Shown: in pieces, positions 1 to 48,940 of the stretch
Numbering within the stretch: the stretch's first letter is position 1
Layout: every line of letters begins with the position of its first letter
Origin: Magnetococcales bacterium
GTDB taxonomy: Bacteria > Pseudomonadota > Magnetococcia > Magnetococcales > UBA8363
DNA length: 48,940 nucleotides
Assembly (NCBI GenBank): GCA_015660855.1
Contig: JACSDG010000039.1
Coordinates: forward strand, 1-48,940
Direction: 5' to 3'
The notes under the pieces: generated by a model
The model's input: the letters and a program-made list of their open reading frames with translations, nothing else
Told to the model about the DNA's origin: nothing
Databases searched by the model: none
Translations under genes and position numbers: made by a program

Positions 1-87
1 GTCAGTCTCCGCACTTCGTTCACGGTTTTCCCGGACCATTTCCTGGAACATCTTCCAGACATCGTCAAAGGTTACAGCCTGCGTCAT
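1..87 (-). CDS. 5' end of a DUF3782/coiled-coil-type protein (partial)
   Basis: The reverse strand opens with ATG at 87, preceded by a strong GGGAGG ribosome site about 5 bases upstream, and the frame stays open for 29 codons to the window edge. The peptide contains TFDDVWKMFQEMVRENRERS. A 'xFDDVW+MFQE' opening followed by charged E/R/D-rich sequence is what I know from DUF3782-like proteins, where a tandem ETDRxxQ-type coiled coil leads into a PD-(D/E)XK-like C-terminus. Only the N-terminus is visible, so the family call rests on a short motif. The gene is divergent from the lipoprotein that starts at 383. Confidence 0.6.
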   Translation of the reverse strand, partial: MTQAVTFDDVWKMFQEMVRENRERSAETD

Positions 88-382
88 GGCGATCCCTCCC
101 GCTGCTGCCGAGCGTTGTTGGCCACAGGGTACCCGGTTTGTCCGGCATAGGGAACTCATTTCTCAATTGATGCCGAACAAAGGAACGTGAAATGAAATGC
201 CAGTTTGGTGATTTCAGCCCCCTTTTCTCCCTGTAGGCCGAAACTTAAGAAAATATTTTTTGGAAATGTGAAGAATTTGCTTGATTCTTGCGGGGGGGTG
301 ACACACTGCCGCCGATTAATTTGCGGCAGTATCGGCCATGACGTAGTAAGTTGACATTGGAGTCGGGGGAGAAGAATTTGTT
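88..382. other. Intergenic region with a 5' leader hairpin at 305-330
   Basis: The gap separates two divergent genes and should hold both promoters. The clearest structure is a perfect 8-bp inverted repeat, ACTGCCGC (305-312) and GCGGCAGT (323-330), with a 10-base loop. It lies about 50 bases before the ATG at 383. No T-run follows it, so it is more likely a leader hairpin or operator than an intrinsic terminator. A purine-rich stretch GGGGGAGAAG (366-375) can serve as ribosome site for the gene at 383. I recognise no other element here. Confidence 0.4.
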
Positions 383-3300
383 ATGCTGTCAAGAAAACAG
401 GTGGAATCTGCTGGTACGGTTATAAAAATCACGAGTATTTTAGCCTTGTCGGCATTGTTCACAATCAGCACGACTGCCTGCGGTGGCGGCGGTACCGGTG
501 GTGATGGTCCTCCTGCTACGTCCGGCTTGGCGGTTGACGGTCCCATCAAAGGTGGTACCGTCAAAGTTTACAATGCGGATGGAACTTTGTGCTCCCAATC
601 GACTGTCACAACCGATTCAGACGCTTCTTTTTCGATTAGTGGAGCCTCTTGCACCTACCCATTGGCCCTCGAACTGTCGGGCGGTACCGACATACTGCAC
701 TCGGCTGCCGGTATAACGGTTCCAGGGGTTACCATGCGATCCGTCGTTGGGAGCAGTGCTGAATCGATAGCCAACATTTCTCCCTTTTCAACTCTTATCT
801 ATCATGCCCTCCTGAAAGACAAGGGCAATCTGTCCGATGCGGGCATCACGACCAGCAACGCAGCCAGCTCCATAAGCAGTAGAGCCTCAGCGGTTATAGA
901 TGCTTTTGGTTTTGGCGTCGACACCAGTACCGATGGTACGGCAAGCAAAGACTTCAATCCTATTACCGCTCCGTTATGCAGCACCAACTATGCAACGTTC
1001 GTCCAGGCTAGTGAATCTCTGTCCGAAACGGTGCGTCGTACGGCCAGAGCGGCTGGTGGTGTTAATACAACCAATATTGAGGAAATATTCAAAGTCCTTG
1101 GAAAAGATTTCTCCGACGGTGCGTTGGACGGAAAAATGAGTTTGGTGGACGGAACTTCGACTTCTGTGACTTCCGGTATTTCCGGTTTCAATGCCGATTT
1201 CATTCGTGCCTACGCATCGTCCAATGCTCTGTTTGTCCTCAACGATATTTTTTCCACGAACGGTCTGAGCATTACCGGCCAGGACGTTTCACAGATAAGT
1301 GCTCCGTCTGCCGTCAAAACGGCAGCTTCCGAGACGTGTACTTGTACTGTCGCCAGCTATGACGATGTCAAACCAAGTTCTGCGGTGATCACTCAGTGGT
1401 CCAATACCAAGAAGGCTGCTCTGAGCCTTCTTGGTCAGTCTTCTCTTGCGGATCTTGGCATTTCTTCCGATCTTACGACGTCGCAATCCATCAGCTCCCG
1501 TGGTTCCAAGACGGTCAGCTCCACTTACGCCAGCAGTGCAGCTGACTCTTCCAAGGTTTCGACTTATTCGGCCAATATCACCTCTCCTCCGGCCAATATC
1601 ACCTCTCCAGGGGCTTCCGGTCTGGCGGTTGACGGTCCGGTCAAAGGTGGCAGGGTTGACGTCTACAGCGCAGGTGGAACCAAGTGTTCGACGGCTTCGG
1701 TTACCACCAATGCGGATGCGTCTTTCACGATTGATGGTGGTGCTTGTACCTATCCGTTGGTCCTTGAGCTGTCGGGTGGTACCGACATGCTGCACGCGGC
1801 TGCCGGTGTGACGGTGCCGGTTGCCACCATGCGGTCCATCGTTCGCAGCAGCAACGAGACCAGGGCCAACATTTCTCCCTTCTCGACCCTGATTTTCCAT
1901 GCCCTCGTCAAGGACAAGACCAATCTGACCGATGCGGGCCTTTCGGGCAGCAACGTGACCAGCTCCATGGATACCAAAGCCGCGACGATCATCAGCAATT
2001 TTGGTTTCGGGGTCGATGTGAACACCGATGGCTCCGCCAACAGCAGTTTCAACCCTGTCACCGCCGTATTGGGCAACAGCAACATTGCGACCTTCGTTCA
2101 GGCGAGCGAGGCCCTGTCCGAGACTGTGCGCCGCACGGCCAAAGCGGCCGGTGGCGTCAACACCGCCAATATCACGGCTGTCCTGAAAACCCTTGGGCAG
2201 GATCTTTCCGATGACACGCTGGACGGAAACATGACCAAGGCGGATGGAACCTCGACGACCGTGACCTCCGGTATTTCCGGTTTCGACACCACCTTTGTCC
2301 GCGCTTATATACGGGCCAATGCCCTGTTTGTCCTCAACGAGGTCTTCTCCACCACCGGCTTGGACATCACCGACCAGAACGGTTCCAAGGTCAGTGCCTT
2401 GTCTGCCCTTAAAACGGCCGTTTCCTCGGTCAACACGAGTGCCACCACCAGCTACGACAGTGTCAAGCCCAGCTCCCCGGTGGTAACCCAATGGTCCGAC
2501 GCCAAGAAGACCGCCCTGATCCTCCTGGGGCTTTCTACCCTCGCAAATCTTGGCATTTCTTCCGACCTTACGATATCGCAATCCATCAGCTCCCGTGGTT
2601 CCAAAACGGTCAACTCCACCTACGCCAGCGCAGTGGCTGATGCTTCCAAGGTTTCGATCTATGCGGCCAATGTCAGTGCGGCCGCTGCGGGGATAGCCGC
2701 CATCTTGACGACAGGCACTGTCTTCGGTAACGCGATTGAAGGTCCAGTCGCAGGTGCCAGTGTCACCGTTTACAATGCCGACGGCTCCAAATGTTCGGCG
2801 GCTTCGACTACGACCAGCTCCGACGCCAAGTTCAGTCTCAGCATTGGCACGTGTACCCCCCCTCTGGCTCTTGAGCTTTCGGGTGGTACCGATGTGGTTC
2901 ACAGTGCCATGGGTGTCACGGTTCCCCAGACCAACATGCGCTCTATCGTTGCTGCCACTTCTCAAACTGTTGTCAACATATCTCCCTTCTCTACGCTCAT
3001 CTACCATGCACTCATTAATGGTGCTGCCAGTCTGAGTGCTGCTGGGATCACCACCAGCAACGCGGACAGCAAAATTTCGGCCAAGGTCGTTTCTGTCATC
3101 CGGTCCTTTGGTTTCGGTGTTGATTCTCTGACAGATGGTTCTACGGCCAGCAGCTTCAACCCCATAACAACCTCCTTGGGGCCAACCAACCTGGCGACTT
3201 TCATTCAAGCAAGTGAGGCACTTTCTGAAACAATTCGTCGTGTGGCTAAGGTGGGTGGGGGTGTTCATTCCGCAAACATCGGTATGATTTACCAGTATCT

Positions 3301-4288
3301 GGGGAGTGACCTTTCGGATAATATTCTTGATGGTTACATGGTATCCAGTCCGATTGTTTCCGGCCTCTCCGGGTTCAACATGGACAGCATCCGGGTCTAT
3401 ACCATGTCCAACGCGTTTTTTGTCCTCAATGAAATTTTCTCAACGACCGGCCTTTCAATTACCGATCAAAACGGTTCTCAAGCGAATGCTCTTTCCGCCA
3501 TTAAAACATCTGTTTCGGCGGTCAGCAGTTCTGCAACCACAAGCTTTGATAGTGTTAAGCCCAGCACCGTTGCGACGACTCAGTGGACCGATTCCAGGAA
3601 GGTAGCCGTGGCCCTGCTTGGTGTAAGCACTCTTGCGGATCTTGGAATTTCCAGTGATCTTTCAACGTCGGTCTCGATTGCTTCTCGTGGGGCCGAGACG
3701 GGCAGTGTTGCCATGAAGGCCAACTTGGCCGATTCCTCTAAAGTTTCGACCTATTCCGCCAATGTTGGCACTGCCAAAGCCGCCATTGTAAGGCCCTTGG
3801 TTCCAAAAACTGGCCAGACCATATCTTACGCCGCTGGCGACGATGGGGCCATACAAGCGGGTGTACCTTGGCCAAGTCCGCGTTTTACCGACAACAGTAA
3901 CGGCACAATCACAGATAATCTCACAGGTTTGATTTGGCTAAAAAACAGCAACTGTTTCGGTGCTCAGAACTGGACGAATGCCCTCTCTTCTGCCAACACA
4001 TTGGCCAACGGGTCCTGTGGACTTGCCGATGGTTCCGTGGCTGGGAACTGGCGCTTACCTAATCGGTTTGAGTTGGCAAGTTTAATTGATTACGAGCGTA
4101 TCTTTCCCGCGCTGCCAGCGGGTCATCCGTTTTCCAGTGTGCAGCCCAACGACTTCTATTGGTCGAGTTCCACGCTCGCTAGTAGCACGTCCAACGCATG
4201 GATCGCGTACCTCTATCGTGGCCTCGAGACCAAAAACTTTGCCAAGACAAACAGCTACTATGTCTGGCCGGTGCGGGGCGGACAATAG
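383..4288 (+). CDS. Triple-repeat surface lipoprotein with C-terminal DUF1566 domain
   Basis: A 1301-residue protein. Residues 1-33 form a lipoprotein-type signal: a basic start, a hydrophobic stretch and a TTAC lipobox followed by a Gly run. Three tandem ~365-residue units follow, starting near residues 47, 412 and 782. Each opens with a beta-rich module (GPxxGxxVxVYxADG, then LELSGGTD) and continues into a long Ser/Thr/Ala-rich, probably helical part containing NISPFSTLI. From about residue 1142 comes a DUF1566 domain (KTGQT start, WRLPN, YWSSST, end YVWPVRGG), a C-type-lectin-like fold class used by variable ligand-binding proteins. The protein is probably anchored in the outer membrane and displays the DUF1566 domain. 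A smaller DUF1566 gene lies directly downstream and shares its 3' end. The function of the repeats is unknown to me. Confidence 0.85.
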   Translation: MLSRKQVESAGTVIKITSILALSALFTISTTACGGGGTGGDGPPATSGLAVDGPIKGGTVKVYNADGTLCSQSTVTTDSDASFSISGASCTYPLALELSGGTDILHSAAGITVPGVTMRSVVGSSAESIANISPFSTLIYHALLKDKGNLSDAGITTSNAASSISSRASAVIDAFGFGVDTSTDGTASKDFNPITAPLCSTNYATFVQASESLSETVRRTARAAGGVNTTNIEEIFKVLGKDFSDGALDGKMSLVDGTSTSVTSGISGFNADFIRAYASSNALFVLNDIFSTNGLSITGQDVSQISAPSAVKTAASETCTCTVASYDDVKPSSAVITQWSNTKKAALSLLGQSSLADLGISSDLTTSQSISSRGSKTVSSTYASSAADSSKVSTYSANITSPPANITSPGASGLAVDGPVKGGRVDVYSAGGTKCSTASVTTNADASFTIDGGACTYPLVLELSGGTDMLHAAAGVTVPVATMRSIVRSSNETRANISPFSTLIFHALVKDKTNLTDAGLSGSNVTSSMDTKAATIISNFGFGVDVNTDGSANSSFNPVTAVLGNSNIATFVQASEALSETVRRTAKAAGGVNTANITAVLKTLGQDLSDDTLDGNMTKADGTSTTVTSGISGFDTTFVRAYIRANALFVLNEVFSTTGLDITDQNGSKVSALSALKTAVSSVNTSATTSYDSVKPSSPVVTQWSDAKKTALILLGLSTLANLGISSDLTISQSISSRGSKTVNSTYASAVADASKVSIYAANVSAAAAGIAAILTTGTVFGNAIEGPVAGASVTVYNADGSKCSAASTTTSSDAKFSLSIGTCTPPLALELSGGTDVVHSAMGVTVPQTNMRSIVAATSQTVVNISPFSTLIYHALINGAASLSAAGITTSNADSKISAKVVSVIRSFGFGVDSLTDGSTASSFNPITTSLGPTNLATFIQASEALSETIRRVAKVGGGVHSANIGMIYQYLGSDLSDNILDGYMVSSPIVSGLSGFNMDSIRVYTMSNAFFVLNEIFSTTGLSITDQNGSQANALSAIKTSVSAVSSSATTSFDSVKPSTVATTQWTDSRKVAVALLGVSTLADLGISSDLSTSVSIASRGAETGSVAMKANLADSSKVSTYSANVGTAKAAIVRPLVPKTGQTISYAAGDDGAIQAGVPWPSPRFTDNSNGTITDNLTGLIWLKNSNCFGAQNWTNALSSANTLANGSCGLADGSVAGNWRLPNRFELASLIDYERIFPALPAGHPFSSVQPNDFYWSSSTLASSTSNAWIAYLYRGLETKNFAKTNSYYVWPVRGGQ
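521..3805 (+). repeat. Three tandem ~1.1-kb coding repeats
   Basis: In-frame repeats within the 1301-residue lipoprotein gene begin at about 521, 1616 and 2726. Equivalent landmarks recur in each: GPxxGG/A near the start, LELSGGTD about 50 residues in, NISPFSTLI, FGFGVD, SSIAT-type 'LGxxNxATFxQASE' and 'SSDLxxSxSIxSRG' near the end. Unit 2 (1616-2725) is visibly richer in G/C-ending codons (GCC, ACC, AGC) than units 1 and 3, although the protein sequences are alike. This indicates that the units did not arise by one very recent triplication, or that one was replaced by recombination. Confidence 0.8.
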
Positions 4289-4637
4289 AATCTCTGACCC
4301 TTTGATGCTTCAGTATCTTATCCAGTAAAATTTGGCACAAAACGGTCAGGATTACTATGAAAGATATGGACGACAAGGCATAAATCACCCCCTTATCCAC
4401 ACAAAATGGGAATATCCGGAGGAAGTCACCAGCCGTACCGAAACGAAAAAGCGGATGCGGAACCCCTAACCCGGAACGTTGATCGGAAGCTCCGAATCTT
4501 GGATCCCCACTTTCGCTTGGGATGACGGAAACTGCGTATTTCAAGCTTGGTGTGGTTTGGTATAGCAGGTATGACTTTAACTTTTTTTGCCCAAAGGGCA
4601 TCATGTGTAGACTGTAAAGCCGGGTGGAGAGTGCAAA
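4289..4637. repeat. Intergenic region with a degenerate half copy of the GGATCCCC-TTTCG-GATGACG palindromic repeat (4501-4527)
   Basis: About 350 bases between the two DUF1566 genes carry no convincing gene. At 4501-4527 there is one arm of the same palindromic element found complete at 6447-6518: GGATCCCC, an A/G-CTTTCGC core, then GGGATGACG, with two extra T bases. The first 30 bases after the stop at 4288 also resemble the bases after the stop of the next gene at 5231, so the duplicated 3' segment reaches past the coding region. GGAGAG at 4626-4631 is the ribosome site of the gene at 4638. Confidence 0.6.
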
Positions 4638-5231
4638 ATGAAAATTGAGTGTCTTTTTCTTGTGCGTCGGAGGGCCTTTTTTCTGTCGGTGGTAGTTGCA
4701 CTTTTCGCCTCTGCCTATGGGTATGCCGCAGGAGAACCCGCGCCGACACCTAAAACTGGTCAGACAACTTCTTATGGCACCGCTGATGACGGTGCTTTGC
4801 AAAAAGGTCAGACCTGGCCCAACCCTCGTTTTAGTGATATGGGGGATGGTACGGTGTTTGATACCTTGACCGGCCTAGTCTGGATGAAAAATGCGAATTG
4901 TTGGGGGACTATGAGTTGGTCCTTGGCACTAACCAAAGTAGCCGATCTTAACAGCGGTACTGCGACCTGTACCGGATATGTCGGGGGTCAAAACGATTGG
5001 CGGTTGCCTAATGTCAGTGAGTTGAGAAGTTTGATTGACGTGGAGCGAAATGGCCTTATGTTACCAATAGGTCATCCGTTTTCCTCTGTGCAGACCAGCG
5101 ACTATTGGTCGAGTTCCACGGTCGCCGATCCAGTGTCCAGTGCATGGGACGTAAACTTCGGCAGTGCCATCGTGGACGACGCCGCCAAAACTTTCGACTA
5201 CTATGTCTGGCCGGTGCGGGGCGGACGATAG
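4638..5231 (+). CDS. Secreted DUF1566 domain protein
   Basis: A 197-residue protein with a Sec signal peptide (basic start RRR, hydrophobic core FFLSVVVALFASA, cleavage near YGYAAG). Almost all of the mature part is one DUF1566 domain: KTGQT, PNPRF, DGTVFDTLTGLVWMKNANCW, WRLPNVSELRSLID, DYWSSST and terminal YVWPVRGG. It is a close stand-alone relative of the C-terminus of the preceding lipoprotein. It has no lipobox, so it is probably periplasmic or exported. The stretch between SSAW and YYVWPV differs strongly from the upstream paralogue while its flanks are nearly identical at DNA level, as seen in hypervariable lectin-like targets. GGAGAG precedes the ATG by about six bases. The ligand is unknown. 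Confidence 0.85.
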   Translation: MKIECLFLVRRRAFFLSVVVALFASAYGYAAGEPAPTPKTGQTTSYGTADDGALQKGQTWPNPRFSDMGDGTVFDTLTGLVWMKNANCWGTMSWSLALTKVADLNSGTATCTGYVGGQNDWRLPNVSELRSLIDVERNGLMLPIGHPFSSVQTSDYWSSSTVADPVSSAWDVNFGSAIVDDAAKTFDYYVWPVRGGR

Positions 5232-5357
5232 GATCTTTGATACTTTGAGCACTTTCGAGGAGAGAGTGCAGAGTGGTAAGAGATGGGGTGGACCCTAAAG
5301 CAAAGACAACTTTTCGTGGAACACAAGCCTGGTGGTAAGTGTCAAGGAGTGAATGTA

Positions 5358-6413
5358 GTGAAAAGAAAGTCATATTTTTTGTCGGTGTGTTTGGCGTTGT
5401 CTGGTGGGCTGTTTGTTGGGGACGCTTTTGCCAACAGTACGTGTTGTACGTCTCCCGATAAGATAGGCGGTAGTGCTTGGGCTTCTGTGGAAAACACGGA
5501 AACAAGGTCGGAAACCAACCAGCAGGTTCGTCTTGTTTTCAGCCGTTTGGCCAGCGTTATGCGTCCGTCCATCTTTCGCGCAAAAATGAATTTCAAAAAG
5601 GTGGCATTCAATGTTGATGAAGGTAATTTGATTCAGCATTTGGCATCCAGAAAACAGGACCATTTCGATGCCTTCGAGGGAATGACGGGTGTGTCCGCAG
5701 GGAGTGGAGAACTTATGAACGGTGTTTGGGGTAAATATAGCATCGTTGATACAACAGATAGGAGCTCTGGACTCTCAGTTGATACCGTAAGCATGGACAC
5801 CTCTATCGGTTATGACAGAATGTTCGCCAACAAACTGATCATCGGCTTGGCACCGGTCTTGGGACAATCAACACAAAAGATCGAAAGAAATGCGACCAGC
5901 AAGTCGGATACCGTAAGCCTTTCGCTCAATCCTTATGCTGCATTCAAGTTCAACGACATAGTAAGCCTGTATGCCCTGGCTGGGTATACGTGGGCAGATG
6001 GAGACCGATTGATCGGTGATTATGAAAAAAGCATGATTTCCACTGGTATTCTGGGCTATTTTCCCGCAGGAGACATTCAATTGACTGGAAACATAGGGTT
6101 CTGGGCCAGTACGACCAATCCCGCCGATAGTGATAACGAAACAGTGCTGAATCAGCTCAATGCCTCTGTGGAAGCAAGTTATCCGGTTACCACTTCGCGC
6201 AATGTCATTGAGCCTTACGCTGCGTTAGCCCTTGAAATGGACACCAATTATGAAAAAGCCCGAGGATACGATCCCAATGGCGGTGTTGTATCGTTGGGCA
6301 CCCGCGTCGCTTTTAGCGAAGCGTTGTCGGGGGATATTAAATTCTCTGACACCATTCAGCGTGGTAGTATCAAAGAGTACGGCCTAGACCTTCAGATCAA
6401 CTTTCGCTTCTGA
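5358..6413 (+). CDS. Outer-membrane beta-barrel protein (autotransporter-barrel-like)
   Basis: I chose the GTG at 5358 because AAGGAG (5344-5349) lies eight bases upstream and the product then begins VKRKSYFLSV, a classic signal peptide ending at DAFA-N. The frame is open back to 5283 but that part has no signal features. The mature ~325-residue protein has a short N-terminal segment with vicinal cysteines (STCCTS). From about residue 110 alternating hydrophobic beta-strands follow (VSLSLNPYAAFKF, SLYALAGYTWADGD, IEPYAALALEMD), and the last residue is phenylalanine in LDLQINFRF, the hallmark of Bam-assembled barrels. The barrel resembles autotransporter translocator domains, but no long passenger is present. 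Its position right after two DUF1566 surface proteins suggests a shared envelope role, which is inference. Confidence 0.75.
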   Translation: MKRKSYFLSVCLALSGGLFVGDAFANSTCCTSPDKIGGSAWASVENTETRSETNQQVRLVFSRLASVMRPSIFRAKMNFKKVAFNVDEGNLIQHLASRKQDHFDAFEGMTGVSAGSGELMNGVWGKYSIVDTTDRSSGLSVDTVSMDTSIGYDRMFANKLIIGLAPVLGQSTQKIERNATSKSDTVSLSLNPYAAFKFNDIVSLYALAGYTWADGDRLIGDYEKSMISTGILGYFPAGDIQLTGNIGFWASTTNPADSDNETVLNQLNASVEASYPVTTSRNVIEPYAALALEMDTNYEKARGYDPNGGVVSLGTRVAFSEALSGDIKFSDTIQRGSIKEYGLDLQINFRF

Positions 6414-6446
6414 CCTTGTGCTGTTTGGTGGTAACCATTCAGACCC

Positions 6447-6518
6447 CGTCATTCCCGCGAAAGCGGGAATCTAGGATTTGCGGGGCTTCCCTGGATCCCC
6501 GCTTTCGCGGGGATGACG
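6447..6518. repeat. Complete 72-bp palindromic (REP/MITE-like) element
   Basis: The element starts CGTCATTCCCGCGAAAGC and ends GCTTTCGCGGGGATGACG, giving terminal inverted repeats of roughly 26 bases around a short AT/GC core. CATTCCCGCGAAAGCGGGAAT units of this kind are widespread dispersed palindromes in proteobacterial genomes, normally without coding capacity and possibly moved in trans. It lies just after the barrel gene stop (6413) and 49 bases before the nucleotidyltransferase gene, and may also act as a transcription barrier. A decayed half copy is at 4501-4527. Confidence 0.8.
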
Positions 6519-6566
6519 TTTGTCAAAAGGGGGGGGTGAACGGTTACGTCTGTGGGGAGAAGTGCC

Positions 6567-6893
6567 ATGAAAACACCCGACCCTGAGGTTTTGAATGAGA
6601 TGGTCAGGCGCATCGTCGCCGCTGCCCATCCGCTGCGTATCATCCTGTTTGGGTCGGCGGCGCGGGGAGAAATGGGGCCGGACAGCGATGTGGACCTGCT
6701 GGTGGTGATGCCCGATGGCATCCATCATCGGCAAGTGGCCAGAACTGTGTACATGGCCTTGTGTGGGTTATCCATTCCAAAGGACATTGTCGTTGTCACG
6801 GAAGGCGATATCTACAACTACGGACAAAATCCTTCTCTGATTATTGCCCCTGCCCTGGCGAATGGTAAGGAGCTTTACCATGCCCTCGGGTAA
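6567..6893 (+). CDS. MNT-type nucleotidyltransferase (HEPN/MNT toxin-antitoxin family)
   Basis: A 108-residue minimal nucleotidyltransferase. The signature GSAARGEMGPDSDVDLLVV contains the GS and D-x-D metal-binding residues of the Pol-beta-like superfamily; upstream RIILF is the usual strand. The ATG at 6567 has GGGGAGA six to eight bases before it; a GTG in frame at 6552 is less likely. MNT proteins typically pair with a HEPN protein: the MNT member can AMPylate or otherwise neutralise the HEPN RNase. Here the stop overlaps the start of a HEPN remnant (6880), the usual arrangement, but the HEPN reading frame is destroyed. It is now a probable orphan antitoxin. Confidence 0.85.
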   Translation: MKTPDPEVLNEMVRRIVAAAHPLRIILFGSAARGEMGPDSDVDLLVVMPDGIHHRQVARTVYMALCGLSIPKDIVVVTEGDIYNYGQNPSLIIAPALANGKELYHALG

Positions 6894-6988
6894 ACGGATT
6901 CATGGAACTCCTTTTAGACGAATACCAGGAGGCCATCGGCAAGGCCGAAGTCGTGGTGATCTGGGCGGAACAGGTGCTGGGATCATGA
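6880..6988 (+). pseudogene. HEPN partner gene remnant (internal deletion and frameshift)
   Basis: ATG at 6880 overlaps the end of the MNT gene and starts MPSGKRIHG, the position and style of a HEPN-domain start. About 20 bases later, in a different frame, the sequence encodes LDEYQEAIGKAEVVVIWAEQ and stops at 6988. That pattern (D/E-EYxEAIxxAExVxxWAE) is the usual C-terminal end of HEPN proteins paired with MNT. The catalytic R-x4-6-H core and roughly 90 residues are missing, so both ends survive without the middle. I infer an internal deletion that inactivated the toxin. Confidence 0.65.
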
Positions 6989-7086
6989 CCCGGAACCGAA
7001 CAAGTAACTATTGAATGTCAATAGGCCCCAATCATCTTGAAGCGTTGGGCATCAAAGGAAATATCGTTTATTTATGCAATCAGACA

Positions 7087-7467
7087 CTACATTCCGGGCC
7101 TGAAGGCATCCTGGATCCAGTCTACCTGCCACTTTTTGTTTTGTTTGGCGACCAGGACCACGTCAAAGCGACAGCAACAGGATTGCATGTCCGGGTGGCG
7201 TTGGAGATAGATTTCTGCCAGAATCGCCAAGCGTCTTTGCTTGGTCCGGTTGATGGATTCCCCGATGGTGGTCATGGTATCGGTTGCTGTAAGACGGCGT
7301 GACCGAACTTCACAAAAGATCAGAATTTTGCCATTTTTTGCAATGATGTCAATTTCGCCTTGAGGGGTGGAAAAGTTTTTTTCAAGGATCACGCAGCCGT
7401 TTTTTTTTAACGTTTTTTCGGCCAGCATTTCGCCATATCGCCCCATCCATTGACGCCAAAAGGTCAT
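7087..7467 (-). CDS. yraN: YraN/UPF0102 family endonuclease-like protein
   Basis: 126 residues with the UPF0102 pattern: an N-terminal helix (GRYGEMLAEKTLKKNGCVIL), then EKNFSTPQGEIDIIAKNG and LIFCEVRSR. The GEIDII and EVRSR motifs carry the acidic and basic residues of the PD-(D/E)XK nuclease-like fold, usually written E-x-K/R. The family is nearly universal in Proteobacteria and its role is unresolved (Holliday-junction-resolvase-like). Its ATG overlaps the stop of rsmI by four bases (ATGA at 7464-7467), so translation is coupled. The neighbours match the yraL-yraM-yraN neighbourhood known from enterobacteria. Confidence 0.9.
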   Translation of the reverse strand: MTFWRQWMGRYGEMLAEKTLKKNGCVILEKNFSTPQGEIDIIAKNGKILIFCEVRSRRLTATDTMTTIGESINRTKQRRLAILAEIYLQRHPDMQSCCCRFDVVLVAKQNKKWQVDWIQDAFRPGM

Positions 7468-8330
7468 GGAAGGTTTTTCAGATGCAGTGCCAATCGGTAG
7501 ATCTGACTGGCCGGGAGTCCTGTTTGGGCTGCGACCATGCGCGCCGTTTCTTTGACCCCCAATCCTTCGTTCAAGGCGGTGACCACTTGGCTTTCAACGG
7601 CGACGGAATGGGGATCGGGTTTGGTTTTTGTGGCGCCCTCGATGACGATGACCATCTCTCCCCGTGGTGGTGATTTTTCAAAATATTCAGACAGTTGGTT
7701 TAATGTTCCCCGGTGCCAGGTTTCATGAATTTTTGTCAATTCCCTGGCCACGGTGGCCCGACGTTCTCGGTGTATGGTTTGGGCCAGATCTTCCAGGGTG
7801 GCACTGAGACGTTTGGGGGATTCAAACAGGATGATGGTGCGTTCCTCATGCTTCAGGGCAGAGAGAATTTCGGTTCTTGCCTTACCTTTTCTGGGAAGAA
7901 ATCCTTCAAAAAGAAAGCGGTCGATGAAAAAACCGCTACCGGTCAGGGCGGTGATGACCGATGAAGGTCCAGGCAATACCACCAGTGGCAAGGATGCTTC
8001 GATGGTTTGTCTGATCAGCGGCCCTCCTGGATCGCTGATGCCTGGACTGCCGGCGTCACTTACCAGGGCAAAGTCGTTGCCCGTTTGCAGTTGGTCGATG
8101 ATCCAGGGGATCTTTGTGGTGCTGTTATGTTCGTCGAAGTGGATCCTGCGTGTGAAAATTTCAAGACGTTGACACAGGATACCCGTCAGGCGGGTATCTT
8201 CGGCCAGGATGCAGCTGACCGATTTCAATATCCGAACGGCCCTGAAGGTAATATCTTCCAGGTTGCCTATGGGGGTTGGAACGATGTACAACGTCCCCAC
8301 ACTTTTTTCCGATTGCGAGCCTGCCTTCAT
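7464..8330 (-). CDS. rsmI: 16S rRNA (cytidine-1402-2'-O)-methyltransferase RsmI
   Basis: From the ATG at 8330 the protein has 288 residues, the normal RsmI length. TLYIVPTPIGNLEDITFRA, AEDTR, HFDEHN-like IHFDEHNST, ALVSDAGSPGISDPG and GPSSVITALTGSGF are diagnostic of this tetrapyrrole-methylase-fold enzyme, which uses S-adenosylmethionine to methylate the ribose of C1402 at the decoding centre. The frame extends upstream to 8651, but that part has no family similarity and lies opposite the next gene. The start codon overlaps, on the opposite strand, a possible ATG of the divergent LpoA-like gene. It is followed directly by yraN. Confidence 0.93.
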   Translation of the reverse strand: MKAGSQSEKSVGTLYIVPTPIGNLEDITFRAVRILKSVSCILAEDTRLTGILCQRLEIFTRRIHFDEHNSTTKIPWIIDQLQTGNDFALVSDAGSPGISDPGGPLIRQTIEASLPLVVLPGPSSVITALTGSGFFIDRFLFEGFLPRKGKARTEILSALKHEERTIILFESPKRLSATLEDLAQTIHRERRATVARELTKIHETWHRGTLNQLSEYFEKSPPRGEMVIVIEGATKTKPDPHSVAVESQVVTALNEGLGVKETARMVAAQTGLPASQIYRLALHLKNLP

Positions 8331-10524
8331 GGATAATTCCGTGCGAACCAGAGACCGAGCCGGTTTTCGACATCCAGAGGAACACGTACCATGGTCACAC
8401 TTTTGGAGGATGGGTTGGCCTGCATGGTTGGTCTTGACCTTGATGTTGGTGGGCGGTTGCGCCGCCCCTGTGTTTGATGCGCCAACCCGGCCTGTCGAGA
8501 AGGGCGTAAAAGCCGATAAGGTCGATAAGATTGAAAAGGGTGTTGCTCTCCCTTTGCCGCATCCCATGCGCTCCGGAGTTTCAGGCCGTCCCGACGCCAT
8601 GATCGCAGAGGCGCGTGGCCTTGTCGAGAAAAACCGTATCGACGCAGCCAAAGGTCTCTATCGCCGCGTGATTCAAGATTTTGAACTGACTCCGCAGGCC
8701 AACGAAGCCCGGTATCGTCTGGGGGAGGCTTTGTTGCTTGAAGGCCGAAATGATGAGGCGTTGTCCTCTTTGACCGATGCCGCCTCCAGGTCCAGCCAAC
8801 CTTTTTCCTGGGAAAGTTTGTCTTTGGCTGGAGATATTCAGGCGCAGCGCGGCGATCTCCAGGGGGCATGGGCAAGCTGGGTCAAGGTGGCCTATTCTCC
8901 TTCACCCCTGTCTGGGGTGGCGTGGACGCGGTTTCTTAAAAGTTACACCCAGTATGGTGACGCTGAGAATACCCAGCACCTGTTTCAGGCGATGCCTCCT
9001 GGTCAACTTAGCAATGAGCATGCCCGGACGGCTTTGGCGACGGTGGATCTGGTTGAAACGGAAAGGTTGAAACAACTTCATGCCTTCCAACCTTCGGGAT
9101 CTCCTTTAACCTCTCTGTTTGCCTCGATACTGGGTGGTCGTCAAGCCCTGGAGAGGGGGGGGATGGGTGCTCAAAACGAGGCACAGCCGGCAATGGGCGA
9201 GACTTTTACAGCCCTTGAAAATCAACACCAACTTGTCCCACCCGACAATCAACCGGGATTTACCGTCGGCTTGCTGCTTCCCTTGAGTGGCAATTATGCG
9301 AGCCATGGTAAAAATCTGTTGAAGGCGGCCAACATGGCATTGCACGACTATCCCGATACCAGGATCATTCTTCGGGTGGCCGATAGTCGGGGTACGGCCG
9401 AAGGTGCCAGACTGGCCATGGAACAATTTCGTCTTGATGGGGTTGGGGCTGTCATTGGTCCCATTTTTCACGAAGAGGCCAAGGCGGCTGCCGAAGTTGC
9501 TGCCAGCTCTAACATTCCCATTATGATTCTTAATCCGCGACCAGGCATTGTCCAGCCCGGTTCCCAGATATTTCAGAATGCCTTCCAGCCTGAAAACGAG
9601 GGGCAATTCATGGCCAGGTTTGCCGTGGAGGAAAAAAAAATTCGCAGGGTTGCCGTTTTGGCTCCTGATACCGAATACGGTCATCTCCTGACCCAATCTT
9701 TTTCCGATGTTGTGCAACAACTTGGGGGAACGGTCGTTCGTGTCACCTTCTTTCCTTCTGGAAGCCGCGATTTTTCCCCATGGATCAAAGCTTTGGTTAA
9801 TGCCGACCCCAAAGATATTCAGTCGCGTTCACAAGGCAAACGTCAGGATGACACTTTGGACCCCGTGGAACCCTTGGCTTCCGGCAAGGATACCAATTTA
9901 AGACCATGGTCCGATTTTGATGCCTTGTTCCTGCCGGCCAACGCCCAGGAAGTCCGTCTGATTGCCCCGCAAGCCGCTTTTTTCAAACTGCGTCAGCCTA
10001 ATGTACTCTTCCTGGGCACATCTTTGTGGAACAAGCCCGAATTGCTCAAGGAGGGGACCGAATTTATTCGGGGGGCTTTCTTTTGTGATACCGACGATGT
10101 TGCCCGTAATCGTTTCACTGCATCGTTCATTCAAACCTGGAAGGATACCCCTTCACCTTTCGACATGTTGACCTATGATTCTGTTGCTTTACTGGCACAA
10201 GCTTTGCGTGCCGAACGCATGTCAGGGCAACCATGGGTCTCGGCCTTGAGGGGGGGGGCGCGAATCCAGGGTGCCGCTGGTGACGTTTATTTTGATGACA
10301 ATGGGCAAAGTCAAAGAAATCACCGCATTTATAAAATTGAAGCCGATGGACCGAAAAAAATGGAGCTTATGTCCTGGCAAATCCAGACCGATCCAATGGC
10401 GGTTTCCGGCGGTGGTTTTGTGCCCAACCGGGGGGCTTTGAATGTTGCCCCCTCCTGGGCGGCTCCGGCGGGACCACCTGCGGTTTTACCCTCCCAGGCT
10501 TCTCCCATGCGTGGATTTTTTTGA
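8329..10524 (+). CDS. LpoA/LppC-like lipoprotein, penicillin-binding protein activator
   Basis: The protein has a lipoprotein signal (WPAWLVLTLMLVGGC, lipobox LVGGC). A helical, TPR-like region of about 230 residues follows, and from about residue 310 a periplasmic-binding-protein type I fold: VGLLLPLSGNYASHGK, AVIGPIFHEEAKAAAEVA and RRVAVLAPDTEYG. This two-part layout is that of LpoA (YraM), the outer-membrane lipoprotein that stimulates peptidoglycan synthase PBP1A; the rsmI/yraN neighbourhood agrees. The start is uncertain: ATG 8329 gives a long pre-sequence, while ATG 8410 sits right at the lipobox signal but has GGAGG with no spacing and no basic n-region. The N-terminal half is Lys/Asp-rich just after the lipobox (VKADKVDKIEKG). 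Confidence 0.8.
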   Translation: MDNSVRTRDRAGFRHPEEHVPWSHFWRMGWPAWLVLTLMLVGGCAAPVFDAPTRPVEKGVKADKVDKIEKGVALPLPHPMRSGVSGRPDAMIAEARGLVEKNRIDAAKGLYRRVIQDFELTPQANEARYRLGEALLLEGRNDEALSSLTDAASRSSQPFSWESLSLAGDIQAQRGDLQGAWASWVKVAYSPSPLSGVAWTRFLKSYTQYGDAENTQHLFQAMPPGQLSNEHARTALATVDLVETERLKQLHAFQPSGSPLTSLFASILGGRQALERGGMGAQNEAQPAMGETFTALENQHQLVPPDNQPGFTVGLLLPLSGNYASHGKNLLKAANMALHDYPDTRIILRVADSRGTAEGARLAMEQFRLDGVGAVIGPIFHEEAKAAAEVAASSNIPIMILNPRPGIVQPGSQIFQNAFQPENEGQFMARFAVEEKKIRRVAVLAPDTEYGHLLTQSFSDVVQQLGGTVVRVTFFPSGSRDFSPWIKALVNADPKDIQSRSQGKRQDDTLDPVEPLASGKDTNLRPWSDFDALFLPANAQEVRLIAPQAAFFKLRQPNVLFLGTSLWNKPELLKEGTEFIRGAFFCDTDDVARNRFTASFIQTWKDTPSPFDMLTYDSVALLAQALRAERMSGQPWVSALRGGARIQGAAGDVYFDDNGQSQRNHRIYKIEADGPKKMELMSWQIQTDPMAVSGGGFVPNRGALNVAPSWAAPAGPPAVLPSQASPMRGFF

Positions 10525-10563
10525 TGGCCGGTTCATCTTCAGCGGTGACAAATTATCGGGATC

Positions 10564-11043
10564 ATGTCAGAATGGTCCCGTCGGATTTTTGCGTCGGAGA
10601 CCCCTAAACCTTGCCTGTGGCCTGATGATTCCATGAGATGCCTTATCGTTGACGATCAGATTGAAAACAGGATGGTTCTGGCCAAGATCATGGAACCCTA
10701 CGCGCTGTGTGATCAGGCCGTGGACGGTGCTGAGGCTGTGGAGTTGTTTGCCCTGCATCAGAGTGAAGGCAACCCCTATGACCTCGTCCTCATGGACATC
10801 ATGATGCCGGTGATGGACGGTCAGGAGGCTTTGCTCAGGATTCGCAAGATCGAGGATGATGCCGGTATCTTGCAGGAGAACCAGGCCGCTGTCGTTATGG
10901 TGACGGCTGTTGATGCCACTTCGGAAATGAAGCGGGCTTTTGAGGAAGGGCGTTGTACCGGATATATCAACAAGCCCATCAGCCGTGGTAAAATTCTGGT
11001 CAAACTGAGTGAATTGGGAATCAGTCCCAAAGTGTGGTGGTAG
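10564..11043 (+). CDS. Single-domain CheY-like response regulator
   Basis: A receiver domain without an output domain. Visible are the acidic pair (IVDDQ), the phosphoacceptor Asp in LVLMDIMMPVMDG, the switch Thr in MVTAVDATSEM and the Lys in INKPIS. The receiver fold starts at MRCLIVDDQ (ATG 10633), so either that codon or the ATG at 10564 is the start; neither has a good ribosome site. It could shuttle phosphate to a motor, kinase or diguanylate cyclase target. The gene lies 40 bases after the LpoA-like gene in the same direction, but no kinase is adjacent. Confidence 0.85.
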   Translation: MSEWSRRIFASETPKPCLWPDDSMRCLIVDDQIENRMVLAKIMEPYALCDQAVDGAEAVELFALHQSEGNPYDLVLMDIMMPVMDGQEALLRIRKIEDDAGILQENQAAVVMVTAVDATSEMKRAFEEGRCTGYINKPISRGKILVKLSELGISPKVWW

Positions 11044-11194
11044 TCGCCTCCTTGCCCATCCTGGGACCAAAGGCCTAGGTTCTCTTTGGCCTGTTTTTCG
11101 TATCGGTTTGTCAAAAACGGCCAGGGCAGCCGGGACCGGCGGGCTGTTGGTGGTCTGTTCGCTCCGATTATACGGAAATATTTAAAATAGCGAG

Positions 11195-14100
11195 TTGAGG
11201 CTCTTTGATTTTCGTCCCGGGAGTTTCTTGGGATGGTTGGTGGGGTGGGTTTTGTTTGGGCCGTGCTTGAGGGGGGTCCCTGTTGTCGGCCTGTTTTTTT
11301 CGGTTTTTTGGTCAATCTACCTGATGGTGCGACTAATGAGTGTCCAAACGGGATTGAATTTTTCGAGTGCGCCTGATGTTGATGCCGTCCTGGATGGCGG
11401 GATTATCGGGTTGGATGGGTTTGGAACCGATATAACTATTCCGGATGTCGGGTTGCTTCTCGAAGGACAATACCGGCGAGCCGGGGATGACCTGGAGATT
11501 ACCGGGACGGATGGTAAGGTTTGGATCATCGATGATTATTTTTCCATGTCACCGTCGCCGGTGCTGCTGGCTCCCAACGGTGCATTGCTGTTGCCGGAGA
11601 CGGTGACGGCACTTTTGGTGGTCGATCCTAAGGCCGGTGCGACTATGGTTGCCGGTCCGACCATGGTCGCTGAAGTGACCAGTGTCCCCAACGCCATTGG
11701 CAAGGTTGGACAAATGGTGGGCAAGGTGATGGCCAAGGGGGTGGATGGAATTGAGAGAACTGTCAAGGAGGGAGACGCAATTTTCAAAGGGGATGTGCTT
11801 CAGACCCAGAAGGGGGGGTTGGTCAAACTGGTTTTTGCCGATGGCACCAGCTTTCAGTTGGGCGAGGAAGCACGAGCGGTAATCGATAAATATATCTTTG
11901 ATCCTGCTGCCAAACTGGGTGGTTTTGAGGCGACCGTTACCAAGGGAATCTTCAGCTTTGAAAGCGGAGGCATATCCGGTTTGAATGCGGGACGCCACTC
12001 CGCAATCAAAACTCCCACGGCAGTTATCGGAATTCGCGGCAGCCAATTGTCCGGCGAGGTGACGGATGATGGGTCGACGACGGTGGTTCATACCCAAGGT
12101 ATTCTGGATATTTCTGACGCCAGGGGTCAGGGAACGGTGACCTTGGTAGAGCCGGGTACCGCCACACAGGTGGTTTTCGGGGCTGGAGCACCGGAACCGG
12201 TGTTCAAGGCTCCCGCCAGTTTTGTTACCCGGTTGGAAGGGCAGTTGGACATTCAGAAGGCCAAAGAAGAGCGCAAGTCGGAAGAATCCGGGGATTCGAA
12301 CAATAAGCAGGAGCAGAAACCGGAAGGCAAAAAAGAGGCTGCCGAAGGGGATCAGGGGCAAGCAGAAGGGAAAACGGAGGGGGGGCAAGGCGAAAAAAAG
12401 GCTGACGATGCGAAGGAATCGGAAGCCGAGAAACAGGAGGATGCCGAGGGGGTTTCTGATGCGGAGGGGATTGCCGATGCAGAACCGGTAGACGCCTCAG
12501 GGGAAGGGAATGCCGATGGTACCAGCCAGAAAAACCTGGACAGTGCGGCGAATGAGGCTGCGGCAGGGGGGGCGAGTGTCCCGGATCCAGCTTCGGGAAC
12601 CGCTACGGGAGGGATTGGCGATTCTGGAGGCGATGCCGGGGGGATTACTCTTGCCGACCTTATTGGAACCGGTGGGGCACTCGAAGGGGCTGATGTCCTT
12701 GTGGGGGCGGTGGGGGAGACTTTAAGCACCCTGGTGGCTTCGGTCTCGGCATTGCCTACGGTGCCTGTACGGACCGATTTGCCAGTCTCTCAGCCCAGTG
12801 TTCCCGTGGTGATTCAGGTAAAAAGTGAGCCTAAGGGGGACAGTCCAGCCAAAGAACTGGAGCCAACAAAGGAGTCGGGGCCCCAACCCGAGTCTCAGGG
12901 GGATGGCAGTTTAACCCTGGGCGATCTTTTGGGTAATACGCAGGACACTGCCACGCCCGAACTGACATCCGATATGCTTTCCGGGAAGGAAACCACCCCG
13001 GAGCCTGCTCCGCAAACGCCTTCTGTCACGGTACCTCAGACGGAGGTGCCGCGTCCTCATCCCGGATCCGAGGCTTCTCCTCCTCCCACTGTTACACCGT
13101 CACCAGCACCAGCACCGACGCCAGAGCCACCAGCACCGACGCCAGATCCACCAGCACCGACGCCAGATCCACCAGCACCAACGCCAGATCCACCAGCACC
13201 AACGCCAGAGCCACCACCTCCACCTCCTCACGTCAACCATGCTCCGACGGGATCGGTGACTATCTCAGGGTCGCTGGTTCAGGGGCAAACCCTGACGGTT
13301 GTTAGTACCCTTGCCGATAGTGATGGATTGGGATCGATTGGCTATCAATGGCAGGCGGATGACAGGGATCTTTCCGAGGCAACAGGTTCCACTCTGCTGC
13401 TGACCGAATCTCTGGTGGGTAAAACGATAAAAGTGACAGCGAGCTATGTCGATGGTCATGGTGCGAGTGAGCGTGTCGCCAGCAATGCAACTGGAAATGT
13501 CGCAAACCTTAATGATACCCCTACGGGGTCGGTCATCATCCGCGGCTCTGCCGTCCAAAATGCGACTTTGACGGCGACGCATACCCTTGAGGATGCGGAT
13601 GGAATGGGGACGGTGGGTTACCGGTGGCAGGCCAATGGTGTGGACATCGCCAATGCTACGGGCAACACAATGGTGTTGATGGAAGCGCAGGTAGGCAAGA
13701 TCATTACCGTTGTGGCCGCTTATACCGATGGTCATGGAACATTGGAGGGGGTAACCAGTGGTGCGACTGGCGTTGTTGGGAATGTTAATGAGTCGCCTGC
13801 GGGTTTGGTCACTATCGGGGGAACGGTCATTCAGGGCGCAACCTTGACGGCGGCGAATACGCTTGCCGATACCGATGGATTGGGGACGATCAGTTACCGT
13901 TGGCAGGCCAACGGTGTGGATATCACCAACGCCACTGGCCAGACGCTGGTTTTGTCCGGGTCTCAGGTGGGCAAGACCATCGGTGTGGTGGCGAGTTATA
14001 CCGATGGGCATGGTACGGACGAAAGGGTGGCCAGTACGGCGACCGGTTCTGTGACCAATGCAATCACCATCAGCGGCACCGCGACCAAGGGGTATACCCT

Positions 14101-17100
14101 GGCCGTCGTTAACAACCTTGCCAGCGTGAGTGGAATCAGCCTGATCGGCTATCAATGGCAAGCGGATGGGAGTGATATTGGCGGGGCAACCGGCAGCACT
14201 CTGGTACTGTCATCGAGGGAGGTTGGGAAGGCTGTTACGGTGACGGCAAACTATTCCGGACCGAGTGGTACACCGGAGAGAATATCCAGCAGTGCGACAG
14301 CACCGGTGGAAAACTTCAATTATCCACCGACGGCGGTGAGCAACACATTGACTACTAACGAAGACACCGCTTTGGTTCTTTCCGCAAGCAATTTTGGCTT
14401 CAGTGATGTCGATTCACCTGCCATGACGGCGGTGACGATCACTTCCTCGGTGACCTATGGGGCGTTGCAAACTTCCAGTAATGCCAGCCTGATCGATGGC
14501 AGTTTGTGGACCAATGTTTCCGCCAATCAGGTCATCAGCAAGGCGGTATTGGATGCGGGCGGGCTGCGTTTTTCACCGGCAGCCCATGCCAGTGGAACAC
14601 CTTACGCTCAATTTGGTTTTAAAGTGAGTGATGGGACCGACGACAGTGTCAATGCTTACACCATGACGGTCAATGTCACCCCGGTTAACGATAATCCGAG
14701 TTCTGTCCATTCTTCTATTTCCGTGCCCCGGGGGATCATTAGCAAAACAATTTCATCGTCTGATCTTCGGGCCGATGATGTTGACAATACCCCTGCTCAG
14801 GTTACCTTTACTCTGGCCTCTTTGCCTTCTGCAGGGACGTTGTCTCGATCAGGCAACTCTCTTGCTGTCGGGAGCACTTTTACCCAGGCGGACATTGACT
14901 CAGGGTTTGTCACCTATACCCACTCAGGGGGCACGGCTACCACAGATTCTTTCGAGTACACCTTGTCGGATGGGGTGGGGGGGGTAGCCAGCGGGAACAT
15001 TTTCAATGTCAATGTCTTTCCCGCCAATCCTCCGACCTCTTTGCAACTGAATCCGGCCGCCGGAGCAGGTTCTTTTACTGTCGCACCAGGAAATGCCCTG
15101 GTGGGTGGTCTGGGCGGGAGTACCGGATACGGAGAAGAAGTTTTTTCGGCTTCCGATGATACGTATTGGCCGAGAGATGTATCCTCGGTTTTTGAAAACG
15201 GATTTAATTTTTTGGGGACGAATTATAGTGCATCCACTGGTTTTTTTGTTGGATCTAACGGTTATGTGACTTTTGGCACTGGATCTTCGTCCTTCACAAA
15301 TTGGACCATGGCCGCATCCTCCATACCGATGGTCGCCGGACTTTTTTGCGATATTGACACCAGGAAGGGTGGGTTTGTCGCCTTTGATGTGGATACTGCA
15401 AGTCCTACACAGGTTGTAACAATTACCTACGCTAACGTTGCTCCATACTCAACCACATACGGTGGTTCTGGGGCTAACAGTTTCCAAATACGTTTGCATG
15501 ATCTGGGAAGCGGTTCTTTTGGGGTCGAACTGCGTTACGCTTCCATGGGTTGGGACGGCTATGCGGCCACGGCTGGATGGACGGCGGGGTCAAACAGGGG
15601 GTATGACAATGTCCCTGGTTCGGGTTCTACGATGCTCAATGCACCAACCGTCAGTAATTTTAACCATCCCGGTGTCGATGCGTGGATTATTTCCAATACG
15701 GCGACGGTCGGCGATGGAGGTCAGGGACGGGTACAAATGGTGGAGGGGGCGAGTGCCGGCACCATTGTTGCCCTTCTCTCCGCGCAGGATCCCGATGCCA
15801 ATGAAACATTGACCTATTCACTGACCAATAACGATAGCGGCCATTTTTCCATCCTCAACAATAACGGTACTTATTTTTTGCGAGTGGAAAATGGCAGCGA
15901 CATTCTCTATTCCCAGGCAACCAGTCGCACCGTCGGGATTCGTGTTACCGATTCGACTGGTTTGTACTACGAGACCAATGCCCAAATCCAGGTTAACCAA
16001 AAGGTGACCTCAACCAGTGGCGGGGCTGTGAGCATCCTTGAGGATTCCCCTGCGCCACAGGAGGCTAATATTCGCGTTACCCCGGCAACGCTGGTCGATT
16101 CCTCTTCGGGATTGTCAGCGACACAAGCGCGCATTGTCTCGGTGACAGGTGGCGTCTTGACGCAGGGTAGCGACGGTGCCGCAATTGCCGTGGGCAGCTC
16201 TGGAACCTTGTTGTCGTTGACTGATGGTCACTTGGATCTGCGTTTTACGCCATCGGCGAATCGTGATGTCGATGTTACGTTTGAATATGCGCTGGTGAAT
16301 CCTGCGAACACCGCCGTTAATTTTGGTTCGACGGTGGCGGGTATTGTCATGACGGGGGTGAATGATGCCCCATCGTCTGGCGGAGACGTGACCGTGACCG
16401 ATACCAACAATGTGGCTGTGAGTATTCTTGAGGACAGTTCAGCTTCCACGGCGGCCAATATACGTTTGACAGTTGCCTCCTTGTGGGATGTGGATGCCTG
16501 GCAGACTCCCTCGGCGGTACGCATTGTCTCGGTGACAGGGGGTACTCTGCTTCAGGGCGATGGTTCTGCCATCACTTTGGGTACCGATGGTTCCCGATTG
16601 TCTCTGACCAACAAGCACCTGGATTTGCGTTTCACCCCCGAATTGAACAGGGATTACAGTGCCACATTTCAATATGTGGTGGTGGATGCTGGGGATTCCA
16701 CCGTCAATTCCGCGAGTTCTACCGCGACGGTTGCCATTACCGCAGTCGATGATTCTCCGGTCGCCAGCGACATCAGTGTCTCGACCAATAATGGCCAAGA
16801 TGTGGAGGTTGAATTGTTTGCCACTGATGTCGATCAACATGAAGGTGGACTGTACTATATCTATACCCAACCTTCCCATGGTACCCTCACTGGAGACGGT
16901 TCCAGTCTGATCTATACCCCATCCGGCACCTGGTCGGGGACCGATACGTTTACCTACTACGCCGATGATGGCTATTCAAACAGCAACCAGGCAACCGGGA
17001 CCATTACCGTGAATTCTCTTTACAACCCGGTCGGCGAATGGTTGTTCAGTGGCAATGCCAATGACCGTGTTTCCGGTTACCATGGCGTTGTCGTCAATGC

Positions 17101-18484
17101 GACGGCGACCAGCAATAGAAATCAAATTTCCGACCAAGCATATCATTTTGCCAGCGGTGTTGACGACTACATAAGGGTCGACATGGATGTCAATCCCGGC
17201 AACATGACCAGCATGACCATGACGGCCTGGGTCAAGGCGGATACGCCCAACGGTGGTGTACAAACGATCCTTTCCCATGACGATGGTGGTCACGATCGGG
17301 GTCTGGGAATAGAGATGGTGGACGGGGTGGGAAAATGGTCTGTTTACACCGGTGGTTCTGGTACTGGGGTGTTGACTGCGACGGAAGCGGTGGTGGGTTC
17401 TGATTGGACCTTTTTGTCGGTGGTCTATGACGGTTCCACCAATACTGTCGAACTGTTTGTCAATGGTTATCTTTTCGATTCCTCATCGACTGATATGGGG
17501 GCTGGTTTGCCCTATTTTTATCTGGGTAAAAATCCTACCCTGGGTGCAGAGTTTAACGGGACCATTGATGATGTGCGTGTCTACGACCGCGGAATGACTG
17601 CTGAGGAGATCAATGCTCTCTTTAACAGTGGGACTACCGATCCCATCGTGTTCGACACCAATGGCGATGGGATTCATCTTCAGACCGGACCCGGTTTGGA
17701 CATCCGTTTTGCCATGTCTCCCGATGGCAGGGTGATTCCATCGGCTTGGTTGGATTCCACCGATGGGTTTCTGGTTCTGGATAAAAATGCCAACGGTCAG
17801 GTGGATGACATTACCGAATTGTTTTCCAAATTTTTCGTCTCTGGGGCTTCTACGGGCATGGAGGCTTTGGCGACTCTGGATGTGAATGGCGATTGTGTCT
17901 TGGATGGCAGGGACCAGGATTTTTCCCGTCTGGCCTTGTGGCAGGATGCAAACTCCAACGGCGTTACCGACTCTGGAGAGTTGACAAACTTGGCCCAAAG
18001 GCAGATCGATCACATCTCTTTGGCGTCGGAAAAAGTCAATGAGGTGGTCAATGGAGGGTTGATCCTGTCCAAGGGAACGGCGACCTCTGTTGATGGGAGT
18101 GCCGTCCATTTTGCAGAGGTTGGCTTGAATGATTTGGAATGGGCCACTCCCGAGGAACCGTCTGGCACCCAGGATAAAGGTATCGCATCTGGGGATATGT
18201 TTGAAAAACAGTTTGTCGCGTTAATGGAATCCATTGAACAATCGGTTCCCAAGGGTTCTGACGATCCTCAGGGGGTTTTTAATCTGCTTCAGGAGATTAA
18301 TGGGCAAAGTCCAAATTTATGGCCAGCGGGTTCAAGTGATTTGGTGGAACAGGCCCACGCCCATCTTTATGGTGATGACGGGAATTCTCTATCACCAACA
18401 GACGGGGAAGCCAAGGATTATGGCATGTCCCCTTTCCTGGTCGATTCTCATGATCTGTGGGCACATGCGAATGCTGTCATGTAA
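11195..18484 (+). CDS. Giant multidomain FecR/Ig-like/cadherin/LamG adhesin-like protein
   Basis: 2429 residues from a TTG at 11195; an ATG at 11336 (MSVQTG) would remove a hydrophobic N-terminus and is a credible alternative. Domains, by approximate residue: FecR-like 190-330; Lys/Glu-rich linker 350-445; Pro-rich PAPTPDP repeats 627-680; four ~92-residue Ig-like repeats 680-1045 (GYQWQADG, ASYTDGHGT); cadherin-type modules 1045-1275; a nidogen-like segment about 1350-1420 (VGSNGYVTFG); further cadherin/VCBS-like modules 1510-1940; LamG 1945-2143 (WLFSGNANDRVSG, IDDVRVYDRGM). The Ca-binding DxNxDG-type loops near 2154, 2195, 2228 and 2250 resemble the C-termini of type I-secreted adhesins. 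It is probably a Ca-dependent, surface-attached or released adhesin. No canonical RTX nonapeptide array and no secretion genes are visible nearby. Confidence 0.8.
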   Translation: MRLFDFRPGSFLGWLVGWVLFGPCLRGVPVVGLFFSVFWSIYLMVRLMSVQTGLNFSSAPDVDAVLDGGIIGLDGFGTDITIPDVGLLLEGQYRRAGDDLEITGTDGKVWIIDDYFSMSPSPVLLAPNGALLLPETVTALLVVDPKAGATMVAGPTMVAEVTSVPNAIGKVGQMVGKVMAKGVDGIERTVKEGDAIFKGDVLQTQKGGLVKLVFADGTSFQLGEEARAVIDKYIFDPAAKLGGFEATVTKGIFSFESGGISGLNAGRHSAIKTPTAVIGIRGSQLSGEVTDDGSTTVVHTQGILDISDARGQGTVTLVEPGTATQVVFGAGAPEPVFKAPASFVTRLEGQLDIQKAKEERKSEESGDSNNKQEQKPEGKKEAAEGDQGQAEGKTEGGQGEKKADDAKESEAEKQEDAEGVSDAEGIADAEPVDASGEGNADGTSQKNLDSAANEAAAGGASVPDPASGTATGGIGDSGGDAGGITLADLIGTGGALEGADVLVGAVGETLSTLVASVSALPTVPVRTDLPVSQPSVPVVIQVKSEPKGDSPAKELEPTKESGPQPESQGDGSLTLGDLLGNTQDTATPELTSDMLSGKETTPEPAPQTPSVTVPQTEVPRPHPGSEASPPPTVTPSPAPAPTPEPPAPTPDPPAPTPDPPAPTPDPPAPTPEPPPPPPHVNHAPTGSVTISGSLVQGQTLTVVSTLADSDGLGSIGYQWQADDRDLSEATGSTLLLTESLVGKTIKVTASYVDGHGASERVASNATGNVANLNDTPTGSVIIRGSAVQNATLTATHTLEDADGMGTVGYRWQANGVDIANATGNTMVLMEAQVGKIITVVAAYTDGHGTLEGVTSGATGVVGNVNESPAGLVTIGGTVIQGATLTAANTLADTDGLGTISYRWQANGVDITNATGQTLVLSGSQVGKTIGVVASYTDGHGTDERVASTATGSVTNAITISGTATKGYTLAVVNNLASVSGISLIGYQWQADGSDIGGATGSTLVLSSREVGKAVTVTANYSGPSGTPERISSSATAPVENFNYPPTAVSNTLTTNEDTALVLSASNFGFSDVDSPAMTAVTITSSVTYGALQTSSNASLIDGSLWTNVSANQVISKAVLDAGGLRFSPAAHASGTPYAQFGFKVSDGTDDSVNAYTMTVNVTPVNDNPSSVHSSISVPRGIISKTISSSDLRADDVDNTPAQVTFTLASLPSAGTLSRSGNSLAVGSTFTQADIDSGFVTYTHSGGTATTDSFEYTLSDGVGGVASGNIFNVNVFPANPPTSLQLNPAAGAGSFTVAPGNALVGGLGGSTGYGEEVFSASDDTYWPRDVSSVFENGFNFLGTNYSASTGFFVGSNGYVTFGTGSSSFTNWTMAASSIPMVAGLFCDIDTRKGGFVAFDVDTASPTQVVTITYANVAPYSTTYGGSGANSFQIRLHDLGSGSFGVELRYASMGWDGYAATAGWTAGSNRGYDNVPGSGSTMLNAPTVSNFNHPGVDAWIISNTATVGDGGQGRVQMVEGASAGTIVALLSAQDPDANETLTYSLTNNDSGHFSILNNNGTYFLRVENGSDILYSQATSRTVGIRVTDSTGLYYETNAQIQVNQKVTSTSGGAVSILEDSPAPQEANIRVTPATLVDSSSGLSATQARIVSVTGGVLTQGSDGAAIAVGSSGTLLSLTDGHLDLRFTPSANRDVDVTFEYALVNPANTAVNFGSTVAGIVMTGVNDAPSSGGDVTVTDTNNVAVSILEDSSASTAANIRLTVASLWDVDAWQTPSAVRIVSVTGGTLLQGDGSAITLGTDGSRLSLTNKHLDLRFTPELNRDYSATFQYVVVDAGDSTVNSASSTATVAITAVDDSPVASDISVSTNNGQDVEVELFATDVDQHEGGLYYIYTQPSHGTLTGDGSSLIYTPSGTWSGTDTFTYYADDGYSNSNQATGTITVNSLYNPVGEWLFSGNANDRVSGYHGVVVNATATSNRNQISDQAYHFASGVDDYIRVDMDVNPGNMTSMTMTAWVKADTPNGGVQTILSHDDGGHDRGLGIEMVDGVGKWSVYTGGSGTGVLTATEAVVGSDWTFLSVVYDGSTNTVELFVNGYLFDSSSTDMGAGLPYFYLGKNPTLGAEFNGTIDDVRVYDRGMTAEEINALFNSGTTDPIVFDTNGDGIHLQTGPGLDIRFAMSPDGRVIPSAWLDSTDGFLVLDKNANGQVDDITELFSKFFVSGASTGMEALATLDVNGDCVLDGRDQDFSRLALWQDANSNGVTDSGELTNLAQRQIDHISLASEKVNEVVNGGLILSKGTATSVDGSAVHFAEVGLNDLEWATPEEPSGTQDKGIASGDMFEKQFVALMESIEQSVPKGSDDPQGVFNLLQEINGQSPNLWPAGSSDLVEQAHAHLYGDDGNSLSPTDGEAKDYGMSPFLVDSHDLWAHANAVM
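13109..13213 (+). repeat. 21-bp in-frame tandem repeat (PAPTPDP x5)
   Basis: Five consecutive 21-base units encode PAPTPEP, PAPTPDP (three times) and PAPTPEP inside the adhesin-like gene. Units differ by single bases. The unit length is a multiple of three, so copy-number change alters only the length of the proline-rich stalk between the FecR region and the Ig-like repeats. Such a stalk could act as a cell-wall or periplasm spacer. Confidence 0.9.
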
Positions 18485-18554
18485 AGGGGCTTGGGTTTAA
18501 GGCAGGTTGGCCTTTGTTCAGCGCCGTTAGGTTTGTTTTTCAAGAAGGAATATA

Positions 18555-19604
18555 ATGAAAATGGAAAAGAAAATGGTGAAGGTTTCTGCCATTGGGGCGG
18601 TTTGTATGGCTATGGTGGTTTCTGGCGATATCCAGGCACGGGACCAGATCCAGGTTGTCGGTTCATCGACCGTCTATCCCTTTTCTACTATGGTGGCCGA
18701 GGAGTTCGGTCGCGCTGGTAAATTCAAGGCCCCCGTCATCGAAAGTACCGGGACTGGGGGCGGATTTAAACTGTTTTGCGCCGGGGTCGGTGATCGCTTT
18801 GCCGATATTTCCAATGCTTCCAGGCGCATCAAAAAAACCGAGGTGGAAATGTGTGCCACCAACGGCGTCAGCCACATTGTTGAAGTCAAAATTGGCTACG
18901 ATGGCGTCGTCCTGGCGAGTTCTCGGAGTGTCAAGGCGATGCAAATGACACTCAAAGATATTTTTATGGCTCTGGCTCGTCAGATTCCGGACAAAAGTGG
19001 CAAGCTGATTGATAATCCCCATCGTACCTGGAAAGAGGTTAATCCCGACCTGCCTGATGTCAAGATCAGGGTGCTGGGTCCGCCTCCCACATCGGGGACG
19101 CGCGATGCGTTTGTCGAATTGGCCATGGAAGGGGGGTGCAAGTCCATCCCCGAGTTGAAGGAACTTGTCAAAAAAGACGAAAAGCAACTCAAGCCCGTTT
19201 GCCATGGTATCAGGGAAGACGGTGCCTATGTGGAAGCGGGTGAAAATGACAACCTGATCGTTCAAAAATTGGGTGCCGATTCAGATTCTTTGGGGATTTT
19301 TGGCTACTCCTTCCTTGATCAAAACCAGGATCATTTGCAGGGGAATGCCGTTGAGGGGGTTCAACCCACCTTTGACAACATTGCTAAGGGGAGCTACCCC
19401 ATTTCACGTCCTATGTATATTTATATTAAAAAATCCCATGTGGGTATGGTACCGGGGATTGCGGAGTATGTGGCGGAGTTTACCAGCGAGCGGGCTTGGG
19501 GTGGTGATGGCTATCTGGCCGAACGTGGGCTTATTCCCATGCCGGAAGCGGAGCGCAAAAAGTTTGTCGAAGACGCCAGGGTGATGCGAAAATTGGAGAT
19601 GTAA
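18555..19604 (+). CDS. pstS: PstS-family phosphate-binding periplasmic protein
   Basis: 349 residues with a Sec signal peptide ending near GDIQA-R. The mature start DQIQVVGSSTVYPFSTMVAE, then IESTGTGGGFKLFCAG, ADISNASR and PPTSGTRDAFVELA, are the phosphate-contact segments of PstS/SphX-like proteins, which hand phosphate to the PstCAB importer. AAGGAA lies about six bases before the ATG. There are no pstCAB genes next to it; it follows the giant adhesin gene by 70 bases and is convergent with a cytochrome gene. A PhoB-like regulator at 31938-32633 could control it, but I see no convincing pho box. Confidence 0.88.
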   Translation: MKMEKKMVKVSAIGAVCMAMVVSGDIQARDQIQVVGSSTVYPFSTMVAEEFGRAGKFKAPVIESTGTGGGFKLFCAGVGDRFADISNASRRIKKTEVEMCATNGVSHIVEVKIGYDGVVLASSRSVKAMQMTLKDIFMALARQIPDKSGKLIDNPHRTWKEVNPDLPDVKIRVLGPPPTSGTRDAFVELAMEGGCKSIPELKELVKKDEKQLKPVCHGIREDGAYVEAGENDNLIVQKLGADSDSLGIFGYSFLDQNQDHLQGNAVEGVQPTFDNIAKGSYPISRPMYIYIKKSHVGMVPGIAEYVAEFTSERAWGGDGYLAERGLIPMPEAERKKFVEDARVMRKLEM

Positions 19605-19642
19605 CCAATCTGTCCCTCTGTTTTTCTCAGGTGGTTTTAATC

Positions 19643-19689
19643 GTTGCGGGGGTTAAGGAGGGGATCATCCCCCCCTAACCCCCGCAATA
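19643..19689. terminator. Bidirectional palindrome between convergent genes (degenerate hairpin-repeat module)
   Basis: GTTGCGGGGGTTAAGGAGGG and CCCCCCTAACCCCCGCAAT form a near-perfect palindrome of about 22 bases per arm around GGATCATCC, with one base bulged. It lies between pstS (+) and the cytochrome c gene (-), where it can end transcription from both sides. The GATCATCC centre and the terminal TTGCGGGGG match module A of the composite repeats at 40769, 44171, 47024 and 47335, with TTAA in place of TCCGG. Confidence 0.65.
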
Positions 19690-19763
19690 GTTTCAACCTT
19701 GAAAGGAAAGGGGGGGAGGACTGAAAGGTTACTGTCCAAAGCCAAGCCGGAAAAACAAAACAA

Positions 19764-20804
19764 TCAATCATCATCTTCTTCTTCCCCCTTGTGTCGCCCT
19801 CGATCTCCCCCCGACTTCCAGAGTTTTTTCGCATCATCTTCGTTGGCGTTGCGATGACATTGGACGCAACGCTCATAATTACGGATCCCTTCCTCTGCGT
19901 GTTCCGACCTGATTTTTTCTACAGAATGCTCATGACAGTCGTAGCAGGTGTAGGCTTTATAATTGTTGGCCGGATGACAACGAACACAGGCGACAAGATG
20001 GTTTTTGTCCAGTTCAAACCAGGGTTTGTGATCCATGGTCGCTGGTTTCCAATGGGTCACGGTGTGACATGAACCACATGGGGTGGAGAGATGTCGGTGC
20101 ATTGGATCGGCGGGTAATTTGTGCTGATGGCAGTCAATGCAACGTTCCCGTTTGGTAATGGGCAACATGTCATGTTTAAACTTTGCCGGTTTCCATTTGT
20201 CTTTCCCATGGCATTGATTACACTGGGAAGACACCTGCCGGTGTAACGGATCGGTGGGGATTTTGTTTTTATGGCAATCGGTACAAAGCTCTTGTTCAGC
20301 GGCAGACAATTGATCATGTCTGAACTGGGCTGGTTTCCATTTGTCCTGCCTATGACATTGGCTGCACGGAGAAGTGATGGGGCGATGCAAGGGGTCGATG
20401 GGGCGTTGATGACATTCCTCGCACTGGCTGCGCAAAGAGGAATCCAAAACTTCATGGGCGAACCGCGCTGTAGGTCGATACTTGGCCACTCCAGTATGAT
20501 CGCTGTGACAGTCGGTGCAATCCTGCCCTTTCAATCGATGATGAAACCGTATCTTCGCTTTTTTTCTAACAATGGCAACCCCTTTGGTGGTGGTGGTGCC
20601 GATGGTGTCCACTTTGTGGCAGGAGATGCATCGTTGCGATGAAATACCGAAAAAAGGTTCATGACAGGAAAAACACGCACTCTCCAAGGCGGTGTGTTCT
20701 TCGATCAGATGCCCTGGACTGATCATCAGTTTGGGAAAGCAAAATACAAGGATCGCTATGATCGATAAATTGCCCCACAGGAGATATTTCGCTTTGCTTT
20801 TCAT
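19764..20804 (-). CDS. Dodecaheme c-type cytochrome
   Basis: 346 residues from the ATG at 20804, which overlaps the stop of the upstream membrane-protein gene as ATGA. An N-terminal hydrophobic helix (YLLWGNLSIIAILVFCF) is an uncleaved anchor or signal. Twelve CXXCH haem-attachment motifs are visible, including CFSCH, CISCH, CTDCH, CEECH, CSQCH, CNQCH, CIDCH, CGSCH, CVRCH, CYDCH and CVQCH. The middle is an internal repeat of about 45 residues, each with two haems (DPLHRxxSxxCxxCH, DKWKPAxFxHD). The C-terminus is an acidic, low-complexity tail ending EEEDDD. It should be a periplasmic electron wire fed by the co-encoded b-type membrane protein. The terminal electron acceptor is unknown. Confidence 0.9.
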   Translation of the reverse strand: MKSKAKYLLWGNLSIIAILVFCFPKLMISPGHLIEEHTALESACFSCHEPFFGISSQRCISCHKVDTIGTTTTKGVAIVRKKAKIRFHHRLKGQDCTDCHSDHTGVAKYRPTARFAHEVLDSSLRSQCEECHQRPIDPLHRPITSPCSQCHRQDKWKPAQFRHDQLSAAEQELCTDCHKNKIPTDPLHRQVSSQCNQCHGKDKWKPAKFKHDMLPITKRERCIDCHQHKLPADPMHRHLSTPCGSCHTVTHWKPATMDHKPWFELDKNHLVACVRCHPANNYKAYTCYDCHEHSVEKIRSEHAEEGIRNYERCVQCHRNANEDDAKKLWKSGGDRGRHKGEEEDDD

Positions 20805-21391
20805 CGCCATTCCCAAAACAATAAAATGCTGAAAATATGGCCCAAGGCAAGGACGGCAAAAGCAAAGGAGATGGGAAAATGTACTGTCCGCCACTTGGTC
20901 ATCAGATCGAAGGTGACCGCATCCCAGAACAGTTCAGTCGATATGGCTTCATGGGACAGGCCATGGGAGCTATGTTTTTTTTGCAGCGTCATCATGTGGC
21001 GTTGGGAACGACCCAGGAGGTAACGTCCTACCATGCCGCTGATGACGTTGATGACCATGGCAATAGTCGCCAGCCAGGCGATGACGGTATTAAAATGCAC
21101 ACCGGCATGGATCAAGACCATCAAGGCACCAAGCCAAGTGAAAAATTCATGTAACCTAAGGAAAGTGCGCGGTTTTCCTAAAGATATGACCTTGCGCTTT
21201 CGCAGTGAATACATGAGTGAGAGTACAATCAATGCTGTCCCTGGTATGCCGATATACCGACCAATGGCGACCATGTTAAATTTGTGCAAAAGAAAATCAC
21301 CCAGGAGGGTCATGGCGAGCAATGTTGAAAATTGCAGAAAAAACGGCAGGATTTCAACGCGGAAAAGGGATTTGTTCATGATGGTCTTCAT
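20801..21391 (-). CDS. Di-heme-b-like membrane electron carrier
   Basis: 196 residues from the ATG at 21391, which overlaps the reductase stop (ATGA); the frame extends further but only as overlap. About five transmembrane helices. Two helices carry histidines spaced by 14 positions: LHEFFTWLGALMVLIH and VHFPISFAFAVLALGH. That is the bis-histidine pattern of two stacked b haems in cytochrome b561/ferric-reductase-like proteins. I infer that electrons from the cytosolic reductase pass through these haems to the 12-haem cytochrome encoded immediately downstream. It is shorter than ferric reductase proteins and lacks a fused flavin domain, which here is the separate upstream gene. Confidence 0.75.
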   Translation of the reverse strand: MKTIMNKSLFRVEILPFFLQFSTLLAMTLLGDFLLHKFNMVAIGRYIGIPGTALIVLSLMYSLRKRKVISLGKPRTFLRLHEFFTWLGALMVLIHAGVHFNTVIAWLATIAMVINVISGMVGRYLLGRSQRHMMTLQKKHSSHGLSHEAISTELFWDAVTFDLMTKWRTVHFPISFAFAVLALGHIFSILLFWEWR

Positions 21392-22674
21392 GCCAGCAAC
21401 GTCAGGTTGGTTTTGGGCCGGGTGATGCAAAGATGGCATTTGCCCGGTTCCAGGTCTTTTTCGGGTGGTCTGGAGTAGGTGACTTCACCCTCGATGATTT
21501 CAGTTTGGCAGATGCCACAGCTACCCGCACGGCAGCCAGAATCGACTTGAATGCCGTTCTGTTCCGCCAGTTGCAGTAATGATGGGCAATGGTCATCCCA
21601 GGGGACCATTTTTTCTGAAGTGTTGAAGGTGACGTTTAAATGGTTGGGCGTGGCGGCTGTGCTCAAATTTGCGGGGGGGGCGGGAGGAGAAAACGAAGCG
21701 GGACCGAACAATTCAAAATGAATGTGTGTTTCCGGGACTTCCCAGGTCTTCAAGGCAGGAACCATGGTATCCATCATTGCCTGCGGACCGCAGATATAAA
21801 AATGATAGGGCTTTAACCCCAAGGTCAGACGCAGGAGGGTGATATCCACGTGTCCCTTGTGATGATAATCCACCCCCTGGACATCACCGGGCAATGGACG
21901 ACTGTAGGCGATGTTCAGGCGAAAATGGCGGTGCCTGCGTACCAGTATTTCCAAAGTTTCCTTCATGACATGTTCGTGGCTGTTGGTGATACCATAGAAC
22001 AACCACAATTCACGGTTTGGGTTGCGAAAAAGGCTTTCATTAATCATGCTCAACATGGGGGTGATGCCGATTCCACCAGCGATAAGGACGGCGGGTGTTT
22101 CGCCTGTATCTAAAAAAAAGTCCCCCTGGGGCGGGCCGACCTGAAGGAGTGATCCCTCCTGGATGTGGTCGTGGAAAGCGTTGGACGACAGACCTGGCGG
22201 CAGGCTTAAGGATTTAAACGGGGCTGGAACCCTTTTGATGGAAATACGATAGTGCTCCAGGCCAGGGCGGTCTGAGAGGGAATAACAGCGTGTTTTGTCT
22301 CTGGATTGACCCGAGACGGGGTCGGATAGTTTGAGTTTGAAGGTGAGGTATTGTCCTGGTTCGAACGGGGGCAATTCCTTGTTGTCGGTGGGAACCAGAT
22401 AAAAGGAACAGACACTGCGACTGAGGTTTTCATATATTTTACGTTGGACGCGAAATTCCCTCAATCCTGTCCATCCGATGGTCTGGATGGAAGGGGCTTT
22501 TTGTGTCGTCTTCTGATCCGACTTCGCCTGCGGCTGGGGGGCATCGAAATCAGCCAAGCGGCGTTGCATGTTTTTAAAAACCTGCCAGTGGCGATAAAAG
22601 GCCGTCCCCGCAAGAATCGTCAGTTGGAAAACAAGTCCCAAGATGATGTACAAAAAAAGATCAAGTGCGGTCAT
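21388..22674 (-). CDS. Membrane-anchored FAD/NAD(P)H reductase with plant-type 2Fe-2S domain
   Basis: 428 residues. Residues 1-30 are a single transmembrane anchor. Then come an FAD-binding barrel (CYSLSDRPG), an NAD(P)-binding fold (LIAGGIGITPMLSMI, FYGITNSHEH, ICGPQAMMD) and a C-terminal plant-type ferredoxin domain with CRAGSCGIC (C-x4-C-x2-C) and the fourth Cys in KCHLC. The order matches phenol hydroxylase- or CmtAa-type reductases, with the ferredoxin at the C-terminus, but with an added membrane anchor. It should oxidise NAD(P)H in the cytosol and reduce the b-type partner encoded next. It begins ten bases after the antiporter gene and has no clear ribosome site, so translation may be coupled. 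Confidence 0.88.
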   Translation of the reverse strand: MTALDLFLYIILGLVFQLTILAGTAFYRHWQVFKNMQRRLADFDAPQPQAKSDQKTTQKAPSIQTIGWTGLREFRVQRKIYENLSRSVCSFYLVPTDNKELPPFEPGQYLTFKLKLSDPVSGQSRDKTRCYSLSDRPGLEHYRISIKRVPAPFKSLSLPPGLSSNAFHDHIQEGSLLQVGPPQGDFFLDTGETPAVLIAGGIGITPMLSMINESLFRNPNRELWLFYGITNSHEHVMKETLEILVRRHRHFRLNIAYSRPLPGDVQGVDYHHKGHVDITLLRLTLGLKPYHFYICGPQAMMDTMVPALKTWEVPETHIHFELFGPASFSPPAPPANLSTAATPNHLNVTFNTSEKMVPWDDHCPSLLQLAEQNGIQVDSGCRAGSCGICQTEIIEGEVTYSRPPEKDLEPGKCHLCITRPKTNLTLLA

Positions 22675-22684
22675 TGAATAGGTA

Positions 22685-23935
22685 TCAGATCACAGGAGGT
22701 GGCGGAGGCGGATTTTTTGTCGTCCAAGGCATTACGATGCGCAGCATGGGCATGGTCAGGGATGTGGTGACGATGGCCATGAACATCATGGCTGAAAAAC
22801 AGGTGGTGGAGATAATATTGGCATCGCGAAAAATGGTCAGCAATAAAACCTCCATCATTCCCTTTGTTTGCATAAGAATGCCTATGGCTATGGAATCGGG
22901 CCAGCTTTCCCCCATTTTACGGGCAGGCAGGGAAGTCCCGATAAATTTTCCTATCATGCTTATGATTATGGCAATTACGGTGATAGAAATAATAGTGTTG
23001 GAAGTGGCATCGAAAGAAGTCTTCATGCCGGTCATGGCGAAGAAAAATGGCAGCAGTAGAACTACGGTGATAGGTTCCAATCGTTCGATCAACGCTTGTT
23101 TATAGCATCGAGGAAGAATGATTCCGGTCATGAATCCACCGAGTGCGGCATGCAGACCGATCTCTTCGGTGGCCAGGGCAGAGCCGAAGACAGCGATGAA
23201 TACGGCTACCAGACCACCATCTCCGACGAGACCACAATGTCCCATGACCCATTGCAGCAAAGGTTTGATGACCAAAACCATGACCAACAGGTAGACGGCG
23301 ATTTTGACGGGAATCATGAGTGTGCTTTGAAATGTTCCCCCTTCTTGAACCAGTCCGGCCAGGAAGATGGAAAGAAAACACCACAGAATGACATCGTTCA
23401 GGGCGGCCATCCCCAGGGTCATACGTCCCAATCGGTCTCCCATCAGGTTCATTTCACGCAAAATGGCCCCAAGAACCGGCAAGGCGGTGACGCTGATGCT
23501 CAAGCCTATGGCTATGGCAAAATGCCAGTTGTTGGCGTGGGATCCTACGGCATCAGGGTACAGCATGGCCATAAAGTACCCGGTCAGCAACCCCATAAAG
23601 CCTGGAACCAGAAAGCTCAACAGGCTCATCACCAGCATGCGTTTGCCCAGAAACTTGAATTCGTCAGGCTGCCAGTGGAGTCCGGTAAGGAAGGTAAACA
23701 AGACGATGGCCAACCAGGACGGTCCCATCAATTTTTGCATGGAGGCGTCGGAGAAAAGCTGGGACCAAAGATCGGGAGAGTATTTTCCCAGGATCGAAGG
23801 GCCTAGAGCCAAGCCAAGCAATATCTGCAACACCACCAGAGGGACGATACGACGGATCCCAGGGATGCGCCAAACCAGATAGGGCAAGCCGACGACCAGA
23901 AGAGCCTGGGTGAAAAAGATGGCGATTGCGCTCAT
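22685..23935 (-). CDS. CPA2-type cation/proton antiporter
   Basis: 416 residues, about 12-13 transmembrane helices, no cytosolic RCK/TrkA domain. VLQILLGLALGPSILG near the N-terminus, ATEEIGLHAALGGFMTGIIL and SISVTALPVLGAILRE are typical of the Na/H exchanger (KefB/CPA2) superfamily. The C-terminus ends in a run of six prolines (PPPPPPVI). It is the first gene of the minus-strand redox operon and may use or balance the proton or Na gradient linked to electron export, an inference from position only. The transported ion cannot be told from sequence. Confidence 0.85.
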   Translation of the reverse strand: MSAIAIFFTQALLVVGLPYLVWRIPGIRRIVPLVVLQILLGLALGPSILGKYSPDLWSQLFSDASMQKLMGPSWLAIVLFTFLTGLHWQPDEFKFLGKRMLVMSLLSFLVPGFMGLLTGYFMAMLYPDAVGSHANNWHFAIAIGLSISVTALPVLGAILREMNLMGDRLGRMTLGMAALNDVILWCFLSIFLAGLVQEGGTFQSTLMIPVKIAVYLLVMVLVIKPLLQWVMGHCGLVGDGGLVAVFIAVFGSALATEEIGLHAALGGFMTGIILPRCYKQALIERLEPITVVLLLPFFFAMTGMKTSFDATSNTIISITVIAIIISMIGKFIGTSLPARKMGESWPDSIAIGILMQTKGMMEVLLLTIFRDANIISTTCFSAMMFMAIVTTSLTMPMLRIVMPWTTKNPPPPPPVI

Positions 23936-24216
23936 GCCGTCACGTTGATTGACATACCATTTTAGCGGTTTTTAATTGGCTGCGCACCGTTGGTGGCAAC
24001 CAGAAAAAATTTTCCCGGAGGGAGACGATCCCCCCCTGAACCATCGCAATAATTTTTGCTAAACTTTGTTCTTCCGGTACGTGTACAAACTTTGCAGAGG
24101 CTACAAGAATCCCCATCCGCACCATCGCTCCCCACACTACTCTAAAAGCAGCTCATGGTCTATCTCCATGGTGGTCACACCAGGGCAAAATTAAAGAATT
24201 CCATGGGCAGAACAGT
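23936..24216. repeat. Intergenic region with a degenerate hairpin-repeat module (about 24017-24065)
   Basis: On the minus strand, AAATTATTGCGATGGTTC, then AGGGGGGATCGTCTCCC and TCCGGGAAAATTTT, is a decayed version of the TTGCGGGGGTCCGG-GATCATCC module seen in clean form at 40769 and 44171. It separates the antiporter operon start from the end of the LemA gene. No open reading frame here has coding character. Confidence 0.5.
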
Positions 24217-25215
24217 TCATGGGGGTGGCTGTGGGGGGGCAGGGTTGGGATTGGTCTTGGAGGGATCGGATGATGGGGCGTTTCCTGAAGCCAGGGGAAG
24301 AAGCCGTTGGAATACGGGAGCGGTCAGGTTTGGAAGCTGAAAATTTTCTCCCTCGAGCGTCTGATTGGCGGTCGCATAGGGATAAATTTTAAAACCTATA
24401 ATATCTGCAAGGATATACTGCGGAAACGTTGTTATGTTGGTATTGTATGTGCGCACGGCTTCGTTGTATTCACTGCGCCGGGTAATTATTCGATCTTCGA
24501 TCTCTACCAGTTTATCCATCAATTGCTGGTAGGTGGTGGAAGAGCGGATATCGGGGTAGCGTTCCACTACGGCAAGAAGGTTGGCCATGGAAGGCTCGAT
24601 TTTTGGTATCCCTGGCATGGGAATGTTCGGCGATGGATTTTCTTTCGCGTCCGGAGCGGCTACGGCAAGGTTTTGCTCTAGGAGTTTTTTTTCCGCAAGG
24701 GTTGCCTCGGGTGGTTTGCTGTTCTTTTTCCGGTCGCGACGGGTCATGGTGGTGCGCACGTCGGCGACGTGACGGAATACTTCCTGTTCCAGGGCGGCCT
24801 GGTTAAGGGTGAGGTTGATCAAGTTGGAGAAAAGGTTGGAGCGACGTTGCAGGGCATTGATAACGCGACCGTTTGTGGAAAGGACGGTTTCTTCCATGGC
24901 GACCATTCGGTTAAATTTTTTGGTGACCATGAGACCGAACAGAAACAGGGCACCAACGGAAAGTATGGCGATGAGTTCTTTGCCTTTGATGGGACGAATA
25001 TGGATGCGTTTGGTTTCAAATTCTTCTTTGAAGAGTTGGCGCAACAGGGGACGCATGCGGCGAAAACGACCGGAATTGTGGGCTTCCGTTTGCATGTCTT
25101 CCATCAGGTCAAAAGGGTCATGTTGGCGTTTGGCCACGGTCCATTCTTTCCAAAGCATGTTTTGGGCGGCTTTGGAAACATCGAGGCGGTTTCCTTTCCC
25201 AAGGCCGGCAAGCAA
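24217..25215 (-). CDS. LemA-family membrane protein with N-terminal extension
   Basis: Up to 332 residues from a TTG at 25215; an ATG at 25158 is the next candidate and neither has a good ribosome site. An ~80-residue charged cytosolic N-terminus precedes one transmembrane helix (LIAILSVGALFLFGLMV). A LemA-type helical domain follows: NALQRRSNLFSNLINL, ERYPDIRSS, LMDKLVEIEDRIITRRSEYN and AVRTYNTNITTFPQ. A Lys/Pro insertion of about 60 residues splits the first helices, and the tail is proline-rich. Ordinary LemA proteins are about 180-200 residues with the anchor at the very N-terminus. The magnetosome protein MamQ is also a LemA-domain protein, but the neighbours here are metabolic. It is the last gene of the operon that starts with cysQ. 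Confidence 0.75.
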   Translation of the reverse strand: MLAGLGKGNRLDVSKAAQNMLWKEWTVAKRQHDPFDLMEDMQTEAHNSGRFRRMRPLLRQLFKEEFETKRIHIRPIKGKELIAILSVGALFLFGLMVTKKFNRMVAMEETVLSTNGRVINALQRRSNLFSNLINLTLNQAALEQEVFRHVADVRTTMTRRDRKKNSKPPEATLAEKKLLEQNLAVAAPDAKENPSPNIPMPGIPKIEPSMANLLAVVERYPDIRSSTTYQQLMDKLVEIEDRIITRRSEYNEAVRTYNTNITTFPQYILADIIGFKIYPYATANQTLEGENFQLPNLTAPVFQRLLPLASGNAPSSDPSKTNPNPAPPQPPP

Positions 25216-25292
25216 CTAAAAAACACTATCTGGGGCATCTCCTCCCCGTTTTTTGACCTGCGACAAAAAAAATGGCTTTCCCTCTTACTGGA

Positions 25293-25988
25293 TCATAAGG
25301 TTGGGTTGGCAGAACGATATTTTTGTCCCCGATCAAATTCTCTGACGCAATGACCCACAAGAAAACGTCCTCCCGTCCCCCATAAACCACTGATCATGGC
25401 TACCGCATGGACCCCTCGGCAGGCAATATCGAAAAGGTTTTCGGGTTGGACGCCACCGATGGCCACGACCGGCTTCTGGCTGTACCCGACGGCGGTTTGG
25501 AGTCCCTCTAGTCCGCAGAGGGGTTGGGTATCGGGTTTGGAGTTGGTTTTGAACAAAGGCCCAAAACCGATGTAATCCACCGTTGTCGCCTGTGCGTCTT
25601 CAATTTCGACTCGGTTATGCGTGGATAGCCCGATGATGTGGTCAGGCCCGAGCAGCGCACGGCATTCGGTGATGGTGGTATCTCCCTGGCCAACGTGTAC
25701 CCCATCGGCTTTGAGACTAAGTGTCAGATGGATGTGATCGTTGATGATAATTCGGCAATCTTCCATCTCTGCGCGCAGGATACCGAGCCACCGTTCGCAA
25801 AAAGCGGCACACTGCTCCGGCGAGTTTTTACACCGCAGCTGTACCGATCGAATGCCGGCGATTTCCATGTCGCGTACCAAACGAACCCGTTCATCCATGG
25901 GCCAGTTTTCTTCCTGCATGTGTTGTTGCAGCCAAACCGCATCGAGGATGGGGTAGATGCCCGAAGAAAAGGGGATGGAATGGGTCAT
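25293..25988 (-). CDS. thiE: Thiamine-phosphate synthase (ThiE/TenI family)
   Basis: 231 residues with the TIM-barrel landmarks of thiamine-phosphate synthase: VQLRCKN (pyrophosphate-binding Arg/Lys), IIINDHIHLTLSLKADGVHV, GQGD, GLSTHN, DYIGFGPLFKTNSKPD and VVAIGGV. The enzyme joins HMP-pyrophosphate and thiazole phosphate to give thiamine phosphate. The C-terminal ~25 residues after GLWGTGG are basic and unusual. The ATG overlaps the PilZ stop by four bases (ATGA). No THI-box riboswitch is visible and no other thi genes are near. A TenI-like role cannot be excluded, but the motifs favour ThiE. Confidence 0.88.
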   Translation of the reverse strand: MTHSIPFSSGIYPILDAVWLQQHMQEENWPMDERVRLVRDMEIAGIRSVQLRCKNSPEQCAAFCERWLGILRAEMEDCRIIINDHIHLTLSLKADGVHVGQGDTTITECRALLGPDHIIGLSTHNRVEIEDAQATTVDYIGFGPLFKTNSKPDTQPLCGLEGLQTAVGYSQKPVVAIGGVQPENLFDIACRGVHAVAMISGLWGTGGRFLVGHCVREFDRGQKYRSANPTL

Positions 25989-26353
25989 AGGGCGTTGAAA
26001 AACTCCTTGTCGATGGTTTCAGAGTCTCCCAGATTAAGAGAAACGAGCCGACGCAGGTGGGAAAAACTTTCCAAATCCAAATCCTGAAACTGAATGGCAG
26101 CCCCCCTGCCCTCAGAGGAATGTACGACTATGCCCTGGATCACAAGGTCGATGTCGCCCAGGCGCAGATTCCCTTGGATGTTGTCTTTCATGCGGGGGAG
26201 GACATTGCTCTGGAACAGCATGCCTCTGAGACTGACATCGCTGAAAGCCCCTCTGAAAACCTGGCCGTCCTGGTTGGTCAGGATGATTTCATGGTGAAAA
26301 TCAACCCGGGAAAAATTTCGTCTCTCGCTGTTATCCCGAATTTTATCATTCAT
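25985..26353 (-). CDS. PilZ-domain c-di-GMP-binding protein
   Basis: 122 residues, one PilZ domain. The N-terminal RRNFSR (RxxxR) and the downstream DVSLRGM (D/NxSxxG) are the two c-di-GMP contact motifs, and GAAIQF ends the barrel. Stand-alone PilZ proteins act as c-di-GMP adaptors that touch motility or exopolysaccharide machinery. The start overlaps the kinase gene by eight bases and the stop overlaps thiE by four, so it sits in a tight metabolic operon, an unusual setting that gives no hint of the target. Confidence 0.88.
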   Translation of the reverse strand: MNDKIRDNSERRNFSRVDFHHEIILTNQDGQVFRGAFSDVSLRGMLFQSNVLPRMKDNIQGNLRLGDIDLVIQGIVVHSSEGRGAAIQFQDLDLESFSHLRRLVSLNLGDSETIDKEFFNAL

Positions 26354-27350
26354 GGTGGACTCCTGAAGATGATTTTATTTGATCTGCTTGGGCCGTCTGC
26401 AACCTTGCCCCGTATTGAGTCACCAATTGGGCCGAGGCGTGGATGGCGAGGTTTCCAGCGCGCGCGGGGGTGTGGCCGTGAGTGATTCCATACAGAAAGG
26501 CCCCGGCAAAAAGATCACCGGCACCATTGGTGTCAACCGCTTTGACCTTGATGCCGGCCAAGTTGATCATTTCACCGTTGCCATAAACTTTGGCCCCGCG
26601 AGGGCCAAGGGTAAGACAGAACGAGGCGGCGATCTCCTTGAGTCGTCGGATGGCTACATCCAGCGAGTCGGTGCCCGCATAACTCAGGGCTTCATTTTCA
26701 TTGCAGAATAACAGATCAATCCCCCCGGAGACAAATTCGTCCATGCCGTCACGAAAATATTGAATCATGGATACATCGGAAAAGGTCAGTGCCGTCTTGA
26801 CTCCGTTGGCCCTGGCATGAGCCTTGGCCGCTACTGCCGCTTGGCGTGTCGTAGGGGAAGAGACGAGGTAGCCTTCAATATAAAGGTATTCTGCCTGACG
26901 CAGGTGGTGCTCGGAAAGGTTCTCGACAGAAAAGGTCTCGGAAATTCCCAGGTGGGTACACATGGTTCTTTCGGCGTCGGGGGTGATCATGACCAGACAT
27001 TGCCCTGTCACACCCTGTTTGGGATCGCTGGGACGAGACGCATTGTCTACGCCGTTGGCGCGCATGTCGGCGGTAAAGAACTGTCCCGGTTCGTCATCGG
27101 CCACCTTGCAGGAGTGGAAACCTTTCCCTCCCATTTGCGCCAGGCCAATCATGGTGTTGGAGGCAGAACCGCCGGAAGAACGATGCACGACCTGATGTTT
27201 GAGTTTGTCGGATAATTCCGCTTGTCGTTGGGCATCGACCAGGGTCATGGATCCCTTTTGCAGACCGATCTGGCGCAGAAAGGGTTCATCCACATGACAT
27301 TCGACATCAACCAGGGCGTGTCCGATACCGTAAACGTTATATGCTTTCAT
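26346..27350 (-). CDS. PfkB-family sugar/adenosine kinase
   Basis: 334 residues of the ribokinase superfamily. SSGGSASNTMIGLAQMGG near residue 58 is the substrate-lid signature and VDTNGAGDLFAGAFLYG near residue 270 is the second PfkB signature with the catalytic Asp. The sequence style (YNVYGIGHALVDVE, HLGISETF, IEGYLVSS) is that of bacterial adenosine kinases of the PfkB group. It would phosphorylate adenosine to AMP, which fits its position next to cysQ, which also produces AMP. Another nucleoside or sugar substrate is possible. Confidence 0.85.
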   Translation of the reverse strand: MKAYNVYGIGHALVDVECHVDEPFLRQIGLQKGSMTLVDAQRQAELSDKLKHQVVHRSSGGSASNTMIGLAQMGGKGFHSCKVADDEPGQFFTADMRANGVDNASRPSDPKQGVTGQCLVMITPDAERTMCTHLGISETFSVENLSEHHLRQAEYLYIEGYLVSSPTTRQAAVAAKAHARANGVKTALTFSDVSMIQYFRDGMDEFVSGGIDLLFCNENEALSYAGTDSLDVAIRRLKEIAASFCLTLGPRGAKVYGNGEMINLAGIKVKAVDTNGAGDLFAGAFLYGITHGHTPARAGNLAIHASAQLVTQYGARLQTAQADQIKSSSGVHHE

Positions 27351-27387
27351 GGAGCCTACTTTCCAATCGGGTTGTCAAGAGGGTGCA

Positions 27388-28209
27388 TTATCTGAGGTCC
27401 TGGTTCAGAGGAACGGCAGCCAAACGCCTGAGCAAAGCCGGATGAAGCTGGCCATTGGTTGCCAATACCGATCGCAGCCGGGGAGAGGGTTGATTGAAGG
27501 TGATGCGCGAACCATCCTTGTCTGTGACTTGGCCATGGGCTTCCCGAACCAAAAGTTCACCTGCGGCGATATCCCATTCATTTTTCGGGGTCAGGGTAAA
27601 GGTGAAATCGGCCCGACCGCTTGCCAGGACTGCCAGTTTATAGGCAATGGAGCCGGTGGTCATCAAGGTGAATTCGTCTTTGTAAGGATCCCATTCTCCG
27701 CGTTGGGTTTCCGATCGGCTGGAAAGACACACGGCACGGTGGAGTTGGGTCGTACGGGAAGTTTGTATGGGCTGGCCATTCTTGCGGCTGCCTTTCCCGG
27801 CGATGGCTGTAAAAAGTTCGTTCAATGGGGGGTTGTACAGGCAGGCGGCAATGGGCAGACCTTCTTCGACGAGGGCGATGGAAACGGCAAATTCCGGTAT
27901 CCCTTGCACAAACTCCTTGGTACCGTCCAGGGGATCCACAATCCACAGGCGTTGTTGTTTGAGCCGGTCGTGATGGTCGGTGGTCTCTTCCGAAAGCCAG
28001 CCATAGTCGGGGGCAAAATGTTGTAAAATGTGCTGGATGGTTTCATTGGCCTCAAGATCGGCCTTGGTCAGGGGGTTGTCAGGGCCTTTTTGTTTGACCT
28101 GGGCTTCCCGGGATATGTCGATCCCGTGGCGGAAATGGTTCATGATCCGGATTCCGGCGGCCCGCGCAGCCTGAACCATGATGTCCATGGAGGTATCGAG
28201 GTTTTCCAT
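27388..28209 (-). CDS. cysQ: 3'(2'),5'-bisphosphate nucleotidase CysQ
   Basis: 273 residues from the ATG at 28209, which has GGAAA about 12 bases upstream; the frame is open to 28290 but without family similarity. DNPLTKADLEAN, LSEETTD, WIVDPLDGTKEF (metal-binding core) and NEWDIAAGELLV are the lithium-sensitive inositol-monophosphatase-fold motifs, and GTKEF is typical of CysQ. The enzyme turns PAP into AMP and recycles a by-product of sulfate assimilation. It heads a minus-strand operon that continues with the PfkB kinase 37 bases later. Confidence 0.92.
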   Translation of the reverse strand: MENLDTSMDIMVQAARAAGIRIMNHFRHGIDISREAQVKQKGPDNPLTKADLEANETIQHILQHFAPDYGWLSEETTDHHDRLKQQRLWIVDPLDGTKEFVQGIPEFAVSIALVEEGLPIAACLYNPPLNELFTAIAGKGSRKNGQPIQTSRTTQLHRAVCLSSRSETQRGEWDPYKDEFTLMTTGSIAYKLAVLASGRADFTFTLTPKNEWDIAAGELLVREAHGQVTDKDGSRITFNQPSPRLRSVLATNGQLHPALLRRLAAVPLNQDLR

Positions 28210-28339
28210 CGGCTTTGGTTTCCACGTGCGTTGTCGTGTTCCCGGGGACGCAAACATTCCTGGCCAAAGTACGAAGTATACTTGCATCAACTGGTTTTGT
28301 CACCAATGACCTACGGATGTCTAGGCGAATGTGCACGCA

Positions 28340-28367
28340 TTTTGCATCGTTAACGATACTTTATATT
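28340..28367 (+). promoter_or_regulatory. Promoter with a 12-bp operator-like palindrome
   Basis: A perfect palindrome ATCGTTAACGAT (28346-28357) lies between a weak -35 (TTTTGC, 28340-28345) and a good -10 (TATATT, 28362-28367). It precedes the small gene at 28413 by about 45 bases. A palindrome inside the promoter spacer is a usual place for a repressor or a MerR-like activator. The assignment is by eye. Confidence 0.4.
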
Positions 28368-28412
28368 GGAAAGGCCCAGGGGCCGCCAGGTTTTTGACAG
28401 CAGGAGACGTGC

Positions 28413-28616
28413 ATGATTCCCCTTCAAATCGTCATCAAAAAAGACAGTTACGCCATCGCCCGCACCCAGGATGAACAGGAACTGGTTTCGGATATCCATC
28501 GCATGGAAGATGCCTTGATTATTTTCCGCGAACTGACCATGAGTGGTCATCATGATATCTCTGTCGACGAAGAAACCAAATGGTTGGTTGTGCCGGGGCA
28601 ATTGCGCCTCCATTGA
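28413..28616 (+). CDS. Conserved-looking 67-residue protein of unknown function
   Basis: A short gene with an excellent ribosome site (AGGAGA at 28402-28407, five bases before ATG). The product starts MIPLQIVIKKDSYAIARTQD, has an acidic helix (EQELVSDIHRMEDALIIF) and ends VPGQLRLH. It has no signal peptide, membrane segment or cysteine. I do not recognise the family. It is divergent from the cysQ operon and has its own promoter with an operator-like palindrome. Its size and regulation fit a small adaptor or regulator, but no function can be read. Confidence 0.7.
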   Translation: MIPLQIVIKKDSYAIARTQDEQELVSDIHRMEDALIIFRELTMSGHHDISVDEETKWLVVPGQLRLH

Positions 28617-28657
28617 CCGGTTGATATCAGGCTAATTACAAACAGGTCGGATTGTTG

Positions 28658-31066
28658 TCAACCGCCATGATTGGGTGGTTGAAACCACAGGTTATGGCCA
28701 TCCGTCTCCCAGACGACTGTTCCCTGATGATCGGTGCGCCACAGGGTTGCCCCGCTTTTTATCCATCGGGAAAGGATTTCAGGGTGGGGTATTTTGTGGT
28801 TCATGGTTGAATCACTGCTGAACACGACATGTTTGGCTTGGAGGGTCGAAATAAAGTCCGGGGTGCTTGACGTTTTACTGCCATGATGGGGGGCTACGAC
28901 CACCGAGAAGGTGGCGGAAGGGTGGTTTTTGACGAACCATTCCTCCCCCTTGGCCTCCAGATCCCCGGGAAATAAAAATTGTTGTTGTCCCATGGATATA
29001 CGGATCACCAGGGAGTGATCGTTATCCTTGATCGTCCCTGGACCGGGTTGGGGGGCCAGGGCGGTGACGGTCATGCTGCCCCCTTGTTGCAGCTCATGGT
29101 CGATTCTGCGGATGGCAACGCCGTTTTCTGTGGCCAGTTGGATCAATTCCTGGTATCTGCGATTGGTTTGCTCCTGTTCGGGAAACACCCCCAGCCATAG
29201 TTCTTTGACGGGAAAATTGCGCAGCAGGGCGGCGACTCCGGCCATATGGTCCTTTTGGGGATGACTGATGATGATTCTTTCAAGTTGACGGGCATTATTG
29301 TGCCATAAATAGGCCGAGACCAACCCTTCACCCACGTTGAACCGAGGTGTGGCCACCCCGCCGGCATCGATGACCATCCACCGACCGTCGGGATCCCGCA
29401 CCACGATCGCCAATGCCTGTCCCACGTCCAGGCAGGCGACATGCACCCGCCCCGTTATCGGCCCTTCTCGTGGCCAGAGCAGTGCCAACATCCCCAATCC
29501 TACAAGCCAATGCCGTCCCCGTTTCCACGGCAGGATAAAGCTTGCCGCAAACAGGGCGACGCTCCAGGATATTCCCCAAAGGGAGGGGCCTGGTATACGT
29601 TGCCAGGCATATGGCCAGTGGGAAATCGTATCGATCCACTGGATAAACACCTCCAGACTCCAGGACATCCAGTCCAACAGGGCATGACTCCATTCTGGCC
29701 TCACTCCATGGAGCAGCAATGCCCCCAATCCCAGGGGAACACTCAAAAGGCCAATCCATGGAACCCCAAAGACATTGCCAAAAAATCCATAAGGGGTGAC
29801 GCGATGAAAATGGAAAGAAACGACGGGAGCGGTGGCCAGACCAAGAAACAAGGTCATGGCCGCCATCAGCCAGAATTGACGCCATAGAGTTCCTTCCATC
29901 GGATGCCGATGCAAAAACAGCAGCAATGCGGCGACTGAGACAAAGGTAAGGTGAAAACCGGCTCCGAACAGTTCCCTGGGCCAAATGAATAATAATATAA
30001 TGGCTGACAGGATCAGGGTGTTTATACTCAACACCCGACGCCACAGCAACAGCCCGATCAACATCAATCCGGTCGTCAAGGTGGCCCGTTGGGTTGATAC
30101 CGACCAACCCGCCAACTGACTGTATCCCAGCAAGGGAAACATGGTCAGAATCGCCGCCATTCTTTTCACATCCCAGCGTCTGGAGACGGGAATCCAAATT
30201 ACAAGCATCCAGCGGATACAAAAAAAACTCCATCCGGCCACCATCGCCAAGTGTTGACCGGAGATGGCCAGCAGGTGGAAGGTTCCCGACACCTGCAGGG
30301 CATCGTTGAGTTCGGCATCGATAAACCCCCGTTTCCCGATGATCAATCCTTCAGCCAGCCCTTCCGTCGTGGGGGGCAGACGGGAAACAATCCAGCGGGA
30401 AATCTGGTAACGCCATCGGTTCCAGTACCACTGGTCTGTCTGTTCGAGGATGCGGATGGGGGAATTCGTGACAGGATGACCGGTGGCGATATAGCCATGA
30501 CTTTTCAACCAGGCACCGTAGTCCAGGGAACCTGGAACCTTGTTGCCATCGGGGCGACGGAGTCGCGCCGTTACCTCGATTCGGTCTCCCGGTTGGGCGG
30601 AGACCTCTTGTTTGGTCACCGACAGACGTATCTTGCCGGAAGCATTCCATCCGGTTGTTGGCCACTCCAATGAGTCCAATTCCAACAAAACCGAATCGTA
30701 ACGATCCAGGCGATCCGTGATGACGGCCCTGAAGGTGATGGTTTTTCCATATCCCTCCTGGGGCAAATCCGGAAGAATCCCGGCGTTGAGTCCGATGGCG
30801 AGGATGGCGGTTATTCCACCCGCCAGGGCGGGCCACAGAGAACCCCCTGTGGATAAACGGATGACCAGAAAAAAAGCAAAAAATGTCCACGCCGCCACGA
30901 CAGGGGGGAGAGACGCTTCTCCCCAGGAAAAAAAAACCGCCAACAGAGTGGCCACCAGACAACTCAGGAAAAAAGACGATCCCTGAGTTGCCAAACGGAT
31001 AGCCTGCATTTTGTCCAATTTCGCCGGAGATCCGTTGGCCTCTGTTGCGTAGCTGGATATTTGCAT
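28658..31066 (-). CDS. comEC: ComEC/Rec2 DNA-uptake channel protein
   Basis: 802 residues from the ATG at 31066 (a TTG at 31072 is in frame). The N-terminal half has several transmembrane helices and a DUF4131-like OB-type extracytoplasmic part. In the middle lies the competence domain (EGLIIGKRGFIDAEL, HLLAISGQHLAMVAG), and the C-terminus has a metallo-beta-lactamase domain with ISHPQKDHMAG, IRISMGQQQFLFPGD and VVAPHHGSKTSS. In naturally competent bacteria ComEC forms the inner-membrane pore for incoming single-stranded DNA. The MBL metal-ligand pattern appears intact. It stands alone here, with no comEA or comF nearby. Confidence 0.93.
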   Translation of the reverse strand: MQISSYATEANGSPAKLDKMQAIRLATQGSSFFLSCLVATLLAVFFSWGEASLPPVVAAWTFFAFFLVIRLSTGGSLWPALAGGITAILAIGLNAGILPDLPQEGYGKTITFRAVITDRLDRYDSVLLELDSLEWPTTGWNASGKIRLSVTKQEVSAQPGDRIEVTARLRRPDGNKVPGSLDYGAWLKSHGYIATGHPVTNSPIRILEQTDQWYWNRWRYQISRWIVSRLPPTTEGLAEGLIIGKRGFIDAELNDALQVSGTFHLLAISGQHLAMVAGWSFFCIRWMLVIWIPVSRRWDVKRMAAILTMFPLLGYSQLAGWSVSTQRATLTTGLMLIGLLLWRRVLSINTLILSAIILLFIWPRELFGAGFHLTFVSVAALLLFLHRHPMEGTLWRQFWLMAAMTLFLGLATAPVVSFHFHRVTPYGFFGNVFGVPWIGLLSVPLGLGALLLHGVRPEWSHALLDWMSWSLEVFIQWIDTISHWPYAWQRIPGPSLWGISWSVALFAASFILPWKRGRHWLVGLGMLALLWPREGPITGRVHVACLDVGQALAIVVRDPDGRWMVIDAGGVATPRFNVGEGLVSAYLWHNNARQLERIIISHPQKDHMAGVAALLRNFPVKELWLGVFPEQEQTNRRYQELIQLATENGVAIRRIDHELQQGGSMTVTALAPQPGPGTIKDNDHSLVIRISMGQQQFLFPGDLEAKGEEWFVKNHPSATFSVVVAPHHGSKTSSTPDFISTLQAKHVVFSSDSTMNHKIPHPEILSRWIKSGATLWRTDHQGTVVWETDGHNLWFQPPNHGG

Positions 31067-31445
31067 GGTCAATCAATCCATTATCCTTAAAAAAACAGTT
31101 CCTGCTGAAAAAAATGACCGAGGGGTGAATCCTGGTCTGGAAACTCTATGAACAATTTATTTTAATGCCCCGACAAAAAGATATGATCGTAAATGCCTCA
31201 GGTACATAAAGATTTTCCCTTGCAAGATCGCTGTTCAATGTCCATCATGGCGAGCGTGGGAAGTTGGTGAAGGTGCCTTGGATGTCTGGGTGGCCCGTGC
31301 GAAGGTCGGTTCTCTCGGCGGGTTTCTGTCGCACAGCCATCTGTCCCGCAGGGTCTGCACGACCGGGTGGGTGGGTCTGCGCGGGGGGCGCGGAGACGCA
31401 GGCGGCGTTGTGGTCTCAGGATCTTTTTCAAGGGGAAATTTAACC
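31067..31445. other. Intergenic region with a GC-rich structured segment (31270-31420)
   Basis: About 380 bases between the divergent comEC and the small membrane-protein gene. The left part is AT-rich (promoter-like for comEC). From about 31270 the sequence becomes very GC-rich and can fold: TGGCCCGTGCGA (about 31289-31301) pairs with TCGCACAGCCA (about 31330-31340), leaving a two-base bulge, and G-rich runs follow. The frame of the downstream gene is open through it, but codon use is not coding-like. It could be a long 5' leader or a non-coding RNA; I do not recognise a known class. Confidence 0.35.
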
Positions 31446-31721
31446 ATGAAGCATCAGGCTAAACCTTTGGTCAAGAGCACCGTCCTCATGTTTATCGGGG
31501 GTCTCGTGATCGTGGGCATTACCCTTCTGGGTTTGTCCAGTAACCATGCGGATCTTATCCGCGAGGACGTTCGCATGGGACCGATGATCGCCGCACTCCG
31601 TATCATCCTGCCCCTGTTCGTCGCCATCGGCTTGGTTTACTACCTAGCGACCGTCAAAAAGTGCGCCCACTGCGGTAAAATCATGTTCTGGAAGCGCGGT
31701 AACAAAACCCCCCACGCCTGA
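31446..31721 (+). CDS. Small two-helix membrane protein with a CxxC motif
   Basis: 91 residues from the ATG at 31446, with AAGGGGAAA nine bases upstream. Two transmembrane segments (VLMFIGGLVIVGITLLGL and ALRIILPLFVAIGLVYYL) are followed by a short basic tail with KKCAHCGK, a CxxC metal or redox pair, and IMFWKRGNK. The frame continues upstream to 31278 in GC-rich sequence that looks non-coding. I do not recognise a family. CxxC tails of this sort bind zinc or iron in small membrane factors. Confidence 0.65.
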   Translation: MKHQAKPLVKSTVLMFIGGLVIVGITLLGLSSNHADLIREDVRMGPMIAALRIILPLFVAIGLVYYLATVKKCAHCGKIMFWKRGNKTPHA

Positions 31722-31778
31722 TACCCTGTTGGTCGTGAATCCTACCCGCGACGCGGAAAAACAAAGTCCGGTAAATGC

Positions 31779-31881
31779 GGTTTGGAGGCGGCAGGCCCCA
31801 AGGTTATTTCTCTGGTAATTTGGACAAAGAGCTTCATGCCTATTGGGATTTGGGGGCGAAGCCCCCAGGGTTTTGATTTTT
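31779..31881 (+). repeat. Degenerate composite hairpin repeat
   Basis: TTTGGAGGCGGCAGGCCCCA (from 31781) is a decayed version of module B of the composite repeats (TTTGGAGGCGGAGCCTCCAA). TTTGGGGGCGAAGCCCCCAG followed by GGTTTTGATTTTTG (31850-31881) is a module D-like hairpin with the same TTTTGATTTT tail. The stretch AGCTTCATGCCTAT just before it recurs near 47107-47120 beside another copy. It separates the small membrane-protein gene from the convergent regulator gene. Confidence 0.6.
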
Positions 31882-31937
31882 GTCTGAAGGGTGTCACGCT
31901 CTTGTAATGCCATGTTGGTTGGAAGGATCAAGGTCCG

Positions 31938-32633
31938 TCAGGATAAAAAACGATACCCGGAGCCGCGGATCGTTTCGATTCTTTCATGGTGTCCCGAGGA
32001 TCCCAACGCTTTGCGTAAATGCCGCACATAGACATCCACCGTTCGTCCACCAACCTTGTCATCTGCCCCCCATACCTGGCGCAAGACGGCGTTTCGCTCA
32101 TGGATGGCATTCGGGTTGGCCATGAAAAAAGCCAGAATGCGAAACGCGATACGCCCCAGTTCGATCCTAACGGGAGGGGTTCCCGCGACAACGGATTCTT
32201 CATTCATGTCCAAAACAAGGTCCGATATTTTCAGAACACCACTCGCTCCCGAGAGACTATGACTGAGCAGGGCTTGAATTCGGGCAATCAAAACCGGGGG
32301 TTTGAACGGTTTGACGATATAATCGTCGGCTCCCAGTTCCAACACCCTCAGGCGGTCATCTTCGCTGTCGCGCGCTGTGACCATGATGATTGGTATCTTG
32401 GCATAGGTGACCTTCGCTTTGAGATAGCGCAGCAACTCGACTCCCGAAATCCCCGGCATCATCCAGTCCAAAAGGACAACATCCGGACGTGCCTCCTCGA
32501 TCATGAGGCGCGCCTGTTCGGCATTGTCGGCTACGACGCACTGATATCCAGCCTTTCCAATAACTTCCATCAACAGTTCGCGGTAGTCCTGGATGTCGTC
32601 AACAATGAGAACTTTCTTTGGTTCTGTGTCCAT
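31938..32633 (-). CDS. phoB: OmpR/PhoB-type response regulator
   Basis: 231 residues. Receiver domain: VLIVDDIQDY, phosphoacceptor in DVVLLDWMMPGISG, switch MVTARDSEDD and Lys in IVKPFKP. The C-terminal winged helix (VRIELGRIAFRILAFFMANP, RTVDVYVRHLRKAL, IRGSGYRFL) is a typical OmpR/PhoB DNA-binding domain. Spacing and the DWMMP and RTVDVxxxRLRKAL-like motifs favour the PhoB branch. No histidine kinase gene is adjacent, so the PhoB identity is by family resemblance. A pstS gene elsewhere in the window is a possible target. Confidence 0.8.
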   Translation of the reverse strand: MDTEPKKVLIVDDIQDYRELLMEVIGKAGYQCVVADNAEQARLMIEEARPDVVLLDWMMPGISGVELLRYLKAKVTYAKIPIIMVTARDSEDDRLRVLELGADDYIVKPFKPPVLIARIQALLSHSLSGASGVLKISDLVLDMNEESVVAGTPPVRIELGRIAFRILAFFMANPNAIHERNAVLRQVWGADDKVGGRTVDVYVRHLRKALGSSGHHERIETIRGSGYRFLS

Positions 32634-32706
32634 GAGTCCGCACTTTCAAGAGATGAAATGTTTAACAGCTCTACGCTGTCGACCGCATGCTGAAGCGTTT
32701 CCCGAA

Positions 32707-33243
32707 TTAGAATTCCACTCCTTTGCACGCTTTCATTCCGGCATTGAAACCATGTTTGATCTCAGTCATTTCCGTCACTGTATCGGCGGCGTCCATAAGG
32801 GCTTTCGGGGCATTGCGTCCCGTCAGGACCAGATGGAGTGACTTGGGACGTTCGTTTTGAATGAAGTGGACCACTTCCTCGGAGGTCAACCAGCCGAACC
32901 CAAGGGCCATGTTGATTTCATCGAAGACGACCAGATCGAAGGTGCCGGACAGGGCCTTATGTCGGCAAAACTCCCATATTTCCCTGCTTTTGAGCCGATC
33001 TCCTTCGGGGTCATCGGTTTTCCAGGTGAAACCGTCACCGAGGGCGTGCCATTCCATGTTGTCAAACATTTTGGCTGCTTTTTCTTCCCCCGTGGGCCAA
33101 GCCCCCTTGATGAACTGGATGACGCATACTTTCATGCCCCACCCGGCGGCCCTGAAGGCCATACCAAAGGCACTGCTGGACTTGCCTTTGCCGTTACCTG
33201 TCAGGACCAGAACCCTGCCCAGGCGTTTATGATGATGTTCCAA
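32707..33243 (-). CDS. cobO: Cob(I)yrinic acid a,c-diamide adenosyltransferase CobO/BtuR
   Basis: 178 residues starting at a TTG (33243) with GAGG eight bases upstream. The N-terminal P-loop variant VLTGNGKGKSSSAFG binds ATP; RAAGWGMKVCVIQFIKG, FDLVVFDEINMAL and VLTGRNAP are standard for the CobO family. The enzyme transfers the adenosyl group from ATP to the cobalt of corrinoids in adenosylcobalamin synthesis or salvage. It is 39 bases downstream of the hydrolase gene on the same strand. No cobalamin riboswitch is visible in the short leader. Confidence 0.92.
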   Translation of the reverse strand: MEHHHKRLGRVLVLTGNGKGKSSSAFGMAFRAAGWGMKVCVIQFIKGAWPTGEEKAAKMFDNMEWHALGDGFTWKTDDPEGDRLKSREIWEFCRHKALSGTFDLVVFDEINMALGFGWLTSEEVVHFIQNERPKSLHLVLTGRNAPKALMDAADTVTEMTEIKHGFNAGMKACKGVEF

Positions 33244-33282
33244 AGCAGCACCTCGACGATTGCAGAAAGAGTTCAGATTTTT

Positions 33283-33951
33283 TCAATGAAACTTGCCTGT
33301 CGCCAGGAATTGGTGTGTCAGATGGGCGGTTCTGCGAGAGAGTACCAGACCCAGGTGAACGTGGTCCAGAGTTGTATGAGCGGCTCCCTCCAGACGGGTC
33401 TCGGCAACCTGGACGGTTCCATCGCTGGGGCCGGACATGCCCAGGACGAAATGGCTCAGTCCCAGGGGAAGTTTTCCCGCGATGACGCCGATTTCCCGAC
33501 CCGAGGGGACAGATTTGGGTCCTCCCGAATAGAGTCCTTGATCCATGCTTCCCCCCAAAAGGATGCTGCCGAAAGGCCAGCGGCTCAGACGCCGGGCGGC
33601 CAGGCAGCCGCGAAAGGGGGTGGCTATTGCTACCATGCGCCCGATGATGGCCTGGGGCTGGCGGTGGAGCATGTGCAGGGCGACCAGACCGCCCAGGCTG
33701 TGACAGACCAGATGCACGGGCGGCAGGGTTTTGGCTTGTTCCATGTCCTTGCCAAAAGAGTTTTCGAGAAACCGCCACAGGGCCAGGGCGTTATCCAGAA
33801 GCCCGGCCCGGACTGTGGGATATTTGAAAAACAGGGTGTCATAACCCAGTTTTTCCAGTCGTTTGGCCAGGGGTTTAAGTTCGGTTCCGTCCAACCAAAG
33901 GCCATGGACCATTACGACGGTTCCTGTCTTGTCCTTCATGCGAATCCACAT
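33283..33951 (-). CDS. Alpha/beta-hydrolase
   Basis: 222 residues. TVVMVHGLWLDG gives the oxyanion-side HG motif, HLVCHSLGGLVALHM contains the nucleophile elbow (C-H-S-L-G-G, with the catalytic Ser) and DGTVQVAETRLEGAAH supplies the late Asp region, with the catalytic His near TLDHVHLGLVLS. The closest general type is a lipase/PGAP1-like serine hydrolase. There is no signal peptide, so it is probably cytosolic. ATG 33951 and ATG 33939 are both possible starts and neither has a clear ribosome site. The substrate is unknown. Confidence 0.8.
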   Translation of the reverse strand: MWIRMKDKTGTVVMVHGLWLDGTELKPLAKRLEKLGYDTLFFKYPTVRAGLLDNALALWRFLENSFGKDMEQAKTLPPVHLVCHSLGGLVALHMLHRQPQAIIGRMVAIATPFRGCLAARRLSRWPFGSILLGGSMDQGLYSGGPKSVPSGREIGVIAGKLPLGLSHFVLGMSGPSDGTVQVAETRLEGAAHTTLDHVHLGLVLSRRTAHLTHQFLATGKFH

Positions 33952-34135
33952 GGGTCATGGTATGGGTTGTTGTTTTCCGGTTCGGCAAGGGTCCGAAGAT
34001 TTCGCCGGGTTCGGTTTGTCTGCACTTTGGTTCAAGCACGTCGATTGTACCGCAATTCACACCATTTTAAAATGCCGCGTGTCCAAATTTAATATTTGTC
34101 CTGGCTTTGAGGATTCCGTTTGTGTGATTCACGAA

Positions 34136-34654
34136 TCAACCGCAACGGCGACGTATCAGCAGGGTCTGGGACAGTTTGAACAACACCGCGCGTAATTCGG
34201 GATCGGTGACGGCGGCGACCATGTGCGACGCTTTTTCCACTTCCTCAGGTAGCGGCGGGGGGAGTTTTTCGGTACGTTTTTTTTCCCCAGGAGGGTCAAT
34301 TTTGGAACGCAGGGATCCTTGGACGAAGCGCAGATCGCGGATGTTGCTTCCGGGACTGGCCTTTTGGATCAAAGCCAGCACTTTTGGTTTCATGTGGGTC
34401 AGTTCCGATGTCCAGGTGGAGGAGTCTACACGCACGGTCAGAAGACCGTTGGCGAGGCGGTCGGGTTCGGAATGTTTTGCCACCCGCTCTCCGACCGCCT
34501 GGGTCCAGGCCGAGCCAAGAAATCCGGCTTTTCCACGCGGGCGTTCCAGAAAGGTGCCAGTCAGTTTGGCCACCACCTCCCCAACGGGGATAAACGTACC
34601 GGTGCGCGTTGTTTTTTCTGTTTCTTTATCTTCTTCTTCAACGTTGTTTTCCAT
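34136..34654 (-). CDS. dciA: DciA/DUF721 family helicase-loader-like protein
   Basis: 172 residues from ATG 34654. An acidic N-terminus is followed by a DUF721 core: FLGSAWTQAVGERVAKHSEP, then ANGLLTVRVDSSTWTSEL and LIQKASPGSNIRDLRFV. DciA assists loading of the replicative helicase in bacteria that lack DnaC. The C-terminal part is a proline-rich linker (PPPLPEEVEK) and a helical end. The frame continues far upstream, opposite the TPR gene, which I regard as non-coding. The gene is divergent from the glycosyltransferase gene by 57 bases. Confidence 0.8.
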   Translation of the reverse strand: MENNVEEEDKETEKTTRTGTFIPVGEVVAKLTGTFLERPRGKAGFLGSAWTQAVGERVAKHSEPDRLANGLLTVRVDSSTWTSELTHMKPKVLALIQKASPGSNIRDLRFVQGSLRSKIDPPGEKKRTEKLPPPLPEEVEKASHMVAAVTDPELRAVLFKLSQTLLIRRRCG

Positions 34655-34711
34655 GGGATGAATTCTATGTCCTGACTTGCCCTCGGCACAAGCAAAAGAT
34701 ACCATTTCGCC

Positions 34712-36145
34712 ATGAATATTCATCATGTTTTGGCTCTGAAGCGGGCGTTGGATCATCTGCAATCGGGTCGCCCCGTCAGGACCATCGAAATAGCGGCCCG
34801 GGTGTTGGAGCAGGACCAGGAAAACGCCGATGCCTGGTTTCTGTCGGGTGTTGCCAGCCAGCAGGCAGGGCAGACCATCCAGGCTTTGGACCATTTGGAC
34901 CGGGCATGCCGTCTGGTTCCGGACTCTTGGGATTATCTCAATCACCGGGCGACGGTTTTGTGCGGCCTGGGACGTTTTCAGGAAGGCCGCTCCGATTATG
35001 AACGCAGCCTGAATCTGCGGCACGACCATCCGGAAACCCTGGCCAATCTGGCACGTTTGCATGTCCTGATGCAACGCCACGACCTGGCGCAACCGCTTTT
35101 TCGCAGAGCACTCTCCCTTGAACCGGCCAACCCTTCTTTGCATGGTGATCTGGGGGTCTGTCTGGTGGCACTTCGGTGTCTTGACGCGGGGATCGCCAGT
35201 TATCGTGCCGGATTGGCACTGGATCCCGAGGATGCGGAAATACACTATAATTTGAGCCGTGCCCTGTTGATGGTGGGTGATTATGCGGGGGGGTGGCTCG
35301 AAAATGAATGGCGTTGGCAAACGAGACATTATCGCCAGGTCGGAAAAAAATTTCCCTATCCCCTTTGGTTGGGAGAGCCTTTGAACGGGCAAACCATCCT
35401 GTTGATGCAGGAACAAGGGTTTGGGGATGCCATCCAAATGGTTCGTTATGCCCCTCTGGTGGCTCGACGGGGTGGAAAGGTCGTGATTTTGTGTGATCGG
35501 CCTTTGCAGGAGCTGTTCGCCGCCATTTCCGTCGTGGAGCAGGTGCTCACCCTTGAGGATCCCCTGTCCAAAGCCGATTGCTGTTGCCCCATGCTGTCAT
35601 TGCCCAAAATATTCGAGACCCGTCTGGAGACCATCCCCCTGGAAACGCCCTATCTTCATCCGCCCCCAAACATGACCCTCCCAGGGTGGAACAAACCCGA
35701 AAGACATCCTGCCGTCGGTGTGGTCTGGCGGGGAAAATCCCGTGGACAATTGACGGCGACGGCATTCAAGCCATTGTTTCAGGTTCAGGGGATCCATTTT
35801 TTATCCCTGCAAAAGGATACCCTACCCGGAGAACTGGGCGGTTTATCGTTGACCGACACCCAAACCCAACTGACTGATTTTGCTGCAACCTCTGTCATTT
35901 TGTCTTCTCTGGATCTGGTCATCAGCATGGAAACTGCTGTGGCCCATCTCGCCGGTGCTATGGGAAAGCCGGTCTGGATTTTAATTCCTTACGCCTCCGA
36001 TTGGCGTTGGATGACTGAAAGAACCTCGGCTCCCTGGTATCCCAGCGCCACCCTGTATCGGCAGACAAGCCCGGATTCCTGGACCGGGATTATCGACCAG
36101 TTGGCCCGGGATTTGTCCGCCTGGGTGGAAAAATTTCACACTTGA
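34712..36145 (+). CDS. TPR protein with glycosyltransferase family 9-like domain
   Basis: 477 residues. The first ~200 are about five tetratricopeptide repeats (for example NADAWFLSGVASQQAGQ, NPSLHGDLGVCLVALR). The C-terminal domain carries ILLMQEQGFGDAIQMVRYAP and DLVISMETAVAHLAGAMGKP followed by DWRW. These are the nucleotide-sugar-site motifs of the TPR-linked GT9-like proteins common in Proteobacteria. It may glycosylate a protein or an envelope glycan, with the TPR recruiting the acceptor. There is no signal peptide and no clear ribosome site before the ATG. Confidence 0.85.
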   Translation: MNIHHVLALKRALDHLQSGRPVRTIEIAARVLEQDQENADAWFLSGVASQQAGQTIQALDHLDRACRLVPDSWDYLNHRATVLCGLGRFQEGRSDYERSLNLRHDHPETLANLARLHVLMQRHDLAQPLFRRALSLEPANPSLHGDLGVCLVALRCLDAGIASYRAGLALDPEDAEIHYNLSRALLMVGDYAGGWLENEWRWQTRHYRQVGKKFPYPLWLGEPLNGQTILLMQEQGFGDAIQMVRYAPLVARRGGKVVILCDRPLQELFAAISVVEQVLTLEDPLSKADCCCPMLSLPKIFETRLETIPLETPYLHPPPNMTLPGWNKPERHPAVGVVWRGKSRGQLTATAFKPLFQVQGIHFLSLQKDTLPGELGGLSLTDTQTQLTDFAATSVILSSLDLVISMETAVAHLAGAMGKPVWILIPYASDWRWMTERTSAPWYPSATLYRQTSPDSWTGIIDQLARDLSAWVEKFHT

Positions 36146-36276
36146 TGTATCGTTCGATTTGTCAGGCAACATCCCTCTCAAACAAGGAAGGGATGGAATG
36201 CCTTGGACGGAGTTTGGGAATGTGGCGTAGAATGTTTGGAATGTTCGCCTGAGGATTCTCTGGGAGGAAACGATTC

Positions 36277-37121
36277 ATGAGCACAACCATTGCCTTTGAT
36301 ACGCACACCTACGTCAAGAAACTCCGTGATGCCGGAGTGGATGAACCATTGCCCTGGTGGAAGATCGTCTTGTAACCAAACAGGACATGCTCATGCTCAG
36401 GCGGGATTTGGCCAACGTGGAAGCCAGCCTGAAGCGGGATCTCAAGGAGATGGATGTCAAAGCCGAGATGCGTCTTAAGGAGATGGATGTCGAAGCCGCG
36501 ACGCGTTTCAGGGAAATGGATGCCAAGCTTGAGACGCGTTTCAAGGAGATGGATGTCGAAGCCGCGACGCGTTTCAGGGAAATAGATGCCAAATTCGTGA
36601 CGCGTTTTAAGGAGGTGGATGTCGAAGCCGCGACGCGTTTCAGGGAAGCGGATATCAAAGCCGAGACGCGTTTCAAGGAACTGGATGTCAAATCCGAGAC
36701 GCATTTCAAGGAACTGGATGTCAAATCCGAGACGCGTTTCAAGGAACTGGATGTCAAATCCGAGACGCGTTTCAAGGAACTGGATGTCAAATCCGAGACG
36801 CGTTTCAGGGAACTGGAGGCCAAATCCGAGACGCGTTTCAGGGAACTGGATGTCAAGATTGAGACCGTAAGGGCGGAGTTAAAACGGGATATTGAGGCGA
36901 CCAAATTTGAATTGCGCAAGGATATTGAAACCGCCAAAGTGGAGACTGTCAAATGGGTGATTGCAACGGGTATTGTCATCCTGGGAGGAGTTTTCACAAT
37001 CAACCGGTATTTTCCGCCGCCTAGTCCAATCCTCAATCCACCGGTTGCCCAGGAGATGCAATGGCCCGCTGTCCCGAAACCTGCCCCCTTGACGCCGCCC
37101 GTTGCTCCCCAGGCGCGATGA
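36277..37121 (+). pseudogene. Frameshifted DUF1640-like coiled-coil membrane protein
   Basis: ATG 36277 has a strong GGGAGG site ten bases upstream and encodes MSTTIAFDTHTYVKKLRDAG, a recognisable DUF1640 start, but this frame stops at 36358. The rest of the protein continues in another frame from about 36345 (LVEDRLVTKQDMLMLRRDL) to 37121. A long hendecad coiled coil (ETRFKELDVKS units), a transmembrane helix (VKWVIATGIVILGGVF) and a proline-rich tail follow. The family normally has about eight more residues at this junction, so a small deletion with frameshift is likely. A GTG at 36357 could still express the main part (254 residues). Paralogues of this type are probably multi-copy. Confidence 0.7.
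36440..36870 (+). repeat. 33-bp tandem repeat encoding an 11-residue coiled-coil unit
   Basis: About twelve or thirteen units of 33 bases. Each contains GAGACGCGTTTCAAGGA or a close variant and GGATGTCAAATC or GGATGTCGAAGC. The central five (about 36660-36850) are nearly identical, the outer ones more diverged, a pattern expected from slippage or unequal crossing-over in the middle of the array. The unit encodes ETRFKELDVKS, a hendecad (11/3) coiled coil. Confidence 0.9.
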
Positions 37122-37146
37122 CGACCGAATGCGTATTCCCCGATGA

Positions 37147-37872
37147 TCAGGGGGGCATTTTTTCCAGGATGGCATTCACCCAGGCTTCCTTGGCTTTTTG
37201 CAGCATGGGACTGGGATGGGCGTACAATCCTGGGCTTCCAGGGACTTCGACACCGACGATCCGTTCCGTCTTCAAGGTTCCAAGGCATTGGTGCGCCAAA
37301 GGGAGAAGATCAACGTGCCGTCCCCAACCTACCAACAGGGGAATGGCACGCCCCTGACCCATTCGTTGCTCTCGCTCTGCGCACCTGCTTGGTGAAAACA
37401 GGGAGTGAGCTTTTCCTCCGGGCAAGTTTTCCAGTTCTCTGAAACGTTTGATGAAGATGGGACTTTTGGTCTCACGCAAATCGGAAAGATTGAGGACCCG
37501 TGCATGCCCCAATCCCCGTGCCAACATGACCCGCATAATCTGGTACTGGGTGTTGTCGGGACGGGTGGGGGTCAATCCACTAAAAGGATCCAGGTCTTCG
37601 GGTTTGTTCGCATGCCGGGGACGATAGTGGGGGCTGAGAGGGCGTGAAGAACCGGGATTCATCATGATCACCAACAGGTCGGGAACCATGCGTCCAATGG
37701 CGTCGGGATGATCTGGTACACAATCTTTGCGAATTAATTCAAGGACCGGACGTAATTCCACCGTGGTTTGTCCCAGGGTAAGGGTCACAAACTGACCAAA
37801 AACGGCAAAAATTTTTTTAATGTCTAAAGCCTTCCAACGGTTGACATCGTTGTGGATGGTTGATGGATACAT
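37147..37872 (-). CDS. DUF1643-like protein
   Basis: 241 residues from ATG 37872; the frame is open to 38037 but that part has no family features. LLVIMMNPGSSRPLSP, then PDNTQYQIMRVMLARG and ARVLNLSDLRETKSP, follow the DUF1643 pattern (MxNPS, DxTxxR-, NLxxLRxT). The C-terminal half has GWGRHVDLLPLA and a histidine-rich end (GLYAHPSP). The family is uncharacterised, with a uracil-DNA-glycosylase-like fold suggested by the NPG and H-P-S-P motifs. The gene is convergent with the DUF1640-like gene. Confidence 0.65.
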   Translation of the reverse strand: MYPSTIHNDVNRWKALDIKKIFAVFGQFVTLTLGQTTVELRPVLELIRKDCVPDHPDAIGRMVPDLLVIMMNPGSSRPLSPHYRPRHANKPEDLDPFSGLTPTRPDNTQYQIMRVMLARGLGHARVLNLSDLRETKSPIFIKRFRELENLPGGKAHSLFSPSRCAEREQRMGQGRAIPLLVGWGRHVDLLPLAHQCLGTLKTERIVGVEVPGSPGLYAHPSPMLQKAKEAWVNAILEKMPP

Positions 37873-38340
37873 GGAGGCTGTGACCTTATCAAAACGGGTT
37901 ATTTGACAGAGGATATTCCGGTCAGGTTGCGACGGGAACTCCGACGATTGATGTGGCAAAAGGGGGCTGAATACAAGGGGAATAATCGGGACTGCCCAGT
38001 CTGTATCGCGTCCCCTGTGTGGATGCCATGGTTGCACTTGCCAAGCGGCTGCAACGTCCTATTGCGGTGAGGCCTCAGGGGGCTGCTGTGGGCCGACCGC
38101 CGGAGGATTTTCTGGCACTGTCGGGTTGACAAGGAGAATCTTTAAGGATCGTTAAGCAGAAAAGCATGGCGAAGGTTGGCGCAGGAATGTTATATTCCAT
38201 CCCATTGAAAATTGACAATTCCGTGGGGGAAGGGCCAAAGACCCGGGTCTGGCCGAAGACCGAACGCAGGCCGATATTTTACAGCCCTACCTGTAACGTA
38301 CTTCAAGACTGACCACAGTCCTACAAAGAAAAGGGGCACC
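37873..38340. other. Leader region upstream of glgB
   Basis: This gap of about 470 bases contains the open but uncharacterised upstream extension of the DUF1643-like frame and the glgB leader. TTGACA at 38126-38131 is a good -35, but the matching -10 (TCGTTA, about 38149-38154) is poor. The segment 38222-38275 has C/G-rich inverted segments (GGGCCAAAGACCCGGG, GGTCTGGCCGAAGACC) that may form a leader hairpin. I see no gene. Confidence 0.3.
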
Positions 38341-40701
38341 ATGACACATCACAACCAAGAATCGGGTATCGTCATCCATCCGCACTATTTTATCGATCAG
38401 GTTGTCAACGGCTACTGCCGGGATCCGTTTGCCTTTTTGGGAATGCACTTTCTTGAAGATGGGTCCATGGTAGTACGAACCTTCCTGCCCGGTGCCCTCT
38501 ATGTTGAGCTGGTCAACCGGGATACGGGAAAAAACATGGGTAGGATGGAGCGGATTCACGATTGGGGGTTGTACGCCATCCATATCCGCCAGCACTCGGG
38601 GAGGTTTAACCATCGTTTTGCCGCCGATTTTGGTGCCGGTCCCGAGCCTCTGGAGGATTCTTACCGGACGCCTCCCATTCTCGGCGAGATGGATGTCTAT
38701 TTGTTTTCCGAAGGTCGCCATTGGCGGATTTATGATCACCTTGGGTCTCACCCGAAAAATATTGAGGGGATGGACGGCACATTTTTCGCCGTCTGGGCGC
38801 CCAACGCTCAGAGGGTGAGTGTCGTCGGCAATTTTAATAATTGGGATGGCCGTCGCCATGCCATGCGCTTGCGTCAGGAATGCGGCATATGGGAACTTTT
38901 CGTCCCCCATGTCCATGCCGGAGATATTTACAAATATGAAATCAAAGGCCCTTTCGGCGATCTGCAACCCAACAAGTCCGATCCTTATGCCTTTGCTTCG
39001 GAGTTGGCACCCGGTAATGCCTCCATCGTCCAGGCTCCCTCGTCCTACGAATGGTGCGACGGCGATTGGATGGAAGCGAGGAAGGGGCATAACTACTACA
39101 ACAATCCCATGAGTATTTACGAGCTGCATCTGGGTTCGTGGCGGCGCAAGCCTGAAGAAGGCAATCGCAGCCTTTCCTATCGTGAAATGGCCGATGAGCT
39201 GGTCCCCTACGTCAAGGATTTGGGGTTTACCCATGTAGAGTTTTTGCCGCTTTCGGAATTTCCGTTTGAGGGTTCCTGGGGCTATCAGCCCACCGGTCTG
39301 TTTGCTCCGACTTGCCGCTATGGCCAACCCGACGATTTGCGCTACCTGGTCGATCGTCTGCATCAGGCGGGAATCGGGGTGATCATGGATTGGGTCGTGG
39401 GCCACTTTCCCACCGACGGCCATGGACTGGGCCAATTCGACGGCACCGCCCTTTACGAACACGCAGATCCCCGTCGCGGTTTTCACCCCGATTGGAACAC
39501 CCTGGTCTATAATTTTGGTCGCAAGGAGGTCAGCAATTTTCTGATCGCCAACGCCCTTTACTGGATCGAGCAGTTCCATCTGGATGCCTTGAGGGTGGAT
39601 GCCGTTGCCTCCATGCTCTACAACGACTATGCCCGGCAAAACGGCGAATGGATTCCCAACCAATATGGTGGCAAGGAAAATTTGGAGGCTATCGATTTTA
39701 TTCGCACCCTCAACACCAAGGTTTACGAAGAGGGTCGTGGTGCCATTACCATGGCCGAGGAATCTACGGCTTGGCCCCAGGTGTCACGTCCCATCAGCTC
39801 CGGTGGTCTGGGTTTTGGGTTTAAATGGAACATGGGTTGGATGAACGACACCCTGGAGTATATGCACAAGGAGCCTGTGCATCGTTCGCATCACCACAAT
39901 CATCTGACTTTCGGCATGCTCTATTGTTTCCATGAAAATTTTATCCTGCCCTTGTCCCATGATGAAGTGGTCCATGGCAAAGGGTCGCTTTTGGACCAGA
40001 TGACCGGGGATGCGTGGCAAAAATTTGCCAATTTGCGTTGTTACTACACCTTCATGTTTGCCTATCCGGGCAAAAAATTGTTGTTCATGGGCAGTGAGTT
40101 TGCACAGGGTCAACAATGGAACCATCTGGTCAGCCTCGATTGGCATCTGCTCGAAAGGGTTCCATTTCATCAGGGGATTTGGAAAACCGTTCAGGATCTC
40201 AATCGTCTTTATCGCGGTTTGCTGTCGTTGCACGATCTTGACCATGAACCCGAGGGATTTGAATGGATTGAGTGTAACGACCATCATCAGAGCCTGTTGG
40301 CCTGGATTCGGCGTGGTCGCCAGTCGGGAGATATTGTTATCGTGTGCAATTTCACTCCTGTGGTCAGGGGAAATTTCCATCTGGGCGTCAGCAAGCCTGG
40401 GGTTTACACCGAAATTTTCAACAGCGACGCCGAAAAATATTCCGGTTCCAATGTGGGTAACGGCGGGCGTGTGCAAACCGTCGAAGTCCAGGCGCACGGA
40501 AGACCGCATTCGTTGCCTTTGACGCTGCCGCCATTGGCGGGTCTGATCTTGATTCATCAGCACTCTGGAAATGATAACCAGGACTACGCTGCCGACAATT
40601 CCGGGCAGAGGGTTGCCGAAAACATGGCCAGATCATCGTGTGGACAATCTCAGGATGTTGGCCATGGGGTTTCCAGGGAGTCTGGGTATCCTCCCTCGTG
40701 A
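38341..40701 (+). CDS. glgB: 1,4-alpha-glucan branching enzyme GlgB
   Basis: 786 residues from ATG 38341 with AAGGGG eight bases upstream (the frame is open to a TTG at 38212, without family similarity). N-terminal CBM48 beta-sandwich modules (FAVWAPNAQRVSVVGNFNNW) precede a GH13 barrel. HVEFLPLSEFPFEGSWGYQP, DALRVDAVASMLY (nucleophile Asp near residue 420), ITMAEEST (acid/base Glu near 473) and LSHDEVVHGKGSL are the GH13 signatures. It cuts alpha-1,4 chains and makes alpha-1,6 branches in glycogen. The last ~35 residues after the C-terminal beta-domain (rich in Q, N and S) are an extension I do not recognise. It is the first gene of the glycogen cassette. Confidence 0.95.
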   Translation: MTHHNQESGIVIHPHYFIDQVVNGYCRDPFAFLGMHFLEDGSMVVRTFLPGALYVELVNRDTGKNMGRMERIHDWGLYAIHIRQHSGRFNHRFAADFGAGPEPLEDSYRTPPILGEMDVYLFSEGRHWRIYDHLGSHPKNIEGMDGTFFAVWAPNAQRVSVVGNFNNWDGRRHAMRLRQECGIWELFVPHVHAGDIYKYEIKGPFGDLQPNKSDPYAFASELAPGNASIVQAPSSYEWCDGDWMEARKGHNYYNNPMSIYELHLGSWRRKPEEGNRSLSYREMADELVPYVKDLGFTHVEFLPLSEFPFEGSWGYQPTGLFAPTCRYGQPDDLRYLVDRLHQAGIGVIMDWVVGHFPTDGHGLGQFDGTALYEHADPRRGFHPDWNTLVYNFGRKEVSNFLIANALYWIEQFHLDALRVDAVASMLYNDYARQNGEWIPNQYGGKENLEAIDFIRTLNTKVYEEGRGAITMAEESTAWPQVSRPISSGGLGFGFKWNMGWMNDTLEYMHKEPVHRSHHHNHLTFGMLYCFHENFILPLSHDEVVHGKGSLLDQMTGDAWQKFANLRCYYTFMFAYPGKKLLFMGSEFAQGQQWNHLVSLDWHLLERVPFHQGIWKTVQDLNRLYRGLLSLHDLDHEPEGFEWIECNDHHQSLLAWIRRGRQSGDIVIVCNFTPVVRGNFHLGVSKPGVYTEIFNSDAEKYSGSNVGNGGRVQTVEVQAHGRPHSLPLTLPPLAGLILIHQHSGNDNQDYAADNSGQRVAENMARSSCGQSQDVGHGVSRESGYPPS

Positions 40702-40768
40702 TGTGGGGCGGGTGGGGATCTTGTTGACTTGTTTGTTGCTTGTGTTACAAAGCTTGGAAAAAATTTTT

Positions 40769-40931
40769 GCGGGGGTCCGGGGGGGATCATCCCCCCCGGC
40801 GGAGGTTTGGAGGCGGAGCCTCCAAGGTTTTGACTTTGATTTTGACTTTGATTTTGATTTTACTGCCCCCCAAGGGGGGTCTAGGGGCGCAGCCCCAGGG
40901 TTTTGATTTTGTTTCTTTGCCCGAAGGGGGC
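40769..40931 (+). repeat. Composite hairpin repeat, copy 1
   Basis: A string of palindromes in fixed order. Module A: GCGGGGGTCCGG, then GGGGGATCATCCCCCCCGG. Module B: TTTGGAGGCGGAGCCTCCAA. A TTTTGACTTTGATTTT spacer. Module C: GCCCCCCAAGGGGGGTC. Module D: GGGGCGCAGCCCCAGGG with TTTTGATTTT. Module E: GCCCGAAGGGGGC. It fills most of the gap between glgB and glgA. Together the hairpins should act as a strong transcription barrier or mRNA-end stabiliser. Near-identical copies lie at 44171 and, inverted, at 47173-47335. Confidence 0.9.
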
Positions 40932-41139
40932 GAGAGCACCCAAGGTTTTGGTTTTTGCTCGCAGGGCAGGATGTTTTTTTGCTGTGGTGTCGTTGGGAGA
41001 GGTGGTTGAACCCACCCCTTGCGGTGCCCCTTTTTTTTGGGGTTGGCATGTTGTTTTGTCGTGAAACGTTTCCTGTCGCCGGGGTCACGAATCCTTTTGG
41101 AGGAGATGGACCGGTCAAATGTTTTGGAGGCTTCGGTCC

Positions 41140-42618
41140 ATGTACATTGTAACGATTTCTTCTGAATTGGCTCCTGCCGCCAAGGTTGGTGGGCTTGCCG
41201 ATATGGTTTATGGGTTGAGCCGTGAGATGAGGATTCGTGGCCACTCCATGGAGGTCATTTTACCGAAATACGATTGTATCCGTTATGACCATGTTTGGGG
41301 TTTGGCGGTTTGTTATGACAATTTGTGGGTTCCCTGGTGGGGTGGTGCTATACGCTGTACGGTGTATTCCGGTCATGTGCATGGGCAATTGTGTTTTTTC
41401 ATTGATCCCCACTCCAATGATCATTTTTTCAATCGGGGCTCTTTTTATGGTTTTCATGATGAGGCGATGCGCTATGCCTTTTTCACCCGTGCCGCTCTTG
41501 AATTCATGTACAAATCGGGTAAACGTCCCGACATCATCCATTCCCACGATTGGCAGACTGGTCTGACTGCTGCCCTTCTGTATGAAATCTATGGCCCTCT
41601 GGGAATGAATACTTCCCGGGTCATCCACACCATCCATAATTTTAAACATCAGGGTCATGCTGGCGTGGAGGCTCTGTTTGCCACTGGACTCAATCGACCG
41701 GAGTATTATTTTTCCACCGAACGGATGGGTGATGATCACAATCCTTTTGCCATTAACTTCACCAAGGCGGCTATTGTCTATTCCAACTTTGTCACCACCG
41801 TGTCCCGCAAACATGCCTGGGAAGCGATGCACACCGATCAGGGTTATGGCATGGGCCATACTCTGCATCGTTTCAGTTCCAAGTTTGGCGGTGTTTTGAA
41901 TGGGCTGGACTACGACATGTGGAACCCCGAGTGGGATCCCCATATTCCCCATCATTATTCGGTTCGGGATTTGGATGATATCCCGGGCAAGGCGGAGAAT
42001 AAAACCGTTCTGCGGCAGCGTTTGCTGTTGGAACAGAATGATCGGCCCATTGTTTCCTATGTGGGGCGACTGGATACCCAGAAGGGCGTCCATTTGATTC
42101 GCCATGCGTTGTTTGCCGCCATTCACAACAATGCCCAGTTTGTCCTTTTGGGAACCAGCCCCGAGTATGGCCTCAACGATTATTTCTGGCATCTGAAGCA
42201 TTATCTCAATGACAACCCCAATTGCCATCTTGAAATCGGCTTTAACGAGGAATTGTCACGCCTGATCTATTCCGGTTCCGACATGTTTATTGTTCCCAGT
42301 TTGTTTGAACCTTGTGGATTGACGCAAATGATTGCGATGCGTTATGGAACGGTTCCTATTGTCCGGGCGGTGGGTGGATTGGGGGACACTGTGTTTGATT
42401 GGGATTTTTCCCCGCGTCCGGTGGAAGAAAGAAATGGTTTCGTTTTTGAATCTGCCGATTATCATGGTTTGGAGTCGGCCATGTTTCGGGCGTTTGGTTT
42501 ATATGGCAATTCGGAATACTGGAAAAAGATCCGTGCCAATTGTATGCGGGTGGATTATTCCTGGAATCATCCTGGCACGGATTATCTCAATATTTACGAA
42601 TTTATTCGGCATCGCTAG
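41140..42618 (+). CDS. glgA: Glycogen synthase GlgA
   Basis: 492 residues from ATG 41140, which has TGGAGG nine bases upstream; an ATG at 41119 is in frame but less well placed. MYIVTISSELAPAAKVGGLA carries the ADP-glucose-binding KxGGL motif, and IIHSHDWQTGLTAALLYE and VPSLFEPCGLTQMIAMRYGT are GT5 signatures. The C-terminal GT-B domain starts near VSYVGRLDTQKG. The enzyme extends alpha-1,4-glucan from ADP-glucose. It lies between glgB and a GH57 gene, in the same direction, but a 440-base repeat-filled gap separates it from glgB. Confidence 0.95.
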   Translation: MYIVTISSELAPAAKVGGLADMVYGLSREMRIRGHSMEVILPKYDCIRYDHVWGLAVCYDNLWVPWWGGAIRCTVYSGHVHGQLCFFIDPHSNDHFFNRGSFYGFHDEAMRYAFFTRAALEFMYKSGKRPDIIHSHDWQTGLTAALLYEIYGPLGMNTSRVIHTIHNFKHQGHAGVEALFATGLNRPEYYFSTERMGDDHNPFAINFTKAAIVYSNFVTTVSRKHAWEAMHTDQGYGMGHTLHRFSSKFGGVLNGLDYDMWNPEWDPHIPHHYSVRDLDDIPGKAENKTVLRQRLLLEQNDRPIVSYVGRLDTQKGVHLIRHALFAAIHNNAQFVLLGTSPEYGLNDYFWHLKHYLNDNPNCHLEIGFNEELSRLIYSGSDMFIVPSLFEPCGLTQMIAMRYGTVPIVRAVGGLGDTVFDWDFSPRPVEERNGFVFESADYHGLESAMFRAFGLYGNSEYWKKIRANCMRVDYSWNHPGTDYLNIYEFIRHR

Positions 42619-42672
42619 CCATTCACTTTCCGGAAGGTCGGCCAGGTTTATTGTGACGACAAGGAGTTTTTC

Positions 42673-44136
42673 ATGAATGAACTACCAGAGTACACCGGTG
42701 GTTTGCCCAACATTTCCGGATCTGGCCCATGGTTGGACGAGTATTTGTCCGGTCGCCAGGATCATCCCGCTTTTTTGGGGGACAGTGACATTCAATTTGC
42801 ATCGATTCAGAGTGCTTTTGCCATTGGGCTGCACATGCACCAACCTTTGATCCCTGCCGGGGGAAGTTCTCTGGCTACGGCGGAGATTATCAGCAATTTG
42901 CAGCACATGATGAACCATCCTGGCCAAGGTGATAATCACAATGCTTCGGTTTTTCTGGATTGTTATCGACGCATTGGCCGTATGCTCAAGCAACTGATTC
43001 AGGAAGGGCGTTCGCCGCGGGTCATGCTGGATTATTCGGGAACGCTGTTTCATGGTTTGCGCAAGATGGGGGCCGATGATGCCATGGCCGACCTCATAGA
43101 GATCACGGTTCACCCGGACTACAAACGCAGTGTGGAATGGTTGGGAGTTCCCTGGGGGCATCCGGTGGCACCATCCACTCCGGTACAGGATTATCGCCTG
43201 CATGTTCAGGCGTGGCGGCATCATTTTGCCGCCATTTTTGGTCGTGAGGCCCTCAATCGGGTCCGGGGTTTTTCGCCGTCGGAAATGGCTCTCCCCAATC
43301 ATCCCGACGTGGCCTGGAATTTTGTCAAAACTTTGAAGGACAGCGGTTATCGCTGGGTATTGGTTCAGGAGCATACGGTGGAACAGCCGGACAACGGCCA
43401 TCATTCGCACCAGCCGCATATTCCGCACCGTTTGGTTTGTACCCATTCCGATGGACGCAGTGAGAGTATCATTGCCATCATCAAGACCCAGGGTTCCGAT
43501 ACCAAACTGGTGGGGCAGATGCAGCCTTATTATGGGGCGAAAAGTTTAAATTTGTGGCCGTTGGCGGGGAAGAAGATTCCGCCGTTGGTGACGCAGATTG
43601 CCGATGGGGAAAACGGTGGGGTGATGATGAATGAGTTTCCCCCGAAGTTTATGGATGTCATGCGCGAATGTTCGGGAAGTCGGCATCCTGCCATGAATGT
43701 CAGTGAATATTTGGAGCATCTTTTTGCTTCCGGGGTGCAGGAGACCGATTTGCCGGTGGTGCAACCGGTGTTTCAGCGGCGGATATGGGAGCGGATGCAA
43801 CCTGGGGATGGGCCGGAAGCTTTGGCCAGGGTGACGGCTTCCTTGAAAAAGGAAGATGCGCGTTTTCATATGGACGGAGGCTCTTGGACGCATCATATTT
43901 CCTGGGTCAACGGTTATGAAAATGTTCTGGGTCCCATGGAAGAGGCGAGTGCGTTGTTTCATCGCAAGGTACCCGATCCCAGTGTGGTGGCGGATGAATA
44001 TCGCTACAAAAATGCTTTGTTTCACTTGCTGGCGTCACAGACCAGTTGTTATCGTTATTGGGGGGAAGGGGAGTGGACCAACTTTGGTCGGGAAATATGC
44101 CGCCGGACCAAGGCCATCCTTGAGTACGATTTTTAA
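42673..44136 (+). CDS. Glycoside hydrolase family 57 protein (alpha-glucan-active)
   Basis: 487 residues. AIGLHMHQPLIP contains the HxHQP motif of GH57, GFSPSEMALP the likely nucleophile Glu (near residue 204) and IADGENGGVMMNEF the likely acid/base Asp (near residue 311). Family members are alpha-amylases, amylopullulanases, 4-alpha-glucanotransferases or branching enzymes. The first ~45 residues are a leader without a signal peptide, so it is cytosolic. AAGGAG precedes the start, 54 bases after glgA. The neighbours point to glycogen trimming or turnover; the exact specificity is not readable. Confidence 0.9.
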   Translation: MNELPEYTGGLPNISGSGPWLDEYLSGRQDHPAFLGDSDIQFASIQSAFAIGLHMHQPLIPAGGSSLATAEIISNLQHMMNHPGQGDNHNASVFLDCYRRIGRMLKQLIQEGRSPRVMLDYSGTLFHGLRKMGADDAMADLIEITVHPDYKRSVEWLGVPWGHPVAPSTPVQDYRLHVQAWRHHFAAIFGREALNRVRGFSPSEMALPNHPDVAWNFVKTLKDSGYRWVLVQEHTVEQPDNGHHSHQPHIPHRLVCTHSDGRSESIIAIIKTQGSDTKLVGQMQPYYGAKSLNLWPLAGKKIPPLVTQIADGENGGVMMNEFPPKFMDVMRECSGSRHPAMNVSEYLEHLFASGVQETDLPVVQPVFQRRIWERMQPGDGPEALARVTASLKKEDARFHMDGGSWTHHISWVNGYENVLGPMEEASALFHRKVPDPSVVADEYRYKNALFHLLASQTSCYRYWGEGEWTNFGREICRRTKAILEYDF

Positions 44137-44170
44137 GGTATCTTGGAAATTAAAGTTTGGCAAAAATTGT

Positions 44171-44331
44171 TGCGGGGGTCCGGGGGGGATCATCCCCCCC
44201 GGCGGAGGTTTGGAGGCAGAGCCTCCAAGGTTCTTCTTTTGACTTTGATTTTGATTTTCCTGCCCACCAAGGGGGGTCTAGGGGCGCAGCCCCAGGGTTT
44301 TGATTTTGATTTTTTTCCCGAAGGGCGTGAT
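44171..44331 (+). repeat. Composite hairpin repeat, copy 2
   Basis: Same order of modules as copy 1 (A, B, TTTTGACTTTGATTTT spacer, C, D, E). Small changes: module B has GGCAGAGCC instead of GGCGGAGCC, and module C has GCCCACCAAGGGGGGTC, which weakens that stem. It follows the GH57 gene stop by about 35 bases and precedes the BON gene leader. The preceding sequence AAAAATTGTTGC matches AAAAATTTTTGC before copy 1, so the element probably includes an AT-rich left edge. Confidence 0.9.
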
Positions 44332-44440
44332 GTTCCAATGGCATGTATGAGGGTGTATTAAATATTCTGAGGTTGGAGAGGGTAGCTCTCGGAAGGGGCG
44401 TGGACAAGGTTCACCAACGCCAGATAAATTGAGGTCAGAC

Positions 44441-45040
44441 ATGAGCGCGATGTGGAAAAAAGTGGTCCTGGTTGGGGTGGTGTTGTTCCTGGGAGGATGT
44501 GTCTCTGCGTCTTCGGAAAGGCGAGGGGCTGATAGTTTTGTTGAGGATAATTGGGTGGCATGGAAGATTCGCAGTGCTTATGTCAACAGCGAAAAAGTTG
44601 CGGCTGGAAATATTAATGTGTCGGTTTATAATGGCAAGGTGCTTCTTACCGGGACTGCGGTATCTCAGGAGGAGATCGCGGATGCCATCGCCATTGCCAA
44701 GAGCACCCGAGGGGTTTTGGATGTGGATTCGGAGTTGGTTGTCCAATACATGACGGCTGGGGAAATTGCCGAGGATGTTTGGATCACCAACCAGGTTAAA
44801 GTTAAATTATTGGCCGATCTGGCGATTGCCGGTTTTGACGTTCATGTTGAGACGACCAATAAGGTGGTTTTTTTGACTGGGGTGGCGAAAACGGTGGCGG
44901 AGCGGGATAAGGCCATTGGGATAGCGCAGAGCGTCAAGGGGGTTGCCGAGGTGGTTTCCTATATCGAGGTTGAAGGCAGTCCCTATCCTCCGCCTGGCCG
45001 CAAAAGCATTCCCAAAGACAGTGCCAAAGACAACAAATGA
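44441..45040 (+). CDS. Two-BON-domain outer-membrane lipoprotein
   Basis: 199 residues from ATG 44441, which has GAGG eight bases upstream. A short lipoprotein signal with lipobox LGGC (VVLFLGGCVSAS) is followed by two BON domains: NINVSVYNGKVLLTGTAVS with GVLDVDSELVV, and FDVHVETTNKVVFLTGVAK with GVAEVVSYIEV. This is the DolP (YraP)/OsmY layout; such proteins bind phospholipid and help outer-membrane integrity. The tail is proline- and Lys-rich. Its stop overlaps the next gene by four bases (ATGA at 45037-45040), an unusual partner. Confidence 0.88.
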   Translation: MSAMWKKVVLVGVVLFLGGCVSASSERRGADSFVEDNWVAWKIRSAYVNSEKVAAGNINVSVYNGKVLLTGTAVSQEEIADAIAIAKSTRGVLDVDSELVVQYMTAGEIAEDVWITNQVKVKLLADLAIAGFDVHVETTNKVVFLTGVAKTVAERDKAIGIAQSVKGVAEVVSYIEVEGSPYPPPGRKSIPKDSAKDNK

Positions 45041-46449
45041 GACCCGGCGCGGCCATTCCGGATTCTGCTAGGCAAGACCTGGAAAGACTTCTTGGGGTTG
45101 ATCGGTTTTTAACCGCTGGCGTTGATCGTGAGGCCTATGCTTGGGACAACACGGGCCATCGGGTGTTGCCCGATGCCGTCGCGCTGGTGACTACGGAGGA
45201 TGAAGTCTGTGGTGTTTTGCGCTTGTGCCAGGCCTACCGGATCCCTGTGACTCCGCGTGGGGCGGGGACGGGAAATGTGGGGGGGTGCCTGGCGGTTTTT
45301 GGGGGGGTGGTTTTATCGACCCAACAGATGAACCGCATCCTGGAAGTTTCGGTTGCAGACCGGTATGCGGTGGTTGAGGCGGGGGTTGTCAACGGTGATT
45401 TGCAAAAAAGATTGGGGGATGAGGATCTTTTTTGGCCACCCGATCCATCGTCGGCGCGTTCGTGTACCGTTGGTGGTAACATAGCGATGTGTTCCGCCGG
45501 ACCGGGGGCGGTACGTTGGGGGGTTGCCCGCGATTGGGTTTTGGGGTTGGAGGCTGTTTTGATGAATGGGGAAAAAATACGCACGGGGGGGCGTACCACC
45601 AAAGGGGTGGTAGGGTTTGACATGACGCGGCTCTTGATCGGTTCCGAAGGGACGTTGGCGGTGGTGACGCGGGCCATTCTGAAACTGGCCAGCAAACCGG
45701 AAAAACGCTATCTTTCGCGTATTTCGTTTGCCAGTGTGGAATTGGCGGCCTCTGCGGTTTCGCGTCTTTTGTCTGCCCGGCAAATCCCTTCGGCTATTGA
45801 GTTTTTGGACGGTTCCGCTTTGGATCTGTTGCGCCGTGAGACCTCTGTGCCCATCGCTGTAGAGGCTCGTGCCATGTTGTTGCTGGAGGTGGCGGGGGCG
45901 GCTTTGGGTCTCAAGGAACAGGTCGAGGTGATGCTTGAGTCCATCAAAAATTTTCAACCATTGGAGTGGACCCAACCGGTTGAAGGGGCGGAGGCGGCCA
46001 GGGTGTGGGAGGCCAGGAGTGCGTTGTCTCCCATTTTGAAAAGACTGGCTCCTAAAAGGATCAACGAAGATGTGGTTGTTCCGGTTTCCCGACTGCCTTT
46101 GTTGATGGACGGGCTGGAGAAAATTTCGCGGGCGTCGGGGATTCCCATCGTCAGTTTTGGCCATGCCGGCAATGGCAATATTCACGTCAATCTGCTGGTG
46201 GATCCGCAGAATGCAACCATCATGGCTCTGGTGGGTGGGGTGTTGGATCGGGTGTTCCGTTTGGTTCTCGATCTTGATGGATCTTTGTCGGGTGAACATG
46301 GGGTTGGAACGCAGAAACGGGATTACATTGCCTGGGAACTGGATAAAAACTGTTTAAATTTACAGAAAGAAATCAAGAGAATTTTTGACCCGATGGGTTT
46401 GTTGAATCCGGGCAAAATATGGCCGTTGACGGAAGTGCAACAAGGTTGA
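45037..46449 (+). CDS. FAD-linked oxidase of the GlcD/D-lactate dehydrogenase type
   Basis: 470 residues. FAD-binding PCMH motifs: PVTPRGAGTGNVGGCLAVF, SSARSCTVGGNIAMCSAGPG and LLIGSEGTLAVVTRA. The C-terminal FAD-oxidase domain has IPIVSFGHAGNGNIHVNLL and LSGEHGVGTQKRDYI. These are the signatures of glycolate oxidase subunit GlcD and D-lactate dehydrogenases. There is no GlcE or GlcF nearby and no fused Fe-S domain, so it resembles single-subunit 2-hydroxyacid dehydrogenases that feed electrons to quinone or cytochrome c. Substrate is not assignable. It is translationally coupled to the BON gene. Confidence 0.88.
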   Translation: MRPGAAIPDSARQDLERLLGVDRFLTAGVDREAYAWDNTGHRVLPDAVALVTTEDEVCGVLRLCQAYRIPVTPRGAGTGNVGGCLAVFGGVVLSTQQMNRILEVSVADRYAVVEAGVVNGDLQKRLGDEDLFWPPDPSSARSCTVGGNIAMCSAGPGAVRWGVARDWVLGLEAVLMNGEKIRTGGRTTKGVVGFDMTRLLIGSEGTLAVVTRAILKLASKPEKRYLSRISFASVELAASAVSRLLSARQIPSAIEFLDGSALDLLRRETSVPIAVEARAMLLLEVAGAALGLKEQVEVMLESIKNFQPLEWTQPVEGAEAARVWEARSALSPILKRLAPKRINEDVVVPVSRLPLLMDGLEKISRASGIPIVSFGHAGNGNIHVNLLVDPQNATIMALVGGVLDRVFRLVLDLDGSLSGEHGVGTQKRDYIAWELDKNCLNLQKEIKRIFDPMGLLNPGKIWPLTEVQQG

Positions 46450-46507
46450 AAACTGTGGCGACGCAGGGATGATGGAAGAAATGTTAAAACCATCAAGCTC
46501 TGACGAA

Positions 46508-46536
46508 TTGACAAAGCGATAAATTGTCCTTAGAGT
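46508..46536 (+). promoter_or_regulatory. Sigma-70-type promoter of dksA
   Basis: TTGACA (46508-46513) is a perfect -35, followed by a 17-base spacer and TAGAGT (46531-46536), which matches four of six consensus -10 bases. Transcription would start near 46543, about 25 bases before the dksA ATG. A G/C-rich discriminator follows (GGTCGGG), as in stringently controlled promoters. Confidence 0.6.
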
Positions 46537-46567
46537 GGTCGGGTTTTTTACTGGAGATCTGTTCAAT

Positions 46568-47005
46568 ATGGCAAAAATCGCGGACATTGTTCTCCCCGAG
46601 GGCTATCGCCCTTCGGAGGATGAGCCTTACATGGAGCCTCGGCAGCGGGCGTTCTTCTATCGGTTGCTGGCCGAGTGGAAGAAGCAGCTTTTGGAGGAGG
46701 CGACCAAGACGGTTTCGGTCATGACGGAGGAAAAGGCTGTTTTTGCCGATCCTGCCGATCGCGCCACATTGGAGACGGATCGCAACTTTGAGTTGCGTAC
46801 CCGGGATCGCGAGCGCAAGCTGATTTCCAAAATCGAACGCACCATGGATACCATCGAAGCCAATGATTATGGCTATTGTGAGGAGTGTGGTGTGGAGATC
46901 GGCCTGAAGCGGCTGGAGGCCCGGCCTGTGACCGACCAGTGTATTAGCTGCAAGACCAGGGCGGAGCATCGCGAACGGGTTGTGCGCAGCTACGAAGACG
47001 AGTGA
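46568..47005 (+). CDS. dksA: RNA polymerase-binding transcription factor DksA
   Basis: 145 residues from ATG 46568, with GGAG about 12 bases upstream. The coiled-coil (RAFFYRLLAEWKKQLLEEA), then the tip acidic motif DPADRATLE (D-x2-D-x-A), then the Cys4 zinc finger CEECG...CISC are all present, and the length is that of standard DksA. It binds the secondary channel of RNA polymerase and works with ppGpp. ATG 46535 is an in-frame upstream codon without a good site. A composite repeat follows directly and may act as its terminator. Confidence 0.95.
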   Translation: MAKIADIVLPEGYRPSEDEPYMEPRQRAFFYRLLAEWKKQLLEEATKTVSVMTEEKAVFADPADRATLETDRNFELRTRDRERKLISKIERTMDTIEANDYGYCEECGVEIGLKRLEARPVTDQCISCKTRAEHRERVVRSYEDE

Positions 47006-47023
47006 TTTAAATTTTGGAAAATT

Positions 47024-47090
47024 GTCGCGGGGGTCCGGGGGGGATCATCCCCCCCGGCGGGGTTTGGGGCAGTGCCCCAAGGTTTTGTTT
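47024..47090 (+). repeat. Composite hairpin repeat, copy 3 (modules A and a short B)
   Basis: Shortened copy: module A (GCGGGGGTCCGG, GATCATCC, CCCCCGGCGG) and a rearranged module B (TTTGGGGCAGTGCCCCAAGG) with TTTTGTTTTTG tail. It starts about 20 bases after the dksA stop. Further right, 47106-47152 has TTTGGGGGCGAAGCCCC, also seen at 31850, and AGCTTTATGCCTAT, which resembles AGCTTCATGCCTAT near 31830. Confidence 0.8.
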
Positions 47091-47172
47091 TTGAATCTAA
47101 ACAAAAAGCTTTATGCCTATGGGGGTTTGGGGGCGAAGCCCCATATGCGCTAACATAGACTTTTGAACATGA

Positions 47173-47335
47173 TGCCCTTCGGGCAAAGAAACAAAATCAA
47201 AACCCTGGGGCTGCGCCCCTAGACCCCCCTTAGGGGGCAGTAAAATCAAAATCAAATTCAAATTCAAAACCTTGGAGGCTCCGCCTCCAAACCTCCGCCG
47301 GGGGGGATGATCCCCCCCGGACCCCCACAAAATTT
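47173..47335 (-). repeat. Composite hairpin repeat, copy 4 (inverted)
   Basis: Read on the minus strand this is a nearly full copy: module A (GGGGGTCCGG..GATCATCC), module B (TTTGGAGGCGGAGCCTCCAA), the TTTTGAATTTGAATTTGATT spacer, module C (GCCCCCTAAGGGGGGTC), module D (GGGGCGCAGCCCCAGGG) and module E. It faces copy 3, so dksA and the OmpA-like gene each have a repeat at their 3' end, and the two face each other. Confidence 0.88.
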
Positions 47336-47362
47336 GTTGCCAAACTTTATTTTTTCCGTATC

Positions 47363-47396
47363 GAAAAAAAAGCGGGCCGCAATCTGCGGCCCGCTT
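47363..47396 (-). terminator. Intrinsic terminator of the OmpA-like lipoprotein gene
   Basis: On the minus strand a perfect 10-bp stem AGCGGGCCGC / GCGGCCCGCT with a five-base loop (47381-47385) is followed by a run of eight T residues (A-tract on the plus strand at 47363-47370). It lies 26 bases beyond the stop codon at 47422. This is a textbook Rho-independent terminator. Confidence 0.9.
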
Positions 47397-47421
47397 GAAA
47401 GTTTGCCATAAAGGTTTGTTA

Positions 47422-48225
47422 TTATTTCAAAGGATCCAGTTGTACGCGGCGGTTCATGGCGCGCCCTTGGACTGTGGCGTTGTCGGCGATGGGCTTGTCA
47501 GGACCGTAACCAATGATGGCGATGCGCTTGGAAGAGATTCCCTTATCAACCAAATATTTTTTCACCGCTCTGGCCCTGTCTTCGGACAACTTGCGGTTGG
47601 ATTTCAGATTGCCGGAACTATCGGTGTGGCCCTGAATTTCCACATTCAGATCGGGGTTATTGGTCAGCACTTTAAGGGCGCTGTCAAGGAGCGGGAAATC
47701 CACCGGCTTGATCACTGCTTTGCTGCTGTCAAAGTGGAGATTTTCCAAAACCCAGCAGCCTGACGAATTGACCTGCGCCCCTGTGGGCGTACCCGGGCAG
47801 TTATCCTGGCTGTCGATGACTCCATCAGCATCGTTATCCACGGTCGCAGCGGCGGCGGTAGGACAACCAACTTGGTTGACGACAGCTCCAGGGGGCGTGC
47901 CGGGACAATTGTCCATGTCATCGGAAACACCATCGCCATCAGAATCCCTGGGGCAGCCCTTGGCATCGACGGCAAGACCTTTTGAGGTGCCAGGACATTT
48001 ATCAAGCTTGTCCATGACGCCATCGCCATCACTATCCATATCCTTGATCTCGCAGAAAAAGCACTGGGTGCCCGCCTTGCCGATAGCTGCTTGACCGGAA
48101 TGGGGATGCCACTGCTTAAAGCCATCGTAGTTCCAACCTTCCTTGGCAGCCGGGGGGGCACAGGAAGCCAGAGACAAAGAAAGGAGACCAAAAGTGGCTA
48201 GGGTTTTCACCCTTGATATTCTCAT
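47422..48225 (-). CDS. OmpA-family lipoprotein with thrombospondin type 3-like repeats
   Basis: 267 residues from ATG 48225, preceded by GGAG seven bases upstream; an ATG at 48237 overlaps that site and is less likely. Lipobox LASC (FGLLSLSLASC). Three calcium-type repeats follow (DSDGDGVMDKLDKCPGT, DSDGDGVSDDMDNCPGT, DNDADGVIDSQDNCPGT). The C-terminal OmpA/peptidoglycan-binding domain has LDLNVEIQ-like LNVEIQGHTDSSG and AVKKYLVDKGI, ending in NRRVQL. The protein should link the outer membrane to the peptidoglycan, like Pal/OprF, with a calcium-dependent rigid linker. It has its own terminator. Confidence 0.92.
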   Translation of the reverse strand: MRISRVKTLATFGLLSLSLASCAPPAAKEGWNYDGFKQWHPHSGQAAIGKAGTQCFFCEIKDMDSDGDGVMDKLDKCPGTSKGLAVDAKGCPRDSDGDGVSDDMDNCPGTPPGAVVNQVGCPTAAAATVDNDADGVIDSQDNCPGTPTGAQVNSSGCWVLENLHFDSSKAVIKPVDFPLLDSALKVLTNNPDLNVEIQGHTDSSGNLKSNRKLSEDRARAVKKYLVDKGISSKRIAIIGYGPDKPIADNATVQGRAMNRRVQLDPLK

Positions 48226-48624
48226 TATAAACTCCATTATGCTTCGATTGGGTCGGGATTGTTAAAATAAACAACGAACATCATGTCGTTCGGTTAGAGC
48301 TAAAAGTTTTGGAAATTCTTGCCTATATGTTGGTGGGCATGGAAGCTTTCCCTTTGAATCCTAGGAGTGAAGTGCCTACTTTAACCTGAACGCAGTCCAC
48401 AAGCCAACGGACATTCACGTTTGCATGTCAGGTCATGGCAAACCTTGATGTTTTGCTACGCCGACAAATCCGCAGGTTTCCAGGAAAAAAACGGGGCTGA
48501 TAAAACAACATTCTTGCCGAAACCGATGATTGGGCAGTCTGGAAAGAAGGAATTGTGACTATCCCCGCAACTTTTTATTTACTTCCTCGATTTTTGCGGA
48601 TACTGTCGATTGATGTGAGGATAA
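48226..48624. other. Intergenic region upstream of the OmpA-like gene
   Basis: About 400 bases between the divergent OmpA-like gene and the small genes at the right end. The left part is AT-rich and should hold the OmpA-like promoter. No open frame here has both a ribosome site and coding character, and I see no obvious structured RNA. The right part contains the leader of the 22-residue frame at 48625. Confidence 0.35.
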
Positions 48625-48693
48625 ATGAAATTTGCGCTAGGCGGCATTTTTGTGGAAGTGCCCTGGGCGGACCCTTTTGATATGATGGAATAA
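48625..48693 (+). CDS. Possible 22-residue leader peptide
   Basis: ATG 48625 has GTGAGG four bases upstream and encodes MKFALGGIFVEVPWADPFDM, then ME and stop at 48693, three bases before the two-CW gene start at 48697 and in the same frame. It may be a translated leader that couples the next gene, or chance. There is no hydrophobic or regulatory (His/Leu/Trp-rich) pattern that would mark it as an attenuator. Confidence 0.3.
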   Translation: MKFALGGIFVEVPWADPFDMME

Positions 48694-48696
48694 ACT

Positions 48697-48864
48697 ATGG
48701 CCGCCGTTAATTGTTGGGAAGTCAAAAGCTGTGGATTTGAACGGGCAGGGTCCGGACGGCAGGTCTGTCCGGCAGTGACCTGTGAAATTGCCGATGGGTT
48801 TCTTGGTGGCAAAAATGGCGGCCGTGCCTGCTTTTTCATTCCACTCGATGTTCAAGTTTTTTGA
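48697..48864 (+). CDS. Small two-CW-domain-like cysteine protein
   Basis: A 55-residue protein starting at ATG 48697, directly after an in-frame stop. The sequence includes NCWEVKSCGFERAG, VCPAVTC and GFLGGKNGGRACFF. This matches the short 'two-CW' family, whose members show CWExxxCG, CPA and GKNGGRxCW. Here the second Trp is Phe (RACFF), and the protein ends with IPLDVQVF. The conserved cysteines probably bind a metal or form disulfides. It ends ten bases before a further start, so it is probably co-expressed with the next gene. In other genomes such proteins lie near chemotaxis or sensory genes. Confidence 0.7.
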   Translation: MAAVNCWEVKSCGFERAGSGRQVCPAVTCEIADGFLGGKNGGRACFFIPLDVQVF

Positions 48865-48874
48865 GGCTTGACAT

Positions 48875-48940
48875 ATGATGGGGATGTGGAAAGTGGCAGC
48901 AGTGTCAGCTCATCAGACTCGAAACCGAGCGTTGCAAGGT
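48875..48940 (+). CDS. 5' end of an unidentified gene (partial)
   Basis: ATG 48875 has GAGG eight bases upstream and the frame stays open for 22 codons to the window edge (MMGMWKVAAVSAHQTRNRAL). It begins ten bases after the two-CW-like gene stop, so it is probably in the same operon. Too little is visible to name a family. Confidence 0.45.
   Translation, partial: MMGMWKVAAVSAHQTRNRALQG

Follow-up and report, generated by a model that had tools for sequence, protein, structure and literature searches.

Two tandem Lcl_C genes as probable former targets of a diversity-generating retroelement on another contig

Two neighboring genes in the analyzed window, a stretch of 48,940 nucleotides that makes up the entire contig C184, end in segments resembling the variable repeats of diversity-generating retroelements (DGRs). 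This raises the question of whether a DGR located elsewhere in the genome, a 4.5 Mb draft of 238 contigs with 97.8% completeness, rewrites these genes or once did so. An earlier note on this DNA described them as remote targets and reported no reverse transcriptase in the window; in agreement, nothing on C184 matches a reverse transcriptase. In our view, both genes probably served as DGR targets in the past, have been separated from their cassette, are no longer rewritten and now encode intact, fixed proteins.

Genes 1 and 2 lie in tandem, and both end in an Lcl_C domain (PF07603), the current name of the family once called DUF1566. The domain spans residues 1174–1298 of gene 1 (Pfam, E 1e-24) and residues 71–194 of gene 2 (Pfam, E 5e-28). 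Gene 1 extends beyond the range given in the earlier note (Table 1), and its translation has a lipobox-like N-terminus and visible repeats. An AlphaFold model of the gene 2 Lcl_C domain, built from two sequences only, is unusable, with a pLDDT of 34, and comparison of the domain with the PDB returns one weak match, HbP1 (8q4e, 2e-4). CLec folds have been attributed to DUF1566 domains (PMC6642488).

The shared 3' segment

The 3' ends of genes 1 and 2 contain a matching segment of 150 nt with common flanks. The near-identity described earlier resolves into three blocks, with 88% identity at 4121–4154/5070–5103, 96% at 4156–4179/5102–5125 and 83% at 4241–4305/5184–5248, and the last of these extends beyond both stop codons, as had also been claimed. 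In a pattern search, the 24-mer TATGTCTGGCCSGTGCGRGGYGGA occurs in two copies in the window, where none is expected by chance.

The two genes diverge differently inside and outside this segment. From the YWSSS to the VWPVR motif, VR1 and VR2 differ at codon positions 1, 2 and 3 in 16, 12 and 10 of 34 codons, while upstream of the segment the corresponding counts are 46, 43 and 76 of 123. Third-position differences are therefore depleted (10/34 inside versus 76/123 upstream, p=0.0009), a result that persists with a narrower upstream region (11/34 versus 54/91, p=0.009). The codon pattern reported in the earlier note, in which positions 1 and 2 vary and position 3 is kept, thus holds within the segment only and not outside it.

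The interval between genes 1 and 2 contains a copy of a palindromic repeat with relatives elsewhere in the genome and in the order; its presence here is probably incidental.

Table 1. Coordinates of the window features and of the C170 cassette
Feature	Contig	Coordinates	Strand	Description and basis
Gene 1	C184 (window)	383–4288	+	ORF, 1301 aa; predicted lipoprotein, three internal repeats, C-terminal Lcl_C (DUF1566)
Gene 2	C184 (window)	4638–5231	+	ORF, 197 aa; predicted signal peptide and Lcl_C domain; orthologues in G002, G005, G007
VR1	C184 (window)	4128–4286	+	Variable-repeat-like 3' end of gene 1; alignment to C170 template
VR2	C184 (window)	5077–5225	+	Variable-repeat-like 3' end of gene 2; alignment to C170 template
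VR1 end corresponding to IMH	C184 (window)	4259–4288	+	TATGTCTGGCCGGTGCGGGGCGGACAATAG; alignment of all repeats, pattern search
VR2 end corresponding to IMH	C184 (window)	5202–5231	+	TATGTCTGGCCGGTGCGGGGCGGACGATAG; alignment of all repeats, pattern search
Gene 1 3' flank	C184 (window)	4289–4371	+	Without the GC-rich hairpin of the C170 and C71 targets; DNA fold, pattern scan
Gene 2 3' flank	C184 (window)	5232–5314	+	Alignment, DNA fold, pattern scan
Palindromic repeat copy	C184 (window)	4468–4559	+	Between genes 1 and 2; matches on C23, C126 and in relatives
Target	C170	895–2913		672 aa, Calx-beta and Lcl_C
MutS domain I-like ORF	C170	3016–3345		
Avd-like gene	C170	3363–3791		
A-rich template repeat	C170	4353–4505		
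Reverse transcriptase	C170	4504–6237		

A DGR cassette elsewhere in the genome

When the genome was searched for Lcl_C domains and reverse transcriptases, the kind of enzyme that the earlier note had advised looking for, a DGR-type reverse transcriptase, was located on contig C170. There, a target gene is followed by a MutS domain I-like ORF, an Avd-like gene, a template repeat and the reverse transcriptase. The enzyme matches RVT_1 (1.8e-20) and a PHROG reverse transcriptase family (1e-101), carries the motifs LPIGNLTSQ and YVRYCDDF, and resembles phage reverse transcriptases; no relatives of it were found in a search of viral contigs. The Avd-like gene matches bAvd (7.9e-9) and NF033474 (2.4e-8), both below curated cut-offs. 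Core mismatches between the template and the variable repeat of the local target fall at 14/36 adenines and at 0/74 other bases. Judged from its sequence, C170 looks like a complete, intact DGR with a typical arrangement.

The cassette resembles that of phage BPP-1 in its target with VR and IMH, Avd-like gene, TR, reverse transcriptase and post-target hairpin (PMC3240598). It differs from BPP-1 in having an additional MutS domain I-like ORF, and the hairpins of the C170 family carry a GRCT loop where GRNA has been reported in phage DGRs. The window repeats differ in lacking a hairpin. The additional ORF encodes 109 aa and resembles MutS domain I only (2e-14). Two tandem palindromic repeat elements, translated as SFPRKRESR, lie in frame in the C-terminal part of the reverse transcriptase ORF (C170 5841–6060) and are absent from its relatives in genomes G007, G011 and G013.

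The C170 template is A-rich and related to both window segments over the whole repeat, with 74% identity to VR1 (query 14–166) and 70% to VR2 (query 14–162). Where the template has GAATGA, VR1 ends in CAATAG, which is the variable-repeat type. Core mismatches to the template fall at 15/36 adenines and 11/74 other bases in VR1, and at 20/36 adenines and 13/74 other bases in VR2. The template predicted for this genome is thus present, but the mismatches are not confined to adenines. A perfect match at every non-adenine site is the criterion used in published work for action in trans (PMC10907252); judged by it, VR1 and VR2, with 11 and 13 departures, do not count as present-day targets of the C170 template.

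This sets the window genes apart from known multi-target systems. In Thiohalocapsa PB-PSB1, trans targets agree with a template at every non-adenine site, and most of them are variable in nature (PMC10907252). The present genome resembles that system in having multiple target loci, of which some lack a template or reverse transcriptase of their own, in the modular N-termini and related C-terminal domains, here of putative lectin fold, of the targets, and in MITE-like repeats around the loci; unlike those trans targets, the window genes mismatch the template at non-adenine sites (PMC10907252). Published multi-target DGRs likewise have DUF1566 genes as targets, with each template serving several variable repeats (PMC6642488). 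Two differences set the window pair apart: divergence has accumulated at non-adenine sites, and the cassette sits on another contig.

Another Lcl_C gene, on C71, encodes a caspase-domain protein and is a much closer match to the C170 template, with core mismatches at 14/36 adenines and 4/74 other bases. Across 86 sites at which the template is not adenine, VR1 and VR2 differ from all other repeats and from each other at 12–23, whereas the other variable repeats differ by only 2–12, even across genes and species. These data bear on whether a second DGR template, somewhat different in sequence and missing from the draft, actively rewrites the window genes as remote targets, a reading we regard as unlikely. 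VR1, VR2 and the C71 repeat do have common flank letters unlike those of the C170 template (GGTCGAG, CCGGTGCGGGGCGGA), the assembly is a draft, and several repeats of this family sit at contig ends or close to them. The fragmentation and incompleteness of the draft also weaken the former-target explanation, since a second template could be missing. However, VR1 and VR2 disagree at 20 of the 86 sites, more than one recent template shared by the two could account for; the genome search, within the limits of a draft assembly, found the C170 template and no second one of its type; and, as described below, both repeats lack a downstream hairpin.

The genome has two more DGR-type loci, at C180:8000–20000 and C39:64000–76000, and thus three DGRs in all. 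Both of these loci contain a reverse transcriptase and a template together with a pair of repeats. The repeats differ from the templates at 19/24, 17/25, 13/28 and 19/27 adenines and at few other bases, and the repeat-encoded segments resemble formylglycine-generating-enzyme/sulfatase-type lectin folds. The C180 and C39 templates give only short matches to the window, of 13 and 20 bases.

Adenine bias and silent sites

The earlier note cited a pattern of adenine-directed differences, and on their own these do not suffice. A control Lcl_C gene on C51, otherwise without signs of being a target, differs from the C170 template at 20/35 adenines and 29/79 other bases (p=0.034). Under the same alignment, VR1 has a bias no stronger than this (p=0.036), which weakens the former-target explanation. 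The bias in C51 arises because template adenines sit at positions that are variable across the Lcl_C family. Adenine bias was therefore rejected as sole proof of target status, and silent sites were tested instead.

When one template is the source of rewriting, third positions are reset within the repeat and left alone upstream of it, making silent sites better evidence than the adenine bias, which is weak alone. The active-looking C170–C71 pair shows a strong drop, with third-position differences at 3/34 sites inside and 62/97 upstream. The drop in the window pair is intermediate (see above), and the C51 control shows no significant drop in comparisons with seven genes. VR1 and VR2 thus carry the silent-site homogenization expected of former targets, with a control that is not significantly homogenized. 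Taken with the 12–23 differences at the 86 non-adenine sites, the intermediate drop suggests a past homogenization of the window segments with the family, followed by drift.

The same comparisons weigh on the view that neither gene was ever a DGR target and that both are ordinary Lcl_C paralogues, with a variable segment that is simply a ligand-binding face and template adenines that coincide with positions variable in any case. The adenine bias of the C51 control fits this view, which we nevertheless hold to be very improbable: silent homogenization is seen in the window segment and is not significant in the control, the similarity passes the stop codons into a 3' flank of target type, and an orthologue of gene 2 lies within a DGR locus in a relative, G007. 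The silent-site drop and the 3'-flank homology argue against the strong form of this interpretation.

Orthologues of gene 2 in two genomes of the same genus (G002 and G005) provide a further comparison. Silent divergence of VR2 from them is 0.34 and 0.41 in the repeat and 0.30 upstream, while divergence at positions 1 and 2 is 0.39–0.46 in the repeat versus 0.16–0.18 upstream. It seems improbable, then, that the C170 cassette still rewrites the window genes in trans at low frequency. The complete-looking cassette, the partial homogenization of VR1 and VR2 and the residual hairpin-free retrohoming of BPP-1 (PMC3240598, PMC12875486) are all compatible with such activity. Against it stand the 11 and 13 non-adenine core mismatches, compared with 0 for the local target, and a silent divergence of VR2 from its orthologues that is as high as upstream.

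Downstream hairpins, relatives and the probable retirement of targets

DNA folding and pattern scanning indicate that the targets on C170, on C71 and in G007 are followed by a GC-rich stem of 10–12 bp with a GRCT loop, and the G013 target by a stem of about 8 bp. A current remote target would be expected to have such a hairpin, and the same methods detect none in the 3' flanks of VR1 and VR2. The VR2 flank retains a decayed form of the sequence leading to the hairpin of the C71 target, with the GC stem gone. The hairpin is likewise absent in G002 and G005. In BPP-1, it is required for efficient retrohoming (PMC3240598), although some retrohoming persists without it (PMC3240598, PMC12875486); the former-target explanation is weakened insofar as the hairpin rule comes from this one system, with its residual activity. 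The remote-target proposal is thus partly supported, in that the genome contains a DGR reverse transcriptase and a related template, and lacks support as to current status, given the non-adenine mismatches and the missing hairpin.

Relatives place gene 2 close to DGR components. In G002 and G005, its orthologue adjoins a Calx-beta/Lcl_C gene like the C170 target; no template and no closely related reverse transcriptase were found in these two genomes. In the sister species G007, the orthologue directly follows a DGR reverse transcriptase that is 67% identical to the C170 enzyme. These positions suggest that gene 2 once belonged to the cassette. Linkage of this kind is seen for gene 2 only, and none was found for gene 1 in the relatives.

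In the order of events that we infer for the two former targets, mutagenized cDNA of the A-rich template would once have replaced the last ~150 coding bases of genes 1 and 2, diversifying the C-terminal Lcl_C domain of two predicted exported proteins. The window genes would then have become detached from the cassette, which persists on C170 in complete-looking form. Their repeats are without the hairpin needed for efficient retrohoming in the model system, and its loss may have contributed to their retirement. Rewriting would be absent today, and both genes would be drifting at non-adenine and silent sites with their reading frames intact, implying that the variants they carry are fixed.

It is conceivable, though we would not count on it, that such retirement with hairpin loss is recurrent across the genus, that the pairs in the window, G002 and G005 are frozen products of hypermutation, and that silent divergence within the repeats dates the stop of rewriting. 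Should retirement prove general, the retired genes would preserve a record of the hypermutated variants worth keeping. DGR targets of this kind are already known, and the present case is a further example. Surveys that require a variable repeat beside the reverse transcriptase miss remote targets (PMC8144416), and this case shows that remote or retired targets can be recognized from the genome alone. Non-adenine mismatches, silent homogenization relative to upstream sequence and the downstream hairpin may together tell a live target from a retired one.

Two observations in relatives concern the repeats themselves. In G007 and G013 (L062 3512–3666 and L071 1335–1490), a full-length Lcl_C gene ends where the template would otherwise be, directly ahead of the reverse transcriptase. 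This 3' end has the GAGAATG terminus of the template type and has lost the AAC-rich content, which suggests that a target has replaced the template or that the two have fused. Finally, contigs of two genomes from different families (G011:C144 and G039:C157) carry an identical Lcl_C variable repeat sequence at their ends, which may reflect recent transfer or contamination of one assembly.
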